Of a DNA stretch of 64,000 nt, positions 1-64,000 are shown in pieces. The notes under the pieces were generated by a model that saw nothing but the letters and a program-made list of their open reading frames with translations, ran no database searches and was not told the origin of the DNA. The translations under genes were made by a program, and so were the position numbers. Source of the DNA: Actinomycetales bacterium (GTDB lineage: Bacteria > Actinomycetota > Actinomycetes > Actinomycetales > Cellulomonadaceae); assembly GCA_020444245.1 (NCBI GenBank), contig JAHLLI010000003.1, positions 186,001 to 250,000 of the forward strand, given 5' to 3'. The first letter of the stretch is position 1. Every line of letters begins with the position of its first letter.

Positions 1-248
1 ATCGGCAGGCGGTACAGGGTGATCGTGCTCGGCATGCTGCCCGGCACCCGGCCGCCGCGTGCGGTCACCGGGAATCCGCGGAAGATCCCCAGCAGCGTGG
101 TGCCCGGGGCCGCGGCGCCGGGTTCGGGCTGGTCGCGCACCAGGACGGCGATCTCCTCCAGCACCGGCGCGGTCCAGTCAGGCAGGGCGTCGAGCGCGTC
201 GCGGACCAGGTCCTCGAACGTCTCAGCCGCCATCTGGACCGGGCTCAT
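1..248 (-). CDS. Metallopeptidase family protein (zincin-like), N-terminal part
   Basis: The frame opens with ATG at 248 after a GAG-type ribosome site and runs off the left edge, giving about 82 residues. The start (two Met, then an acidic FEDLVRDALDALPD helix), a proline-rich middle, a LLGIFRGFPVT strand and an ITLYRLP strand follow the N-terminal half of the small actinobacterial metallopeptidase family PF06262. In that family the HExxH zinc motif lies in the C-terminal half, which is outside this window, so activity cannot be judged. It is the last gene after vanW on the same strand, 66 bases downstream. The physiological substrate of the family is not known to me. Confidence 0.82.
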   Translation of the reverse strand, partial: MSPVQMAAETFEDLVRDALDALPDWTAPVLEEIAVLVRDQPEPGAAAPGTTLLGIFRGFPVTARGGRVPGSMPSTITLYRLP

Positions 249-314
249 CTCGTCCCCGCCTCCCAGGTGCACGTGCCACGGGAACGACGGGCCGGTTCCC
301 GGTGTTCCCGCCGG

Positions 315-1193
315 CTACGCGCCCTCGAGCAGCGGGCGGTAGCGCATCAGCGCGTGGTTCTCGGCGACCAGCTCGTCGGCGACCTGTGCGCCGTCCGGGT
401 CGAGCACCCGCCGACGCAGCACGTTGCGCCGCACGAACGCCCCGGGCGCCGCCGGGCCGACCGGCTCGATGACGTGGGCGACCTCGTACACCTCGTAGCG
501 CAGGTCGACCGGGCGGTCGGCGGTCCAGGCACCGACCAGGTGCGTGTCGGTCAGGTGCACTGCGAGCCGGAAGGTCGCCTCGGTCGGGTTGACCACCTGC
601 AGGTCGAGGGACGGCCACGCGCACGTCGCACCGCTGCCGAACGGCTGGGTGCGGTCCGCGTCCGGGAAGACGTCGTAGCTGTGCCGCCAGCGCTCGGCGA
701 CCTCCAGCGGGGTGTGCAGGGTCATCCAGTAGAGCAGGTTGGTGAGCTGGCACAGCCCGCCGCCGGTGCCGGCCGTCATCCGGCCGTGGTCCAGGACCAG
801 TCCGTCGACGAAGCCGCGGCGCCGGGTCGGCCGGCCCACGTGCCACCAGAAGGACAGCCGCTTGCCCGGCGGCAGCACCAGACCGTCGAGGCGCTCGGCG
901 GCCAGCCGGAGGTTGACCACCTTGCCGCGCTGGAGATCGAGGTCGAGACCGGCCAGCGGCCTCACCAACGGCGTGGCGTGCTCGGCTACGCGACACGGCT
1001 GGGCCTGCGCGGGCCCCGTCGCCAGGCGCAGGCCGCCGACGCGGCGCCACTGGACCTCGCGCCGCAGGCGTCCGACCACCGGTCTCACGACGGCGCGCCA
1101 CACAGCCGCCGACCGCAACCCGTCCGACGGGCCCCCTGCCCGATCGCTCACCGCGCGCCCCCTTGCCCGATCGCTCACCGCGGCCCCGGCCAC
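315..1193 (-). CDS. VanW family protein
   Basis: The 292-residue product carries the VanW core: a segment ending in GLVLPPGKRLSFWWHVG, a glycine-rich GGGLCQLTNLLYW block around residues 144-155, and the HSYDVFPD block. VanW occurs in some vancomycin-resistance clusters but is far more widespread, and its activity is unclear. No vanS, vanH, vanA or vanX neighbour is present, so a resistance role is not supported. The GTG at 1193 is chosen because a TAGCCT -10-like hexamer ends seven bases upstream, which fits a leaderless start. The first 30 residues are Arg/Gly/Ser-rich and contain a repeated VSDRA peptide, so a later start remains possible. Confidence 0.85.
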   Translation of the reverse strand: MAGAAVSDRARGRAVSDRAGGPSDGLRSAAVWRAVVRPVVGRLRREVQWRRVGGLRLATGPAQAQPCRVAEHATPLVRPLAGLDLDLQRGKVVNLRLAAERLDGLVLPPGKRLSFWWHVGRPTRRRGFVDGLVLDHGRMTAGTGGGLCQLTNLLYWMTLHTPLEVAERWRHSYDVFPDADRTQPFGSGATCAWPSLDLQVVNPTEATFRLAVHLTDTHLVGAWTADRPVDLRYEVYEVAHVIEPVGPAAPGAFVRRNVLRRRVLDPDGAQVADELVAENHALMRYRPLLEGA

Positions 1194-1200
1194 CGTCGGG

Positions 1201-1206
1201 AGGCTA
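1201..1206 (-). promoter_or_regulatory. Candidate -10 element of vanW
   Basis: TAGCCT on the minus strand lies seven bases before the GTG of vanW. It sits directly below the bldC terminator stem, so vanW appears to start a new transcript. Confidence 0.5.
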
Positions 1207-1209
1207 GAC

Positions 1210-1245
1210 CACGGCGGCCCCGGGCATCCGCCCGGGGCCGCCGTG
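1210..1245 (-). terminator. Terminator downstream of bldC
   Basis: There is a perfect 16-bp GC-rich stem (arms 1210-1225 and 1230-1245) with a four-base loop ATCC, starting 15 bases past the bldC stop. There is no U-tract, which is common for actinobacterial hairpin terminators. Confidence 0.8.
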
Positions 1246-1260
1246 TCGATCAGGAACGGG

Positions 1261-1491
1261 TCACTCGCCGTCGCGCGGGTTCGGCACCCCGGTGAGCAGC
1301 ATCCGGACCTCGGCCTCGGAGTAGCGGCGGTGCCCGCCGAGCGTCCGGATCGCCGAGAGCTTGCCGGCCTTGGCCCAGCGGGTCACGGTCTTGGGGTCCA
1401 CCCGGAACATGCTCGCCACCTCGGACGGGGTGAGCAGGGCGTTGCGGGTGGCGTCCTGGCGAGCGGTGGGGATGGTGGTGTGCGCTGACAT
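1261..1491 (-). CDS. bldC: BldC-type MerR-like DNA-binding protein
   Basis: The protein has 76 residues. It is almost entirely one winged-helix of the MerR type: LLTPSEVASMFRVDPKTVTRWAKAGKLSAIRT, then LGGHRRYSEAEVRMLL. There is no dimerisation helix or ligand domain, as in Streptomyces BldC, which binds DNA as head-to-tail oligomers on direct repeats and delays development. Start ATG 1491 is preceded by AAGGAGAG at good spacing, and an in-frame upstream extension has no such site. It is followed by a strong hairpin. In non-sporulating Micrococcales its targets are unknown. The gene stands alone. Confidence 0.93.
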   Translation of the reverse strand: MSAHTTIPTARQDATRNALLTPSEVASMFRVDPKTVTRWAKAGKLSAIRTLGGHRRYSEAEVRMLLTGVPNPRDGE

Positions 1492-1754
1492 GGCGCTCTC
1501 CTTCGTCGTTCGGTAGCCCGGCCGACCACGAGGGTCCCGTCGGCTTTGCGTCCCCACCTCGCGATGGGTTTGCCCTTGTCGCTGACGAGTACACGGTCAC
1601 ATCCCGGACCCCGGCGGGGCAAGCCACAGGGGTGCATGGATGCCCGAATTCACCCGTCTGCACGAGTGCGCCCCTGTCCGCGGCTCTGGTCCCGGGTTCG
1701 CCGTGTTCGCCGCACCCGGAGCCGATGGCGGACCGCCCGGGCCGCGGCGTCCGG

Positions 1755-1760
1755 CAGACT
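1755..1760 (+). promoter_or_regulatory. Candidate leaderless -10 of the C-S lyase gene
   Basis: CAGACT ends exactly six bases before the GTG at 1767. The same hexamer and spacing occur before the GTG at 39195. Confidence 0.4.
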
Positions 1761-1766
1761 GCTCGC

Positions 1767-2936
1767 GTGTGCCCACTCACCCCGACCGACGACCGTGAGC
1801 TGCTCCGTGCGCGCGGCAGCCTGAAGTGGACCGGCACCCGCGGCGACATCGCCGCCTGGGTCGCCGAGTCGGACCTGGGCACCGCGCCCGAGGTGACGCA
1901 CGCCCTGCACGACGCGATCGACCGCGGTCTGACCGGCTACCTGCCCCCGCACGAGCGCGCCGGCGCGGCACAGGCGTGTGCGGACTGGCAGCGCCGCCGC
2001 TTCGGCTGGGAGGTCCCGGCCGACCGTGTCCGGCTGGTGCCCGACGTGATCGCTGCCCTGAGGCTCACGCTCGAGCGCCTGACGCCGCCCGGCTCGGCGC
2101 TGGTCCTGCCGACCCCCGCCTACATGCCGTTCGTCACGATGCCCGCCGCCTGGGGTCGTGAGGTGATCCAGGTGCCGATGGCCACCGACGCCGACGGACG
2201 AGCGACGCTCGACCTCGACGGCATCGATGCGGCACTGGCCGCCGGGGCCGGGTTGGTGGTCCTGGTCAACCCGCACAACCCGACCGGGCGGGTGCACACC
2301 CGTGAGGAGCTCGAGGCCCTGGCAGCGGTCGTCGAGGCGCGCGGCGCCACGGTGTTCGCCGACGAGATCCACGCGCCGCTGGTCCACGCCGGGCACCGAC
2401 ACCTGCCGTACGCGTCCCTCTCCCCCGTCGCGGCCCAGCACTGCGTGACGGCCACCGCAGCCTCCAAGGGCTGGAACGTCCCGGGCCTGAAGTGCGCGCA
2501 GGTCGTGCTCACCGGCGACGCGCACGTCGCCGCGTGGCAGGACGCGTCGGAGGGTGTGTCCGTGCTGGGCGCGGTCGCGGCGATGGCGGCCTACGACCAC
2601 GGCGAGCCCTGGCTCGACGAGACCGTGGTCTACCTGGGCGACAACGCCCGGCGCCTCGCCGAGGTGCTCGCGACCGAGGCGCCCGCGGTCGGCTACCGCC
2701 CCCCGGAGGGCACCTACCTGGCGTGGCTGGACCTGCGCGACGCCCTGCCGCCCGCCGCCCGCGACCTCGAGCCGGGTGAGGTGGCGCACTGGCTGGGGCG
2801 CGCGAGCGGGGTCACCGTCGTGGACGGTGCGCGCTGCGGCGAGGTGGGGCACGGGTTCGTGCGGCTCAACCTGGCCATGCACCGCGGCCTGGTCGAGGAG
2901 GCGGGCCGGCGGATCGCCGCCGCCCTGCGCGGCTGA
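1767..2936 (+). CDS. PLP-dependent C-S lyase / class I aminotransferase (MalY/PatB type)
   Basis: This is a 389-residue fold-type I PLP enzyme. Visible landmarks are TGYLPP near the N terminus, the NPHNPTGR block, FADEIHAPL (the PLP-contacting Asp), and the Schiff-base lysine in SKGWN at about residue 234. The short WNVPGLKCA loop after that lysine, and an Arg near the C terminus (FVRLNLA), are typical of the MalY/PatB group, many of which cleave cystathionine or cysteine conjugates. Substrate cannot be fixed from sequence; aminotransferase activity is possible. GTG 1767 is preferred over farther upstream codons because the homologous part begins there and a CAGACT hexamer lies six bases before it. 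Confidence 0.88.
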   Translation: MCPLTPTDDRELLRARGSLKWTGTRGDIAAWVAESDLGTAPEVTHALHDAIDRGLTGYLPPHERAGAAQACADWQRRRFGWEVPADRVRLVPDVIAALRLTLERLTPPGSALVLPTPAYMPFVTMPAAWGREVIQVPMATDADGRATLDLDGIDAALAAGAGLVVLVNPHNPTGRVHTREELEALAAVVEARGATVFADEIHAPLVHAGHRHLPYASLSPVAAQHCVTATAASKGWNVPGLKCAQVVLTGDAHVAAWQDASEGVSVLGAVAAMAAYDHGEPWLDETVVYLGDNARRLAEVLATEAPAVGYRPPEGTYLAWLDLRDALPPAARDLEPGEVAHWLGRASGVTVVDGARCGEVGHGFVRLNLAMHRGLVEEAGRRIAAALRG

Positions 2937-2981
2937 GCCGCCGCTGCACAGCACGGCCGGGCAGGCGCGTGCGAACGCGGC

Positions 2982-3015
2982 GACGGCCGGCCACCGCCGA
3001 GGGTGACCGGCCGTC
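2982..3015. terminator. Bidirectional terminator between convergent genes
   Basis: Nine-base arms GACGGCCGG and CCGGCCGTC are extended inward by four more pairs after one mismatch, around a six-base loop. The stem lies between the ends of the C-S lyase gene (+) and hsp20 (-) and can serve both. Confidence 0.65.
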
Positions 3016-3035
3016 GATGGCCGCCGTGGCGCAGG

Positions 3036-3479
3036 TCAGCTGCCCTGCTCCGCGGTGATGGCGGTCGGCTGAGCCGAGTGCTGGATCGAGATCTTGCGCG
3101 GCTTGGCCTCCTCGGCGACCGGGATGGTCAGCGTGAGGACGCCGTCGCTGTAGCTGGCCTCGATCGCGTCCAGCGCCAGCCCGCGACCCAGGTTGAGCTG
3201 GCGCACGTAGGTGCCGGTGGGCCGCTCGTGGGCGAGCCACTGCACGTCCGCCTCGGTCCGCGCGGAGCGCTGGGCGCGGATGGTCAGCGTGCGGTCCTCG
3301 ACGGCGACGTCCACCGAACCCGGGTCGGCGCCGGGCAGGTCGATGTTGAGCACGTAGTGGTCGCCGGTGCGGTACAGGTCCATCGGCATCGACGCGACCG
3401 TCGGCGCGTCACGCAGGGTGCCGAACACCTCATCCATCAGCCGGGTCGGGTCGGCGAACGGGATCAGACGGGTTGCCAC
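3036..3479 (-). CDS. hsp20: Small heat-shock protein, Hsp20/alpha-crystallin family
   Basis: The product has 147 residues with the alpha-crystallin domain in the centre: MDLYRTGDHYVLNIDLPG, the strand pair with DVAVEDRTLTIRAQRS, GTYVRQLNLGRGLALD, and the closing ASYSDGVLTLTIPVAE with the A-x-x-x-G-V-L signature. It is an ATP-independent holdase that binds unfolding proteins in the cytoplasm. GTG 3479 follows AGGAGG at good spacing. Control by the repressor HrcA is indicated by two overlapping CIRCE inverted repeats about 95-140 bases upstream. It is a single-gene unit ending at a shared terminator. Confidence 0.94.
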   Translation of the reverse strand: MATRLIPFADPTRLMDEVFGTLRDAPTVASMPMDLYRTGDHYVLNIDLPGADPGSVDVAVEDRTLTIRAQRSARTEADVQWLAHERPTGTYVRQLNLGRGLALDAIEASYSDGVLTLTIPVAEEAKPRKISIQHSAQPTAITAEQGS

Positions 3480-3572
3480 GAGAGCACCTCCTCGATGTGC
3501 CCCGGACCTTCCGGGGCTTGTCACGTTCCCCGCCGGACGGGTGCCCGGTGGGGCTGCTCCACACCTCATGTT

Positions 3573-3599
3573 CTAGCACTCTCACATGGAGAGTGCCAG
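3573..3599. promoter_or_regulatory. CIRCE operator 1 (HrcA site)
   Basis: CTAGCACTC, nine bases, GAGTGCCAG. This matches the CIRCE consensus TTAGCACTC-N9-GAGTGCTAA at 14 of 18 arm positions, with both core GCACTC/GAGTGC arms intact. Confidence 0.88.
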
Positions 3600-3622
3600 C
3601 ACTCCTCCGGACGGAGTGCCAG
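3596..3622. promoter_or_regulatory. CIRCE operator 2 (HrcA site), overlapping operator 1
   Basis: CCAGCACTC, nine bases, GAGTGCCAG. The last four bases of operator 1 are the first four of operator 2, so the two centres are 23 bp apart. Confidence 0.82.
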
Positions 3623-3755
3623 CGTTTCGCCCAGAGCGAGAAAACACCCGCCCACCTGGGACGTGACAGGCAGCGGTCGATTTGACCCGGGACCTTCAAC
3701 CCACGGATCTCGCCGCGCGCGAGGACCTTTGGCACAGCCCGGCACCCCTTGCCAG

Positions 3756-3773
3756 CACCTAGCGTCGTAGGTG
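3756..3773. promoter_or_regulatory. Inverted repeat upstream of adhE
   Basis: CACCTA, six bases, TAGGTG: a perfect six-base inverted repeat. Its left arm runs into a TAGCGT hexamer (3760-3765) that could be the adhE -10, with the ribosome site AGGAG at about 3808. A repressor bound here would block that promoter. The regulator is unknown. Confidence 0.4.
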
Positions 3774-3818
3774 GGTCAAGGGCGATCCGGATACGTCCGA
3801 ATCGACCAGGAGCAGCCA

Positions 3819-6518
3819 GTGAGCACACGACCCACCCGCGCCACGACCCCGGCCGCCGAGCCGGCCACGCTCGAGGGCGCGATCGACGCCCTCGTGGCGG
3901 GGGCCACCAAGGCGTTGTCGGCCTACGCGTCCTTCACGCAGGCCGACGTCGACCACATCGTCAAGAAGGCTTCCGTCGCGGCGCTGAACCAGCACGGCCA
4001 GCTCGCCAAGGCCGCGGTCGCCGAGACCGGTCGCGGGGTCTTCGAGGACAAGGCCGTGAAGAACATCTTCGCGTGCGAGCACGTGACCAACTCGATGGCC
4101 GAGCTCAAGACCGTCGGCATCGTCAGCCGCGACGACCTGCACGGCATCGTCGAGATCGCCGAGCCGGTCGGCGTGATCTGCGGCGTCACCCCGGTGACCA
4201 ACCCCACCTCGACCGCGATCTTCAAGTCGCTCATCGCCCTGAAGACGCGCAACCCGATCATCTTCGCGTTCCACCCCAGCGCCCAGGAGTCCTCGGTCGC
4301 CGCGGCCCGGATCGTGCGAGACGCCGCGGTCGCGGCCGGCGCCCCCGAGCACTGCATCCAGTGGGTCGAGACCCCCTCCATCGAGGCGACGAACGCGCTG
4401 ATGAACCACCCGGGCGTCGCGCTGATCCTGGCCACCGGCGGCAACGCGATGGTCAAGGCGGCGTACTCCTGCGGCAAGCCCGCGCTGGGCGTCGGCGCCG
4501 GCAACGTGCCGGCCTACGTCGAGAAGTCCGCCAAGCTCAAGCGCGCGATCAACGACATCGTGATGTCCAAGTGCTTCGACAACGGCATGGTCTGCGCGAG
4601 CGAGCAGGCCGCGATCCTCGACACCGAGATCTACGACGTCGCAATGACCGAGTTCGCCCGGCTGCACGCCCACCGCTGCTCGGCCGAGGAGAAGGCCAAG
4701 CTCGAGGAGCTGATCTTCGGGGTCACGGCCGGCTCCGCGAACTGCGCGGGCGCCAAGCTCAACGCGAGCGTCGTGGGCCAGAGCCCGGTGCGCATCGCGG
4801 AGATGGCCGGCTTCACGGTGCCCGCCGACACCTCGATCCTGATCGCCGAGGTCGACGAGGTCGGCCCGGCCGAGCCGCTGACCCGCGAGAAGCTCGCGCC
4901 GGTCCTGGCCGTGCTGCGGGCACAGACCCGCGAGCACGGCCTGCAGCTCGCCGAGCAGATGGTCGAGTTCGACGGGCTGGGCCACTCCGCCGCGATCCAC
5001 ACCGAGGACGCCGAGCTGGCCGAGGAGTTCGGCAGCCGGGTCAAGGCGATCCGGGTGATCTGGAACTCGCCGTCCTCGCACGGTGGCATCGGCGACATCT
5101 ACAACTCGTTCATCCCCTCGCTCACCCTGGGCTGCGGCTCCTACGGCGCGAACTCGGTCTCCAACAACGTCTCGGCGGTCAACCTGGTGAACATCAAGCG
5201 GATCGGCCGTCGGAACAACAACCTGCAGTGGTTCAAGGTGCCGGCGAAGACCTACTTCGAGCCGAACGCGATCCGCTACCTCGAGGACATGGCGGACGTG
5301 AACCGCGTCACCATCGTCACCGACGCGACCATGACCAAGCTCGGCTTCGTCGACCGGATCATCGACGTGCTGAACCGGCGGCCCAACAAGGTCGCGCTGC
5401 AGATCATCGACAACGTCGAGCCCGAGCCGACCATCGCGTCCGTCGACAAGGGCGCAGAGCTGCTGCGCGACTTCGGCCCCGACACGATCATCGCGCTCGG
5501 CGGTGGCTCGCCGATGGACGCGTCGAAGGTCATGTGGCTGCGCTACGAGCACCCCGAGATCGTCTTCGCGGACATGCGCGAGAAGTTCTTCGACGTGCGC
5601 AAGCGTGCGTTCAAGTTCCCGACGCTGGGCGAGAAGGCCAAGCTGGTCTGCATCCCCACCACGTCGGGCACCGGCGCGGAGGTCACACCCTTCGCGGTCA
5701 TCACCGACGGTGAGACCGGCGTGAAGTACCCGCTCGCGGACTACGCGCTGACCCCGACCGTGGCGATCATCGACCCGGCGCTGACCGGCAAGATGCCCGG
5801 CTTCCTGGCCGCCGACTCGGGCTTCGACGCCCTCACCCACGCCACCGAGGCGTACGTCTCGGTCTACGCCAACGACTTCACCGACGGCATGGCGCTGCAC
5901 GCCATCAAGCTGATCTTCGAGAACCTCGAGGAGTCGGTGACCGACGGCGAGGCCGCGGTCGTGGCGCGGGAGAAGATGCACAACGCCGGGACGATCGCCG
6001 GGATGGCGTTCGGCAACGCCTTCCTGGGGATCGTGCACGCGATGGCGCACACCATCGGCTCGACGTTCCACCTGGTGCACGGCCGGACCAACGCCACGCT
6101 CCTGCCGCACGTGATCCGCTACAACGGCACCGTGCCGACCAAGCTCACCAGCTGGCCGAAGTACGAGCACTACGTCGCCCCGGAGCGGTTCCAGCAGATC
6201 GCCAAGCACCTGGGCCTGCCTGCCTCGACGCCCGAGGAGGGCGTCGAGTCCTACGCGAAGGCCGTGGAGCAGCTGCGCGAGAAGGTCGGCATCCCGGCAT
6301 CCTTCGCCGCTCAGGGCGTCGCCGAGGACCAGTTCATCGGCAAGCTCGACGACCTGGCGATGCGGTCCTACGAGGACCAGTGCGCGCCGGCGAACCCCCG
6401 CATGCCGATGCTCGACGACATGAAGGACCTGATGGCCGCGGCGTACTACGGCACCTCGCTCGACGAGGTCCGTGCGGCCGCCGCAGCCCGGCAGGTCGAG
6501 GAGGTCGCCGCCCCGTGA
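3819..6518 (+). CDS. adhE: Bifunctional acetaldehyde-CoA/alcohol dehydrogenase
   Basis: The product has 899 residues, the normal AdhE length. The N-terminal half is a CoA-acylating aldehyde dehydrogenase with its catalytic cysteine in NGMVCASEQ (about residue 259) and the GVGAGN cofactor loop. The C-terminal half is an iron-dependent alcohol dehydrogenase: GGGSPMDASKV for NAD, then GTGAEVTPF and the metal-binding His/Asp set around FDALTHATEAY and HAMAHTIG. It reduces acetyl-CoA to ethanol with two NADH, the fermentative redox outlet, and assembles into spirosomes. GTG 3819 follows AGGAG by seven bases. It is a single gene closed by a strong hairpin. Its presence argues for growth without oxygen. 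Confidence 0.97.
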   Translation: MSTRPTRATTPAAEPATLEGAIDALVAGATKALSAYASFTQADVDHIVKKASVAALNQHGQLAKAAVAETGRGVFEDKAVKNIFACEHVTNSMAELKTVGIVSRDDLHGIVEIAEPVGVICGVTPVTNPTSTAIFKSLIALKTRNPIIFAFHPSAQESSVAAARIVRDAAVAAGAPEHCIQWVETPSIEATNALMNHPGVALILATGGNAMVKAAYSCGKPALGVGAGNVPAYVEKSAKLKRAINDIVMSKCFDNGMVCASEQAAILDTEIYDVAMTEFARLHAHRCSAEEKAKLEELIFGVTAGSANCAGAKLNASVVGQSPVRIAEMAGFTVPADTSILIAEVDEVGPAEPLTREKLAPVLAVLRAQTREHGLQLAEQMVEFDGLGHSAAIHTEDAELAEEFGSRVKAIRVIWNSPSSHGGIGDIYNSFIPSLTLGCGSYGANSVSNNVSAVNLVNIKRIGRRNNNLQWFKVPAKTYFEPNAIRYLEDMADVNRVTIVTDATMTKLGFVDRIIDVLNRRPNKVALQIIDNVEPEPTIASVDKGAELLRDFGPDTIIALGGGSPMDASKVMWLRYEHPEIVFADMREKFFDVRKRAFKFPTLGEKAKLVCIPTTSGTGAEVTPFAVITDGETGVKYPLADYALTPTVAIIDPALTGKMPGFLAADSGFDALTHATEAYVSVYANDFTDGMALHAIKLIFENLEESVTDGEAAVVAREKMHNAGTIAGMAFGNAFLGIVHAMAHTIGSTFHLVHGRTNATLLPHVIRYNGTVPTKLTSWPKYEHYVAPERFQQIAKHLGLPASTPEEGVESYAKAVEQLREKVGIPASFAAQGVAEDQFIGKLDDLAMRSYEDQCAPANPRMPMLDDMKDLMAAAYYGTSLDEVRAAAAARQVEEVAAP

Positions 6519-6585
6519 TCCCGGTGGTGGCCACACCTCCCTGTCGCTGAGCCGAACGGTCCGCGACCCGGACCCGCCGGCTCCC

Positions 6586-6619
6586 GGTGCCCCGCCACGC
6601 TCCGGCGTGGCGGGGCACC
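6586..6619 (+). terminator. Terminator of adhE
   Basis: A perfect 15-bp stem (6586-6600 with 6605-6619) and a TCCG tetraloop, 68 bases past the stop. No U-tract. Confidence 0.85.
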
Positions 6620-6687
6620 GTCGTGCCCGCGGGTCGCAGCAGGCCGCCTGGGTTTGCGACACTGGTCCCCCCGTACCTGGAGGTCCG

Positions 6688-7110
6688 ATGTCCCGCCGCC
6701 TCACCGCCGTCGTCCTGGCCGCGAGCGCCGCCGTGCTGCTCGCCGGCTGCTCCGGGAACGGCTCGATCGACTGGAACCAGCTGGGCGACCGGGTCCAGCA
6801 GGGCGCGGAGTCCGCGCGGGGCGCGGTCGACGAGGCCCAGGCCAAGGCCGACGAGCTCGGCGCTGCCGGCGCCGAGGCGAAGAGCGCCATCGACCAGGCG
6901 ACTGCGGCCATCGACCAGGCGCGCACGGTCGCGCAGCAGGGCAAGGACGCCGGCGAGGAGGCCGTCACCAAGGCCCGGTCCGCGCTCGACAGCGCCAAGC
7001 AGGCCGTCGACTCGGCGGCCGCGAAGGCACCCGACCAGCTCGCGAGCGTCCTGAGGTCCCTGTCCGACCAGCTCGACAAGCTCGCCGGGGACCTCCAGAC
7101 GTCCTCCTGA
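6688..7110 (+). CDS. Small alanine-rich helical lipoprotein
   Basis: The product has 140 residues. A type II signal peptide with lipobox LLAGC puts the lipidated cysteine at position 21. The mature part is predicted all-helical and built of Ala/Gln/Asp/Lys-rich segments (AIDQATAAIDQARTVAQQG and similar) with no Pro, suggesting a long coiled-coil or membrane-associating helix on the outer face of the cytoplasmic membrane. ATG 6688 follows TGGAGG. I do not recognise a family; the sequence is low-complexity, so distant similarity to apolipoprotein-like or LEA-like proteins would not be diagnostic. Confidence 0.8.
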   Translation: MSRRLTAVVLAASAAVLLAGCSGNGSIDWNQLGDRVQQGAESARGAVDEAQAKADELGAAGAEAKSAIDQATAAIDQARTVAQQGKDAGEEAVTKARSALDSAKQAVDSAAAKAPDQLASVLRSLSDQLDKLAGDLQTSS

Positions 7111-7164
7111 CTGGCCGCTCCTCCCGGGGTCGCGAACCTGGCCGGCTCGCGACGCCCGGGCCGG

Positions 7165-7170
7165 TAGCGT
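7165..7170 (+). promoter_or_regulatory. Candidate leaderless -10 (TAGCGT) of aldose epimerase gene
   Basis: The hexamer ends six bases before the GTG at 7177, placing the predicted transcription start on the start codon. This favours 7177 over the GTG at 7171. Confidence 0.5.
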
Positions 7171-7176
7171 GTGCGC

Positions 7177-8097
7177 GTGACTCACGAACCCACGCCGCTG
7201 TCCGGTGCCCAGATCACGCTCACGCTCGACGACCAGACCGCGACGGTGACCGACGTGGGCGCGAAGCTGCGGACCTACGCGGTGGGCGAGCGAGACGTCA
7301 TCACGCCGTTCGACGTCGACGAGCCGGCGCCGGCCGGCCACGGCGCGGTGCTCGCGCCATGGCCCAACCGGATCCGGGACGGCCGCTACACCTTCGCGGG
7401 CGTGGAGCGGCAGCTCGACATCTCCGAACCCAGCCGGATGACGGCCCTGCACGGTCTGGTGATGTGGCAGCGCTGGACCGTGGCGGAGCGGTCCGGGTCC
7501 GCCGTCACGCTGGAGACCCGCACGGCCCCGAGCGGCGGCTACCCGTTCGACCTGCTCATCCGGGTCACCTACCGGCTGACCGCGACCGGCCTGCACGTGC
7601 AGGCCACCGCGACGAACCTGGGCACCGCGACGGCGCCGTACGGCGTGGGGTTCCACCCGTGGCTCTCCCCCGGCGCCGGCTCGCTGGACGAGTGCACGGT
7701 GCGGCTGGACGCCGCCACGCGGGTCACCACGGACGACCGCCTGCTGCCGATCGGCACCGAGCCGGTGGCCGGCGACTTCGACCTGCGCGAGCCGCGGTCG
7801 GCGCGGGGGCTCGATCTCGACGACGCCTACGTCGACGTGCTGCGCGACGACGACGGGCTGTCCTGGATCCGGCTCACCGGTCCCGACGGGCGCACGGCAG
7901 CAGTGTGGATGGACGAGTCCATGGACACCTGGCAGGTCTGCACCGGTGACCACCTCGACGCGGTCGGCTGGCGGCGCACCGGTCTGGCCGCCGAGCCCAT
8001 GAGCTGCATCGCCGACGCGTTCCGCACCGGCGAGCGGCTGGTCCACCTCGAGCCCGGCCAGACGCACGAGGTCACCTGGGGCATGGCGCTGCTCTGA
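7177..8097 (+). CDS. Aldose 1-epimerase family protein
   Basis: The product has 306 residues of the galactose mutarotase-like beta-sandwich. Landmarks are GAVLAPWPNRIRDG (substrate-binding Asn/Arg), ALHGLVMWQRW with the catalytic-type His, VGFHPWLS with the second His, and DDAYVDV with an acidic residue near the expected base. It interconverts sugar anomers in the cytoplasm, but many members act on sugars other than galactose or on sugar phosphates. It forms its own transcription unit, convergent with the next gene across a hairpin. Confidence 0.88.
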   Translation: MTHEPTPLSGAQITLTLDDQTATVTDVGAKLRTYAVGERDVITPFDVDEPAPAGHGAVLAPWPNRIRDGRYTFAGVERQLDISEPSRMTALHGLVMWQRWTVAERSGSAVTLETRTAPSGGYPFDLLIRVTYRLTATGLHVQATATNLGTATAPYGVGFHPWLSPGAGSLDECTVRLDAATRVTTDDRLLPIGTEPVAGDFDLREPRSARGLDLDDAYVDVLRDDDGLSWIRLTGPDGRTAAVWMDESMDTWQVCTGDHLDAVGWRRTGLAAEPMSCIADAFRTGERLVHLEPGQTHEVTWGMALL

Positions 8098-8125
8098 GAG
8101 GGCGGCCGGACACGCACCACGCTCG

Positions 8126-8161
8126 GCTCCCGGCGCAGCCGAAGCCGGCCCCGCCGGGAGC
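8126..8161. terminator. Bidirectional hairpin between convergent genes
   Basis: Arms GCTCCCGGCG (8126-8135) and CGCCGGGAGC (8152-8161) are perfect ten-base complements around a 16-base loop, between the aldose epimerase gene (+) and the hypothetical gene (-). Confidence 0.55.
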
Positions 8162-8166
8162 GCGAC

Positions 8167-8478
8167 TCAGCGCCCGACGGTCTCCGCCAGGTGCCAGCCC
8201 TCACCGACGGGCGACTCGCCCTCGGGCAGGTCCACCTCGGCGACGACGACGTTCGTGCCGGTGCCGGAGACCTTCTCCCACCTGCTGCCGTAGGTGAGAT
8301 CCACCTTGAGCTCGGGTGGCTCGGACGCCAACGTGGCGTCCTCCAGGAGCTCAGTGGTGCCGTCCTCCTGGTCGGCGGTCCAGAACACGCCGGGGTGAGG
8401 GTGGTAGCTGGCCCACTCCCACTTCCACTGACGCTGGACCTGCTCCCAGTGGCAGATGGTCTCCGTCGTCTCTGACAT
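8167..8478 (-). CDS. Small acidic hypothetical protein
   Basis: The product has 103 residues, rich in Trp (seven) and Glu/Asp, with no signal peptide or membrane segment. A striking early segment, CHWEQVQRQWKWEWASYHP, carries four of the tryptophans. ATG 8478 is chosen because AGGAAGG sits eight bases before it; an in-frame GTG three codons upstream is worse placed. No family is recognised. Codon use is like its neighbours, which supports a real gene. It is monocistronic. Confidence 0.65.
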   Translation of the reverse strand: MSETTETICHWEQVQRQWKWEWASYHPHPGVFWTADQEDGTTELLEDATLASEPPELKVDLTYGSRWEKVSGTGTNVVVAEVDLPEGESPVGEGWHLAETVGR

Positions 8479-8672
8479 GTGTGCCACCTTCCTGGTACGC
8501 GACGTCGCGCACGCGTCCCTCCGATCCTGGCACCGTCCACCCCCGGAAACGAAGGGGACCTACGGCCTTTGATGCGATCGGATTCACCCGTCCGCCCCGG
8601 ATCGGTCGCCCGACCGCGCCCCTGGGCCGCGAACCCGCCCCGCTGAGCCCACCGCGCACGCGGACCACTCAC

Positions 8673-8678
8673 TAGCCT
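8673..8678 (+). promoter_or_regulatory. Candidate leaderless -10 (TAGCCT)
   Basis: It ends six bases before ATG 8685. No ribosome site precedes that ATG. Confidence 0.55.
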
Positions 8679-8684
8679 GGTGGC

Positions 8685-10250
8685 ATGAGCCGGCGCGGGT
8701 GGCGGCCGTATGTCGACCTGGTCGAGGTCGACACGATCGAGGTCGTCCTCGAGGAGGACGAGCCGGTCGACGAGTTCCTCGCCCTGCTGCACGAGATCGC
8801 CCTCGAGGCGATCGCCCTGCGCGCCCACTCCCCCGGCGACCCGCGGGTCGAGGTCTACGACGAGCAGGCTCCCGCGCCACCCGACGGGCACGCGACGGCC
8901 CGGCTCGTGCGCAGGATCGGCAAGCGACGGCTCGTCCTCGCGGCAGCGGTCGCGGTGGTCGCCCTGGCGGCGGCGATCGCACCGGGCATCGTCGAGGCCC
9001 GCCGGGCCGCGGCCCGCCTCGCCGCGCTGGAGGCGTCCCCAGGCGTCCTGACGGCGGCGTCGAGCCCTCCGGCCGAGCTGTGGCGCACACCTGGCCGGGT
9101 CGTCGACGACCAGGCCGACGTGCTCCTCGTCGCGGGCACGCAGGACGGCTCGCTCCGGCGGGTCGACCCGGCCACCGGTGGGGTGCTGTGGACGGTCGGG
9201 GCTGGGGACGCGTCGCCCATCGGGCGGTGCTTCCCGGTGGACGGGGCTCTCGGTCCGGACCGGGCGCCGGGCGCCGACGGCGCCGCCGGGCCGGCCACCG
9301 TGGCCTGCGTCCCCGCGGCGGACCCGAACCCGTCGGAAGCCGAAGCGCCCCTGTCGCGTGTCGTGCTTCTCGACCCGAGCACCGGAACCGTGACCCGGAC
9401 GGTGGCGGTGCAGGGGTCCCTCCTGGCCGCCGAGCCCCTGGACGGGGACCTCCTGGTGGTCGCACGTCTCGCCGACGGCAGGCTGAGCGCGGCCCGCTGG
9501 GACCTCGGGGCCCAGGCCCCGCGGTGGGAGTACACCAGCCGGCAGCCGGTGGTGACCGAGGCGAGCGACGCCCTCGAGCTCCGGTCGGAGTCGCTCACCG
9601 TCGGCGGCATCGCTCTCGACCTCGCCACGGGCGAGGAGCGCGACGCCGAGGACGCGCGACGCCAGCCGATCCGCTTCGAGGAGTACACCCTGCCCGGGGG
9701 CGAGCGCGCGACGTGGTGGTGGTACGCGGAGGGGGCGTACGGCCAGGGCCGGGTCACGAGCGACCACGCCATGCGGGTGTTCGCCCTGCTCGGTCCGCCG
9801 TTGGTGCCGGCCCTCACGGACGGCTCGCTGGCGTCGACGCTCGTGACGACGGGCGACGGGGATCGGCTTCGCGGGCTGGACCTGCGCAACGGCCGGATCC
9901 GGTGGTCGCGGGACCACCCCGGCGTGGCGTCGGTCCGCGCCACCCTCCAGGTCGACGGGGTGATGATCCTCGAGGACGGGACGACCGCGACCGCGATCGA
10001 CGTGGGCGACGGCTCCGAGCTGTGGAGGGCGCCGGTCGACCCGGACGTGACCGGCTCGGCACTGACCGACGGCGAGGTCCTGCTGCTGCCCGAGCGCGAC
10101 CGCGACGGCGGGGTCGAGCTGGTCGCCCGCCGGATCGCCGACGGCGCGACGCTCTGGCGTGCCGCGATGCCGGCCGGGACGGTCTCGCTCACCGTCGTCG
10201 GTCAGCAGCTCGTTGCCTGGACCGGGGACGAGGTGGTGGGACTGGGCTGA
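8685..10250 (+). CDS. Membrane-anchored PQQ-like beta-propeller protein
   Basis: The product has 521 residues. A cytoplasmic N-terminal segment of about 80 residues with a very acidic stretch (VDTIEVVLEEDEPVDEF) precedes one membrane helix at about residues 84-104. The exported part has repeated blade motifs of the PQQ/BamB type: VDPATGGVLWTVG, LDPSTGTVTRTV, LDLRNGRIRWSRD and DVGDGSELWRAP. There is no evidence that PQQ is bound; such propellers are often scaffolds. No catalytic motif is visible. It is a single gene with a leaderless-type start. Similar N-anchored propellers are frequent in Micrococcales; the role is unknown. Confidence 0.8.
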   Translation: MSRRGWRPYVDLVEVDTIEVVLEEDEPVDEFLALLHEIALEAIALRAHSPGDPRVEVYDEQAPAPPDGHATARLVRRIGKRRLVLAAAVAVVALAAAIAPGIVEARRAAARLAALEASPGVLTAASSPPAELWRTPGRVVDDQADVLLVAGTQDGSLRRVDPATGGVLWTVGAGDASPIGRCFPVDGALGPDRAPGADGAAGPATVACVPAADPNPSEAEAPLSRVVLLDPSTGTVTRTVAVQGSLLAAEPLDGDLLVVARLADGRLSAARWDLGAQAPRWEYTSRQPVVTEASDALELRSESLTVGGIALDLATGEERDAEDARRQPIRFEEYTLPGGERATWWWYAEGAYGQGRVTSDHAMRVFALLGPPLVPALTDGSLASTLVTTGDGDRLRGLDLRNGRIRWSRDHPGVASVRATLQVDGVMILEDGTTATAIDVGDGSELWRAPVDPDVTGSALTDGEVLLLPERDRDGGVELVARRIADGATLWRAAMPAGTVSLTVVGQQLVAWTGDEVVGLG

Positions 10251-10277
10251 GCGCGGACGCGGGGACCGGCGCGAGGG

Positions 10278-11081
10278 TCAGTAGTTGGTGCCCATCGCGG
10301 TCGTGCCCGGGAGGTACTCCCAGTGCCAGGGCTCGTAGGCGCCGGAACCGCCGCGCTTCGCCCAGTTCGGGTTGACCCACCCGTAGGCCGGACCGTTCTC
10401 GGCCAGCCATCCCATCACGCCCGAGGAGCCGGTCTCGGCGCCGCACAGGTCGATCGCCAGACCCCAGCCGTGGTTCGAGGTGCCCGGCGTCGCCGCAAGG
10501 CCAGGCTTGGTGTAGGCCAGGCGGCGCTGCACCGCCAGGGTCCGGTAGGCGTCGGTGAGGCACAGGTTGCGGCCGAACGCGGCCTTGAAGTTCTCGTTCA
10601 GCTCGGTGAGCGCGACCGCGGCGTCACCGCGCAGCATGTGGGTCCCGTCCCACAGCGTGCACAGGTCCTTGGCCGGGATCAGGCCGTTGCCGGAGGTCTC
10701 GACCACCACCCCGGTGCAGTCGGGCAGCGGGTTCCGCTCCACCGAGCGACTGACGGCCTGGACGTCACGCAGGCCGACGGAGGACGGCGCCAGGACCGAG
10801 GTCGGCGTAGTCGCCTGCGGTGCGGACGCGAGGATCTCCGCCGTCGCAGGGGCGTCCGCGCTCACCGCGACGACGGAGGCGCCGGCCGAGGTCGGGGCGA
10901 GGAGCCCGGTGGCCGGCAGACCGATGGTGGCGACGGCGATCGCACCCACCACGAGGGCGCGAGCCAGGGTCCTGGGATGTGGAGGGCGCAGGGTCTTGGC
11001 CTTGCGGGTCCGGCGCTCTGGCCGGGGGTGCAGATCTCGACGGGAGGCCGGCGCGCCCGTCGGGCTCTGCTCGTACTCCAC
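10278..11081 (-). CDS. Exported M15-family D-Ala-D-Ala carboxypeptidase-like protein
   Basis: The product has 267 residues. A basic N-terminal tail of 40 residues is followed by a hydrophobic segment (about 42-62), so it is exported or anchored. The catalytic domain has the M15 zinc motifs: TSNHGWGLAIDL (His and Asp ligands) and EPWHWEYL (catalytic Glu and third zinc His). LTDAYRT precedes them as in VanY-type enzymes. It should trim peptidoglycan stem peptides or act as an endopeptidase. The GTG at 11081 has GGAGG four bases before it. A GTTACC-N5-GTAATC direct repeat upstream resembles an OmpR-family box. Confidence 0.87.
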   Translation of the reverse strand: MEYEQSPTGAPASRRDLHPRPERRTRKAKTLRPPHPRTLARALVVGAIAVATIGLPATGLLAPTSAGASVVAVSADAPATAEILASAPQATTPTSVLAPSSVGLRDVQAVSRSVERNPLPDCTGVVVETSGNGLIPAKDLCTLWDGTHMLRGDAAVALTELNENFKAAFGRNLCLTDAYRTLAVQRRLAYTKPGLAATPGTSNHGWGLAIDLCGAETGSSGVMGWLAENGPAYGWVNPNWAKRGGSGAYEPWHWEYLPGTTAMGTNY

Positions 11082-11145
11082 TACGCCTCCGACCCTCCTG
11101 GCACCCGGCACCCGCCGGCCAGGGGGGTACAGCAGCCGAGCGGGT

Positions 11146-11162
11146 GATTACGAAAGGGTAAC
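11146..11162 (-). promoter_or_regulatory. Direct-repeat box upstream of the M15 peptidase gene
   Basis: On the minus strand it reads GTTACC, five bases, GTAATC: two GTWAY units spaced one helical turn apart. This is the geometry of OmpR-family sites and resembles what I recall of MtrA sites upstream of cell-wall peptidase genes. The assignment is inference. Confidence 0.3.
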
Positions 11163-11198
11163 GGGTGCACCCCGTTCGGACCAAGCCGCCTCGGCGTC

Positions 11199-11213
11199 AG
11201 GTGTGTCACACCT
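11199..11213. promoter_or_regulatory. Perfect 15-bp palindrome at the end of the downstream CNNM gene
   Basis: AGGTGTG, T, CACACCT. A one-base centre is too tight for a hairpin loop, so it is more like a protein site than a terminator. It overlaps the stop codon of the CNNM/CBS gene and lies upstream of the M15 gene. Confidence 0.3.
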
Positions 11214-12279
11214 CACCGCGACCGACGGCACGACCGCCGAGGGTACCGCGCTGCATCGCATCCCTGACCTCGCCGACCAGCTCCTCGAGGATGTCCTCCA
11301 GGAACACCACACCGACCGTGGCGCCGCCGGTGTCGACCACGCGGGCCAGGTGGGACCCCGATCGCTGCATGGCCGCGAGCGCGGCCTCGACCTCGTCCTG
11401 CGGGCGGACCACGGCCAGGTCGCGGACCCGCCACGACGGGACCGGCTCGTCGCGCTCGGCGGGGCCCGCGTACAGCACGTCCTTGAGGTGCAGGTAGCCG
11501 ACCGGGTCGGTGCCGGAGCCGGTCACGGGGAACCGGCTGAACCCGGTGCGTGCCACCTCGCGCTCGATGTCGGCCACCGTCGCGCCCATCGGCACCGCGA
11601 CCAGCCGGTCGGTGGGCACCATCACCTCGGCAGCGGTCTTGTCGGAGAACTCGATCGCGCCGGTGAGCAGGCCGTGCGCGTCGTCGAGCAGCCCCTCGGC
11701 CTGCGAGCGCTCGACGATCGAGTGGACCTGCTCGGCCGTGAACGCCGACGCGACCTCGTCCTTGGGCTCGATGCCGATCTGCCGGATCATGTGGTTCGCC
11801 ATCCAGTTGAGGACGGCGATGAGCGGCCGCACCAGCCGGGCCACGCCCACCAACGGGGGGCCGAACCACAGCACCGCGCGGTCCGGGCCGGAGACCGCGA
11901 GGTTCTTGGGCACCATCTCGCCGAGCACCACGTGCAGGTAGACCACGATCGCCAGCGCGATGACCAGCGCGACCGCGTGCGCAGCGCCGGCGGGCAGGCC
12001 CAGCGCCGTGACCGGTCCCTCGATCGCGTGCGCGATGGCGGGCTCGGCCACCACGCCGAGCGACGTCGAGCACACGGTGATCCCGAGCTGGGCGCAGGCC
12101 AGCATCAGCGACACGTGCTCCATCGCCCACAGCACGACCCGCGCGCGGCGCGAGCCCGCCTCGGCGAGCGGCTCGACGGCGCTGCGGCGGGCCGAGATGA
12201 TCGCGAACTCCGCGCCCACGAAGAACGCGTTGCCGGCGAGCAGCGCGAGCGCGACCAGGAGCGCGGCCTGGGTGCTCAC
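11206..12279 (-). CDS. CNNM/CBS-domain membrane protein (second of a pair)
   Basis: The product has 357 residues. Residues 1-150 form a CNNM (DUF21) transmembrane domain with GAEFAIISARRSAVEPLAE, GVVAEPAI and VLGEMVPKNLA. Then come two CBS motifs: EVMVPTDRLVAVPMGAT and VVFLEDILEELVGEV. The family includes Mg/Co efflux proteins of the CorC/MpfA type. It lacks the C-terminal CorC/HlyC domain present in its upstream partner. Its GTG overlaps the partner's stop as GTGA, so translation is coupled; the two may form a heterodimer. Confidence 0.9.
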   Translation of the reverse strand: MSTQAALLVALALLAGNAFFVGAEFAIISARRSAVEPLAEAGSRRARVVLWAMEHVSLMLACAQLGITVCSTSLGVVAEPAIAHAIEGPVTALGLPAGAAHAVALVIALAIVVYLHVVLGEMVPKNLAVSGPDRAVLWFGPPLVGVARLVRPLIAVLNWMANHMIRQIGIEPKDEVASAFTAEQVHSIVERSQAEGLLDDAHGLLTGAIEFSDKTAAEVMVPTDRLVAVPMGATVADIEREVARTGFSRFPVTGSGTDPVGYLHLKDVLYAGPAERDEPVPSWRVRDLAVVRPQDEVEAALAAMQRSGSHLARVVDTGGATVGVVFLEDILEELVGEVRDAMQRGTLGGRAVGRGEV

Positions 12280-13592
12280 GTCTGCCCCTCGTCGGTCGGT
12301 GCGGGCCGGACGCTCAGGCGCGCGACGCGCCGGCCGTCCATCTGCTGCACGCGCAGCCGCACGCCGTCGACGACGACCTCGTCGCCGGGCACCGGTACCC
12401 GGCCGAGCCGCGCCATGACCAGCCCGCCGAGGGTCTCGTAGGCCGGGTCGTCCGGCACCCTCACCCCGGTCTCCTCCGCGAGCTCGTCCGGGCGCAGCAG
12501 GCCCGGGGCCGACCAGCCGCCGCCCAACCGGTACACCCCCGCCAGGGCCGGGTCGTGCTCGTCGGCGACCTCGCCGACGATCTCCTCGATGACGTCCTCG
12601 AGCGTGACGACGCCGGCGGTGCCCCCGTACTCGTCCACGACCACGGCCATCTGCATGCCTTGCTCGCGCAGCTCGACCAGCAGCGGCCCGAGGCGCACCG
12701 TCTCGGGCACCCGCGGCGCCGGGTCCATCAGGGCACCGGCGGGGACCTCGCCGCGCTTGGCGTACGGCACCGCGATCGCCCGGCGTAGGTGGACCAGGCC
12801 CACCACGTCGTCCCGCGAGCCGTCGATCACCGGGAACCGGGAGTGGCCGGTGGCGCGGGCCGCCGCGACCACGTCCGCCGCCGTCGCCTCGCGATCGACG
12901 ACCTCCATCCGGGTCCGGTCGGTCATCACGTCGACGGCGGCAAGGGTGTTGAGCTCGATCGAGTTGGTCAGCCGGACCGCGGTGCCCTCGTCCAGGGTGC
13001 CCACCTGGGCCGAGCGGCGGACCAGGGCGACCAGCTCCTGCGCCGACCGCCCGCCGGAGAGCTCCTCGCGCGGCTCGACGCCGAAGCGCCGCAGGATCGC
13101 GTTCGCGGTGCCGTTGAGCACGCCGATCACCGGGCGCAGCGCCGCGGTGAAGGCCAGCTGCGCCGGCGCGACCGCGCGCGCCGTGGTCAGCGGGGTGGAC
13201 AGCGCGAGGTTCTTGGGCACCAGCTCGCCGAGCAGCATCGAGAAGCCGTTGACCAGGACCAGCGCCAGCACGGCAGCGGTCGCCGCCGACACCGCGTCGG
13301 TGAGCGAGGATCGGCCCAGGAGCTGGCGCAGGAGGCTCGCCAGAGCCGGCTGGGTGGTGTAGCCGAGCAGGATCGTCGTCGCGGTGATGCCGACCTGCGC
13401 CCCGGAGAGCTGGGTGGACAGGGTGGCGAGCGCCCGCCGCACGCTGCGGCCCGAGCGGGAGGTGTCCTGCCCGAGCTCGCGGTCGACCGCGCCGGGGTCC
13501 AGAGTGACCAGGGCGAACTCCGCGGCCACGAACACCGCGGTGCCGGCCGTCAGGGCCACTCCGAGCAGCACCATGAGCCACTCGTTCAGCAC
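12276..13592 (-). CDS. CNNM/CBS/CorC-domain membrane protein (first of a pair)
   Basis: The product has 438 residues. The CNNM domain (AAEFALVTLDPGAVDREL, GELVPKNLAL) is followed by a CBS pair with VVDEYGGTAGVVTLEDVIEEIVGEV, and a C-terminal CorC/HlyC domain (about residues 340-430, VYRLGGGWSAPGLL, DETLGG-type core) typical of hemolysin-C-like transporters. The likely role is Mg2+ or other divalent cation homeostasis at the cell membrane. It is the first gene of a two-gene operon, divergent from the response regulator 61 bases away. Confidence 0.92.
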   Translation of the reverse strand: MLNEWLMVLLGVALTAGTAVFVAAEFALVTLDPGAVDRELGQDTSRSGRSVRRALATLSTQLSGAQVGITATTILLGYTTQPALASLLRQLLGRSSLTDAVSAATAAVLALVLVNGFSMLLGELVPKNLALSTPLTTARAVAPAQLAFTAALRPVIGVLNGTANAILRRFGVEPREELSGGRSAQELVALVRRSAQVGTLDEGTAVRLTNSIELNTLAAVDVMTDRTRMEVVDREATAADVVAAARATGHSRFPVIDGSRDDVVGLVHLRRAIAVPYAKRGEVPAGALMDPAPRVPETVRLGPLLVELREQGMQMAVVVDEYGGTAGVVTLEDVIEEIVGEVADEHDPALAGVYRLGGGWSAPGLLRPDELAEETGVRVPDDPAYETLGGLVMARLGRVPVPGDEVVVDGVRLRVQQMDGRRVARLSVRPAPTDEGQT

Positions 13593-13653
13593 GTGGCGAG
13601 CCTCCAGCAGGTCGTCGTGTCGTGACTATAGCCGCGTGTGCCACGCTGAGCGC

Positions 13654-14370
13654 ATGGATGCCAACGCTGCGGTCCGCGACGCACCACTGGTGCTGGTGGT
13701 GGAGGATGAGCCGGCGATCGCGACGGCGGTCGCGCACCGGATGCGCGCCGAGGGGTGGCAGGCGGAGATCGCCGCCGACGGCCCCTCCGGGGTCGAGGCC
13801 GCGGCGCGGCTGCAACCCGACGTGATCGTGCTGGACGTCATGCTGCCCGGGATGGACGGCCTGGAGGTGTGCCGCCGGGTGCAGGCCGAACGGCCGGTCC
13901 CGGTGATCATGCTCACCGCGCGCGACGACGAGACCGACATGCTCATCGGCCTGGGGGTGGGCGCGGACGACTACCTGCCCAAACCCTTCTCGATGCGCGA
14001 GCTGGTCGCCCGCACCAAGGTGCTGCTGCGCCGCGTCGAGCGCGCTCGCCAGCTCGCCGCCACGGCGACCACCCAGCCGCCCCAGCAGCTCGGGGACGTG
14101 GTCATCGACCGGGCCCAGCGCCGGGTCGCCCGGGACGGGGTCCAGGTCCACCTGACGCCGACGGAGTTCGACCTGCTGGTCACGCTGGCCGCCAGCCCCC
14201 GCACCGTGCTGACCCGCGAGAAGCTGCTCGCGGACGTGTGGGACTGGGTCGATGCGAGCGGCACGCGCACCGTGGACTCGCACGTCAAGGCACTGCGCCG
14301 CAAGCTCGGCGCCGACCTGATCCGGACCGTGCACGGGGTCGGGTACGCCTTCGAGCCGACCGAGGGCTGA
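13654..14370 (+). CDS. OmpR/PhoB-family response regulator
   Basis: The product has 238 residues. The receiver domain has the acidic pair in VVEDEPA, the phosphoacceptor Asp in VLDVMLPGMDG and the Lys in LPKPF. The winged-helix effector ends with RTVDSHVKALRRKLG and the TVHGVGYAF hairpin. ATG 13654 is chosen; a CACGCT hexamer six bases upstream could give a leaderless start. It is followed after four bases by its kinase. The pair is of the BaeSR/MprAB general type and sits divergent from the CNNM pair, so cation or envelope stress is a reasonable guess only. Confidence 0.93.
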   Translation: MDANAAVRDAPLVLVVEDEPAIATAVAHRMRAEGWQAEIAADGPSGVEAAARLQPDVIVLDVMLPGMDGLEVCRRVQAERPVPVIMLTARDDETDMLIGLGVGADDYLPKPFSMRELVARTKVLLRRVERARQLAATATTQPPQQLGDVVIDRAQRRVARDGVQVHLTPTEFDLLVTLAASPRTVLTREKLLADVWDWVDASGTRTVDSHVKALRRKLGADLIRTVHGVGYAFEPTEG

Positions 14371-14374
14371 TCGC

Positions 14375-15442
14375 GTGGAAGCGCCCCGCCACGCGGTTCG
14401 GGCGCGGCTTGACGTGCGCCCGCTCGACCGGTTCACCACCATCAAGATCAAGCTGGGTGTGCTGGTCGCCGCGTCGGTGACCCTCGCGGCGTTCATCACC
14501 TGGCTGGGTCTGTACAACCACCTCGGGCCGAGCCGCACCTTCCCGCTGGCGATCGTCGTGTCGCTGGTCGCGGTCCAGGTGCTCGCCCACGGCATGACCT
14601 CCCCGCTGCGCGAGATGACGGCCGCCGCGCAGGCGATGGCCCAGGGCGACTACACACGCAGGGTCACGGCGTCGAGCCACGACGAGGTCGGCAGGCTGGC
14701 CGACGCCTTCAACACGATGGCCGAGGACCTCGAGCAGGCCGACCTGCTGCGCCGCGAGCTGGTGGCCAACGTCTCCCACGAGCTGCGCACCCCGCTCGCC
14801 GCGCTCCAGGCCCAGCTGGAGAACCTGGTCGACGGCGTCAGCCCGGCGGACCCCGAGACCCTCGGCGCCGCGCTGCACCAGACCGAGCGGCTCGGCCGGC
14901 TGGTCACGGACCTGCTCGACCTGTCCCGCCTGGAGGCCGGCGCCGGCGGGCTCGAGCTGGCGCCCGTCCGGCTCCAGGGTCTGTTCGACGACGTGGTCGA
15001 GGCGGCCGCGCTCATCGCGCCCGCGAAGGACCTCACCTTCGTGGTCGACGTGCGGCCCGGCGGGCTGTCCGTGTCGGGCGACGCCAAGCGCCTGGACCAG
15101 GTGGTCACCAACCTCGTCCAGAACGCCGTCCGGCACTCCCCGCGCGGCGGCGAGGTACGGCTCACCGCCCGCCGCGACGGGCGGGACGTGGTGATCGACG
15201 TGCTCGACCAGGGCTCGGGGATCGCCAGGGAGGACCGCGCGCGGGTCTTCGAGCGCTTCACACGGGGCAACGTCCCGGCGATCACCGGGCAGATCAGCAC
15301 CGGCGGGACCGGGCTCGGCCTGGCGATCGTCCGGTGGGCCGTGCAGCTGCACGGCGGCAGCATCGAGGTCGTGGACTCCGACACCGGCTGCGACATGCAG
15401 GTTCGGCTCCCCGGACAGCCCGCGGCGGGCGACGCCTCCTAG
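14375..15442 (+). CDS. Sensor histidine kinase
   Basis: The product has 355 residues. Two hydrophobic helices (about 29-45 and 52-66) are separated by a very short loop, so there is almost no extracellular sensor. A HAMP domain follows (LREMTAAAQAMAQGDYTRRV), then the phosphoacceptor His in NVSHELRTPLA, and the ATPase domain with an N box (TNLVQNAVRHSP), DQGSG and GGTGLGLAIV. The small loop suggests it senses a membrane state or works with a partner protein. It is coupled to the preceding regulator with a four-base gap. Confidence 0.92.
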   Translation: MEAPRHAVRARLDVRPLDRFTTIKIKLGVLVAASVTLAAFITWLGLYNHLGPSRTFPLAIVVSLVAVQVLAHGMTSPLREMTAAAQAMAQGDYTRRVTASSHDEVGRLADAFNTMAEDLEQADLLRRELVANVSHELRTPLAALQAQLENLVDGVSPADPETLGAALHQTERLGRLVTDLLDLSRLEAGAGGLELAPVRLQGLFDDVVEAAALIAPAKDLTFVVDVRPGGLSVSGDAKRLDQVVTNLVQNAVRHSPRGGEVRLTARRDGRDVVIDVLDQGSGIAREDRARVFERFTRGNVPAITGQISTGGTGLGLAIVRWAVQLHGGSIEVVDSDTGCDMQVRLPGQPAAGDAS

Positions 15443-15612
15443 GCCGGGACCGCGTGCCGTGACCTGACATGACCGTTCGCGGCCCTGATCTTGGCCGGTC
15501 CGGCGGCCCGCTTTGCCGCCGTGTTGCCTGGTCACGAGGGTTTCGGGGGCTGCGGCGTACCCCGCGTCCGACACCCGGGTCGACGCGGGCGGGGACCGGC
15601 TCGGTGGCCTAG

Positions 15613-15623
15613 GCTTGACAAGC
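15613..15623 (+). promoter_or_regulatory. Short palindrome at the predicted kgd start site
   Basis: GCTTGACAAGC is a perfect odd palindrome overlapping a TAGGCT hexamer (15610-15615). The predicted transcript start near 15622 would leave a leader of about 53 bases. Confidence 0.3.
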
Positions 15624-15674
15624 GCAAGCGGCCGCGCAACGGCCGAAGGTCCGTCGTTGGGAAGAGGCACGCGG

Positions 15675-18600
15675 GTGGCCCAGCAGACAGGCAGCGAGGC
15701 CGTCAGAGCGGCGTTCGGTGCGAACCAGTGGCTCGTGGACGAGCTCTACGAGCAGTTCCTGGCCGACCGCAACTCCGTCGACCCTGCGTGGTGGGACTTC
15801 TTCGAGGACTACCGCCCCCGCAACGACGCACGCGGCGACGCGGACGGGAGTGCCCAGCCGGTCCAGCCGGACGCCGCCGCACCCGCGCCCGCGGGGCCGG
15901 CGCAGCCCGAGCCGGCCACCCCCGCACCGGCCGCGGCACCGACCGCACCTCCGGCGCCTCCCGCCGCGCCTGCGACGTCCGACGGCCCGGCCCAACGCTC
16001 CGAGCGAGCGATGGCAGCGGTCGAGCCCGAGTCGCGGTCCGAGCGCGCCGCCGGCCAGGCCGTGCCACGCACCCCGCGCGAGCCGGTCCCGCCGACCACC
16101 GGTCCGATCGCCTCGGCGACCCCGGCGACGGCCGCCTACGCCCACCCGCCGGCCGCCCGCCTGGAGCACCCGAGCCACGCCGAGCCCGTGGTCGAGCGAC
16201 TCCGCGGCGCGGCGGCTCGCGTGGTCTCCAACATGGAGGCGAGCCTCGAGGTGCCCACCGCGACCTCGGTGCGCGCGGTGCCCGCGAAGCTCCTGGTGGA
16301 CAACCGGATCGTCATCAACAACCACCTCAGCCGCACCCGCGGCGGCAAGGTCTCGTTCACGCACCTCATCGGCTACGCCGTGGTCGAGGCCCTGGCCGAG
16401 GTGCCCGCGATGAACCGTGGGTACGCACCCCAGGACGGCAGCCCGGCGGTCGTGGACCCCGGCACGGTGAACCTCGGGCTCGCGATCGACCTGCCCAGGC
16501 CCGACGGGACCCGCCAGCTCCTGGTGCCCAACATCAAGCACGCCGACGACCTGGACTTCGGCCAGTTCATGGCCGCCTACGAGGACGTCGTGCGCCGCGC
16601 GCGGAACAACAAGCTCACCCCGGACGACTTCGCGGGCACCACGATCAGCCTGACCAACCCGGGCACGATCGGCACCGTCCACTCGGTGCCGCGCCTGATG
16701 GTCGGGCAGGGCGTGATCGTCGGCGTCGGCGCGATGGACTACCCGGCCGAGTTCCAGGGCGCCTCCGACGAGCAGCTCGCCCGGCTCGGCGTCTCCAAGG
16801 TCCTCACCCTGACCTCGACCTACGACCACCGGATCATCCAGGGCGCCCACTCCGGTGAGTTCCTGCGCGTGATCAGCGGCAAGCTGCTGGGCGAGGGCGG
16901 CTTCTACGACCGTGTCTTCGCCGCGCTGCGGATCCCGTACGAGCCCGTGCGCTGGGTACGCGACAACACGGTCGACACCGACACCGAGCTGGCCAAGCCC
17001 GCCCGGATCGCCGAGCTCATCCACGCCTACCGCTCACGCGGGCACTTCATGGCCGAGACGGACCCGCTCGCCTACCGCCAGCGACGCCACCCCGACCTGG
17101 ACATCCAGAACCACGGGCTCACGCTGTGGGACCTGGACCGGGTCTTCCCGACCGCCGGGTTCGGCGGCACGTCCAAGGACACCCTGCGCAACATCCTCGG
17201 GCTGCTGCGCGACTCGTACTGCCGCAGCGTCGGCGCGGAGTACATGCACCTGCAGGACCCCCGCCAGCGACGCTGGCTGCAGGAGCGCCTCGAGGCCGGC
17301 TACGCGCGCACCCCCCGCGAGGACCAGCTGCGCATCCTGCGCAAGCTGAACCAGGCCGAGGCGTTCGAGACGTTCCTGCAGACCAAGTACGTCGGGCAGA
17401 AGCGGTTCTCGCTCGAGGGCGGCGAGTCGCTCATCCCCCTGCTGGACGCGGTGGTCGCGCGCGCGGCGGAGAGCGGCCTGGACGAGGTCGCGATCGGGAT
17501 GTCGCACCGCGGACGGCTCAACGTGCTGGCGAACATCGCCGGCAAGTCGATCTCGCAGATCTTCGCCGAGTTCGAGGGCAGCACCGACCCGCGCTCCGTC
17601 CAGGGCTCCGGGGACGTCAAGTACCACCTGGGCACCGAGGGCGCGTTCACCACGGAGTCCGGCGCCTCGACCAACGTGTACCTCGCCGCCAACCCCTCGC
17701 ACCTGGAGGCGGTGGACCCGGTGCTCGAGGGCATCGTCCGCGCCAAGCAGGACCGCATCGACCTCGGCGGGGACGGCTTCTCGGTGCTTCCGGTGCTCAT
17801 CCACGGCGACGCCGCGTTCGCGGGCCAGGGCGTGGTCTACGAGACGCTGAACATCTCCCAGCTACGCGGCTACCGGACCGGCGGCACGGTGCACGTGATC
17901 GTCAACAACCAGGTCGGTTTCACCACCGGGCCGTCGTCGTCGCGTTCCACGCACTACGCGACCGACGTGGCCAAGGGCCTGCAGGTGCCGATCTTCCACG
18001 TCAACGGGGACGACCCCGAGGCGTGCGTGCGGGTCGCGGAGCTCGCGTTCGAGTTCCGCGAGCAGTTCGACCACGACGTGGTCATCGACATGATCTGCTA
18101 CCGGCGTCGCGGTCACAACGAGGGCGACGACCCGTCGATGACCCAGCCGCTGATGTACAACCTCATCGAGGCCAAGCGCTCGACCCGCAAGCTGTACACC
18201 GAGGCGCTGGTCAGCCGCGGCGACATCACCGTCGACGAGGCATCCGAGGCGCTCGCGCACTACCAGGGCGAGCTCGAGCGGGTGTTCGCCGAGACCCGCG
18301 AGATCTACACCCCCTCCCCGGAGACCGAGCCGGTCGCCGGCCTGGAGAAGCCCGAGTCCCAGCTGGAGGACGCGGGCACGATGGTCGGCTGGCGGACCGC
18401 CGTCGACGCCGACGTCCTGGCGCGGATCGGGCGGGCGCACGTGCGCCCGCCGGAGGGCTTCACGGTCCACCCGAAGCTGGGCAAGCTCCTCGAGACCCGC
18501 GAGCAGATGTCCCGCGAGGGCAACATCGACTGGGGTTTCGGCGAGCTGCTCGCCTTCGGCACGCTGCTCATCGAGGGCACCCCGGTGCGCCTGGCCGGTC

Positions 18601-19544
18601 AGGACAGCCGCCGCGGCACCTTCGTCCAGCGGCACGCCGTGCTGCACGACCGCATCACCGGTGCCGAGTGGACCCCGCTGCTGTACCTGTCCGCCGACCA
18701 GGCCAAGTTCTGGGCCTACGACTCCTCGCTGTCGGAGTTCGCGGCGATGGGCTTCGAGTACGGCTACTCCGTCGAGCGACCCGACGCCCTGGTGCTGTGG
18801 GAGGCGCAGTTCGGCGACTTCGCGAACGGTGCGCAGACGATCATCGACGAGTTCATCTCCTCCGCGGAGCAGAAGTGGGGCCAGCGCTCGTCGGTGGTCC
18901 TGCTGCTGCCCCACGGGTTCGAGGGCCAGGGACCCGACCACTCCTCGGCGCGGATCGAGCGGTTCCTCCAGCTGTCGGCCGAGCAGAACATGACCGTCGC
19001 GATGCCGAGCACCCCGGCGTCCCACTTCCACCTGCTGCGCCAGCAGGCGTACCAGCGCCCCCGGCGCCCGCTCGTGGTGTTCACGCCCAAGTCGATGCTC
19101 CGGCTCAAAGCCGCGACGTCCGCGATCGAGGACTTCACGTCAGGCACGTTCCGCGCGGTCGTGCCCGAGGAGCGGCTGCCGGCGGACGCCGCGGTGGACC
19201 GGGTGCTGCTGTGCGCCGGCAAGGTCTACTGGGACCTGCTGGCCCACCGGGAGAAGACCGGGGACACCCGTACCGCGATCGTCCGCCTCGAACAGCTCTA
19301 CCCGTTGGAGCGCTCGGCGGTGGCCGAGGCGATCGCCCCGTACGGGTCCGCCGAGGTGGTCTGGGTCCAGGAGGAGCCCGCCAACCAGGGTGCGTGGACC
19401 TACATCAAGGTCCGGCTGCCCCGGTCCCTCGGGCGAGACGTGCGGCGCATCTCGCGCCCCGCGTCGGCCTCGCCGGCCGCCGGCTCGTCCAAGGTCCACG
19501 CGGCCGAGCAGCTGGCGATCGTCGAGCAGGCCTTCGCCCGGTGA
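15675..19544 (+). CDS. kgd: Multifunctional 2-oxoglutarate decarboxylase/dehydrogenase E1-E2 fusion
   Basis: The product has 1289 residues, the typical length for actinobacterial Kgd/OdhA. The order is: an N-terminal SucA-type helix ([13 protein letters not shown]); a Pro/Ala-rich linker of about 100 residues; an E2-like acyltransferase domain with [16 protein letters not shown]; then the thiamine-diphosphate E1 domain with [11 protein letters not shown] and [12 protein letters not shown], and the transketolase C-terminal part. It oxidises 2-oxoglutarate to succinyl-CoA in a mixed complex with AceF and Lpd, feeding the TCA cycle. In relatives it is inhibited by OdhI/GarA. GTG 15675 follows GGAAGAGG. 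There is no lipoyl domain, as expected. Confidence 0.97.
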
Positions 19545-19553
19545 CCTCCGCCC

Positions 19554-20501
19554 TCAGGAGACGGGGGCGAAGGTGCGGCGGTAGGCCTGCGGCGTGGTGT
19601 CCAGGGCCTGGGTGAAGTGGTGGCGCAGGGCCGCCGCTGCACCGAAGCCCGACAGCTGCGCGATCTCCTCGACGGACAGGTCGGTGCGCTCGAGGAGCTC
19701 CTGGGCGCGGTGCAGGCGCAGCCGCGCGACCCATGCCGCCGGCGTCGCGCCCACCTCGGCGCGGAACCGGCGCGCGAACGTCCGCTCGGACATCAGCGCC
19801 CGGCGGGCCAGCGAGGAGACGGAGAGGTCCTCGGCGACGTGCTCCTCGGCCCACGCGAGCACCTCGGCGAGCGGCCCGGTGCACTGCGGCACCGGGGCGT
19901 CGATGAACTGGGCCTGGCCCCCGTCCCGGTGCGGCGGGACCACCATCCGCCGCGCGATCGCCGACGCGGCGCCCGCACCGAGCTCGCGCCGCACCAGGTG
20001 CAGGCACGCGTCGACGCCGGCGGCGGTGCCCGCGCTGGTGATCACCCCGCGGTCCTCGACGTACAGCACCCCGGGGTCGACGGTCGCGGCGGGGAACTGC
20101 CGGGCGAGCTGGTCGGTGTACATCCAGTGCGTCGTGCAGCGCCGCCCGTCGAGCAGCCCGGCGCGGCCCAGCGCGAACGCGCCGCTGCAGACGCTGAGCA
20201 CCCACGCGCCGCGCTCGTGCGTCGCCCGGATCAGCTCGAGCGCGGCGGGCGGTAGAGGCGCGTCGTCCCCGTAGGCCGGCACCACCAGGAGGTCGACGTC
20301 CGCGGCCGCCTCGAGCCCCTGGTCGACGACGACCTCGAACCCCAGCTTGGTCGGGACCCGGCCCGGCTCGGGCGTGGCGAGCCGGAAGTCGAACACCGGT
20401 CCGCCTGTGTCGGTGCGGTTGATCCCGAACACCTCGCACGCGACGCCGAGCTCGAACGGGGCGACGCGGGGCAGGACCAGGACGGCCACGGAACGGAGCA
20501 C
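19554..20501 (-). CDS. GlxA-type AraC-family regulator with DJ-1/PfpI domain
   Basis: The product has 315 residues. Residues 1-170 form a DJ-1/PfpI-like domain including the nucleophile-elbow VCSGAFALG with a cysteine. Residues 210-310 form two AraC helix-turn-helices (SVSSLARRALMSERTFARRF and SVEEIAQLSGFGAAAALRHHF). Family members sense small metabolites and regulate divergently transcribed genes. It is divergent from a 53-residue membrane protein, with a short palindrome and two ATCGATGC repeats in between. GTG 20501 has a GATGAT hexamer six bases upstream. Confidence 0.92.
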   Translation of the reverse strand: MLRSVAVLVLPRVAPFELGVACEVFGINRTDTGGPVFDFRLATPEPGRVPTKLGFEVVVDQGLEAAADVDLLVVPAYGDDAPLPPAALELIRATHERGAWVLSVCSGAFALGRAGLLDGRRCTTHWMYTDQLARQFPAATVDPGVLYVEDRGVITSAGTAAGVDACLHLVRRELGAGAASAIARRMVVPPHRDGGQAQFIDAPVPQCTGPLAEVLAWAEEHVAEDLSVSSLARRALMSERTFARRFRAEVGATPAAWVARLRLHRAQELLERTDLSVEEIAQLSGFGAAAALRHHFTQALDTTPQAYRRTFAPVS

Positions 20502-20531
20502 GCCCCGATCATCGCAGCAACGTGGCTGAAA

Positions 20532-20578
20532 ATCGATGCTGGGTGTCACGTCTGCCACTGGTGGCGGCATATCGATGC
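20532..20578. promoter_or_regulatory. Candidate operator region for the GlxA-type regulator
   Basis: Direct repeats ATCGATGC at 20532 and 20571, 39 bp apart, flank the palindrome GCCACTGGTGGC (20554-20565). It lies in the 93-base divergent gap. AraC proteins usually bind direct repeats. Confidence 0.4.
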
Positions 20579-20594
20579 CCGAAGAATTACTGCC

Positions 20595-20756
20595 ATGACC
20601 CTCGCCGCGCTCCTCGCCCTCCTCCTCGTCGTCACCGTCGTGGTCCTCGGTGCGCGACTGGCCGTGCTGATCTCCACCGATGGCCTGGGCCACCGGCCGC
20701 CTCCCCGCTCGCACCGCGACTGGACCGAGGACGTGCCCGGCATTCCTCCTCGCTGA
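20595..20756 (+). CDS. Small single-pass membrane protein (53 aa)
   Basis: ATG 20595 opens a 53-residue frame with one hydrophobic helix of about 22 residues at the N terminus (Leu/Val-rich) and a short polar tail, DGLGHRPPPRSHRDW, ending VPGIPPR. The tail with a PPPRSH core looks like ones I recall in small actinobacterial membrane proteins. The frame fills the space between a divergent regulator and the next gene, and its codons have the expected G/C third positions. No clear ribosome site is seen. Function is unknown; it may be the target of the neighbouring regulator. Confidence 0.6.
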   Translation: MTLAALLALLLVVTVVVLGARLAVLISTDGLGHRPPPRSHRDWTEDVPGIPPR

Positions 20757-20854
20757 CCTGGAAGCTCCGCCCCGCCCGAGAACCCGCGGCGCGCCGTGGC
20801 GGCCGGCCGGCCCCGTTCCGCCAGACTGGGTGCGACCGGACGGAGGAGGACTCG

Positions 20855-21457
20855 GTGGACGGCGCGTTGCGCATCGTGGTGGTCGGCGACCAGCTGGCCG
20901 CCGGGGAGGGCGACCCCCGCGCGCTGGGGTGGGTGGGCCGGGTCGCGGCGCGGACCCAGGCCGAGCCCCGGCCGACCATGCTCACCCTCGCCGTGCCCGA
21001 CGAGACCACCACAGCGCTCGCCGCACGCTGGGAGGACGAGGTCGACCGACGACTCCCCGAGGCGTCGCCGGCCGAGGGCCACCGCATGGTGGTCGCGCTC
21101 GGTCAGGCCGACCTGGCCGCCGGCGTCTCGCTCGCCCGAAGCCGCCTCAACCTCGCGAACATCCTCGACGTGGCCGAGGGCCGCCGGATCAGCTGTTTCG
21201 TCGTGGGGCCCCCGCCGAGCCTCGGGGACCCCGAGCTGCAGGCCGAGCTCTCCTCGGCGTTCGCCGACGTGGCGGGCCGGCGCCGGGTGCCGTACGTGGA
21301 GACGCACCGCCCACTCGTCCGTCACGACCAGTGGCTGGCCGACCTGGCCGACGGCGACGGCCGCACGCCTGGGCAGGCCGGCTACGGGCTGATGGCCTGG
21401 CTGGTCCTGCACGCGGGGTGGAACCGCTGGCTCGGCCTGCCCGACGACGCCGTGTAG
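20855..21457 (+). CDS. SGNH-fold protein lacking catalytic residues
   Basis: The product has 200 residues. It follows the block plan of SGNH/GDSL hydrolases: block I VVVGDQLAAGEGDPRALGW, block III VVALGQADLAAG, GPPPSLGDPE, and block V DGRTPGQAGYGLMAW. The catalytic Ser of GDS is Gln13, the block III Asn of GxND is Ala85, and the block V His of DxxH is Thr171. It therefore cannot work as a classic esterase. The GTG start follows GGAGGAGG; a CAGACT hexamer at 20822-20827 could be its -10. A binding or structural role is likely. The frame is intact, so it is not a decaying pseudogene. Confidence 0.75.
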   Translation: MDGALRIVVVGDQLAAGEGDPRALGWVGRVAARTQAEPRPTMLTLAVPDETTTALAARWEDEVDRRLPEASPAEGHRMVVALGQADLAAGVSLARSRLNLANILDVAEGRRISCFVVGPPPSLGDPELQAELSSAFADVAGRRRVPYVETHRPLVRHDQWLADLADGDGRTPGQAGYGLMAWLVLHAGWNRWLGLPDDAV

Positions 21458-21466
21458 CCCCGACCA

Positions 21467-22552
21467 CTAGTCCCTCGGGCCCGCGCCCGACTCCTCGCGA
21501 GCGAGGATCCGCTCGGACGCCGGCGGCTCGACCGCCCCGACGCCCAGGCCGCGCGTCGACTCGCGCACCACCAGGTGCGTCGGCAGCGGCGTGTCCGTCG
21601 TCTCGTGGTCGCCCTCCTCGAGCGCGACGAGGACCTTCTGCAGCATGAGCTCGCCCAGCGCCGAGAAGTCCTGCCGCACGGTCGTCAGCGGCGGGTACAT
21701 GTACGCCGCCTCGGGGATGTCGTCGAACCCGACCACGCTGATGTCGTCCGGCACGCTGAGCGAGCGCTCGCGCAGCGCCGCCACGAGCCCGAGCGCCGTC
21801 AGGTCGTTCGAGGCGAAGATCGCCATGCCGGGCTCGAGGTCGATGTCGAGCCCGATCCGGTACCCGCCGGCGGCGGTCCAGTCGCCGTAGACGAGGTCGA
21901 CCACGGGCAGCCCGCGCCCGGCGAGCTCGTCGCGCCAGCCGCGGACCCGCTCGATCGCGGAGGCGGCACTCGCCGGGCCGGCGACGTGCGCGATCCGGGT
22001 GTGCCCCAGCTCCGCCAGGTGCCGCACCGCGGACCGCGCGCCGCGGTACTGGTCGATCTGCACCAGGAGGGGGCTGCGCCGGGCTGACGACGCGGCGGCG
22101 ACCACGGGCACCGAGAGGTCGAGCGCGCGCACCATCTCCAGCACACCGATGTCGATCACGATGAGCACGATCGCGTCCACCCGCTGGCGGAGCAGCCCCT
22201 CGATCGCGGCCCGGACCGCACCAGGGTCGTCCGGTGCGGTGGTGACCATGTCCACGCTGTAGCGCGCAGCCCGGGCGGCGTTGGAGAAGTGCAGACCGAT
22301 GCTCGTGACCCCGGGGTCGGACACCGCCGGTGCGATCAGACCGATCGCGCGGCTGCGCCTGGAGACCAGGGACCGTGCCGCGGGCGAGGGGTTGTACCGC
22401 AGCTGCGCGATCGCCTGCTCGACCCGCTCGCGGGTCGCGGGCCGGACGTTGGGCAGGCCGTTGATCACGCGCGAGACGGTCTGGTGGGACACGCCGGCGA
22501 GGCGCGCGACGTCGAAGATGTTCGCGGCGCGGGTGGGCTTCTCGTCCGGCAC
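21467..22552 (-). CDS. LacI-family repressor of the sugar ABC operon
   Basis: The product has 361 residues. The N-terminal LacI helix-turn-helix reads NIFDVARLAGVSHQTVSRVING, with the hinge helix RYNPSPAARSL. The periplasmic-binding-like effector domain contains IFASNDLTALGLVAALRE and VGFDDIPEAAYMYPPLTTV. It is the last gene of the importer operon, starting two bases after the ATPase stop, so it is made together with the importer. It probably represses it through the TTAGCGTTAA site upstream of the binding-protein gene; the sugar taken up would be the inducer. Confidence 0.93.
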   Translation of the reverse strand: MPDEKPTRAANIFDVARLAGVSHQTVSRVINGLPNVRPATRERVEQAIAQLRYNPSPAARSLVSRRSRAIGLIAPAVSDPGVTSIGLHFSNAARAARYSVDMVTTAPDDPGAVRAAIEGLLRQRVDAIVLIVIDIGVLEMVRALDLSVPVVAAASSARRSPLLVQIDQYRGARSAVRHLAELGHTRIAHVAGPASAASAIERVRGWRDELAGRGLPVVDLVYGDWTAAGGYRIGLDIDLEPGMAIFASNDLTALGLVAALRERSLSVPDDISVVGFDDIPEAAYMYPPLTTVRQDFSALGELMLQKVLVALEEGDHETTDTPLPTHLVVRESTRGLGVGAVEPPASERILAREESGAGPRD

Positions 22553-22554
22553 GG

Positions 22555-24072
22555 TCAGCCCTCCTGCTCGTCGGGCCGGGCGACCAGCGCCAGCAGGGAG
22601 TCCACGGTCACGTCCGACGCACGCACCGTCTCCACGACCCGGCCGTCCCGCAGGATCGCCACCCGGTCGCCGACGCGGAGCACCTCCTCGAGCTCGGCCG
22701 AGATGAACATCACCGAGATGCCGTTGTCGGCGAGCTCGCCGACGAGGTTCTGGATGTCGACCTTGGCGCCGACGTCGATGCCGCGGGTGGGCTCGTCGAG
22801 CACGAGCACGCGCGGGGACAGCGCGAGCAGCCGGGCGAGCAGCACCTTCTGCTGGTTGCCGCCCGAGAGCGACCCCGCCGGGCGGTCCAGGTCCGGTGGC
22901 CGGACTCCGAGCGCCTCGACCCAGCTCTGGGCGAGCTCGCGCTGCCGAGCCGGCCGGATCCGGCGGAACACCCCGCGATGCGCCTGGAGCGCGAGGGTGA
23001 TGTTCTCGAGCACCGAGAGCTCGGCGAGGATGCCCTCCGCCCGCCGGTCCTCCGAGGAGTACACGACACCGAGCGACATCGCCTTGCGCGGCGAGTCCAG
23101 GTGGACCGTCTGGCCCTCGATCCGGATGATGCCCGCGTCCAGGCGCGAGGCGCCGGTCAGGGCGCGCGCGAGCTCGGTGCGGCCCGAGCCCAGCAGGCCG
23201 GCGAGCCCGACGATCTCCGCCTCGCCCAGGTCGACGTCGGCCGCCGTGATGCCCCGGGCCGCCGTGACGCCCCTCGCGCTGAGGAACACCGGGGCCTCCG
23301 GCGTGACGACCGGCTCACGCTGGCGAGCCTTGAAGTCGGAGATGTCGTGCCCCAGCATCTTGTGCACCAGATCGATGCGCAGCAGCTCGCGGGTGAGGTA
23401 CTCCCCGACCAACCGCCCGTCGCGCAGGACGGTGACCCGGTCGCAGATCTCGTAGACCTGGTCCAGGAAGTGGGAGACGAAGAGGATCGCCACGCCACGT
23501 GCCTGGAGCTCACGGATGATCCTGAACAGCTCGGCCACCTCGTCCAGGTCGAGGCTCGACGTGGGCTCGTCCAGGACCAGCACGCGCAGGTCCGTGGAGA
23601 TGGCCCGTGCGATCGCGACGAGCTGCTGGACCGCCACCGAGTGGGTGCCGAGGATGGACGCCGGGTCGATGTCGATCCCGAGGTCGGCGAGGATCCGGCT
23701 GGCGCGGGAGCGCATCCGCCGCTGGCTGATCATGCCGTGGGAGCGCGGCTCGCGGCCCAGCAGGATGTTCTCCGCCACCGAGAGGTTGGGCAGCAGCTCG
23801 ATCTCCTGGTACACGGTGCTGATGCCGGCCCGCTGCGCGTCGTGCGGCGTCGCGAAGGAGACCTCCTCGCCGTCGAGCACCAGGGTGCCCGCGTCCAGGG
23901 GCAGCGCGCCCGTCACGGCCTTGATCAGCGTCGACTTCCCCGCGCCGTTCTCGCCCATGAGCGAGTGGACCTCGCCGGGGAACATCCGGAACGAGACGTC
24001 GTCGAGCGCCGCGTCGGCGCCGAAGCGCACCGTCGCGCCGGTCAGCTCGAGCAGCGGCCGCGCCCCGTTCAT
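22555..24072 (-). CDS. Second sugar ABC transporter ATPase of the operon (YtfR-like)
   Basis: The product has 505 residues and two nucleotide-binding domains. Domain 1 has Walker A GENGAGKST, the motif STVYQEIELLPNLSV, LVLDEPTSSLD and the YtfR-like VSHFLDQVYEICDRV. Domain 2 has the degenerate GSGRTE loop, LSGGNQQKV and LDEPTRGID. It is a complete RbsA-class ATPase, yet the operon already encodes one at 26191-27726. ATG 24072 lies 53 bases after the YjfF-like permease stop. The two ATPases could form a heterodimer or serve alternative permeases; which is not visible. Confidence 0.92.
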   Translation of the reverse strand: MNGARPLLELTGATVRFGADAALDDVSFRMFPGEVHSLMGENGAGKSTLIKAVTGALPLDAGTLVLDGEEVSFATPHDAQRAGISTVYQEIELLPNLSVAENILLGREPRSHGMISQRRMRSRASRILADLGIDIDPASILGTHSVAVQQLVAIARAISTDLRVLVLDEPTSSLDLDEVAELFRIIRELQARGVAILFVSHFLDQVYEICDRVTVLRDGRLVGEYLTRELLRIDLVHKMLGHDISDFKARQREPVVTPEAPVFLSARGVTAARGITAADVDLGEAEIVGLAGLLGSGRTELARALTGASRLDAGIIRIEGQTVHLDSPRKAMSLGVVYSSEDRRAEGILAELSVLENITLALQAHRGVFRRIRPARQRELAQSWVEALGVRPPDLDRPAGSLSGGNQQKVLLARLLALSPRVLVLDEPTRGIDVGAKVDIQNLVGELADNGISVMFISAELEEVLRVGDRVAILRDGRVVETVRASDVTVDSLLALVARPDEQEG

Positions 24073-24125
24073 CGCGCCATTATCCCGGTCGGGACGGGGC
24101 TCAGCCGCCATCGCCACCCACGTGG

Positions 24126-25148
24126 CTATCGTCGTCGCTCCGATCTGGCCACGATCGCACGCTGCACGACGATGACCAGGAGCAGCAGCGAGCCGATGAT
24201 GATCTGCATCCACGACTGCTCGGCGCCCATGAACGAGATGATCGTCTTGATCGTCCCGTAGACGAAGACACCGACCAGCGAGCCGAGCACGTAGCCGCGG
24301 CCACCGATGAGCAGGGTGCCGCCGATGACCACCGCGGCGATCGCGTCGAGCTCGGTGCCGATGCCGTTGCGCGGATATCCGGCGCCCGAGTAGGCGGTCA
24401 GCACCAGGCCAGAGAGCCCGCCGCAGAAGCCGCTGATCACGTACGCCGAGACCTTGGTGCGAGCCACCTCCAGGCCCATCAGCCGGGCCGACTGCTCGTT
24501 GCCGCCGATCGCGTAGATCGTGCGCCCGAACCGGGTCAGGTGCAGCGCGAAGGCCGCGACCGCCACGGCCAGCAGGGCGATGATGCCGGTGGGGGTGATG
24601 TACCAGTCGCCGAGCCTGATCCGGTTCGTCTGGAGCCACAGGATCGCCGGGTCCTCGACCTTGATGGAGGACAGGCTGACCACGTAGGCCAGGCCCCGCG
24701 CGAGGAACAGGCCCGCGAGCGAGGCGATGAACGGCTGCACGCTGAAGTACTGCACGAGCACGCCGATCAGCAGGCCGATGACCGCTCCGCCGGCCAGCAT
24801 CACCACGACGGCCAGCCAGGCGGGCACCCCGCTCGCGAGGAGCTGGGCGCCGAGGATCCCCGTGAAGGCCATCACCGACCCGACCGACAGGTCGATGCCC
24901 GCCGTGAGGATCACGAAGGTCATGCCCACGGCGAGGATCAGCAGGTAGGCGTTGTCCAGGAGCAGGGCGGAGATGTTGCCCGGCGAGAGGAAGTCACCCC
25001 GCAGGAAGGCCTCCGCGCACGCCAGCAGCACCGCGAGGATGGCCACCGCGGCGAACGTCGGCATCATCCCCGCGCGGCGCGACAGGAAGCTCTGGTACTT
25101 CGACGTGGGTCGCTCGACGGCGACCGGGTGAGTCATCGTCGCGCTCAT
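24126..25148 (-). CDS. yjfF: Sugar ABC transporter permease (YjfF-like)
   Basis: The product has 340 residues and about eight to ten membrane helices. RbsC-family signatures are GMTFVILTAGIDLSVGSVMAFTG near the first third, AIGGNEQSARLMGLEV in the cytoplasmic EAA-like loop, and ELDAIAAVVIGGTLLIGG. The same segments characterise YjfF of the galactofuranose importer. Its ATG overlaps the stop of the preceding permease gene as ATGA. It would pair with the YtfT-like permease as a heterodimer. Confidence 0.93.
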   Translation of the reverse strand: MSATMTHPVAVERPTSKYQSFLSRRAGMMPTFAAVAILAVLLACAEAFLRGDFLSPGNISALLLDNAYLLILAVGMTFVILTAGIDLSVGSVMAFTGILGAQLLASGVPAWLAVVVMLAGGAVIGLLIGVLVQYFSVQPFIASLAGLFLARGLAYVVSLSSIKVEDPAILWLQTNRIRLGDWYITPTGIIALLAVAVAAFALHLTRFGRTIYAIGGNEQSARLMGLEVARTKVSAYVISGFCGGLSGLVLTAYSGAGYPRNGIGTELDAIAAVVIGGTLLIGGRGYVLGSLVGVFVYGTIKTIISFMGAEQSWMQIIIGSLLLLVIVVQRAIVARSERRR

Positions 25149-26194
25149 CGCGCCACCTCCGCCTCGGTCCGACTCACGGTGGGGCCACCGCGGCTCATCG
25201 AACCGCCGAGAGCCCGTAGCGCGTTCCTGGTGCGTGGCGACTGCAGGACCACGACGGCCACCACGACGAAGGCGAAGAACACCGGGCTCTGGGCCGACGG
25301 GACGCCGAGGAACAGGATCGTCGAGTCGAGCGTCTGGATGATCAGCACGCCGATCACGGTGCCGGCGATCGAGAACTTCCCGCCGGCCAGCGACGTGCCG
25401 CCGAGCACCACGGCCAGGATCGCGTAGAGCTCGATGAGGAACCCGGCGGCGTTGGCGTCGGCCGCCTTGATGTTCGAGGCGTAGATGACCCCGGCGAGCC
25501 CGGCGAGGACCCCGGAGACCATGTACGCGCCCCAGATGATGCCGCGCGACCGGACGCCCGCGAGCCGGCTGGCCTCGGGGTTGATGCCGACGGCCTCGGT
25601 CAGCACGCCGAGCGCGGTCCGCCGCTCGACCACGGCGAGCGTCGCGATGGCCGCGACCGAGATGAAGAACGCGAACGGCAGCACCGTCAGGTACCCGCTG
25701 GCGATGAAGGACAGCGGGTCGGAGTTCACCGTGGTGATGAAGCCTCCGGTGATCAGCAGCGCGACGCCGCGGCCGGCGAGCATCAGTACCAGCGTCGCGA
25801 CGATCGGCTGGATGCCGAGCGCCGAGACCAAGAACCCGTTCCATGCCCCGAGCACCAGCGAGACGAGCAGCGCGAAGGCGACCGCGACCAGCACGGTGCC
25901 GACGCCACCCGGGTCGGGCGAGCCGTCGATGATGGTCAGGGCGACCGCGCCGGAGACCGCCATGACGGCCCCGACCGACAGGTCGATGCCGCGCGTCGCG
26001 ATGACGATCGTCATGCCGAGTGCCACGAGCATCAGCGTCGCGCTGTTGCGCAGGATGTCGATCAGGGCGCCGTACAGCTCGCCGTCCTGCATCGTGATCT
26101 TCAGGAACGTCGGCCGCGCGATCGCATTGATGGTGACGAGTGCGACCAGGGCCGCGGCCGGCCAGAAGAGCCGATGCCTCCAGAAGTTCTTCAC
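25145..26194 (-). CDS. ytfT: Sugar ABC transporter permease (YtfT-like)
   Basis: The product has 349 residues and is a multi-spanning RbsC-family permease. LRNSATLMLVALGMTIVIA followed by GIDLSVGAVMAVSG, ALGIQPIVATLVLMLAGRG and EAVGINPEASRLAGV matches YtfT block by block as I recall it. The start GTG overlaps the stop of the ATPase gene as GTGA, and its own stop overlaps the next ATG. The C-terminal tail of about 35 residues is polar. Confidence 0.93.
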   Translation of the reverse strand: MKNFWRHRLFWPAAALVALVTINAIARPTFLKITMQDGELYGALIDILRNSATLMLVALGMTIVIATRGIDLSVGAVMAVSGAVALTIIDGSPDPGGVGTVLVAVAFALLVSLVLGAWNGFLVSALGIQPIVATLVLMLAGRGVALLITGGFITTVNSDPLSFIASGYLTVLPFAFFISVAAIATLAVVERRTALGVLTEAVGINPEASRLAGVRSRGIIWGAYMVSGVLAGLAGVIYASNIKAADANAAGFLIELYAILAVVLGGTSLAGGKFSIAGTVIGVLIIQTLDSTILFLGVPSAQSPVFFAFVVVAVVVLQSPRTRNALRALGGSMSRGGPTVSRTEAEVAR

Positions 26195-27726
26195 GCCGCA
26201 CTCCCCTTGCCCTCGTTGGCCAGGTAGTCGATGAGGCCGTCCAGATCGACCTCGCCCGAGTCGAGCTCGCCGATCTTCCTGCGGTCCCGCAGCACTGCGA
26301 TCCGCTGGGCCAATCGAAGCACCTCCTCCAGCTCGGAGGAGATGAAGATGACGGAGAGTCCCTGAGCCGAGAGCTCGGAGACCTTGTGCTGGATGTCGGC
26401 CTTCGCGCCGACGTCGATGCCGCGCGTCGGCTCGTCCAGCACGAGCAGCTCGGGTGCGGTGGCCAGCCACCGGGCGAGCAGCACCTTCTGCTGGTTGCCG
26501 CCCGAGAGGTTGGCGACCACGAGCTGGGGGTCGGCCGGCTTCACACCGAGGGCCTCGATGTACTCGGCGACGACGGCGTCCTGCTCGGCCTTGCGGATCT
26601 TGCGCATCCACCCCTTGCGCGCCTGGATGCCGAGCACGATGTTCTCCGCGACGGTGAGGTCCGCGACGATGCCCTCGCCGCGCCGGTCCTCGGAGGAGAA
26701 CGAGATGCGCCGGTCGATCGCGTGGCGCGGCGAGGTGATGCGCGCCGCCTTGCCGTTGACCGTGACGTGGCCGTGGTCGGGGCGGTCGGCGCCGTACAGC
26801 AGCCGGACCAGCTCGGTCCGCCCGGAGCCGAGCAGCCCGGCCAGGCCCACGACCTCGCCGGTGTAGACCTCGAGGTCGGCGGGCTCGAGCACGCCACGCC
26901 TGCCCACGCCCTCAGCGCGGAGCACCGGCTCGCCGGTCCGGTCGATGGCGCGGTGCGCCGAACGGGACAACGCCTCGAGGTCGTCCAGCTCGCGGCCGAT
27001 CATCTTGGTCACCAGGGCGTCCCGAGGCAGGTCGCCGATGGGATACGAGCCGACCAGGGCGCCGTTGCGCAGCACCGTGATCCGGTCGGAGATCTCGTAG
27101 ACCTGGTCCAGGAAGTGGGAGACGAACAGGATCGCGACACCCGAGTTGCGCAGCTCGCGGATCACGCCGAAGAGCTGCTCGACCTCGTCACGGTCCAGGC
27201 TGGAGGTCGGCTCGTCCAGGATGAGCACCTTGGACTCCAGGACCATGGCCCGGCTGATCGCGACGAGCTGCTGGATGGCGATCGAGTGGGTCGACAGCAG
27301 CGAGCGCGGGTCGACCTCCATCCCGAGGCCTCTCAGGTGCCGGTCGGCCTGGGCGTGCGTCGCCCGCCAGTCGATCGCACTGCCCCGCCGCGGCTCGTGA
27401 CCGAGCATGACGTTCTCGCCGACCGTCAGGTTGGGGCAGAGGTTGACCTCCTGGTACACGGTCGAGATGCCCGCCGCCTGGGCGTCCGCCGTCGAGGTGA
27501 AGGTTCGTCGCTCACCCGCGACGGTGATGGTCCCGCTGTCGACGGCGTAGACCCCGGTCAGCGCCTTGATCAGGGTCGACTTGCCCGCCCCGTTCTCGCC
27601 CATCAGCGAGTGGATCTCCCCCGGGCGAAGCAGGAAGTCGACGTCGTCGAGCGCGAGCACCCCCGGGAATCGGATGGTGATGCCGCGCATCTCGACGATC
27701 GGGGGGACCTCGGTGTCCGCAGCCAT
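26191..27726 (-). CDS. ytfR: Sugar ABC transporter ATPase (YtfR-like)
   Basis: The product has 511 residues with two nucleotide-binding domains: Walker A GENGAGKST, LILDEPTSSLD, then a second half with GSGRTE, LSGGNQQKV and LDEPTRGIDVGAK. FVSHFLDQVYEISDRITVLRNG is the YtfR-like segment after Walker B. It powers import of the sugar delivered by the YtfQ-like protein. ATG 27726 is used; a purine-rich GAAGAGAGAG lies upstream. A hairpin separates it from the binding-protein gene. Confidence 0.94.
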   Translation of the reverse strand: MAADTEVPPIVEMRGITIRFPGVLALDDVDFLLRPGEIHSLMGENGAGKSTLIKALTGVYAVDSGTITVAGERRTFTSTADAQAAGISTVYQEVNLCPNLTVGENVMLGHEPRRGSAIDWRATHAQADRHLRGLGMEVDPRSLLSTHSIAIQQLVAISRAMVLESKVLILDEPTSSLDRDEVEQLFGVIRELRNSGVAILFVSHFLDQVYEISDRITVLRNGALVGSYPIGDLPRDALVTKMIGRELDDLEALSRSAHRAIDRTGEPVLRAEGVGRRGVLEPADLEVYTGEVVGLAGLLGSGRTELVRLLYGADRPDHGHVTVNGKAARITSPRHAIDRRISFSSEDRRGEGIVADLTVAENIVLGIQARKGWMRKIRKAEQDAVVAEYIEALGVKPADPQLVVANLSGGNQQKVLLARWLATAPELLVLDEPTRGIDVGAKADIQHKVSELSAQGLSVIFISSELEEVLRLAQRIAVLRDRRKIGELDSGEVDLDGLIDYLANEGKGSAA

Positions 27727-27754
27727 CTCGTTCGTCGCTCTCTCTTCCGGGCGG

Positions 27755-27793
27755 GGCGACGTCGGGGCCGCTGCTGCGAGCCCCGACGCCGCC
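27755..27793 (-). terminator. Intercistronic hairpin between ytfQ- and ytfR-like genes
   Basis: The 14-base arms (27755-27768 and 27780-27793) pair with one mismatch around an 11-base loop. Such stems after a binding-protein gene often attenuate downstream expression or protect the upstream message, raising the binding protein over the membrane parts. Confidence 0.6.
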
Positions 27794-27821
27794 CACGCGC
27801 TGGCGGTGGACCGTCTGCGGA

Positions 27822-28808
27822 TCAGTACTTGCGGTCCGGCAGCGCCTTCTCGGCCGCGGCCTGGTCGAACGCCTGGTCCTCGACGATGGTGCGCTTGTCG
27901 ACGCTGTTGCCGGCGAGCACGTCCTTGACGAGGGCGGCAGCCTTCTCGCCGAGCAGCGGGTTGCACTCGACGATGTAGTTGATCTTGCCGTCGACGAGCG
28001 CCTGCATGCCGTCGTGCACCGCGTCGATCGAGACGATCTTGATGTCGGTGCCCGGCTTGGCGCCGGCGGCCTCGATGGCCTCGATGGCACCCAGCGCCAT
28101 GTCGTCGTTGTGCGCGAACACGAGGTCGATGCCGTCCACGCCGTACTTCTGCAGGAAGCCCTCCATGACCGACTTGCCGCCGTCACGCGTGAAGTCGCCG
28201 GTCTGGGAGTCGATCTTCTCGATCGACGAGCCCGCGATGGCCGAGTCGAAGCCCTCGGCGCGGTCGTTGGCCGGGGCCGACCCCGTGGTGCCCTCGAGGA
28301 CGACCATCTTGGTCGGGTCGGTGAACGTCTCCTTGGCCCACTCGCCGGCCTTCTGGCCCTCGAGCTTGAAGTCCAGGCCGACCCAGCTCGCGTAGAGGTC
28401 GTCCGAGGCCGTCACGGTGCGGTCCTCGAGGATCACCGGGATGTTCGCGTCCTTGGCTTCCTTGAGGACGTCGTCCCAGCCGTCCTCGACGATCGGCGCG
28501 ATGACGATCGCGTCGACCTTCTGGTTGATGAACGACCGGACCGCCGCGATCTGCGCGGCGGGGTCGTTGTCCGCGGCGTTGAACACCAGGTCGAAGCCGT
28601 TGTCCTTGGAGAAGGCCGTCTTCATCGACTCGGTGTTCGCGCTGCGCCAACCGCTCTCTGAGCCGGTCTGCGCGAAGCCAACGGTGATGACGTCTCCGCT
28701 GCCTCCCCCGTTGCCGGCATCGCTGGATCCGTCGCTCGACGAGCATCCGGTCACTGCGAGGGCGACTGCCCCCAGGAGCGCAAACCCTGACAGGATCCGC
28801 TTCCGCAT
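27822..28808 (-). CDS. ytfQ: Sugar ABC transporter substrate-binding lipoprotein (YtfQ-like)
   Basis: The product has 328 residues. A type II signal peptide with VTGC places the lipid anchor at Cys22. The mature protein begins after a Ser/Gly linker with VGFAQTGSESGWRSANT, then AAVRSFINQKVDAIVIAPIVEDGW, SQTGDFTRDGGKSVMEGF and FAHNDDMALGAIEAIEAAG, which follow E. coli YtfQ (galactofuranose binding) closely. It should capture a furanose or related sugar outside the cell. GAGGAGG precedes ATG 28808 by about ten bases. It is the first gene of the operon, under a LacI-type site. Confidence 0.93.
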   Translation of the reverse strand: MRKRILSGFALLGAVALAVTGCSSSDGSSDAGNGGGSGDVITVGFAQTGSESGWRSANTESMKTAFSKDNGFDLVFNAADNDPAAQIAAVRSFINQKVDAIVIAPIVEDGWDDVLKEAKDANIPVILEDRTVTASDDLYASWVGLDFKLEGQKAGEWAKETFTDPTKMVVLEGTTGSAPANDRAEGFDSAIAGSSIEKIDSQTGDFTRDGGKSVMEGFLQKYGVDGIDLVFAHNDDMALGAIEAIEAAGAKPGTDIKIVSIDAVHDGMQALVDGKINYIVECNPLLGEKAAALVKDVLAGNSVDKRTIVEDQAFDQAAAEKALPDRKY

Positions 28809-28892
28809 CTCCAAAACCTCCTCGTTCTGGCCCGGCTTCGTCGCCGGTCTCGGGGTGCTGCGTTCCAACCCGTCCCACAGGTCGTGTGTCGG

Positions 28893-28909
28893 ATATTAGC
28901 GTTAACATT
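28893..28909 (-). promoter_or_regulatory. LacI-family operator
   Basis: Core TTAGCGTTAA (28896-28905) is a near-palindrome with the CG centre typical of LacI-family operators, extended as ATATTAGCGTTAACATT. The lacI-type gene is in the operon it would control. Confidence 0.65.
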
Positions 28910-28932
28910 CCCGAGGCTGGGAAGGGTTTGTG

Positions 28933-29019
28933 CATCACATTTGGGTAACACTCTCACTCACGCAGAGCCTTCTGACCTGGTCAGATACGTCCCATGTGAT
29001 GCCTCACAATCCATCACAT
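28933..29019. repeat. Three CATCACAT elements
   Basis: CATCACAT at 28933-28940 and 29012-29019, and its complement ATGTGATG at 28994-29001. The last two form an inverted repeat with a ten-base spacer. AT-rich words of this kind are rare in this DNA. Confidence 0.5.
28971..28985. promoter_or_regulatory. Perfect 15-bp palindrome upstream of the importer operon
   Basis: TCTGACC, T, GGTCAGA: seven-base perfect arms with a one-base centre. It is unlike the LacI site and suggests a second regulator. Confidence 0.45.
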
Positions 29020-29096
29020 CTGGGAGGCCTCTGGACAGCGTCCGCTGACCGGGTGCAGGCGCGCGCGCTCCCCCCGCGGGCGCGGCCGCGCGCGTC

Positions 29097-29693
29097 TCAA
29101 ACGGTGTCGCGCACCGCCGTCAGCGCGCTGGCCAGCACCGTCCGCAGGGTCTGGACGGTCAGCGACCCGAGCCGCCCCTCGGCCTCCGCCCGGCGCAGCT
29201 CAGCCTTCACCTCACCGCGGAAGTGCGTCACGAGTGCCTCGGCCTCGAGTCGCAGCCGGTGCGCCTCGGCACGGTCGTCGACCGGTCGGCGAGCGCCGGA
29301 CTGCGCCGCGGCCCGCGCCTGCTGGGCCGCCGCCGCGAGATCGGCGCGCAGGCCGGCCATCGAGCCGCGCACGTCCTGGCGCACCTCGGCCGCCAGGGTG
29401 CGCACCGACTCGGCGACGTCGGCCTCGAGCGCCGCGAGGTCACCGCGCCGCTCGTCGAGCTCGACGCGGCCGGCGTCGGTCAGGGTGTACGTCGCACGCC
29501 GGCCGTCGTCGGAGCGTCGCACGAGCCCCTCCTCCTCGAGGCGCGCCAGCCGCGGGTACACGGTGCCGGGGCTCGGGCGGTAGGTGCCCCCGAACCGGTC
29601 GGCCAGCGCGGTGATGAGCTCGTAGCCGTGCTTGGGCCCCGTCTCCAGCAGCGCGAGCAGGTAGAGGCGCAGCTGCCCGTGGGCGAAGACCAT
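29097..29693 (-). CDS. PadR-family transcriptional regulator
   Basis: The product has 198 residues. The winged helix reads LRLYLLALLETGPKHGYELI, YRPSPGTVYPRLARLEEEGLV and a wing with RRATYTLTDAGR. A long Ala/Arg/Glu-rich helical C-terminal part (about 95-198) is larger than the usual PadR dimerisation helix and probably forms a coiled coil. Its ATG shares one base with the stop of the DUF4097 gene (TGATG), so both are made from the promoter at about 30510, where paired GATATATC sites suggest autoregulation. Confidence 0.92.
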   Translation of the reverse strand: MVFAHGQLRLYLLALLETGPKHGYELITALADRFGGTYRPSPGTVYPRLARLEEEGLVRRSDDGRRATYTLTDAGRVELDERRGDLAALEADVAESVRTLAAEVRQDVRGSMAGLRADLAAAAQQARAAAQSGARRPVDDRAEAHRLRLEAEALVTHFRGEVKAELRRAEAEGRLGSLTVQTLRTVLASALTAVRDTV

Positions 29694-30499
29694 CAGGCGT
29701 CACCGCCCGAGCGCAGCACGGTGACGTCGCCCGAGACCGTCGTCGCCCGCAGGCGGCATGCTCCGTCGCCGACCACCGCGTGGAAGGCTCCCCCGCCGGG
29801 GCTCTTGGCACCGTGGTCCCGGCCGTCGACCACGACGCGCCCGGAGACGTTCCTCCCGTCCACCGAGACGCCCAGGCCCGCCGGCAGGCGGACCGTCACG
29901 TCGCCGGAGACGGTCTGGGCGGTCACCTCGAGCGCGCGGCGCGCGTCGATCGTCACGGTTCCACTGACCGTGCTCGCGCCGACGCGGCCCAGCTCGCCGC
30001 TGGCCGTCGTCGGGCCGGAGACGCTGGTCAGCTCCAGGTCACCGTCGTGCTCGCGCAGGTCGAGCTCGCCCGAGACGGTCCGCGCGGAGAGCGGTCCACG
30101 CGTCGAGTCGGTCACCACCGAGCCCGAGACCGTCGCCACCGAGGACGCGCCGACCACACCGGCCAGGAGCCCGTCGGCCGAGACGGTGCCGAGCCGGACG
30201 GCCACGCCCCTCGGGACGGCGACGTGGACGTCGGCCGAGTCCCTCGACGTCGTGGCGCGGAACCGGTCGAGCAGCTGGTCCCAGCCCGACAGGGTGGTCC
30301 CGTAGCCCACCTGGAGCTCACCGTCGACCAGGCGCACCTCGAGCGGCCTGCCGTCGACCCGGTGGACCTCGATCCGCGCTCCCGGCTCGTCGCGGCCGAT
30401 GACGTCCACCCGCCCGCCGATCAGCGCCACGCGCACCGAGCCGACCTCGTCCACCTCGATCACCTGCGGGCCGGACACGACCCAGGACTCGCCGTCCAT
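29693..30499 (-). CDS. DUF4097-family beta-repeat protein
   Basis: The product has 268 residues with no signal peptide or membrane helix. It consists of repeated beta-strand units with a recurring (T/S)VSG core: SVATVSGSV, SARTVSGELDL, ELTSVSGPT, GASTVSGTVTI, TAQTVSGDVTV, SVDGRNVSGRV, RATTVSGDVTV. This pattern defines the DUF4097 beta-solenoid. It is always cytosolic-looking here, unlike the secreted members near phage-shock proteins. Coupled to padR; the pair is a common Actinobacteria module with unknown effector role. ATG 30499 follows GAGAGG. Confidence 0.87.
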   Translation of the reverse strand: MDGESWVVSGPQVIEVDEVGSVRVALIGGRVDVIGRDEPGARIEVHRVDGRPLEVRLVDGELQVGYGTTLSGWDQLLDRFRATTSRDSADVHVAVPRGVAVRLGTVSADGLLAGVVGASSVATVSGSVVTDSTRGPLSARTVSGELDLREHDGDLELTSVSGPTTASGELGRVGASTVSGTVTIDARRALEVTAQTVSGDVTVRLPAGLGVSVDGRNVSGRVVVDGRDHGAKSPGGGAFHAVVGDGACRLRATTVSGDVTVLRSGGDA

Positions 30500-30511
30500 C
30501 TCGACCTCTCC

Positions 30512-30552
30512 TCGCGATATATCTCGTCTTTGGCGAACAAGATATATCGCGA
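30512..30552. promoter_or_regulatory. Paired PadR-type operator
   Basis: The 13-base arms TCGCGATATATCT and AGATATATCGCGA form a perfect inverted repeat with a 15-base spacer. Each arm contains GATATATC, itself a perfect palindrome, so the region also reads as two sites 28 bp apart. It lies 12 bases above the DUF4097 start codon and would cover the padR operon promoter. Confidence 0.75.
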
Positions 30553-30656
30553 GTTGCGCCCACGGTGCAAGGGCACGAGGGCACGCGCGAGGCACGCCCT
30601 GGAGGCGAGGTGCCGCAGTACGGCGGCGCGGCCGTCGGGCCGCAGACGGTCCGGCG

Positions 30657-31745
30657 TCAGCTCACGATGCCGGCGCCACGCAGCGCGACCGTGAGGTCCT
30701 GCGGGTTGGAGGCGATCGTGCAGGCGTCGTCGTAGGTGACCACGTTGTCCCGGATGAGGCGGAACAGGTGCTGGTCGAAGGTCTGCATCTTGTAGTACTC
30801 GCCGTCGGCGATGAGCTCGACCAGCGGTGGGTTGTCGAACGGCTCGATGATCGCCTCGGCCGTCCGGCCGGTGTTGACCATGACCTCGACGGCTGCGACC
30901 CGCCCGCTGCCGTCGGCCTTGCGCACCAGGCGCTGGGAGACGATGCCGCGCAGGGCCTGGGCCAGCGCGCCGCGGATCTGCTTCTGCTCGTGCGGGGGGA
31001 AGAAGTCGACGATCCGGTTGACGGTCTCCTGCGCGTCGATGGTGTGCAGGGTCGACATCACCAGGTGCCCGGTCTCGGCGGCGGACAGCGCCGCGCGCAC
31101 GGTCTCGGTGTCGCGCATCTCGCCGACCAGGATGACGTCGGGGTCCTGGCGCATCGCGGCACGCAGCGCGACCGTGAAGTCGGCGGTGTCGTAGCGGACC
31201 TCGCGCTGGGACACGATCGCCTTCTTGTCCGAGTGCAGGATCTCGATCGGGTCCTCGATCGTGACGATGTTGACTTCCTTGTAGGTGTTGATCAGGTCCA
31301 CCAGGGACGCGAGCGTCGTCGTCTTGCCCGAGCCCGTCGGACCGGTGACCAGCACCAGGCCGCGCGGCTCGAGGGCCAGCTCACCGACCACCTCGGGGAT
31401 GCCGAGCTCGACCAGGGTCTGGGCCCCGACCGAGACCCGCCGGAACACCAGCCCCGACGTGCCACGGGCCTGGAAGGCGTTCACCCGGAACCGCCCCACG
31501 CCGGACAGGGAGTAGGCGAAGTCCGCCTCGTGCTTCTGGGCGAACTCGTCCGTCAGCTCGGCCGGCATCACCTCCGCGACCATGGCGGCGGTGTCCTCGG
31601 GACGGAGCTCGGGCACCTGGAGCCGGCGCAGGCGTCCGTCGACGCGCAGGCGCGGCACCGAGCCGACCTTGCAGTGCAGGTCGGAGCCGCCGCTGGAGAC
31701 CAGGGCGTGCAGCAGCGGGATCACGGACTGAGGCTTCGCGGTCAC
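30657..31745 (-). CDS. pilT: PilT-type retraction ATPase
   Basis: The product has 362 residues of the GspE/PilT family: an N-terminal PAS-like domain (GGSDLHCKVGSVPRLRVDG), Walker A GPTGSGKTTTLASL, the Asp box TIEDPIE, Walker B DPDVILVGEMRD and the His box STLHTIDAQETV. PilT depolymerises type IV pili. No pilin, PilB, PilC or PilM gene is in the window. A GATGGT hexamer ends six bases before the GTG at 31745, which I prefer over the GTG two codons upstream. A role in gliding, uptake or an unlinked pilus cannot be told. Confidence 0.9.
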   Translation of the reverse strand: MTAKPQSVIPLLHALVSSGGSDLHCKVGSVPRLRVDGRLRRLQVPELRPEDTAAMVAEVMPAELTDEFAQKHEADFAYSLSGVGRFRVNAFQARGTSGLVFRRVSVGAQTLVELGIPEVVGELALEPRGLVLVTGPTGSGKTTTLASLVDLINTYKEVNIVTIEDPIEILHSDKKAIVSQREVRYDTADFTVALRAAMRQDPDVILVGEMRDTETVRAALSAAETGHLVMSTLHTIDAQETVNRIVDFFPPHEQKQIRGALAQALRGIVSQRLVRKADGSGRVAAVEVMVNTGRTAEAIIEPFDNPPLVELIADGEYYKMQTFDQHLFRLIRDNVVTYDDACTIASNPQDLTVALRGAGIVS

Positions 31746-31873
31746 CTTCACACCATCGGACGAACGGCCCGGTGACTTGAGGTCGTCCCGGCGCGCGGCG
31801 ACGCCCGTTTCGAGCCGTGGCTGAAGGACCGGCCGGGGTGTGCGACTATGGTCGCCGCTCGAAAGGAGCCCCG

Positions 31874-31948
31874 ATGAGCAAGCGAGGCCGCAAGCGCCGT
31901 TCCCGCAAGGGCAACGCAGCGAACCACGGCAGGCGACCGAACGCCTGA
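31874..31948 (+). CDS. 50S ribosomal protein bL37 (24 aa)
   Basis: ATG 31874 opens a 24-codon frame with the pattern MSKRGRKRRSRKGNAANHGR then RPNA. It has ten Arg/Lys and ends ANHGRRPNA, which matches what I recall of the actinobacterial ribosomal protein bL37 (the AURKAIP1/COX24-like peptide), known from mycobacterial ribosome structures. GAAAGGAG precedes it at ideal spacing and TATGGT (31848-31853) may be its -10. It is a monocistronic gene between pilT and rsrA. Far too short for standard gene finders, but the match is strong. Confidence 0.9.
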   Translation: MSKRGRKRRSRKGNAANHGRRPNA

Positions 31949-31991
31949 CAGGCACGGGCGGTGGACCACGGGTCCGCCGCCCGTCGTCGTC

Positions 31992-32255
31992 TCAGCCCGA
32001 CGGCTCGATCCGGGTGCGCAGCACCAGCAGCTGCTGACGGATCCGCAGGTGCAGCTCGGCGGGCGCCACGTCGCTGCAGGAGCGCCGCACGAGCGCCTTG
32101 AGATGGTGCTCGATGTCGTACTCGTGCAAGCAGCCGTCGCAGTCGGCCAGGTGCTCGCGGATCCGGTCACCGTCGGTCTCGTCGATCTCGGAGTCGAGGA
32201 AGTCGAACAGCCGGGCCAGCGCCTCGGCGCAGTCGGCCGGTCGGTCGTCGCTCAC
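31992..32255 (-). CDS. rsrA: Anti-sigma-R factor (zinc, redox-sensing)
   Basis: The product has 87 residues. The zinc anti-sigma motif H-x3-C-x2-C is present as [13 protein letters not shown], with further Cys at residues 9 and 59 of the short chain, as in RsrA/RshA. Oxidation of the thiols releases zinc and frees SigR. Its GTG overlaps the sigR stop as GTGA, so the ratio of the two is fixed by coupled translation. It ends the operon. Confidence 0.92.
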
Positions 32256-32866
32256 GAGTCACCTCCCTGCATCGGGATCAGACCGCGCTCGCGCGCGTAG
32301 TCGGTGAGCAGCTCACGCAGCTGGTGACGGCCACGGTGCAGCCGGGACATCACCGTGCCGATCGGGGTACCCATGATCTCGGCGATCTCCTTGTAGGAGA
32401 ACCCCTCGACGTCCGCGAGGTACACCGCCATCCGGAAGTCCTCGCCGATCGCCGCCAAGGCGTCCTTGACGTCGGAGTCCGGCAGTGCGTCGAGCGCCTC
32501 CGCCTCGGCCGAGCGCAGACCCGTGGAGGTGTGCGAGGCCGCCCGCGCGATCTGCCAGTCCTCGATCTCCTCACCGGAGGACTGCTGTGGCTCGCGCTGC
32601 TTCTTGCGGTAGGTGTTGATGAACGTGTTGGTGAGGATCCGGTACAGCCACGCCTTGAGGTTCGTGCCCGGCCGGTACTGGTGGAACGCCGCGAACGCCT
32701 TGGCGATCGTCTCCTGGACCAGGTCCTCGGCGTCGGTCGGGTTCCGGGTCATCCGCAGGGCGGCGGAGTACAGCTGGTCGACGTAGGCCAGTGCCTCGGC
32801 CTCGAACCGCGCCGAACGCTCGGCGGCAGGCTCGATATCGGGCGCGCGGTGGGTCTCGTCGCTCAT
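32252..32866 (-). CDS. sigR: ECF sigma factor SigR/SigH (thiol-oxidative stress)
   Basis: The product has 204 residues. Region 2 shows [24 protein letters not shown] and [25 protein letters not shown]; region 4 shows [27 protein letters not shown]. That set and the RsrA partner define the SigR/SigH group, which drives thioredoxin, mycothiol and protease genes after disulfide or heat stress. ATG 32866 is chosen; longer upstream frames have no homology. A GGAAT-N19-GTT promoter 73-99 bases upstream indicates self-activation, and a TAGGCT nearer the start could be the housekeeping promoter. Confidence 0.95.
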
Positions 32867-32938
32867 CGGCCACGAGCCTAGACCGAGCGCAGGGCCCGGG
32901 CGCACCGGTGCGGGGCACAGGACACTCACACCGTCGCC

Positions 32939-32965
32939 AACGCCCGGACGCCGCGATCCCATTCC
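32939..32965 (-). promoter_or_regulatory. SigR-type autoregulatory promoter
   Basis: On the minus strand it reads GGAAT, 19 bases, GTT. This is the consensus recognised by SigR/SigH, placed correctly upstream of sigR. Confidence 0.75.
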
Positions 32966-33035
32966 CGTGCCCGGTCGGCGCGGACGCGTTAGCGTGGGCG
33001 CGGAGCGCGGTCGCTCGCTCGAGGGAGGCTCATCC

Positions 33036-33518
33036 ATGCTGGTCCGCCGGGTCGCCAGATCCCTGTTCGCCACCTGGTTCGCCGTCGAGGGATGGCAGGC
33101 ACTGCGCCACCCCTCGTCACACACCGCCCGGGTCCGATCCACCTGGGCGAACCTGGCCGGTCGCTTCGGCCTGCCGCCGGTGCCGGACGAGAGCCGGCTC
33201 AAGCTCGTGGCCCGCGCGCACGGCGGCGCGATGGTGGTCGCCGCCGGGATGCTCGTGGTCGGCAAGGCCCCGCGCACCAGCGCCCTGGCGCTCGCCGGTC
33301 TCACCGCACCGCTCGTCGTGGCCTACGTGCCGGCCAACCCCCGAGCGCTCCGCTCGATGCCCGCCGAGGACCGCGAACACCTGGTGCGTGCGGTCTCGAT
33401 GCTCGGCGGCGCGCTGCTGGCCGGGATCGACCACGAGGGCCGGCCGTCGTGGCGCTGGCGGATCGAGCAGGCACGCATCGACCGGGCCCTGGCGCGAGAA
33501 GCCGCCGCGGAGGGCTGA
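33036..33518 (+). CDS. DoxX family membrane protein
   Basis: The product has 160 residues and four probable membrane helices. [20 protein letters not shown] at the start and [17 protein letters not shown] are DoxX landmarks. DoxX proteins of actinobacteria have been linked to thiol and oxidative stress complexes with SodA and SseA. It is divergent from sigR, and the two promoters overlap in about 100 bases (TAGCGT at 32991-32996), so shared stress control is plausible. ATG 33036 follows GAGGGAGG. Confidence 0.85.
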
Positions 33519-33570
33519 GCCGACGCCCGACGGCACCGGACCGCTCACCCGGCCGCACCGGCCGGGCCGG

Positions 33571-33576
33571 TAGCCT
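33571..33576 (+). promoter_or_regulatory. Candidate leaderless -10 (TAGCCT) of aroA
   Basis: It ends six bases before ATG 33583; no ribosome site precedes the ATG. Confidence 0.55.
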
Positions 33577-33582
33577 GCCCGC

Positions 33583-34860
33583 ATGATCTGGCCCGCACCG
33601 ACCGCCGACGCCCCGCTCGACGCGGTGGTCCAGGTGCCCGGGTCGAAGTCCCTGACCAACCGGCACCTCGTGCTCGCTGCGCTGGCCGACGGTCCCACGG
33701 TGCTGCGGGGCGCGCTCGCCTCGCGCGACACCGACCTGATGGCGGCGGCGCTGGTCGAGCTCGGCGCGCAGGACATGACCTGGCCGGGTGACGGCACGCT
33801 CCGGGTCGCTCCGCTGCGCGAACCGGGGTCGCAGACCCCCGACGCGCAGGTCGACTGCGGCCTGGCCGGCACCGTCATGCGGTTCCTGCCGCCCGTCGCG
33901 GCGTTGACCGGGCGGACGGTGCGGTTCGACGGCGACGCGCAGGCCAGGGTCCGACCGATGTCCCCGGTGCTCACCGCGCTGCGTGCGCTCGACGTCCACG
34001 TCGACGACGACGGTCGAGGGACGCTGCCGTTCACCGTCCGTGGACCGGCCCGCGGGGGCAACGTCGACGTCGACGCGAGCGCGTCGTCGCAGTTCGTCTC
34101 CGGGCTGCTGCTCGCGGCCGCGCGCATGCCGGGCGGGCTGACCGTGCGGCACACCGGCGCGACGCTGCCGAGCCTGCCGCACATCGCCATGACCGTCGCC
34201 GTGCTGCGCGACGCCGGGGTGGACGTGGACGACTCCCGCCCGGAGATCTGGCAGGTGCGCCCGGGCCCGATCGCCGGGCGCGACGTCCACATCGAGCCCG
34301 ACCTGTCCAACGCCGCGCCGTTCCTCGCCGCCGCGATGGTCGCTGGCGGGACGGTGCGGGTGCCGGGCTGGCCCGCGGCCACCACCCAGCCCGGCGCGAT
34401 GCTCCCCGAGCTGCTCGAGGCGATGGGCGGGCGCGCAGAGCTGGACGGCGACGTGCTGACGGTCTCCGGCGACGGCACCGTGCACGGCATCGACATCGAC
34501 CTGCGCGCGGCCAGCGAGCTCGCGCCGACCGTGGCCGCGCTCGCGGCGCTCGCCGACTCCCCCACCCGGCTGCGCGGCATCGCTCACATGCGAGGCCACG
34601 AGACCGACCGCCTGGCGGCGCTCGCCACCGAGCTGGGCCGGATCGGTACCCAGGCCGAGCAGACCGCCGACGGCCTGGTCATCACCCCGCGACCGCTGCG
34701 ACCTGCCGTCTGGCAGACCTACCACGACCACCGGATGGCGACCGCCGGCGCGCTGGTCGGGCTGCGCGTGCCCGGCGTCGAGGTGGTCGACGTGGAGACC
34801 ACCCGCAAGACGTTGCCCGGGTTCGTCGGGATGTGGACCGCCATGCTCGGGCGGGCCTGA
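33583..34860 (+). CDS. aroA: 3-phosphoshikimate 1-carboxyvinyltransferase (EPSP synthase)
   Basis: The product has 425 residues. The phosphate-binding start [18 protein letters not shown], the central LAGTVMRFL (class I-type LxGTxxR), [16 protein letters not shown] and the C-terminal YHDHRMATA with catalytic acid/base residues are all intact. It joins PEP to shikimate-3-phosphate in aromatic amino-acid synthesis. It heads an aroA-rsgA cluster as in other Actinobacteria. The gap to rsgA is 11 bases. Confidence 0.96.
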
Positions 34861-34871
34861 GCGGGGCGGGG

Positions 34872-35915
34872 ATGGCGCGGCAGTACGACGAGCGCGACGT
34901 CCGGGTCCGCCCCGGGCGGGGTTCGCGACCGCGCACCAAGCAGCGCCCGGAGCACGCGGACGCCGAGCGCGCCATGGTCACCGGCGTGGACCGGGGCCGC
35001 TACGCGCTGCTGATGGCCGACGGCGAACGCGAGGTCCAGGCGATGAAGGCCCGCGAGCTCGGCCGCACCCGCGTGGTGTGCGGGGATCGCGTGGACGTGG
35101 TCGGGGACACCAGCGGCCAGGAGGGCTCCCTGGCGCGGATCGTGCGGATCGCCGAGCGCAGCACCGTGCTGCGGCGCACGGCCGACGACACCGACCCCGT
35201 CGAGCGGGTCGTGGTGGCCAACGCCGACCAGCTCGTGGTGGTCACCGCGCTCGCCGACCCGCCGCCGCGCACCCGGCTGATCGACCGGTGTGTGGTGGCC
35301 GCCTACGACGCCGGGATGGACCTGCTGCTGTGCCTGACCAAGGCCGACCTGGCCGATCCGGCACCGCTCGTGGCGATGTACTCACCGCTCGGCGTGCAGA
35401 CCGTCGTGGTCGGTCGCGGCGAGGACGGCGGCTCCCACGTGGTCGAGGGTCTGGAGGACGTGCGTGCCCGGCTGGCCGGCCGGATGTCTGTGCTGGTCGG
35501 GCACTCCGGGGTGGGCAAGTCCACCCTGGTCAACGCCCTGGTCCCGGACGCGGACCGGGCGACCGGCGTGGTGAACGACGTCACCGGGCGCGGCCGGCAC
35601 ACGTCGTCCTCGGCCGTGGCGCTGCGCCTGCCCGACGGCGACACGTGGGTGATCGACACCCCGGGCGTGCGGTCCTTCGGCCTGGCGCACGTGCGGCCGG
35701 AGCGGATCCTCGCCGCGTTCGACGACCTTGCCGACGTCGCCGAGGAGCGCTGCCCGCGCGGGTGCACGCACGCGGCGGACGCGCCGGACTGCGCGCTGGA
35801 CGAGTGGGTGTCGCAGGCCGAGGACGCCCAGGAGAGCGCCGCGCGGGCGGATCGGGTGGACTCGCTGCGCCGACTCCTGGCCTCCCGGGCCGGTGAGAGC
35901 GACCCCGCACGCTAG
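34872..35915 (+). CDS. rsgA: Ribosome small-subunit GTPase RsgA
   Basis: The product has 347 residues. It has an OB-fold N-terminal part, then a circularly permuted GTPase: TKAD (G4) comes before GHSGVGKSTL (G1), GRGRHTSS (G2) and DTPGV (G3). A C-terminal zinc knuckle has CPRGCTHAADAPDC. It releases late 30S assembly factors. The first 40 residues are a basic, disordered extension common in actinobacterial RsgA. ATG 34872 follows GGCGGGG. Probably co-transcribed with aroA. Confidence 0.95.
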   Translation: MARQYDERDVRVRPGRGSRPRTKQRPEHADAERAMVTGVDRGRYALLMADGEREVQAMKARELGRTRVVCGDRVDVVGDTSGQEGSLARIVRIAERSTVLRRTADDTDPVERVVVANADQLVVVTALADPPPRTRLIDRCVVAAYDAGMDLLLCLTKADLADPAPLVAMYSPLGVQTVVVGRGEDGGSHVVEGLEDVRARLAGRMSVLVGHSGVGKSTLVNALVPDADRATGVVNDVTGRGRHTSSSAVALRLPDGDTWVIDTPGVRSFGLAHVRPERILAAFDDLADVAEERCPRGCTHAADAPDCALDEWVSQAEDAQESAARADRVDSLRRLLASRAGESDPAR

Positions 35916-35918
35916 CGT
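35913..35918 (+). promoter_or_regulatory. Candidate leaderless -10 (TAGCGT) of hisN
   Basis: It overlaps the rsgA stop codon and ends six bases before ATG 35925, so hisN has its own start within the cluster. Confidence 0.5.
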
Positions 35919-35924
35919 GCAGGC

Positions 35925-36728
35925 ATGAGCCCCCCCGAGGCACTGCGGTACGACGACGACCTGCGCCTGGCCCACGTGATCGCCGACCAGGTCGACGGCC
36001 TGACGATGTCGCGGTTCAAGGCCCAGGACCTGCGCGTGGAGACCAAGCCGGACACGACCCCGGTCACCGACGCTGACCGCGGCGCCGAGGACGTGGTCCG
36101 CTCCCAGCTCGGCAGGGCACGCCCGCGCGACGCGGTGCTCGGCGAGGAGATGGGCCTGACCGGCCACGGCTCCCGACGCTGGGTGGTCGACCCGATCGAC
36201 GGCACCAAGAACTTCGTCCGCGGGGTCCCGGTGTGGGCAACCCTCCTCGCCCTGGTGGACGACGGCGTCCCGGTGCTCGGTCTGGTCAGCGCGCCGGCAC
36301 TGGGCCGACGCTGGTGGGCCGCCGCCGGCTCGGGCGCGTGGAGCGGCAGGTCGCTGGCGTCGGCGTCCCGGCTGCACGTGTCGGGCGTCACCGACCTGGC
36401 CGACGCGTCGCTGGCGTACTCCTCGCTGACCGGCTGGGAGGCGACGGGGCGGCTGCCGGGGTTCCTCCACCTGGCCCGCACGGTGTGGCGCACCCGCGGG
36501 TACGGCGACTTCTGGTCCTACTGCCTGGTGGCCGAGGGCGCGGTGGACATCGCCACCGAACCCGAGCTCGCGCTGCACGACATGGCGGCGCTGGTGCCGA
36601 TCGTCACGGAGGCCGGCGGGACGTTCACGTCCCTGGAAGGCGAGCCCGGGCCGTTCGGCGGCAGCGCGGTGGCGACCAACGGGCCGCTGCACCAGCGGGT
36701 GGTCGACCTGCTCCAGCCGTCCCTGTGA
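35925..36728 (+). CDS. hisN: Histidinol-phosphatase of the inositol-monophosphatase family
   Basis: The product has 267 residues. The metal-binding motifs are GEEMG (Glu), WVVDPIDGTKNFVRG (Asp pair) and the late EPELALHDMAAL (Asp), matching actinobacterial HisN. It removes phosphate from histidinol phosphate. Other IMPase substrates such as inositol phosphate are possible, but the TKNFVRGVPVWATL segment favours HisN. It is last of the aroA-rsgA-hisN row and meets the next gene convergently. Confidence 0.9.
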   Translation: MSPPEALRYDDDLRLAHVIADQVDGLTMSRFKAQDLRVETKPDTTPVTDADRGAEDVVRSQLGRARPRDAVLGEEMGLTGHGSRRWVVDPIDGTKNFVRGVPVWATLLALVDDGVPVLGLVSAPALGRRWWAAAGSGAWSGRSLASASRLHVSGVTDLADASLAYSSLTGWEATGRLPGFLHLARTVWRTRGYGDFWSYCLVAEGAVDIATEPELALHDMAALVPIVTEAGGTFTSLEGEPGPFGGSAVATNGPLHQRVVDLLQPSL

Positions 36729-36746
36729 CGGACCGGCCGGTGCCCC

Positions 36747-37208
36747 TCAGGCCCGGCCGGCGGCCAGCGCGGGCAGCTCGCCCACGTCGTACCAGAGCAG
36801 GTCGCGCTCCACGAGCCGGTCGGCGGCGAGCTCGTCGCCGGCCAGGGCGGCCGTGACGTCCGGTCCGGCGGCCTCCTCGTCGACGTGCGCGCAGGCCACG
36901 TCCTCCCAGGTCACAGCAACGAGCAGCCGGACGGCGCTGGGCACCTCGCTCTCGTCGAGCGGTGCGACGTCGTCCGCGTCGACGTCGGCGGCGACCACGA
37001 CACGGCGGGGCACCGCGCCCGCGGCCTGCTCGCCGAGCAGCTCGAGGCTGTCGTCGGCGGCGAGGAGCTGGGCGGAGAACTCCAGGCCCTCCTCGTCCTC
37101 GTCGGGCAGCGCGACGCGCAGCGCCGGGGTCACCGCGTGGACGACGCGCGGGCCCAGGCCGGTGGGATCGGCGAGCTCGGCCATGGTCGCGGGCAGGTAG
37201 ATGCGCAC
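36747..37208 (-). CDS. DUF6912-family protein
   Basis: The product has 153 residues, acidic and alpha/beta. It starts RIYLPATMAELAD, the conserved beginning of a small actinobacterial family (DUF6912), with RVVVAADVDADDV in the middle and LLWYDVGEL near the end. No catalytic motif is seen. GTG 37208 lies four bases past the stop of the CpaE-like gene, so it is the last gene of the SAF-cpaE-DUF6912 operon. Function unknown. Confidence 0.78.
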   Translation of the reverse strand: MRIYLPATMAELADPTGLGPRVVHAVTPALRVALPDEDEEGLEFSAQLLAADDSLELLGEQAAGAVPRRVVVAADVDADDVAPLDESEVPSAVRLLVAVTWEDVACAHVDEEAAGPDVTAALAGDELAADRLVERDLLWYDVGELPALAAGRA

Positions 37209-37212
37209 GTCC

Positions 37213-38445
37213 TCAGTGTGCCGCGCCCGCGGCCAGCTCGGTGCGCAACGCACCGGCGAGGTCGACCAGCCCGCGGTGGAGCGCCGAGCCGCGTGCCGCC
37301 TCCCCCGGCAGCCGCCCGGCCAGCATCGCGGCGTCGCAGGCGCTCTGGTCCCAGCCGAGCAGGTGCGGGTCCTCGACGCCGGCGTAGCGGGACAGCGCGT
37401 CACGCACGGCGTCGGCGGGCCGGGTGCCGGCGACGGCCGCGCGAACCTTGGTGACCACCACGAACCTGCGGACGCCGGGGACGAGGTCGTCCAGGTCCAT
37501 CAGGCCACGCACCAGGCGCTGGAGCCCGATCGGGTCCGCGGCGCCGACCACCACCACCGCGTCGGCCTCGGTGAGCGCCGAGATCGTGGCTCCGTTGCGC
37601 TGCGGCGCGCGCGTGTCGTAGCTCAGGGCCTCGTCGCGCTCGAGGCAGAACCCGCAGTCGACCACGGTCCACGGGTCGAGCTCGCGGGCCGCCGCCCAGA
37701 CCTGCTCCAGGTGCGCGGCGGGCACCTCGGGCCAGCGGTCCGGCCGGCTGATCCCGCTGAGCACACGCACCCCGGGAACCACGACGGGGGTCAGCGCACC
37801 GAGCGCGAGGCGGTCCAGGCGGCCCGTCGCCGCGGCGCGACAGGCCGCGGCGATCCCCGGCGCCTCGTCGAGCATCCCGATCGTCGCCGCGACGGTGCCG
37901 CCGTAGGTGTCGGCGTCGACCAGCAGGCACCCCTCGTCGCCGAGGGCCTCGGCCAGACCCAGCGCGACGGTGGTCCGACCCGGCGCTCCGGTGGGCCCCC
38001 AGACCGCGACGAGGTGTCCGCGGTCGTGGTCCGCCACGGGCGGAGGCTCCGGCACTGGCGGACGCTCCGGCGCGGGATGGTCGGCGGTCCGCTCGCCCCG
38101 GCCGGCGAGCTCCCCGACCGCCTGTGCGACCGCGTCGGGCCGGTCGGCGGGCACGAGCACGTCGGCCCCGAGCCGGGTGGCGCGCTCCTCGTCCCAGCCG
38201 GCCGCCTCGTCGACGAGCAGCGCCACCCACGCGCGCGAGCCGTGCAGGTGACGCACGCCCTCGCGGTCCAGGCCAGGCAGGTCCGCCGAGACCACCACGA
38301 CCCGGCCCAACCCGGCCGCGGCCGCCGAGAGTAGCTCGGCGAGATCGGCGCAGCGGCGGGCGACGCTGAGCCGGCCGACCTGGGTCAGCGCCCGCACCAC
38401 GGCGGCCTCGCCGGGTCCGCGCACCGCGCACAGCACGGCGGTCAC
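37213..38445 (-). CDS. CpaE/MinD-like P-loop ATPase
   Basis: The product has 410 residues. Residues 1-130 resemble a degenerate receiver domain (VVVVSADLPGLDREGVRHL). The ATPase part starts at VAVWGPTGAPGRTTVALGLAE, a deviant Walker A where GAPGRTT replaces the GGVGKTT of MinD. CLLVDADTYGG and VVDCGF follow as switch motifs. CpaE proteins localise Tad pilus machinery in other bacteria, but no tad gene is present. The GTG overlaps the SAF gene stop as GTGA. Confidence 0.85.
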   Translation of the reverse strand: MTAVLCAVRGPGEAAVVRALTQVGRLSVARRCADLAELLSAAAAGLGRVVVVSADLPGLDREGVRHLHGSRAWVALLVDEAAGWDEERATRLGADVLVPADRPDAVAQAVGELAGRGERTADHPAPERPPVPEPPPVADHDRGHLVAVWGPTGAPGRTTVALGLAEALGDEGCLLVDADTYGGTVAATIGMLDEAPGIAAACRAAATGRLDRLALGALTPVVVPGVRVLSGISRPDRWPEVPAAHLEQVWAAARELDPWTVVDCGFCLERDEALSYDTRAPQRNGATISALTEADAVVVVGAADPIGLQRLVRGLMDLDDLVPGVRRFVVVTKVRAAVAGTRPADAVRDALSRYAGVEDPHLLGWDQSACDAAMLAGRLPGEAARGSALHRGLVDLAGALRTELAAGAAH

Positions 38446-39083
38446 GGCACCACCCCGGCGACGGGGACCACCTCGACCGACCCGTCGGAGGCCAAGGCCC
38501 CGAGTACCTCGGGCAACCGGTCGACCGGGACCAGCACGTGCACCGTGGTCCCGCCCCCCACCGAGAAGGCTCCGCCGGCGTCGGAGACCTCCGCGACGGT
38601 CAGCCCGGTCGCGAGCTGCCGGGGCTCGCCGGGCGGGTCCCCGGAGCCGGCGTCCGGCACGAACCACAGGTCCACGCTGGCCCCGGGCACCACCTGCTCG
38701 GACAGCGCCGCCTTCGACGTCACCGACACCGAGCGCACGTCGAGCGCGGTGGCCGGCGCGACGGCCCCGAGCGGCACCATCTCGCCCGGACCGACGGTTC
38801 GCACGGCGACCAGGGCGTCCTCGACGGGACGGTCGGCCCGCAGGTACAGGTCCCCGGCCTCGGCGAGCCGTACCTGACGGACCACGAGCGCGTCGACGTC
38901 GACCTCGTCCCCGGGCACCAGCGCCGACGGCGTCGCCAGGACCGGGACGGTGCGTCCGGCGGCGGCGACCGCGTACCCACCGAGCGCCACGGACAGCGCG
39001 ACCAGCACCAGCCCGCCGAGCAGCCGCGGGTCCCGCCAGCCGGGTCTGCGTAGACGGACCGCCGGCGGACTCACTGTGGTCAT
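38442..39083 (-). CDS. SAF-domain membrane protein (CpaB/FlgA-like)
   Basis: The product has 213 residues. One N-terminal membrane helix (about 22-42) precedes an extracytoplasmic SAF domain (TPSALVPGDEVDVDALVVRQVRLAEAG, DALVAVRTVGPGEMVPLGAV). SAF proteins such as CpaB/RcpC assist pilus secretion or bind glycans. ATG 39083 follows GGGGGAG. It is first in a three-gene operon with a CpaE-like ATPase, divergent from a BldC-like regulator. Confidence 0.86.
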   Translation of the reverse strand: MTTVSPPAVRLRRPGWRDPRLLGGLVLVALSVALGGYAVAAAGRTVPVLATPSALVPGDEVDVDALVVRQVRLAEAGDLYLRADRPVEDALVAVRTVGPGEMVPLGAVAPATALDVRSVSVTSKAALSEQVVPGASVDLWFVPDAGSGDPPGEPRQLATGLTVAEVSDAGGAFSVGGGTTVHVLVPVDRLPEVLGALASDGSVEVVPVAGVVP

Positions 39084-39182
39084 CTGGCTCCCCCTGTGTC
39101 GATGGCCCCGGCCCATCATGCCGGGTCGGCGCACGCACCGTGGCCGGGTGTGGACAACACGATCGGGTGGTGGCACGCGTGC

Positions 39183-39188
39183 CAGACT
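39183..39188 (+). promoter_or_regulatory. Candidate leaderless -10 (CAGACT)
   Basis: It ends six bases before GTG 39195 and is the same hexamer as before the C-S lyase gene. Confidence 0.4.
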
Positions 39189-39194
39189 GGCCGC

Positions 39195-39473
39195 GTGCCG
39201 CAGCGGTTCCTCAAGCTCCCGGACGTGTGCGAGGTGCTCAACATCTCGACGTCCCAGGCGTACGCCCTGGTCAACTCCGGCGACCTGCCCGCGATCCAGA
39301 TCGGCGGCCGCAACCAGTGGCGGGTCGAGGCCAGTGAGCTCGAGTCCTACATCCAGCGGATGTACGAGGAGACCCGCGAGCGCATCGAGCGCGAGCGCGA
39401 GGCCGCGGACCGCGAGCGGTCCGTCGAGGTGGCCCCCTCCCCCGAGGACGAGCCGGAGGACGGCGAGGCCTGA
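39195..39473 (+). CDS. Excisionase/BldC-like helix-turn-helix protein
   Basis: The product has 92 residues. An excisionase-type winged helix (LKLPDVCEVLNISTSQAYALVN, DLPAIQIGGRNQWRVEASEL) is followed by a highly charged helix with alternating Glu/Arg (YEETRERIEREREAADRERS) and an acidic tail. There is no linked integrase, so it is not a phage excisionase; the architecture is close to BldC with an added charged coiled coil. It is divergent from the SAF/CpaE operon and is a candidate regulator of it. Confidence 0.88.
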   Translation: MPQRFLKLPDVCEVLNISTSQAYALVNSGDLPAIQIGGRNQWRVEASELESYIQRMYEETRERIEREREAADRERSVEVAPSPEDEPEDGEA

Positions 39474-39504
39474 GCCGCCCCGGCCGCCCACGCCCCGCGC
39501 GCGG

Positions 39505-40035
39505 TCAGAGGCGGGTGACCACGTCGAGCGCGGCGGTGGCGACCGCGCGCCGTCGACCCGTGGGACGCAGGCTGTCCGGCGCCACCTCGGCGAGGTCGAG
39601 GTGGTCGGCCCCCACCGCGTCCACCCGGCCGACCAGGTCGGCTCCCGCCACCCGCAGCCGGACGACGGACCGGTCCTGGGCGATGCACCGCAGCACGTGG
39701 CCGAGCCCGAGGCGGGACAGCACCACCCCGGCGTCCACGGCCACCTGGTCGGTCAGGCCCGCCACGGCCGCGACGGCGTGGGTCGGCACCATGTGCTCGC
39801 GCGGGCCGTCGGCGAGCAGCAGCCAGGCGGGTCCGGCGTCGCGCACCTCACCCCGCACGGTGCCGCCGTCCCGCACCAGGACGTCGACGGGCCCGGCCTG
39901 GGCGCGCAGCCGGTCGGCCAGCCCGACGCGGGCTCGCTCGGCCCGGGTGCGGTCGGCCACCTCCTCCGCCCGGTCCGCGGCGTGGGCGGCGTCCAGCCGG
40001 GCCTCGAGGTCGGCGAACAGGTCGTCCCAGCGCAC
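39505..40035 (-). CDS. Conserved-looking hypothetical protein
   Basis: The product has 176 residues, cytosolic. A short helical N terminus (WDDLFADLEARLDAAHAAD) is followed by three to four similar beta units: VLVRDGGTVRGEVRDAGPAWLLLADG, VVRLRVAGADLVGRVDAVGADHLDLAE, each with a G-x-V-x-x-x-G turn as in small Sm-like or PRC-type barrels. This duplication is seen directly; a ligand is not. Start GTG 40035 is supported by TACCGT six bases upstream. It is divergent from dinB. No family name is recognised. Confidence 0.7.
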   Translation of the reverse strand: MRWDDLFADLEARLDAAHAADRAEEVADRTRAERARVGLADRLRAQAGPVDVLVRDGGTVRGEVRDAGPAWLLLADGPREHMVPTHAVAAVAGLTDQVAVDAGVVLSRLGLGHVLRCIAQDRSVVRLRVAGADLVGRVDAVGADHLDLAEVAPDSLRPTGRRRAVATAALDVVTRL

Positions 40036-40041
40036 GGGGAC

Positions 40042-40047
40042 ACGGTA
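40042..40047 (-). promoter_or_regulatory. Candidate leaderless -10 (TACCGT)
   Basis: It ends six bases before GTG 40035 and decides that start over the GTG two codons upstream. Confidence 0.5.
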
Positions 40048-40111
40048 TCGGCGGGCCCGCGGCTCGACGCGGGCCCCACAGACGCAGCCCCGGGCCCCTC
40101 GAGACTGGTGG

Positions 40112-40127
40112 TCGAACACCTGTTCGA
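40112..40127. promoter_or_regulatory. SOS box (LexA operator) of dinB
   Basis: TCGAACA, CC, TGTTCGA: perfect seven-base arms matching the Gram-positive/actinobacterial LexA consensus TCGAACRNRYGTTYGA. It fills the spacer directly before the TAGCAT -10 at 40129. Confidence 0.92.
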
Positions 40128-40128
40128 C

Positions 40129-40134
40129 TAGCAT
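40129..40134 (+). promoter_or_regulatory. Candidate leaderless -10 (TAGCAT) of dinB
   Basis: It begins two bases after the SOS box and ends six bases before ATG 40141. Confidence 0.6.
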
Positions 40135-40140
40135 CTCACC

Positions 40141-41394
40141 ATGGGCGCCGGCCCGACCATCCTGCACGCCGACCTCGACGCGTTCTACGCCTCGGTCGAG
40201 CAGCTGCTCACGCCCCAGCTGCGCGGCCGTCCTATCGCCGTCGGCGGCAGCCCGAGCGGCGGCGTCGTGCTCGCCGCGTCCTACGAGGCCAAGGCGTTCG
40301 GCGTGTCCGGCGGGATGCCCGGGTGGCGCGCGGCACGGCTGTGCCCGGAGCTGGTGTTCGTCGGGGGCCACTTCGACAGGTACCAGCCGATCGCGGACCG
40401 CGTGATGGACGTGCTCGCGGACGTGACCCCGCTCATCGAGCGGATCTCCATCGACGAGGCGTTCTGCGACATCTCCGGTGCGCAGCACCTGTTCGGCGAC
40501 GCCGCGGCCGTCGGGGCCCTGATCCGCCGCCGGGTGCGCGACGAGATCGGTCTGCCGATCTCGGTCGGCGCCGCCCGCACCAAGCACCTGGCGAAGATCG
40601 CCTCCCAGGTGGCCAAGCCCGACGGCCTCGTGGTGGTCCCGCTCGGCGGCGAGCGGGCGTTCCTCGACCCGCTGCCGGTGGACCTCGTGTGGGGCGTCGG
40701 GCCGGTCACCTCGGAGCGGCTCGCCTCCCGCGGGATCCGGACCATCGGGGACCTCGCCGCGACGCCGTCGACGGTCGTCGAGCGGCTGCTCGGGCACGCC
40801 GTGGGCCACAAGCTGCACGCGATGGCGGCGGACGACGACCCCCGCCGGGTGACGGGCGGCCGCCGGGCGCACTCGGTCGGGGCGCAGTCCGCCCTCGGAC
40901 GGCACTCCCCCACGCCGGAGCTGGTCCGCGCCACGCTCGCGCACCTGGCCGACCGGGTGAGCCGGAGGATGCGCGAGGGAGGGCGGGCCGGGCGCACCGT
41001 GACGGTCCGGGTGCGTTTCACCGAGCTGCGCTCGGTCACCCGCTCGCTCACCCTCGCCCAGCCGGTCGCGACGACGCTCACACTCACCGAGATCGCCGAG
41101 CGGCTCGCCTGGTCGGCGATCCACGACCACGAGGGCGCGGAGATCACCCTGCTCGCGGTGTCCGTCTCCCAGCTGTCCGAGCAGCGGGTGCTCCAGCTCG
41201 AGCTCGACCTCGAGCCGCCCGACCCCTGGCGGCCGGGGTCACCGACCGGCGCGGCCCGGTGGGCGGTCGACGCCTCGATGGACGCGATCCGCACGAGGTT
41301 CGGCCGCGACGCCGTGGGCTACGCGCCGGCCCTGCTGGCCCGGGACCGCGCCGTGCCCGAGGAGTTCCGGGAGCTGGCCGAGCACGAGGTCTGA
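40141..41394 (+). CDS. dinB: DNA polymerase IV (Y family)
   Basis: The product has 417 residues. The catalytic motifs ILHADLDAFYASVE and ISIDEAFCDIS give the three metal-binding acids. The palm, the helix-hairpin-helix thumb (WGVGPVTSERLASRGIRTIGDLA) and the little finger follow. QLELDL near residue 358 resembles a beta-clamp binding motif. It performs error-prone translesion synthesis. A consensus LexA box before the -10 shows that it belongs to the SOS regulon here, which is not so for all actinobacterial dinB copies. Confidence 0.96.
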   Translation: MGAGPTILHADLDAFYASVEQLLTPQLRGRPIAVGGSPSGGVVLAASYEAKAFGVSGGMPGWRAARLCPELVFVGGHFDRYQPIADRVMDVLADVTPLIERISIDEAFCDISGAQHLFGDAAAVGALIRRRVRDEIGLPISVGAARTKHLAKIASQVAKPDGLVVVPLGGERAFLDPLPVDLVWGVGPVTSERLASRGIRTIGDLAATPSTVVERLLGHAVGHKLHAMAADDDPRRVTGGRRAHSVGAQSALGRHSPTPELVRATLAHLADRVSRRMREGGRAGRTVTVRVRFTELRSVTRSLTLAQPVATTLTLTEIAERLAWSAIHDHEGAEITLLAVSVSQLSEQRVLQLELDLEPPDPWRPGSPTGAARWAVDASMDAIRTRFGRDAVGYAPALLARDRAVPEEFRELAEHEV

Positions 41395-41395
41395 G

Positions 41396-42676
41396 TCAGT
41401 CGGCCGGGTGGAACCAGACGGTGCCGTCGACGTCGGGCTCGAACCACCCTCCGGTCACCGGCGCGCCGGGCACCCGCGCGGGGAACACGGTGACCAGCCC
41501 CTGGAGCGGCGCCGGCACGAGCGTCGCGGTGGAGCCGTCGGCCGCGTGCCACGCGGTGACCGGCGCCGGGAGGCCGAAGATCGGCCCCTCGGTCGCGTCG
41601 GGCAGGGCCAGGCTTCCCACCACCGCCGACCCGACGACGCCCCAGGCGAACGCCTGACCGGTGTCCGCCGGTGCCAACGTGGTCGGCGTCGCCAGCGCAG
41701 TGGAGTCCGCGACCAGCGCCCCCTGGTCCCAGGACCGGACGGCCAGCACGACGGCCCCGTCCGCGTCGGTCATGAGGCCCTCGACGTCGGACCCCGGCTC
41801 CACGGGCAGGCGCCACGTGACGTCGTCCTCGACCACGAACCAGGCCGTGGCGGCGCCGCCGCACGAGGCGAGCCACCGCGCCCCGTCCAGCCACGTGCTC
41901 GGCGAACAGGTCGCGACACCGGCAGGCACGGTGAGCTCGTCGAAGGTCGCGAGGTCCAGGAGGACGGGTGCGTAGGTCACGCCGTCCGCGGCCAGCAGCT
42001 CGACGCCGCTCGGGCTCGGCATCATCCGGACCAGCCCGCGGTCGAGCTCGGCCACGACGCTCCCGTCGAGGGTCAGGCGGACCGTGCGGCCCGCGTCGGC
42101 GGACCGCACGGTGACGACGAGATCCGTGGTGCCGTCGCCGACGAAGGTCGCCTCGACCGCCGTGGCTGCCGGCACGTCGGAGAGCAGCCCGGCGAGGTCC
42201 GGCCGCGCGACCTCCTCGCCGGTCTCCAGGTCCACGACCGCGAACGCCCCGGGTGGCACCGAGCCGTCGATCCCGAGCCCGAGCGACGTGCCCGGGAGCC
42301 ACTGGTCCAGGGTGAACGAGCCGAGCGGCGGCAGCTCGTACCGCACGCCGTCGGGCGAGATCAGGTCGACCACCCGCACCGTGCCCGACGGCGCGCTCTC
42401 GTCCTCGGCGCTGCCGGTCACGGTGGCGACGAGCCAGTCGGCATCGGTCGTGGCGAGCAGGCCGGCCGGGAGCTGCTGCGCCGACGGGAGCCGTGGGTCG
42501 ACCGTGACCGACGACACCATCGTGGGCTCCGGCGTGGAGCCGCTCGCGGTCGACGCCAGGTCGGATCTGCTCGACGTGGCGGGCGCCGCGGGCGAGCTGC
42601 CGGTCGGCGTGCAGCCCGCCAGCAGGAGGGTCGCCAGCACCGCAGCTCCCACGCCGAAGCGACCGACCCGACCCAC
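41396..42676 (-). CDS. Large secreted lipoprotein of unknown function
   Basis: The product has 426 residues. Signal peptide with LLLAGC (lipidated Cys at about 22) and a Ser/Thr/Pro-rich linker of about 35 residues. The mature part is rich in beta strands with acidic turns (VVDLISPDGVRYELPPLG, VVDLETGEEVARPDL, VRLTLDGSVVAEL, VVEDDVTWRLPVEPG), suggesting a beta-propeller of six or seven blades. No enzyme motif. GTG 42676 follows GAGAGGGGG. Its stop lies one base past the dinB stop on the other strand. Confidence 0.78.
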   Translation of the reverse strand: MGRVGRFGVGAAVLATLLLAGCTPTGSSPAAPATSSRSDLASTASGSTPEPTMVSSVTVDPRLPSAQQLPAGLLATTDADWLVATVTGSAEDESAPSGTVRVVDLISPDGVRYELPPLGSFTLDQWLPGTSLGLGIDGSVPPGAFAVVDLETGEEVARPDLAGLLSDVPAATAVEATFVGDGTTDLVVTVRSADAGRTVRLTLDGSVVAELDRGLVRMMPSPSGVELLAADGVTYAPVLLDLATFDELTVPAGVATCSPSTWLDGARWLASCGGAATAWFVVEDDVTWRLPVEPGSDVEGLMTDADGAVVLAVRSWDQGALVADSTALATPTTLAPADTGQAFAWGVVGSAVVGSLALPDATEGPIFGLPAPVTAWHAADGSTATLVPAPLQGLVTVFPARVPGAPVTGGWFEPDVDGTVWFHPAD

Positions 42677-42846
42677 CGCGCCCCCTCTCGTCCCGACGAC
42701 CGACCCACCATCGTGGCAGCCGCCGGACACGGCCCCCCGGTGCGGCGGTCACGATTGCGTTCCGAATAGGCAACGGCGAATCGGGCCCGACTCGACCATC
42801 CACAGGCCCTGGCGCACACTGCGCTCGCTCATCTAGTTTCGTGATC

Positions 42847-43554
42847 ATGCATCAAACTCGATCAAACGACACCATCGTGCATGACGTGTCGCTGCCCCGA
42901 TCGCTGGCCGTCTGGCCGCTACCGGCCGGGGCCGCGGCCCTGCTCGCCCGCGCGGCGGTCCGGGCGGCCACCACGACCGTCACGCTCGACGGTCGGGTCG
43001 CAGCCGTGGCGCTGGCCGTCGGCGCGGTGGCCGCCGCGGTCCTCGCGGTGGGCACGACGCTGCTGGTGCTGGGCGCGACGGCACGTGTGGCAGGCCGCCG
43101 GTGGCGCGCGGTCGAGGCCGCGGCGGCCCGGCTCACGCCCCGGCTGCTGCGGCGCGCGCTGGTCGTGGGCCTGGGTGCCGGGCTCAGCGGGCTGGCCGGG
43201 CCCGCGCTCGCCGACACCCCGCCGACGCTCGGTTGGCAGGTCACCGAGCAGGCCGCGGCCATCACCGACACGACCGCCACCACCGACACGACCGCCACCA
43301 TCGACGCCACCGCCACCGCCGTCGCCGACGTCCACCCGGCCGAGCCCACCCACTCCCCGCGCACCGTCGTGGTGCGGCCGGGCGACTGCCTGTGGTCGAT
43401 CGCGGCCGAGCACCTGCCCGACGGCGCGGACGACGCCGACATCGCACAGGCCTGGCCCGCCTGGTACGCGGCGAACGCCGACACCATCGGAGCCGACCCC
43501 GATCTCCTGCTGCCCGGTCAGCGGCTCGTCGTGCCCGACGGGGTCGACGCGTGA
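42847..43554 (+). CDS. LysM-domain membrane protein
   Basis: The product has 235 residues. Two hydrophobic segments (about 25-75 and 100-125) precede a Thr-rich linker with repeated TDTTAT units and a C-terminal LysM domain (VVVRPGDCLWSIAAEHLPDG, ADPDLLLPGQRLVVPDG). It probably binds peptidoglycan outside the membrane. A TAGTTT hexamer ends seven bases before ATG 42847; a GTG at 42841 is too close to it to be used. It is the first gene of a pair with the Rv3235-like gene. Confidence 0.85.
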   Translation: MHQTRSNDTIVHDVSLPRSLAVWPLPAGAAALLARAAVRAATTTVTLDGRVAAVALAVGAVAAAVLAVGTTLLVLGATARVAGRRWRAVEAAAARLTPRLLRRALVVGLGAGLSGLAGPALADTPPTLGWQVTEQAAAITDTTATTDTTATIDATATAVADVHPAEPTHSPRTVVVRPGDCLWSIAAEHLPDGADDADIAQAWPAWYAANADTIGADPDLLLPGQRLVVPDGVDA

Positions 43555-44069
43555 CCGCCACCGCACTCGCCACCCGCCGCCCCGCACCCGCGCCCACGCG
43601 TCCACGACTGCTGCTGCCACCCGTGACCGAGCCCCGGCCCCTCCCGGACCCCCACGAGGTCCTGCTGCGCCACCCCGTGACCCGCTCCGTGCTGCTACCC
43701 GCCGCCGAGGCGGACTGGCCGGTACCGCCCGCCGACCCCGCCTCGCGCTCCGCCCTGCCCGACCCGGAGCCGCTCGCCGGAGCCGTGGTGCTCGCCGCCG
43801 TCGAGGCGCTCGGCGGCTCCCGGCCGCTGGTCCAGCTCTCGCGGTGGGTCACCCCGGCGGTCTTCGAGCAGCTGAACGCCCGGGCGACCACCGCCGCGAC
43901 GACCCACCGGCGGCGTCCGACGATCCGTTCGACGCGCGTGGCGAGGGTGTCGGCGACCGCGGTGGAGGCCTGTGTCGTCGTGCACGACGGCGAGAGGGTG
44001 CGCGCGGCGGCTCTCCGCCTCCAGGTGCACCGACGCCACTGGCGGGTCACGGTGCTCCAGATCGGGTGA
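43551..44069 (+). CDS. Rv3235-family protein (DUF6459)
   Basis: The product has 172 residues. A Pro/Arg-rich N-terminal third is followed by the family core LAGAVVLAAVEALGGSRPLVQLSRWVTPAVFEQL and VEACVVVHDGERVRAAALRLQ, ending HRRHWRVTVLQIG. Members lie near secA in many Actinobacteria; the role is unknown. Its GTG overlaps the LysM gene stop as GTGA. A weak CCCCGCGC/GCGCGGGG stem at 44130-44160 may end the operon. Confidence 0.88.
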   Translation: MTATALATRRPAPAPTRPRLLLPPVTEPRPLPDPHEVLLRHPVTRSVLLPAAEADWPVPPADPASRSALPDPEPLAGAVVLAAVEALGGSRPLVQLSRWVTPAVFEQLNARATTAATTHRRRPTIRSTRVARVSATAVEACVVVHDGERVRAAALRLQVHRRHWRVTVLQIG

Positions 44070-44199
44070 ACCGTTGCGACCCCCGCTCGTCCCATCGGGC
44101 GTCGCTCGCCCGTAGGCGCCGCCGCCGGACCCCGCGCACCGGTACGGTCGGCGCGCGGGGGCCGGCGCGGCTCCACCGACCGGCAGACCTGGAGGCGTC

Positions 44200-44850
44200 G
44201 TGTCCGAGCAGCGGAGCCCCGAGGCGCGCGGCACGCCGCGCGGCCTGTACGCGCTCAAGCCCTGGTACACCCGCCGGCTGAGGGTCGTGGTCGACGGCGC
44301 GGCGCACCGCGGCATCTCGCCGGACGTCTTCACCGCGCTCGGCGTGGTCGCGGCGGTCGGCGCGGGCGCCGCGATCGCCGTGGCGTGGTGGCCGGTCGCG
44401 CTCGTGCTGCTCGCGGCTCGCCTGGCCGGCGCGAACCTCGACGGGGCGGTGGCCCGCGCCCGGGGCGTCTCGCGCCCGTGGGGCTTCGTGCTCAACGAGG
44501 TGGGCGACCGCGCGAGCGACCTCGCGATGTTCGCCGGGCTGACCTTGCTCGCGGTGCGCACGCCGGAGGCCATCTGGGTCGGCCCATCGTGGCCGGCGGT
44601 CGCGTGGGTGCTGACCGCGGCCGTGGCGGCCGGTCTGCCCACGTTCGCCTCGCTCGCGGCCGCGGGCGCCGGCGCACCCCGGCTGAACGGCGGACCGTTC
44701 GGCAAGACCGAACGCTGCCTGGCGGCCGTGGTCGCCGCAGCTGTCCCGACATGGCTGCCGGCGATCGCCGCGCTGGTCGCGGTCGGTTCGCTGGCCACCG
44801 CGGCCGTCCGGCTGGCGCGGAGCCACGACGCGTTGGGCGCCGCCGCGTGA
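44200..44850 (+). CDS. CDP-alcohol phosphatidyltransferase (YnbA-like)
   Basis: The product has 216 residues and about five membrane helices. The signature [16 protein letters not shown] then [11 protein letters not shown] follows the CDP-alcohol motif D-G-x2-A-R-x8-G-x3-D-x3-D, but with Asn in place of the second-last Asp. As I recall, E. coli YnbA has the same LNE-x-GD form and a similar GPFGK segment, present here as [11 protein letters not shown]. It should move a phosphatidyl group from CDP-diacylglycerol to an unknown alcohol. GTG 44200 follows TGGAGG; TACGGT at 44143 may be the promoter. Confidence 0.85.
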
Positions 44851-45773
44851 GCGCTTCGCGCGCCGTGCTGCCCGCGGCCGACCCGCTCGGCGACTGGCTC
44901 GGCTGGGACCGCACCGCATGGTGGACCCTCGACCTTCCGGTGCTCGGACACCTGGAGGGCCGGGCGACCTTCCTGGCCGGGCTCTCCCTGGTCGTGCTCG
45001 CCCTCGCGGCCGTGCCCGTGTTCGCGTCCCGCAAGCCGGAGCTACGCCGGCGATGGACCACCTGGGCGATCCTCCTGCCGGTGGTCGGCATCCCGGTATG
45101 GCTCGGCCCGGGCCCGACCGCCGCGCTCGCGATCGTTGCCGCCCTCCAGGGCGTGCGTGAGCTGGCCCGGCTGCTCGACCTGCCGCGCGCCGAGGTCGCG
45201 ATCCTGGCGGCGTTGTCGGTGTTCTACCCGCTCGCCGCGTGGCTGCACCCCAGCTGGCTCGAGCTCGCGCCCCTGCTCGCACTGATGTGTGCGGTGCCGT
45301 CGGTGCTGCGCGGCGACACCGTGCACGGGACAGAGCGCGCCGCGGCCACCGCTTTCGGCTCGATCTGGGTGCCGTGGGCCATGGCCCACCTGGTGGTCGT
45401 GGGGTCCGACGCCTACCTGCTGTTCCTCGCGGTCGCGGCGACCGACGTCGCGGCGTGGGCCGGCGGCACCGGGCTGGCGCGGTTCGCCTGGGCCAGGCGG
45501 CCGCTCACGCCGTTGTCACCCAACAAGACGGTCGGGGGGGTTGTCGGAGCGCTGATCGGTGGGACGCTCGTCCTGACACTGCTCGGCGAGCTGTCGGCAG
45601 GACTGGTGATCGCGGTGGTCGTCGGTAGCGTCGGAGGGGACCTGGTGGAGTCGATGGTCAAGCGATCCGCGGGCGTCAAGGACGCCGGCGACTGGCTGCC
45701 CGGGTTCGGCGGGCTGCTGGACCGGGTGGACTCGCTGCTGTTCGTGCTCCCGCTGGCGGCGGTGCTCGGATGA
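44847..45773 (+). CDS. Phosphatidate cytidylyltransferase, CdsA paralogue (YnbB-like)
   Basis: The product has 308 residues with eight or more membrane helices. The CdsA signature is near the C terminus: [20 protein letters not shown] then GLLDRVDS. The usual PGHGG is PGFGG, with His replaced by Phe, while the KD and DRVD metal residues remain. It makes CDP-diacylglycerol from CTP and phosphatidate, here next to its user. GTGA overlap with the gene before and ATGA with the gene after. The essential cdsA is expected elsewhere near frr/pyrH. Confidence 0.9.
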
Positions 45774-47179
45774 CCGACGCCGACCACCCGCACCGCCCCG
45801 GGCTGGCCGAGCAGGCGCAGACCCACCTCGCCGAGGCCCAGACCCACCTCAGCGAGGCCCAGGCGCGCATCACCGCCCAGGCCCACAGCCACCTCGCCGA
45901 CGCCCAGGCCCGCCTGGCCGAGGCGCAGTCCGCCCTGGGCGAGCAGGCCGCCCGGGTCGGCGAGGAGGTCATGCGGGTCCGCCGCCGCGTCGGGCTGCCG
46001 CCGGGCTTCAACCTCGCAGGCGCTGCCCGCCACCGGTTCTGGCGCTCGGTGTTCCAGCTCGTCGGCGGCTTCCGCGTGACGGGCTCCGCGCCGTACCAGG
46101 CGATGGTCGTCGCGGCGAACCACCAGTCGCACGCCGACACCGCGGCGCTCCTGGCAGCGATGCCCGCGCCGTACAAGCCCGTCGTGGTCGCCGCGGACGA
46201 CTACTGGTTCGACTCCAGGTGGCGGCGCACCCTGCTGTCGCTGGCCACCGGCGGGGTCCCGGTGGACCGTGTCACCGGCGGTGGGTACGCGAGCCTGGTG
46301 GCGGGCGCGGAGAAGGTGCTCGGCGCCGGGTCGACGCTCCTGGTATTCCCCGAGGGCACGCGCAGCACGGACGGCACCCTGGGCCCGCTGCACCGTGGTG
46401 CGATGCGGATCGCTCAGGAGTTCGAGGTCCCGCTGCTGCCGATCGCGCTGGTGGGCACCGGAGCGCTGCTGCCCAAGCGCGGCCGCCTGCACCCGGCCGC
46501 GGTCGAGGTGCGAGTGGGCACGGCCATCGCCCCGCAGGACCTCACCTCGATGGACCAGGTGGCCGACCAGCTGCGCGAGCTGCTCGACCGTGGTCCCGCG
46601 GTCCCGGGCGTCTCACGCACGTGGCAGGCGGTGCACCGCTTCATGGCCGGGCCGGGCGGGCCGATCGGCGCGTTCGCGTGGTCGTTCGCCGAGGCGCTGT
46701 CCTGGCCGATCACCTCAGAGGCGTACCTGCTGTTCGTCGGCGCGGCCCACCCCCGCCGGATCCCGGCGGCCGTCGCGATGCAGGCCCTGGGCTCGACCGC
46801 GGGCGTGCTGGTGCACGGCGCCCTGGTGCGCCGCGGGCACCGACCGCCGACGCCGTGGACCACCCCCGCCATGCACGCAACCGCGGCCGAGCACCTCACG
46901 GCCGGGGTCAGCGGCATGTGGCGCCAGGCACTCAACGGCGTGCCGGTCAAGGTCTACGCCCGCGCCGCGGCCGAGGCGGGACTGGCCGGGGTGCCCCTCG
47001 CCGGGCACACCCTGGCCGCCCGGGGCGCGCGTGCCGTCGGGTTCGGCGCCGCGATCGCCGCTGGCGCGTGGGCCGGGCACCGCGTGCTGGAGCGCGCGTA
47101 CGGGCCCTACCTCACCGCCAGCGTGACGACGTACCTCGCCGGGCTCGCTGCGGTCGTGCACCGCTGGCGGCGTCGCTGA
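45770..47179 (+). CDS. PlsC acyltransferase with N-terminal amphipathic repeats and C-terminal DedA/YqaA-like domain
   Basis: The product has 469 residues, about twice a plain PlsC. Residues 10-65 hold repeated HLAEAQ/HLSEAQ units forming one long amphipathic helix. Residues 85-270 are the PlsC domain: [10 protein letters not shown] (HX4D), [10 protein letters not shown] and PIALVGTG. Residues 290-460 look like a DedA/VTT protein of the YqaA kind: [39 protein letters not shown] and [16 protein letters not shown] then RGARAVGF. Acylation of a lysophospholipid and its transbilayer movement could be joined here; the DedA call is by pattern only. ATGA overlap with cdsA. Confidence 0.82.
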
Positions 47180-47182
47180 GCG

Positions 47183-50098
<2,916 letters not shown>

Positions 50099-50120
50099 GC
50101 TCGCTCCATGGTCGGCGGCG

Positions 50121-50140
50121 CCGGTGCCGGACGGCACCGG
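50121..50140 (-). terminator. Small hairpin between the EamA gene and secA
   Basis: CCGGTGCC, GGAC, GGCACCGG: eight-base perfect arms and a four-base loop, just past the EamA stop and 23 bases before secA. Confidence 0.45.
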
Positions 50141-50157
50141 ACGAGGTCCGTGGGCGC

Positions 50158-51063
50158 TCAGCGCACCTGGCGCGGACCAGCAGCCATGGTAGGCGCAACT
50201 CGCAGCACGACGATGCTGGACACCAGCAACGCCCCACCCAGCACCCCGATCACCCCGAGCTGCTCGTCGAAGATCAGCGCCGCGCCCACCGCGGCGGTCA
50301 GCGGCTCCAGCAGCGCCACCAGGCTCGCCGCGGTCGCGGGCACCGTCCGCAGGCCGGAGAAGTAGGCGCCGTACGCCAGCGCCGTCGGCCCGAGCCCGAG
50401 CCACACGAGCAGCCCGACCGCGACACCGGTCGTCGGCCGCAGCGGGCCGCCGAGCAGGCCCGCCACCGGTGCCAGCAGCAGCGCTCCCAAGGTGAACGCG
50501 ACGCCGGTGAGCTCCAGGGCACCCAGGCCCGGCGCCGGCGCGCGGTTGACCACCGTGATGGCGGCGAACGCGGCGGCCGGGACCAGCGCGAGCAGGGCGC
50601 CGAGCACGGGTGCGTCACCGCCGGCCGGCGCGCCGAGCAGCAGCACCAGCCCCACGAGGGCGAGCGCGAGGGCACCGACGGTCCGGGGCGAGGGCGCGGA
50701 CCGGGTGAGTGCGGCCGTGGCACCGGCGACCATCACCGGTGCGGCACCGAGCGCCACCAGGGTCGCGGTGCTCACCGAGCCGAGCGCCACGGCCGCGAAG
50801 TAGGCGCTCTGGTAGACGGCGGCGAGCACCCCGGTGACCACGATCCGCGTCACCACCGCACGCGTACGGGGCACCCGGTGCAGCCGCCCGGCCAGCGCCA
50901 GGCCCACGAGCAGCAGCACCCCACCCACGCCGAGCCGGTAGGCCCCCACGGTCAGCGGGCCCATGCCCTGCTCGGCGAGCGCAGCTCCGGTCAGCCCACC
51001 GGTCCCCCACAGCACCGCGCCGACCACGACCAGGGCCAGGTCGCGTGGGCGGGTCTGCGTCAC
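50158..51063 (-). CDS. EamA/DMT-superfamily exporter
   Basis: The product has 301 residues, ten predicted helices and two EamA repeats ([19 protein letters not shown] and [20 protein letters not shown]). Members export amino acids, nucleosides or drugs; the substrate cannot be read. The start at GTG 51063 is supported by TAGGGT six bases upstream. It opens the accessory block between secA and hpf. Confidence 0.9.
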
Positions 51064-51069
51064 GCGCGC

Positions 51070-51075
51070 ACCCTA
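51070..51075 (-). promoter_or_regulatory. Candidate leaderless -10 (TAGGGT)
   Basis: It ends six bases before GTG 51063 of the EamA gene. Confidence 0.5.
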
Positions 51076-51123
51076 GGCCCCCTGGATGATCGCTCTGTTA
51101 CGGGGCCGCCCGGGAGCGCAGGC

Positions 51124-52137
51124 TCAGCCGACGCGGGTGCGGACGAGCATCTTGCCGACGTTGCCGCCACGCATCATGGTCAGGAAGGCATCCACGGCGT
51201 TCTCGACGCCGTCGACCACCGTCTCGTCGTAGGCGATCCGGCCCTCGGTGAACCAGCCGGTGACCAGCCGGTTGAACTCCTCGGCACGGTGCAGGTAGCC
51301 GCCGATCGTGAAGCCCCTGAGGGTCAGCCCGCGCGTGATCAGGTTGGCCATGTTGTCCGGGCCGGGCCGCCGCTCACTGGCGTTGTAGGTGGAGATCGCG
51401 CCGCACAGCGCGGCACGGCCGCCGGGCTTCATCACGTCGAGCGCGGCCTCGAGGTGGTCCCCGCCGACGTTGTCGAAGAACACGTCGACGCCGTCGGGCG
51501 CGGCCTGGGCGAGCTGCTCGCGGACCGGCGCGTCCTTGTAGCTGAACGCCACGTCGTAGCCGTACTTCTCGGTCAGCAGCGCCACCTTCTGCGGCGAACC
51601 GGCCGAGCCGATCACCCGGCTCGCACCGAGCAGCCGCGCGAGCTGGCCGGCCGCGGTGCCCACGGCACCCGCGGCGCCGGACACGAACACGGTGTCGCCG
51701 GGGCGGACCGGGGCGATGTCGGTCAGGCCGACGAATGCCGTCAGGCCCGTCATGCCGAGCGTGCCCAGGTAGAGCGAGAGCGGGACGCCCGGGACCTCGG
51801 GCACCACCCGGAAGCCGGCGGCGTCCTCCTGGACGAGGTCGCGCCACCCGAACTGGTGCAGCACGACGGCGCCCACGGGCACCTCGCCGGAGGTCGACTC
51901 CACGACCCGCCCGACCGCCCCGCCGGTCATCGTCTCGCCGAGCCCGTAGGGCGGCGCGTAGCTCTTCGCGTCGTCCATCCGGCCCCTCATGTACGGGTCC
52001 ACCGAGATGTACTCGTTGACCACCCGCACCTGGCCGGGGCCGAGCGGGCCGTACTCGACGCGGACGGTCGCGAAGTCCTCGGGGGTGGGCCACCCCTGGG
52101 GGCGGGCGGCGAGCTGGATCTGGGTGCTGACGGGCAT
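51124..52137 (-). CDS. NADP-dependent oxidoreductase, zinc-free MDR family (CurA type)
   Basis: The product has 337 residues. VNEYISVDPYMRGRMDDAKSY near the start and TVFVSGAAGAVGTAAGQLA, the AxxGxxG NADPH loop, are hallmarks of the leukotriene B4 12-hydroxydehydrogenase/CurA group; there are no zinc-ligand cysteines. These enzymes reduce alkenal and alkenone double bonds. It follows the DUF1304 gene by 88 bases and is probably under the same TetR operator, which suggests detoxification of reactive carbonyls. Confidence 0.92.
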   Translation of the reverse strand: MPVSTQIQLAARPQGWPTPEDFATVRVEYGPLGPGQVRVVNEYISVDPYMRGRMDDAKSYAPPYGLGETMTGGAVGRVVESTSGEVPVGAVVLHQFGWRDLVQEDAAGFRVVPEVPGVPLSLYLGTLGMTGLTAFVGLTDIAPVRPGDTVFVSGAAGAVGTAAGQLARLLGASRVIGSAGSPQKVALLTEKYGYDVAFSYKDAPVREQLAQAAPDGVDVFFDNVGGDHLEAALDVMKPGGRAALCGAISTYNASERRPGPDNMANLITRGLTLRGFTIGGYLHRAEEFNRLVTGWFTEGRIAYDETVVDGVENAVDAFLTMMRGGNVGKMLVRTRVG

Positions 52138-52225
52138 GGCTGCTTCTCTCGATCCTTCGGTGGTGGTGGGGCCGACGAGGCCGTGGTCGGAGGGGTCCGG
52201 GCGCTGCACGCGCCCGTCGGCGCGG

Positions 52226-52612
52226 CTACGCCACGAGCCCGATCACCAGCGCGACGACCCCCAGCAGGGGCGGCGTGAGCTGGACGAGGGCGGCTCGGGC
52301 CTTGGCCGGCGACGACAGCAGGAGCACGAGCCCGGCCGCCACCATCGACCCGGCGCCGGCGAGCACCAGGGTGGCCCCCACCGCGGTCCGGCCGCCCGCC
52401 AGCAGGACGATGCCGACCACCGTCACGACGGCGAGGAACAGGTTGTAGAACCCCTGGTTGAAGGCGAGGGCACGGGTGGTCTCGGCCTCCTCGCGCGTCG
52501 TGCCGAAGACCGCCCGGGTCCGGTCGCCGGTCCAGAGCAAGGACTCCAGCACGAAGATGTAGACGTGCACGGCCGCGGCGACCCCCGCGAGCAGACATCC
52601 GGCGACGATCAC
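52226..52612 (-). CDS. DUF1304 small membrane protein
   Basis: The product has 128 residues and four membrane helices. VHVYIFVLESLLW, ALAFNQGFYNLFLA and GRTAVGATLVLAGAGSMV are characteristic of DUF1304. Function unknown. GTG 52612 follows AGGAGG at good spacing. It is the first gene behind the TetR operator, facing the tetR-type gene. Confidence 0.88.
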   Translation of the reverse strand: MIVAGCLLAGVAAAVHVYIFVLESLLWTGDRTRAVFGTTREEAETTRALAFNQGFYNLFLAVVTVVGIVLLAGGRTAVGATLVLAGAGSMVAAGLVLLLSSPAKARAALVQLTPPLLGVVALVIGLVA

Positions 52613-52638
52613 GCGACCTCCTGAGGCATGGCCCTGAG

Positions 52639-52672
52639 ACCATATTGTGTACTGATCGGTACACAATATACT
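52639..52672. promoter_or_regulatory. TetR operator with two face-to-face promoters
   Basis: The core 52642-52669 is a perfect inverted repeat with arms ATATTGTGTAC and GTACACAATAT and spacer TGATCG. It also carries TTGTGT-N16-TATACT on the plus strand (for tetR) and TTGTGT-N16-TATGGT on the minus strand (for DUF1304), so one bound dimer would shut both. Confidence 0.88.
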
Positions 52673-52704
52673 GCACCGGTCAGCCCACCGAACGGAGGCG
52701 CAAG

Positions 52705-53289
52705 ATGGGGCGGCCCCAGACCTTCGACACCACCGAGGTGGTGCGCGCGGCGCGCGGGGTGTTCTGGGAGCACGGCTACGAGGACGCGTCCCTGCCCGCG
52801 CTCGAGGCAGCCACCGGCCTGCGCCGGTCGAGCCTGTACCACGCGTTCGGCAGCAAGCGCGGCCTGTTCGACGCCGCCGTGACGAGCTACCTCGACGAGG
52901 TGATCCGCCCTCGGCTGCGCCCGCTGCTCACCTCGCCCGTCGCAGCACACGCCGTCGTGGACTACCTCACGGGCCTGCGTGACGCCCTCACCCGACCCGG
53001 CTCCCCCGCCGCACGCAGCGGCTGCCTGCTCGTCAACGCCGCGGGCGCACCGATCGCCAAGGACCGCGCCGTGGCGGGGGTCGTCGCCGACTACCGCCGA
53101 GAGCTCCACGCCGCCCTGCGCGCGGGGATCGCCGCCCACCTCCCGCTCGCGAGCCCCGCACAGGTGGACCGGCGTGCCACGATGATCACCTCGCTCGTGC
53201 TGGCAGCGATGACCCTCGTCCGGATCGATCCCGAGCAGGCCGGTGCCACCCTCGACGCGGGGATCGCACTGCTCGACGAGGAGACCTGA
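52705..53289 (+). CDS. TetR-family repressor
   Basis: The product has 194 residues. The helix-turn-helix is FDTTEVVRAARGVFWEHGYE, ASLPALEAATGLRRSSLYHAFGSK. The C-terminal domain has SGCLLVNAAGAPIAKD, close to the TetR subgroup (AcuR/NemR-like, C-terminal type TetR_C_16/47) that responds to electrophiles and has a Cys there. ATG 52705 follows GGAGG. The divergent target and the palindromic operator between make it the local repressor. Confidence 0.92.
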   Translation: MGRPQTFDTTEVVRAARGVFWEHGYEDASLPALEAATGLRRSSLYHAFGSKRGLFDAAVTSYLDEVIRPRLRPLLTSPVAAHAVVDYLTGLRDALTRPGSPAARSGCLLVNAAGAPIAKDRAVAGVVADYRRELHAALRAGIAAHLPLASPAQVDRRATMITSLVLAAMTLVRIDPEQAGATLDAGIALLDEET

Positions 53290-53292
53290 GGC

Positions 53293-54294
53293 GTGGACGT
53301 CGACACGAACGAGATCACCTCGGCCGTCGACCTGCAGAGCCCGGACGGCCGGCTCGACCCCGCCGCCGTCGGCTGGTCGCGCACCCCGCTGCACCGCACC
53401 GACCGGGTGGGCCACGTCGCGCGGCGGTGGGGCCGCGCCAAGCGCTGGGAGTACTGGGCGCTGCTGACCCCGTCGCACGCCGTGGGCCTCACGGTGAGCG
53501 CGCTGGACTACGCGGGCCTGAGCCAGGTGTGGGTGCTCGACCGGGCGACCGGCGAGGAGGTCGACGAGGTCGCTGTCGTCCCCCTCGCCCGCGGCACCAC
53601 GCTGCCCGGCACCCTCGACGAGGGGACGGCGAGCGCCCGGACCCGCCGCGCCGCGGTGCGGATCGTCCCGACGGCCGAGGGCACCCACCTGCGCGCGGCG
53701 ACCTCCCGCGTGCGGCTGGACGCCGTCGTGCCGCTGCCGCCTGGCCACGAACGGCTCGGCGTCGTGGTGCCCTGGGACGCACGCACCTTCCAGTACACCG
53801 TCAAGGACGTGGCCCGCCCCGTGACCGGCGAGCTCCGGCTCGACGGGACCGCCCACGAGCTGACCGGCTGGGCGACCCTGGACCACGGCCGCGGGTACTG
53901 GCCGCGCGAGCTCGCGTGGAACTGGGGATTCGGCGCGGGCGTGGTCGACGGGCGCACGGTCGGGCTCCAGCTGGGCGGACGCTGGACGGACGGGACCGGC
54001 TCGACCGAGAACGCGCTGGTCGTCGACGGGCGGCTGCACAAGATCCGCGAGGAGCTCGACTGGTCCTGGACGCCGGGACGCTGGACCGACCCGTGGCGGA
54101 TCTCGGGCGCCACGGTCGACGTGACGTTCACCCCGTTCTTCGACCGGGTGTCGCTGACCGACCTCCGCGTGGTCCGGTCATCCACCCACCAGTGCTTCGG
54201 CACGTGGTCGGGGTGGGTCCTGGACGCCGCGGGGCGTCGGCAGCAGGTCGACGGGATCGAGGGATCCGCGGAGGACGTCGAGCAACGCTGGTGA
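53293..54294 (+). CDS. DUF2804 family protein
   Basis: The product has 333 residues. The family pattern is present: WGRAKRWEYWALLTPSHAVGLTVSALDYAG, then FQYTVKDVARPVTGEL, WATLDHGRGYWPRELAWNWGFGAG and the GLQLGGRWTDGTG turn. It is a beta-rich cytosolic protein of unknown function, possibly lipocalin-like. GTG 53293 lies three bases after the tetR stop, so it is cotranscribed with the repressor and part of the same response. Confidence 0.86.
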   Translation: MDVDTNEITSAVDLQSPDGRLDPAAVGWSRTPLHRTDRVGHVARRWGRAKRWEYWALLTPSHAVGLTVSALDYAGLSQVWVLDRATGEEVDEVAVVPLARGTTLPGTLDEGTASARTRRAAVRIVPTAEGTHLRAATSRVRLDAVVPLPPGHERLGVVVPWDARTFQYTVKDVARPVTGELRLDGTAHELTGWATLDHGRGYWPRELAWNWGFGAGVVDGRTVGLQLGGRWTDGTGSTENALVVDGRLHKIREELDWSWTPGRWTDPWRISGATVDVTFTPFFDRVSLTDLRVVRSSTHQCFGTWSGWVLDAAGRRQQVDGIEGSAEDVEQRW

Positions 54295-54327
54295 GGACCG
54301 CACCGGGTCTGCGGCCCCGGACGAGGC

Positions 54328-55503
54328 TCACGGCAGGGCAGCCCGCAGCACCCGCAACGCGTTGCCACCCATCACTGCCGCGACCTCCGGCTCGGTGAAA
54401 CCGTGCCGCAGCAGGCTCTCGGTGAGCAGCGGCAGCCCGGTGGCATCGACGGACGTCGTGATCGCGCCGTCGAAGTCGGTGCCGAGCGCGATGTGGTCGA
54501 CGCCCACCAGGTCGGCGCCGTACCGCATCGCCCGCGCGGTGTCGTCGACCCCTGGACCACCGACGGCGTGGGCGAACATCGCGATGCCGATCACCCCTCC
54601 ACCGGCCGCCACCGCCCTCGCGTGCTCGTCGGACAGGTTGCGCTCGTTGTCGGACGTGCCGCGCAGCCCGGTGTGCGAGACCACCACCGGGCCCTCGGCG
54701 ACCCGGAGCACGTCGCCGACCACGGCGGGCGACGAGTGCGCGACGTCCACGAGCATCCCGGCGGACCGGATCCTCGCGACGAGCTCACGGCCGAACGGCG
54801 TCAGGCCGCCCTGGGTCACGCCGTGCGCCGAGCCACCGGCCTCGTTGTCGAAGAAGTGCTGGAGCCCGATCATCCGGAACCCGGCGTCGGCGAGCACCTC
54901 GAGGTTCTCCAGGCGCCCGTCCAGCGCGTGGGAGCCCTCGATCGCGAGCAGACCGCCGACCACGCGTGCGCCGCGCGACCGGGCGGCGAGCACCGCGTCG
55001 ACGTCAGCGCCCGTCCGCACGACGCGCAGCGCGCCGGCGGACCGCTCGGCGAACCGGTGCAGCCGCTGCGCGGCGTACAGCGCGCGCTCGAGCCGGCTGG
55101 TCCAGGTCCGCGGCGGCCAGCCCTGGGCGATCGCCAGCAGCGTGATGAGGTCCCGACGCGGGTCGTTGCGCTCGAAGTTGAGCCCCATGGGCACCTGGGT
55201 CACCGACGCGAACACCTGGAGCGCGACGTTCGCCTCCGCCAGCCGCGGCAGGTCGAGATGACCCGAGGTCGAGCGGCGCAGCAGGTCGCGCCGCCACAGC
55301 AGCGGGTCGGCGTGCAGGTCGACCACGTCGAGCCGGGCGTGCAGCTCGCGGGCCGCCGCGCCGACCACGTACGGGGGCGCCAGGACCACACCGTTGCGCA
55401 CCCGCGCCTGGTGCGCGGCGAACCCGCGCAGTCCTGCGGCCGCCCCGGCCCCGAGGCCGGCCGCGCCGAGCACCACTCCCGCGGTCCGCGTCCGTGCACC
55501 CAC
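54328..55503 (-). CDS. Membrane dipeptidase (renal dipeptidase, M19 family)
   Basis: The product has 391 residues. An N-terminal hydrophobic segment (about 7-27) may anchor it. The zinc ligands fit M19: VDLHADPL (HxD), AIEGSHAL (bridging Glu), VDVAHSS and VVSHTGL (His pair), and GTDFDGA (Asp). It cleaves dipeptides, including D-amino-acid ones, or lactone-like bonds. GTG 55503 follows GAGGAGGAGG with TAGCCT upstream as -10. Its end faces the DUF2804 gene. Confidence 0.92.
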   Translation of the reverse strand: MGARTRTAGVVLGAAGLGAGAAAGLRGFAAHQARVRNGVVLAPPYVVGAAARELHARLDVVDLHADPLLWRRDLLRRSTSGHLDLPRLAEANVALQVFASVTQVPMGLNFERNDPRRDLITLLAIAQGWPPRTWTSRLERALYAAQRLHRFAERSAGALRVVRTGADVDAVLAARSRGARVVGGLLAIEGSHALDGRLENLEVLADAGFRMIGLQHFFDNEAGGSAHGVTQGGLTPFGRELVARIRSAGMLVDVAHSSPAVVGDVLRVAEGPVVVSHTGLRGTSDNERNLSDEHARAVAAGGGVIGIAMFAHAVGGPGVDDTARAMRYGADLVGVDHIALGTDFDGAITTSVDATGLPLLTESLLRHGFTEPEVAAVMGGNALRVLRAALP

Positions 55504-55529
55504 CGGCCACCTCCTCCTCGCGCCCGAGG

Positions 55530-56783
55530 CTAGCCCTGGTCCGCGAGCCGGGCAGCCAGGAGCGGGGCGAGGTCGCCGGCGGCGCCGTCCGGCACGGTCA
55601 CGTCGTCCAGGCCCAGCCAGCCCGCGAGCAGGCCGAGCTCGGCGGCGAGGGAGACGGCGACCTCGTCCGTGCCCGGGGCGCGACGGTCGTGGTGCACCTC
55701 GTGGTGGGCGGACCGAACGAGCAGGACGCGCTCCTTGCGATCCGCCTTGAGGTCCACCCGGGCGGCGATCCGCTCGCCCATGAGGAAGGGCAGCACGTAG
55801 TAGCCGTGCACGCGCTTGTGCGCCGGGACGTAGATCTCGATGCGGTAGCGGGTGCCGAACAGCTCCTCGAGCCTGCGACGCTCGAACACCAGCGGGTCGA
55901 ACGGCGACAGCAGCGCGCGGCCGGTCGCGCGCCGCGGCAGGCTCGCGTCCCGGTGCAGGTAGGCCGGCCGGCCCCAGCCGCGCACCTGGACCGGGACGAG
56001 CGCGCCCGCGTCGACGAGCTCGCGCGCCGCGACCTCGGCACGCTGGGTGGTCATCCGGAAGTAGTCGGCCAGACAGCCGGCCGTCGCCACGCCGTGCGCC
56101 CGGGCGCCGATCTCGACCAGCGCGCGGACCGCGTCGGCCTCGTCCGGCTCCGGCGCGGCGAGCACCTCGGACGGCAGCACGCGCTCGGGAAGGTCGTAGC
56201 GCCGTTCGAAAGAAGTCGTCCGCCCCGCCACGGCGACCTCACCGATGAAGAACAGCAGCTCCAGGGCACGCTTGGCCACCGACCAGTCCCACCACCCGCC
56301 CCCGGAGTGCGGGTGGGTGGTGGCGAACCGCTCGTGCACCTGACGAGCCGTGACCGGTCCCTGCTCGCGCACCGCGCGGCGCACCTCGTCCACCTCGGCC
56401 GCGTGGGTCCGGGCGAATCCGTCCTCCGGGCCCAACCAGCGGTCCCGCCACGACCGTCGCTGCCAGCCGAGCAGCGGCCACGTGCTCGGCGGCACGTAGC
56501 TGGCCTCGTGCGCCCAGGCCTCGACCAGTCGGCGCGGCCGGCGCCCGGCGGCGCGGTCGATCAGGCCGACGTCGTACGGGCCCACCCGGGAGAACGTCGG
56601 CATGAGGTGCGCGCGGGCCAGCACGTTGACCGAGTCGATCTGGAGCAGGCCCGTGCGGTCCACGACGGACATCAGATGGCGCAGGGTCGGTTCGCCGGCC
56701 GGCAGGCGACGGGGCCGGTCCAGCCCCTGGGCGCGCAGCGCGACACGACGCGCCTGGGACAGGCTCAGCTCCTCGACGACCAC
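55530..56783 (-). CDS. YcaQ-like winged-helix DNA glycosylase family protein
   Basis: The product has 417 residues of the HTH_42/AlkX family. SQARRVALRAQGL starts the first winged helix; GLLQIDSVNVLARAHLM holds the Gln-x-Asp motif that is catalytic in E. coli YcaQ, which unhooks interstrand crosslinks. The three tandem wHTH domains and the late GRALLSPFDPLVFERRRLEELFG block are intact. It probably repairs alkylated or crosslinked DNA. A CAGGAT hexamer ends six bases before GTG 56783. Confidence 0.9.
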   Translation of the reverse strand: MVVEELSLSQARRVALRAQGLDRPRRLPAGEPTLRHLMSVVDRTGLLQIDSVNVLARAHLMPTFSRVGPYDVGLIDRAAGRRPRRLVEAWAHEASYVPPSTWPLLGWQRRSWRDRWLGPEDGFARTHAAEVDEVRRAVREQGPVTARQVHERFATTHPHSGGGWWDWSVAKRALELLFFIGEVAVAGRTTSFERRYDLPERVLPSEVLAAPEPDEADAVRALVEIGARAHGVATAGCLADYFRMTTQRAEVAARELVDAGALVPVQVRGWGRPAYLHRDASLPRRATGRALLSPFDPLVFERRRLEELFGTRYRIEIYVPAHKRVHGYYVLPFLMGERIAARVDLKADRKERVLLVRSAHHEVHHDRRAPGTDEVAVSLAAELGLLAGWLGLDDVTVPDGAAGDLAPLLAARLADQG

Positions 56784-56832
56784 CGGCCCATCCTGGACCG
56801 GACCTGTGACACGCGCCGCCGGCGCGCCGGTC

Positions 56833-57462
56833 TCACACCGCCGCAGCGGGCGCGGTGACCGGCACGTCGAGCCGGATCACCCCGTAGCTCCAGCCCCGAC
56901 GGCGGTAGGCCACCGACGGCAGCGAGGTCTCCGCGTCCACGAAGAGGAAGAAGTCGTGCCCGACCATCTCCATCTCGTACAGCGCGTCGTCCAGGGTCAT
57001 CGGCTGCGCACGGTGCAGCTTCTCCCGGATCACCACCGGCGAGTCACCCCAGGGCGTCTCCACCGCGCCGTCGGCCGTGACGGTCCGCTCGTCCTCGGGC
57101 TCGAGCTCGGCCGGCTCCGGCTCGAGGAGCTGGGTGGGCACGCCGCCGGCGGCCTTGTGGTGGTCCTTGCGCCGGTCGCGCGCACGACGTAGACGCTCGA
57201 TCAGCTTGGTGCTGGCCAGGTCCAGGGCGGCGTACGGGTCGTCCGCGCTGGCCTCCGCCCGCACCACCGGCCCCTTGCCCCGCACGGTGAGCTCGACCCG
57301 TTCACTGGTCCCCGACTGCCGTGGGTTCTTCTCATGGGCGATCTCCACGTCGATGCGCTGGGCGCGGGGGGCGAGCTGGGACACCTTGGCCAGCTTGTCC
57401 TCGACGTGGCGCCGGAAACGCTCCGGGACCTCGACATGACGTCCGACGACGGCGATCTCCAT
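56833..57462 (-). CDS. hpf: Ribosome hibernation promoting factor, long form
   Basis: The product has 209 residues. The N-terminal S30AE domain (residues 1-100: VVGRHVEVPERFRRHVEDKLAKV, RAEASADDPYAALDLASTKL) blocks the decoding centre. A charged linker leads to the C-terminal dimerisation domain (KLHRAQPMTLDDALYEMEMVGHDFFLFVDAETS), which makes 100S ribosomes. ATG 57462 follows GGAGG. An upstream leader of up to 150 bases with a GGGCGGC/GCCGCCC stem could hold stress control; no specific sigma site was recognised. Confidence 0.95.
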   Translation of the reverse strand: MEIAVVGRHVEVPERFRRHVEDKLAKVSQLAPRAQRIDVEIAHEKNPRQSGTSERVELTVRGKGPVVRAEASADDPYAALDLASTKLIERLRRARDRRKDHHKAAGGVPTQLLEPEPAELEPEDERTVTADGAVETPWGDSPVVIREKLHRAQPMTLDDALYEMEMVGHDFFLFVDAETSLPSVAYRRRGWSYGVIRLDVPVTAPAAAV

Positions 57463-57642
57463 GGTGCAACCTCCAGGGCTGGGGCGGCGTGGCCGCCCGA
57501 TCGAACGACGGGAACACCCTCACGGGGCGGACGGCGGGCACCACCTCCACGTCTCGACGGGTCGCGCTGCGACCGGTCCGACACGTACAGCCCCGCCCCG
57601 GGCCATCCGACCCGGTCTGCGGAGCTGCTCCATACATTGACG

Positions 57643-58365
57643 TTAGTCCCCCTTGCCCCCGTGGTGAAGCGCTGCGCGGGTGATCTCCGGCGTGGCGGCC
57701 ACGGCCACCGCGCCGAGCACCACGCCACCGGCCCTGCCGAGCAGGTCCTCGCAGGCGGCCAGGGTCGCCCCGGTGGTCACCACGTCGTCGACGAGCAGAT
57801 GGCATGCGCCCGGGTCGACGCGCCCGCGCAGCTCGAACGCCCCGGCGTTGCGGCCTCTGGCGCGCGCTCCCAGACCCGCCTGGTCCCGTCCGCCGCGTCG
57901 CACGACCAGGCGTCGCAGCCGGGCGGACGGGGCCCCGCCCAGCTCCTCGACCACCCCACGGGCGAGCGCCTGGACCAGGTCGGTCCCGCGCCGGCGCACG
58001 GCTGACGGCCGGGACGGCACCGGGACCACGGTCAACGGCCCGACACCCTGCAGGTCCGCGCCCGCGGCGCGAGCAGCGGAACGCACCGCGGCGACCATCA
58101 CCCCGGTGAGATCCGCCCGTCCCCCGTCCTTCCAGGCCGGCACCGCGCGGCGGACCGGGCCCGCGTAGCGACCCGCCGTCCACACCGGCAGGGGCGGGGC
58201 GCCGTCCATCCGGTCCAGACGCGGCGCCCCGCCCTCGCGGCGTGCGACGGACCTCAGGTCCGCCGCGCAGCGCGGGCACCAGGTCTCGTCGGGGCGCCCG
58301 CAGCCGGCACAGGACACGGGCAGCACCACACCGACCACCTCGCGGAGCAGCCGGACGACTGGCAC
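57643..58365 (-). CDS. comF: ComF family protein
   Basis: The product has 240 residues. An N-terminal zinc ribbon (SCAGCGRPDETWCPRC) precedes a phosphoribosyltransferase domain with VVPVPSRPSAVRRRG and the PRPP loop HLLVDDVVTTGATLAACEDLL. ComF takes part in DNA uptake in Bacillus; in Actinobacteria it is conserved next to lpqB and hpf and its role is unclear. The only TAA stop noticed in the window ends it. GAGGCT lies six bases before GTG 58365. Confidence 0.92.
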   Translation of the reverse strand: MPVVRLLREVVGVVLPVSCAGCGRPDETWCPRCAADLRSVARREGGAPRLDRMDGAPPLPVWTAGRYAGPVRRAVPAWKDGGRADLTGVMVAAVRSAARAAGADLQGVGPLTVVPVPSRPSAVRRRGTDLVQALARGVVEELGGAPSARLRRLVVRRGGRDQAGLGARARGRNAGAFELRGRVDPGACHLLVDDVVTTGATLAACEDLLGRAGGVVLGAVAVAATPEITRAALHHGGKGD

Positions 58366-58413
58366 GCCACCAGCCTCGCGCGGGGCGCGCTCGGCGACGC
58401 GCCGTCCACAGAC

Positions 58414-60108
58414 TCAGCCCGGGAACACCGGGTCCCGGACGCCCACGGCTACGTCGGTCCACGCCGCGCCCTGCCGCCACAGCAGCGTGCCGTCCGCGTC
58501 GACCAGGTACAGCGCCCGGTCCCCGCGCCCCGCCGCGATCGACACGGTGCCGTCCACCAGCGGGAGCGCGCTGGTCTGACCGCCGACCGGAACGAGGTGC
58601 ACGGTCGGCGCCACGAGCGAGCCGCTGAGCCCGAGCACGGCGAGCGTCGACTCGTCCATCCACTCGACCTGGCTCGCGTCGGTCATCGTGAAGCCCACCT
58701 GGAACGACGAGCCGAGCCGCTGGGGGCGACCGGTCCCGGTCGCGTCGCGCAGGATCGTGGCGACGTCGATCGCGGGCCGCTGATCGCTGCCCTCGTGCAC
58801 CAGGGCGACCCGCGATCCGTCGCGCGACACCGCCAGCGAGATCACCGGGGAGTCGACCGGGGTGGCCGCGAGCACGTCGCCGGTGACGTTCATCACCTCG
58901 CCGTCCGGCGAGATGGCGATCAGCCCGGACCCGTTCGCCTCGGCCGTCCACACCCAGCCGAACCGGTCGATCGAGGGCGGCAGCAGAGCCGTACCCCGGT
59001 ACAGCACGACCGGGGCCGACCCGTCGTTGGGCAGGCGCACCAGCGTGCCCGAGCCGTCCAGCACCACGCGGATCGTGCCGTCCATCGAGATCGCCGGGTC
59101 GTGCGCGCCGTCCGGCAGCGCAGCCGCACCCTCGACCGGCGTCAGCTGGCCGTCGGCGAGCACCTGCAGCTCGTGGTCGGCGATCACGTAGGGTCCGTTG
59201 TCCGGCTGCGGATCGCGGACCGGGGCGTCGACGGTCGACTGCCACGGCTTGCCCTCGCCGGCCGTGACGACCACGGCGGACACCGTGGTGCCGGCCCGTT
59301 CGAGCGTCTCGGTGAGCTGGGCGATGAGCAGGCTGCGATCGGCGGCGTCGGCACCGGCCGCGGCCGCGGTGAGGTCCACCGTGGCGGTCTGGTCGGCGGA
59401 GATGTCCACACCGGCCGCCCCGAGCTTGGTGCCCTCGGGGGCGCCGGAGACCACCGCGTCCCGCAGCCACGGCGACGGGCCGGCGAGCAGCGCGCGGGCC
59501 GCATAGCTGGGCGCACCGTTCGCCGGGAACCAGCGCACGTCCGGCACCAGGTACCTGCGGTCGGGCGTGGCGAAGTACACGGCCACCTGGCGGTAGTAGG
59601 CGCTGAAGTCGGACGAGGACATCACGACCACGTCGTCCAGGTTCGAGATCCGCCACTGGCCGTCGGCGTTCTGGGTCAGCTCCATCGCGAGCTCCTCGCG
59701 CGAACCGGCGGAAGCCTCGGTGTACACCCCGGTCTCGTCCAGCGAACCCTGCACGGGCACCCGCACCACGACCGTGCCGTCCGACTGCGCCTCCACGTCG
59801 GGCTGAGTCGTGGACGGGTACACCAGCAGCCGGGTGGTGGGCACCCAGTCCGACGCGGCCTGGTACGTCAGGAACTTGCGCGCGCCGACGAACTGGTCGA
59901 TCAGGCCGGCCTGGCTCGCCGCCAGGAACCCGTAGACGATCGCCTCCGGCGACGCGTCCTGCTGCGGCTCCAGCCCGAGCGGGATCGGCTGAGCGGGATC
60001 GTTGAGCGCCACGTCCCCGGTGTGGATCGGCCCGGACGTGGGGATCGCCGCGCACCCGGACAGCGCCATGACCGCGATCAGGGCCAGCGCCCACAGCCGG
60101 CGTCTCAC
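58414..60108 (-). CDS. lpqB: Lipoprotein LpqB
   Basis: The product has 564 residues. The signal peptide ends at ALSGC, with Cys19 lipidated. A GerMN domain lies in the first half (RYLVPDVRWFPANGAPSYAARALLAGPSPWL) and a beta-propeller in the second. LpqB interacts with MtrB and modulates the MtrAB response to the cell-wall state. Its GTG overlaps the mtrB stop as GTGA, so the three are translated as a unit. Confidence 0.95.
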   Translation of the reverse strand: MRRRLWALALIAVMALSGCAAIPTSGPIHTGDVALNDPAQPIPLGLEPQQDASPEAIVYGFLAASQAGLIDQFVGARKFLTYQAASDWVPTTRLLVYPSTTQPDVEAQSDGTVVVRVPVQGSLDETGVYTEASAGSREELAMELTQNADGQWRISNLDDVVVMSSSDFSAYYRQVAVYFATPDRRYLVPDVRWFPANGAPSYAARALLAGPSPWLRDAVVSGAPEGTKLGAAGVDISADQTATVDLTAAAAGADAADRSLLIAQLTETLERAGTTVSAVVVTAGEGKPWQSTVDAPVRDPQPDNGPYVIADHELQVLADGQLTPVEGAAALPDGAHDPAISMDGTIRVVLDGSGTLVRLPNDGSAPVVLYRGTALLPPSIDRFGWVWTAEANGSGLIAISPDGEVMNVTGDVLAATPVDSPVISLAVSRDGSRVALVHEGSDQRPAIDVATILRDATGTGRPQRLGSSFQVGFTMTDASQVEWMDESTLAVLGLSGSLVAPTVHLVPVGGQTSALPLVDGTVSIAAGRGDRALYLVDADGTLLWRQGAAWTDVAVGVRDPVFPG

Positions 60109-61787
60109 GGTGTCTCCAGGGGGTCGAGGTCCGGCAGGGTCGCCGGGTCCAGGCCGGCGCTCGGCCGCGGCACGCCCGCCTCGCGGGGCGGCGCGAGCGG
60201 CAGCGGCGAGCCCTCGAGGGTCAGCCCGGCGCGCAGCGGCAGGGTGAGGCGGAACACGGCGCCCTCGCCGGGCCGCCCCCAGGCCTCGAGCCGGCCGCCG
60301 TGCAGGTGGGCGTCCTCGATCGAGATCGCCAGGCCGAGGCCCGTGCCGCCGGTGGTCCGGGCCCGCGCCGGGTCGGCGCGCCAGAAGCGGTCGAACACGT
60401 GGGCGACCTCGTCGGGGGTCATGCCGACCCCGTGGTCCCGCACGACCACGGCGAGCGCACGGTCGTCCTGGGCCAGCTGCACCTCGACCGGGCGGGCCTC
60501 GGCGTGCTCGATCGCGTTGATCAGCAGGTTGCGCAGCACGCGCTCGACGCGCCGCGGGTCCACGTCGGCCAGAACCGGCTCCGGCGGGAGCTCGACGTGC
60601 AGCCACACGGACTTGCGTTCGGCGAGCGGCCCGGCCTGCTCGACCGCGATCGTGACCACGTCGCGCACGTCGACGCTCTCCGCGTCCAGCATCGCGGCGC
60701 CCGCGTCGAACCGGGAGATCTCCAGCAGGTCGGCGAGCATGTCCTCGAACCGGTCGAGCTGGGTCGCGAGCAGCTCGGCCGAGCGGGCCGGGCCCGCCTC
60801 GAGGTCCGAGCGCGCCGCGTGCAGCACCTCGGCGGCCATCCGGATCGTGGTGAGCGGGGTGCGCAGCTCGTGCGAGACGTCGGAGACGAAGCGCCGCTGC
60901 ATGCGCGACATCTCCTCCATCCGGCTGATCTGGTCCTGGAGCGAGCCCGCCATCTCGTTGAACGAGCTCGCCAGGGTGGCCATCTCGTCGACGCCGTGCA
61001 CCGGGATGCGCTCGGACAGGTGCCCGTCGGCGAACCGCTGGGCGACCCGCGCCGCGCTGCGGACCGGCAGCACGGCCTGCCGGGTGACCAGGAACGTCAT
61101 CCCGCCGATGAGGATCACCAGCCCGGCGGCGGCCGCCGCCAGCACCTGCTGCACGAACGACAGCGTGCGCTGCTCCGCCTCGAGGCTGTACAGGAAGTAG
61201 AGCTCGTACTGGCCGGCCGACGGCACGTTGACCACCGACCCCACCAGGATGCCCGGGTCGACGGAGCCTCCCTCCTGGGGGATCGCCACCGACATCCAGC
61301 GCTGCTTGTCCGACTCGCCCACCGCTTGGCGCAGCTCCGGCGTGATGAGCGCGTTGATGGACTCCTCGGTCACCTGGTCGGGGACCAGGACCGGGGACTC
61401 ACCCGGCGACCGGCGCAGGGCGACCTCGGGCGCGCCCGAGCCGGTGGACTGCAGGCGCGGCAGCAGCTCACGCATCAGAGCGCTCACCTCGGCCGGCGTG
61501 GAGGTGCCGGCCGCGTTGAAGCTGCTCTGCGCCTGCTGGGCGGCGCGGGCGGACTCGGCGAGCAGCTGGTTGACGCGCTCGTCGAAGAGCCCGTCGCGGA
61601 TCCACCCGGACAGGTAGCCCCCGAGGACGAGCAGGGCCACGGTGCCCACCACGAGCGTGGAGGTGACCACCCGGATCTGCAGCGAGGCCCGCCACCAGTG
61701 CACCAGCCCGCGTACCGCACGGCGCGTGCGCAACCAGCCGAGGCGCAGGGCGCGCCTCAGCCGGTCGAGCGCGGCCGAGGACCTCAC
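60105..61787 (-). CDS. mtrB: Sensor histidine kinase MtrB
   Basis: The product has 560 residues. Two membrane helices (about 40-60 and 240-260) flank a 170-residue extracellular sensor. A HAMP domain follows (RSAARVAQRFADGHLSERIPV), then the phosphoacceptor SDVSHELRTPLTTIR, the N box RNLLINAIEHAEARP, and GGTGLGLAISI. It phosphorylates MtrA to coordinate cell-wall peptidases and division. A Pro-rich C-terminal tail of about 35 residues is cytosolic. GTG 61787 overlaps the mtrA stop. Confidence 0.96.
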   Translation of the reverse strand: MRSSAALDRLRRALRLGWLRTRRAVRGLVHWWRASLQIRVVTSTLVVGTVALLVLGGYLSGWIRDGLFDERVNQLLAESARAAQQAQSSFNAAGTSTPAEVSALMRELLPRLQSTGSGAPEVALRRSPGESPVLVPDQVTEESINALITPELRQAVGESDKQRWMSVAIPQEGGSVDPGILVGSVVNVPSAGQYELYFLYSLEAEQRTLSFVQQVLAAAAAGLVILIGGMTFLVTRQAVLPVRSAARVAQRFADGHLSERIPVHGVDEMATLASSFNEMAGSLQDQISRMEEMSRMQRRFVSDVSHELRTPLTTIRMAAEVLHAARSDLEAGPARSAELLATQLDRFEDMLADLLEISRFDAGAAMLDAESVDVRDVVTIAVEQAGPLAERKSVWLHVELPPEPVLADVDPRRVERVLRNLLINAIEHAEARPVEVQLAQDDRALAVVVRDHGVGMTPDEVAHVFDRFWRADPARARTTGGTGLGLAISIEDAHLHGGRLEAWGRPGEGAVFRLTLPLRAGLTLEGSPLPLAPPREAGVPRPSAGLDPATLPDLDPLETP

Positions 61788-62467
61788 GCCGTACCCGGAC
61801 CCGCCTTGTAGCCCACACCTCGCACGGTCACGACGATCTCGGGGTGCTCGGGGTCGTGCTCGATCTTCGAGCGCAAGCGCTGGACGTGGACGTTGACCAG
61901 CCTGGTGTCGGCCGCGTGCCGGTAGCCCCAGACCTTCTCCAGGAGCACCTCGCGGGTGAACACCTGCCAAGGCTTGCGCGCCAGCGCGACGAGCAGGTCG
62001 AACTCCAGCGGCGTCAGCGGGATGAGCTCGCCGTCCCGGGTCACGCGGTGGCCGGTGACGTCGACCTCGAGGTCACCGATCGACAGGTGCTCCGGGCTCG
62101 GCTCGTCGGTCCGGCGCAGGCGGGCCCGGACCCGGGCGATGAGCTCCTTGGGCTTGAACGGCTTGGCGATGTAGTCGTCCGCGCCGGACTCCAGCCCGAG
62201 CACCACGTCGACGGTGTCGCTCTTGGCGGTCAGCATGACGATCGGGACGCCGGACTCTGCCCGGATCAACCGGCAGATCTCCGTGCCGTCCTTGCCCGGC
62301 AGCATCAGATCGAGCAGCACCAGGTCGGGCTGGCCGGACCGGAACGCGCCCATGGCCTCGTCGCCATGAGCACAGAACAGCGGCTCGAATCCCTCGGACC
62401 GCAGCACGATCCCGATCATCTCGGCGAGAGCGACGTCGTCGTCGACCACGAGGATGCGTCCCTTCAT
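61784..62467 (-). CDS. mtrA: Response regulator MtrA
   Basis: The product has 227 residues. ILVVDDDVALAEMIGIVLRS opens the receiver; the phosphoacceptor Asp is in LVLLDLMLPGKDG and the Lys in IAKPFKPKEL. The winged helix has LTPLEFDLLVALARKPWQVF and DTRLVNVHVQRLRSKIE, which is diagnostic of MtrA. ATG 62467 is used; an ATG three codons upstream is also possible. Essential in many Actinobacteria, it controls cell-wall hydrolases and replication genes. Confidence 0.97.
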   Translation of the reverse strand: MKGRILVVDDDVALAEMIGIVLRSEGFEPLFCAHGDEAMGAFRSGQPDLVLLDLMLPGKDGTEICRLIRAESGVPIVMLTAKSDTVDVVLGLESGADDYIAKPFKPKELIARVRARLRRTDEPSPEHLSIGDLEVDVTGHRVTRDGELIPLTPLEFDLLVALARKPWQVFTREVLLEKVWGYRHAADTRLVNVHVQRLRSKIEHDPEHPEIVVTVRGVGYKAGPGTA

Positions 62468-62599
62468 GGCACCCATGGTGTCACCTGCGAGGCCGTCGCA
62501 CGGCCGCGGCGCCCCCACGCGGGGGACACCGGGCCCATCGAAGGCGTCGCCGTGGCACGATGGTCGCCGGCCGACCAGCACGAGGACAGGGGGTGACCG

Positions 62600-63907
62600 G
62601 TGTCGCAGCCGACCGGCGACCAAACGCCAGAACGGCCCGACCAGGAGCCCGCTCCCGAGCCCACCCCGCCCGCCGGGTGGGGTGAGCCGCAGGGCACGCC
62701 GGGCTACGGCCCGGCGGGCGGGACGTCGTCCCAGGGCGGGCAACCCCCGCAGAACGGGCAGCCCCAGTACGGCCAACCGCAGTACGGGCAACCCCCGCAG
62801 TACGGGCAGCCCCAGTACGGCCAACCGCAGTACGGGCAACCCCCGCAGTACGGGCAGCCCCAGTACGGCCAGCCGCAGTACGGGCAGCCCCCGCAGTACG
62901 GCCAGCCCCAGTACGGCCAGCCCCAGTACGGCGCTCCGGTCGGCTACCGTCCGGCACCGCTGCAGCCGGGCATCGTGCCGTTGCGCCCGCTCGGCCTCGG
63001 CGAGATCTACGACGGAGCGTTCCGCTCGATCCGGCACAACCCGCGCGTGATGTTCGGGCTGCCGGTGCTCGTGGTCGCCATCGGCTCGGTGCTCGCGATC
63101 CTGATCAGCTATGCGCTGATGCCGCTGATCCGCCCGTTCATCGGGGACCTCTTCGCCGGCCTCGACTCCTCCGGCGAGCTCACCGGCCAGTCGCTGGACC
63201 AGATGACCAACATCTACGTCTCCTCGATCGGCGCCGGGGTCGGCACGCTGCCGATGTCGTTCGTCGCCAACACGGTCCTGACCGGGTTGCTCACCGTGTC
63301 GGTGAGCCGATCGGTGCTCGGCCAGCGCGTCGCCCTCGGCGACCTGTGGCGCTCGTACGGCAAGCGCGCGCTGCTGCTCATCCCGTACTCGGTCCTGCTC
63401 GGCCTGCTCCAGCTCGCGGCCTACGCCGTGGTGCTCGCCCCGGGGTTCGTCCTGATCGGCACCGGAAACGAGGGTGCCGGCGTCCTGATGCTCGTGGTCG
63501 GCGTCCTGCTGCTGGTAGTCGGAACCTTCTGGCTCGTCGTCCGCACCATGCTCATCCCGCCCGCGATCGTGCTCGAGGGCCAGCCGCTGTGGACCTCCGT
63601 CAAGCGCGGCTGGGTCCTGAGCCGCGGCTACTTCTGGCGGCTGCTGGGCATCTACGCGCTCGCCGGGATCATCGTGTGGTTCATCCAGCAGGTCATCTCC
63701 GTGCCCCTGGCCATCGTGATGATGATCGCGGCCTTCTCCGACAGCGGCCTGCTCACCGTGACGCTGAACGTCCTCGCCCAGGCGCTCGCCCTGATCATCA
63801 CGTTGACCTTCCTCGCACCGGTGGTGGCCCTGCTGTACGTCGACGTCCGGATGCGCGCGGAGGGGCTGGACATCGAGCTGGCCCGCGCGGCCGAGGCCGC
63901 CGCGTGA
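62600..63907 (+). CDS. Multi-pass membrane protein with QPQYG-repeat N terminus (GPDPase membrane-domain family)
   Basis: The product has 435 residues. The first 120 are disordered: acidic Pro-rich start, then four 16-residue repeats of Gly-Gln-Pro-Tyr type. [31 protein letters not shown] opens the membrane part, which has six helices and the family block [21 protein letters not shown]. It is related to the membrane domain of glycerophosphodiester phosphodiesterases, but no catalytic domain is present. It is divergent from mtrA and overlaps the DUF4129 gene as GTGA. Confidence 0.88.
62738..62929 (+). repeat. Four 48-bp in-frame tandem repeats
   Basis: The units cover codons 47-110, each coding [16 protein letters not shown], with the first unit slightly diverged (Asn for one Tyr). 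The DNA is nearly identical between units, so slippage and length variation between strains are likely. Confidence 0.92.
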
Positions 63908-64000
63908 CCTCTGTCCGCGGACTCACGTCGCCCGCGCTGGTGGCCGTCGCGGCGATGGACGTGCCCGTCGAGCCGGACGCCGAGCAGGCCCGTAGCTGGC
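63904..64000 (+). CDS. DUF4129-domain protein, N-terminal fragment
   Basis: GTG 63904 overlaps the stop of the previous gene as GTGA, and 32 codons are visible before the right edge. [17 protein letters not shown] resembles the beginning of actinobacterial DUF4129 proteins, which follow such GPDPase-like membrane proteins and precede a DUF4350 and a MoxR ATPase gene. The domain itself is outside the window. Confidence 0.7.

Follow-up and report, generated by a model that had tools for sequence, protein, structure and literature searches.

Analysis of the window (the whole stretch of DNA analysed, 64,000 nucleotides) revealed at positions 44200-47179 an operon of three plus-strand genes which, in the reading we lean towards, is an accessory cassette making and distributing one special phospholipid. 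The genes code for a YnbA-like CDP-alcohol phosphatidyltransferase, a CdsA paralogue and a PlsC-type acyltransferase (LPLAT) fused to a domain homologous to the VTT proteins (Table 1). Successive genes overlap by four bases, as had been claimed from the nucleotide sequence, and the junction letters are GTGA and ATGA.

Table 1. Coordinates of the operon, its domains and its flanking genes in the window
Feature	Position	Strand	Remarks
Rv3235-like gene, left flank of insertion	43551..44069	+	name from the original prediction
gene 1, YnbA-like CDP-alcohol phosphatidyltransferase	44200..44850	+	216 aa, GTG start
variant active-site motif	44431..44520	+	gene 1 residues 78-107
gene 2, CdsA/YnbB-like phosphatidate cytidylyltransferase paralogue	44847..45773	+	308 aa, GTG start
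gene 3, PlsC-type acyltransferase (LPLAT) fused to VTT-like domain	45770..47179	+	469 aa, ATG start
N-terminal Ala/Gln/Glu/Arg-rich extension of gene 3	45770..45988	+	residues 1-73
acyltransferase domain of gene 3	46094..46450	+	residues 109-227
VTT-like (YqaA-side) domain of gene 3	46568..47179	+	residues 267-469 plus stop
secA, right flank, convergent ORF	47183..50404	-	coordinates as in ORF listing; true start probably further inside

In the proposed pathway the acyltransferase domain would convert lysophosphatidate to phosphatidate, the CdsA paralogue would make CDP-diacylglycerol from phosphatidate and CTP, the YnbA-like enzyme would join the phosphatidyl moiety to an alcohol that may itself carry phosphate, for example a polyol phosphate, and the VTT-like part would let the product, or less likely a precursor, pass to the other leaflet. 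This order of reactions is that of the enzyme families. The original prediction had proposed synthesis, acyl-chain remodelling and flipping in one cassette; the parts do recur together in many actinobacteria, in fused and in separate form, while remodelling is a less economical role for the acyltransferase than supply of phosphatidate, since together with CdsA and the transferase this enzyme covers three successive reactions of de novo phospholipid synthesis.

The flanking genes indicated that the operon is an insertion. A match to the Rv3235-like protein was present in 33 of 39 genomes, counting that of the window itself, and convergent secA followed its gene within 1.5 kb in 26 of 29 relatives' loci, the exceptions being L145 (contig end), L156 and L159. 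The two genes almost abut in the closest two relatives (in L139 one match stops at 2010 and the next starts at 2017), and in genome G016 the trio lies on a different contig from an Rv3235-secA pair that is intact. The trio therefore interrupts a conserved neighbourhood, as had been predicted. The cassette has apparently been transferred among genomes. Its predicted accessory nature was supported, because the same genome harbors three other CDP-OH_P_transf genes, another CTP_transf_1 gene (on C27) and another acyltransferase match.

The second gene matched Pfam CTP_transf_1 (PF01148) with 127 bits (cut-off 24) and, among solved structures, 4q2g (E 1.3e-12). It keeps KR...KD...GG..DR.DS, which we take to be the CdsA C-terminal signature, and ends like YnbB with PGFGG for PGHGG. 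Residues 109-227 of the third gene product matched Pfam Acyltransferase (PF01553) with 76.3 bits (cut-off 23), and the protein scored 67.6 bits with TIGR00530, below the cut-off of 102.95. This domain carries NHQSHAD (HX4D) and FPEGTRS (EGTR), presumably the motifs of PlsC-type acyltransferases. The N-terminal extension is different or missing in relatives and matched Pfam Apolipoprotein at E 0.28 only.

Searches of order, phylum and class genome samples yielded 22 genomes with a transferase of the Asn type of YnbA. The loci contained all three enzymes in 21 genomes, the VTT-like part in 18 and all four parts in 17, LPLAT and VTT being fused in 13 and separate in 4; the order of the three enzyme genes varied. 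In the order sample the VTT-like part lay within about 3 kb of the transferase in 11/11 Asn-transferase genomes. A search with the VTT-like profile matched 66 of 396 genomes at E 1e-6. Only the 13 matches of at least 73 bits were followed, and 11 of these adjoin a transferase; the remainder reached at most 49.9 bits and included some classical DedA genes also matched by PF09335. Three of the 13 (window, G097, G069) are rows of the search profile and ten are not, although G036, G803 and G821 among the ten are close kin of profile rows. The occurrence of LPLAT and VTT in both fused and separate forms indicates a joint function. The three enzymes were also found together on plasmids of Mycobacterium branderi, Rhizobium, Citrobacter, Nitratireductor, Paracoccus and Sinorhizobium; plasmid searches with the window transferase at E 1e-5 returned only M. 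branderi, and those with the window VTT domain returned nothing at E 0.01. At the loci of four genomes (G209, G485, G891, G929) the three enzymes occur without a VTT-like part, and none was found at the six proteobacterial loci read, which suggests that transport is not universal to the pathway. A VTT-like gene stands alone in G801, and G013 has CdsA and the fusion with no transferase match (the contig starts inside CdsA). The proximity of an LPLAT to a classical DedA gene (L047, L048, L019, family f5) was dropped as added linkage since other predicted genes lie between them.

This distribution bears on an unlikely alternative, lysophospholipid salvage, in which the VTT-like part would bring lysophospholipids of the outer leaflet across to the inner one for re-acylation by the fused acyltransferase, as with LplT and Aas of E. 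coli, the transferase and CdsA serving a neighbouring need. Salvage would account for two genomes that have the fusion but lack the variant transferase. In G069 the 12 kb read contain no match to CdsA or the transferase, and in G004 the 3.4-kb contig bearing the fusion shows only a faint trace of CdsA (E 1.7e-4); the sole transferase found by profile in either genome is canonical. It fits poorly with G730, G514 and G555, where the transferase and a separate VTT gene diverge and the LPLAT lies downstream of the transferase, or with G147, which pairs VTT with transferase and CdsA and has no LPLAT on its 7-kb contig. Counted from the transferase, moreover, 21 of 22 loci have both LPLAT and CdsA. 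The predicted single-cassette arrangement held in that the four parts are linked, but not in strict form, VTT being a separate, divergent gene in G730, G514 and G555.

No Pfam VTT model, VTT_dom (PF09335) included, matched the C-terminal domain of the window protein even at E 10. HMM comparison of the C-terminal region with DedA/VTT proteins nevertheless revealed homology: hhalign of the 23-member family profile (window included) against 21 DedA proteins gave 97.0% (E 1.1e-10), whereas the controls gave at most 0.6% overall (reversed DedA 0.4%, ten column shuffles 0.1-0.2%, transferase, CdsA and LPLAT families 0.1-0.3%). The 14 sequences of the window clade gave 79.3% (E 1.6e-5) and the 11 fused sequences alone 64.4%, with controls up to 1.2%. 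The family profile also found the undoubted VTT protein L095 (PF09335 54.9 bits) at E 5e-10, and 4 of 15 distinct members matched VTT_dom below cut-off (G730 1.2e-5, G801 2.2e-4, the fused domain of G852 0.0026, G514 0.004). The weakest profile match, G472 (E 9.3e-4), was set aside, its frame resembling a histidine kinase by eye. The DedA/YqaA features that the original prediction had recognised in this part were thus borne out by profile methods, not by fold.

Alignment with YqjA showed that E308 and E317 correspond to E39 and D51, which the accessible part of PMC10846249 cites as earlier proven essential; the positions are acidic in 23/24 and 24/24 sequences, respectively. G345, P392, K394 and R418 are invariant in all 24, fused and separate forms alike. 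R130 and R136 of YqjA align with A387 and V393, the invariant K394 lying one column off. L095 also has no basic residue at these positions (Ala, Tyr), so the missing equivalents mark the YqaA side of the superfamily and not exclusion from VTT. Segments of 19 residues with a Kyte-Doolittle value of at least 1.6 numbered 2-6 in the 21 DedA proteins, 0-4 in other family members and 0 in the window domain, which may therefore have ceased to span the membrane.

That weak hydrophobicity, the failure of PF09335 to match and the existence of three-enzyme loci lacking the domain would suit a degenerate membrane anchor or scaffold, which would keep the acyltransferase near its partners without transport, the cassette then only making lipid. 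We consider this quite improbable: an anchor would hardly need the acidic residues at 308 and 317 or the four invariant ones, and separate VTT genes would not serve as anchors.

The first gene lies at the edge of its Pfam family. It scored 21.7 bits with CDP-OH_P_transf (PF01066; cut-off 22), 21.9 in a second scan and 22.2 with its neighbours in frame; the nearest NCBIfam models were archaetidylinositol-phosphate synthase (56.8 bits, cut-off 180) and PIP synthase (43 bits, cut-off 170). The best match among solved structures was 6h53 (E 1.5e-5), taken as M. tuberculosis PgsA1 because its residue numbers fit those in the available portions of PMC6506517 and PMC4634129. Identity to E. coli K-12 YnbA was 27%, with the Asn-Glu motif in both proteins; together with the YnbB-like end of the second gene, this substantiates the predicted likeness of the first two genes to YnbA/YnbB, Asn variant included. 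In its accessible part PMC4634129 gives the motif as D1xxD2G1xxAR...G2xxxD3xxxD4 and terms its eight residues absolutely conserved in CDP-alcohol phosphotransferases. The window enzyme departs from this signature, D1 being replaced by Ala (with Asn one residue later) and D3 by Asn, followed by Glu, while D2 (D81), G1, A, R, G2 and D4 (D103), the presumed catalytic base, are present. D1 and D3 are missing in 8/8 cassette transferases and in 0/22 other family members read, all 22 of which are canonical. The YnbA-type (Asn-variant) group, as delimited here, has Asn-Glu for D3, has lost D1 and adjoins a CdsA paralogue, and gene 1 shows all three.

Loss of D1 and D3 could mean that transferase activity is changed or lost. 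A dead transferase, or one of other chemistry (e.g. hydrolysis, or a CDP-diacylglycerol-binding regulator), with the operon tuning phosphatidate and CDP-diacylglycerol levels, would agree with the fact that the motif arginine is also gone in alphaproteobacterial and three actinobacterial forms, and with the coordination of Mg-1 in PgsA1 by D1, D2, D3 and substrate phosphates described in the available text of PMC6506517. D2, D4, a new Glu100, Lys169 and Arg172, on the contrary, do not vary among 12 sequences that range from actinobacteria to E. coli. Their constancy speaks for selection on an active site, and we regard a dead transferase or one of other chemistry as very unlikely. Anti-phage defence was dropped, as the three proteins gave no PADLOC match at E 0.01.

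For the acceptor in the favoured phospholipid pathway, R172 and R204 of gene 1 align with R155 and R195 of 6h53, arginines to which inositol phosphate binds in the PIP synthase of M. tuberculosis according to the accessible part of PMC4634129. The alignment hints weakly at a phosphorylated acceptor. Opposite K135 and S132 of PgsA1, gene 1 has Ser and Thr, respectively, and R204 has no matching Arg in the two enterobacterial proteins. A bolder version, tentative and somewhat doubtful, is that of a mobile actinobacterial make-activate-transfer-translocate cassette for an undescribed phospholipid, in which the metal site of the transferase would have been rebuilt without two aspartates deemed indispensable, and a VTT scramblase dedicated to the product would be linked through fusion of the genes with the making of what it carries.

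VTT/DedA proteins move lipids in both bacteria and animals, and we know of no cargo for most of their members. Here the fusion and tight linkage name candidate cargo-synthesis enzymes, and cargo and carrier become testable within a single small operon. The E. coli YnbA/YnbB pair gains context from the cassette, whose transferase, breaking a motif described as absolutely conserved, offers a natural variant for probing how metal serves catalysis in a large enzyme family.

A literature search, judged by titles and abstract openings, returned no described system of this make-up, in agreement with the original prediction, and no functional study of ynbABCD among the records listed. E. coli ynbABCD has the same opening pair, an Asn-variant transferase followed by a CdsA paralogue, and in a Citrobacter plasmid form an LPLAT gene sits between those resembling ynbB and ynbC. 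The E. coli operon differs in that a VTT-like part was not found in it and that it adds a hydrolase/methyltransferase and a dual-specificity phosphatase (YnbD, 96.6 bits for that domain, PAP2 matches below cut-off); such a phosphatase would go well with a product that is a lipid phosphate. The DedA/VTT superfamily (YqjA, YqaA, undecaprenyl-phosphate flippases) shares with the window domain profile homology, the acidic pair and the Gly, IPxK and Arg positions, whereas the window domain is below Pfam detection, weakly hydrophobic, LPLAT-fused and without an R130 equivalent. PgsA1, a phosphatidylinositol-phosphate synthase, shares the two aligned arginines with gene 1 but has the full D1-D4 motif. 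MprF aminoacylates an existing lipid and its domains are unrelated to those of the cassette, and LplT is a major-facilitator protein, not a VTT protein. LplT-Aas, which is without CdsA or transferase, couples a lipid mover with an acyltransferase, sometimes in one fused protein (PMC11416262, accessible part), and MprF couples lipid making to membrane crossing in a single protein (PMC11980842, accessible part), the feature in which it resembles the cassette.

The observation behind the original prediction proved real and was exceeded: the cassette is recurrent and consists of four parts, found both fused and separate, and one of its active sites, supposedly fixed, is naturally variant. The coordinates of the three window genes bear out the predicted four-base overlaps.

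Coordinates of the cassette genes in the window
Gene	Position	Strand	Overlap
Gene 1, YnbA-like transferase	44200-44850	+	4 bases with gene 2
Gene 2, CdsA paralogue	44847-45773	+	4 bases on both sides
Gene 3, acyltransferase (LPLAT) and VTT-like domain	45770-47179	+	4 bases with gene 2

The source assembly comprises 4.41 Mb in 44 contigs, and the closest named relatives that a search with gene 3 gave were Cellulomonas sp. B6 and C. iranensis. The trio is flanked by an Rv3235-like gene on one side and a convergent secA on the other. With the window's own genome included, 33 of 39 genomes had a match to the Rv3235-like protein, and secA adjoins its gene in 26 of the 29 relatives' loci, the exceptions being L145 (contig end), L156 and L159; genome G016 has the trio at another place, and its Rv3235-secA pair is intact. 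In this lineage the trio has therefore been inserted between the two genes, as the predicted interruption implied. The window's genome has four PF09335 matches over the cut-off; one classical DedA gene (G000:C8:185326-185697, PF09335 66.9 bits) sits outside the window, shortly before its first base (186001).

The match of gene 1 to PF01066 is borderline. Alignment of 12 transferases from actinobacteria, alphaproteobacteria and enterobacteria, including the window protein and E. coli YnbA, revealed that D81 (metal-binding aspartate D2), G82, G95, N99 (at D3), E100, D103 (D4), D107, K169 and R172 are invariant. At D1 the YnbA-like proteins carry Asn and the window's clade carries Ala, then Asn one residue on; at D3 every cassette locus read has Asn then Glu. 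Among the 30 loci read out of matches from 396 phylum genomes, this D1/D3 variant was found in all eight top matches (at least 88 bits) and canonical D1 and D3 in all 22 lower-scoring loci; the three other PF01066 proteins of the window's genome have the canonical motif. In M. tuberculosis PgsA1, D1, D2 and D3 together with the substrate phosphates are reported to bind Mg-1, and D4 presumably acts as the base (PMC6506517). Since D1 and D3 are changed where PgsA1 binds Mg-1, either the metal site of gene 1 must be rebuilt or its chemistry must be altered. Two arginines of gene 1, R172 and R204, correspond in the alignment to R155 and R195 of 6h53, the solved relative, and mutating the latter two is reported to impair inositol-phosphate use (PMC4634129); the two enterobacterial transferases have no Arg at the R204 position. 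The motif Arg (of AR) is also lost, as AVE or AIE, in alphaproteobacterial loci L051, L224, L225 and L226 and actinobacterial loci L215, L216 and L217; these seven transferases thus lack three of the eight residues described as absolutely conserved.

Gene 2, which is separate from the other CTP_transf_1 gene of the window's genome, retains the CdsA catalytic signature apart from a change of PGHGG to PGFGG. The acyltransferase domain of gene 3 carries both HX4D and EGTR, and 5kym (E 6e-11) is a relative of solved structure. Its N-terminal extension (window:45770-45988) is rich in Ala, Glu, Gln and Arg; some relatives have near-repeats there and others lack it (compare L014, L038 and L039). In congener G011 (L044:5376-7081) the LPLAT has a short C-terminal stretch where the VTT-like domain would be, followed by an alpha/beta hydrolase gene reminiscent of YnbC of the E. 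coli operon.

Arrangement of the cassette in sampled genomes
Arrangement	Sample	Genomes
transferase-CdsA-[LPLAT-VTT]	order	window, G036, G821, G803, G097, G588
[LPLAT-VTT]-transferase-CdsA	order	G547, G573
transferase-LPLAT-CdsA, divergent separate VTT gene	order	G730, G514, G555
fused	phylum	G155, G347, G140
four separate genes	phylum	G165
no LPLAT on 7-kb contig	phylum	G147
no VTT	phylum	G209, G485
fused	class	G852, G845
no VTT	class	G891, G929

The order sample (396 genomes) yielded the transferase in 11 genomes (E 1e-22 or better), all 11 with CdsA, LPLAT and, no further than about 3 kb away, the VTT-like part. Of 13 VTT-like matches of at least 73 bits, 11 lay at transferase loci; the others were G069, with the fusion alone, and G801, with a separate VTT gene alone. 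The class sample (208 genomes) had the enzyme in eight, four of them new. With the transferase as entry point, 22 distinct genomes were collected; the three enzymes occur in 21, the VTT-like part in 18 and all four parts in 17, where LPLAT and VTT are fused in 13 and separate in four. The genomes are kin, so these cases are not independent events. Three close relatives count against linkage of transferase and fusion: G004 and G069 have the fusion but no transferase other than a canonical one, and in G013, where CdsA and the fusion are present, no transferase was matched; the G004 and G013 contigs start at or inside CdsA. The VTT-like part was absent from the six proteobacterial loci read.

The window's VTT-like domain had no Pfam match, even at E 10. 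An 11-sequence family profile matched eight of 396 phylum genomes: the window, five more cassette loci, one match that was set aside, and L095, an undoubted VTT protein (profile E 5e-10; PF09335 54.9 bits). When 23 family members (G004, G069, G801 and 20 whose loci contain CdsA or transferase) were compared by hhalign with 21 DedA proteins, the result was 97.0% (E 1.1e-10); the six separate-gene members gave 95.4%, and 14 sequences of the window's clade, on their own, 79.3% (E 1.6e-5). Controls that were reversed, shuffled or taken from other families did not exceed 0.6%. The first 11 fused sequences reached only 64.4%, with controls up to 1.2%. VTT_dom matches under the Pfam cut-off were found in four of 15 distinct members scanned, one being fused, and an Azospirillum protein annotated by a third party as YqaA family matches the G730 protein (E 2e-5), in agreement with the VTT assignment. 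E308 and E317 of gene 3 align with E39 and D51 of YqjA, reported as essential (PMC10846249). Across the 23 members plus L095, an acidic residue occupies position 308 in 23 of 24 and position 317 in all, and G345, P392, K394 and R418 are invariant. The columns of YqjA R130 and R136 hold A387 and V393 in the window, and no basic residue there or in L095. The sole exception at 308 is L014 (G004; a row of family alignment A5), with Gly; its contig has no transferase and a weak CdsA trace only, and this member may be decaying.

The order from lysophosphatidate through phosphatidate and CDP-diacylglycerol to phospholipid is textbook, and acyltransferase, CdsA paralogue and transferase together could perform it. 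On the most likely and economical reading, the cassette would form a private pathway to a phospholipid and bring its own carrier, the VTT-like part, to move that lipid across the bilayer. The divergent pairing of VTT with transferase genes hints at the transferase product as cargo, and the fusion would place the carrier next to the enzyme starting the line. Lysophospholipid import and re-acylation, modelled on LplT-Aas, also has support: G069 and G004 carry the fusion without the variant transferase, and LplT-Aas fusions are known (PMC11416262). A role of the VTT-like domain as membrane anchor is supported by how weakly hydrophobic the domain is in the window, where no segment reaches 1.6, but residue conservation lends it no support.

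Plasmids carry related sets. An enlarged version of the E. coli ynb operon lies on a Citrobacter IncF-type plasmid (L052:4361-9947), close to a Tn3-family transposase; its genes encode a transferase, CdsA, LPLAT, a hydrolase/methyltransferase and a phosphatase. On a Nitratireductor plasmid (L224:4033-6639), the genes for LPLAT, CdsA, a 128-aa hydrophobic protein without convincing match to the VTT profile, and the transferase share 1 to 4 bases with their neighbours; the group is flanked by genes for glycerol-3-phosphate uptake and for inositol catabolism. A Mycobacterium branderi plasmid (L050:5452-7567; 864-kb record) has transferase, CdsA and LPLAT in that order but no VTT part; its transferase is 60% identical to the window's.

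No description of such a cassette was found in titles and abstract openings of the open-access papers searched, most subscription papers being outside this scope, so the silence is weak evidence of absence. A paper on a 16-gene Brucella operon contains the cassette enzyme names (PMC9491525). Some DedA proteins are reported as undecaprenyl-phosphate flippases (PMC12893004), and the clearest precedent for coupling synthesis to translocation is MprF (PMC11980842).
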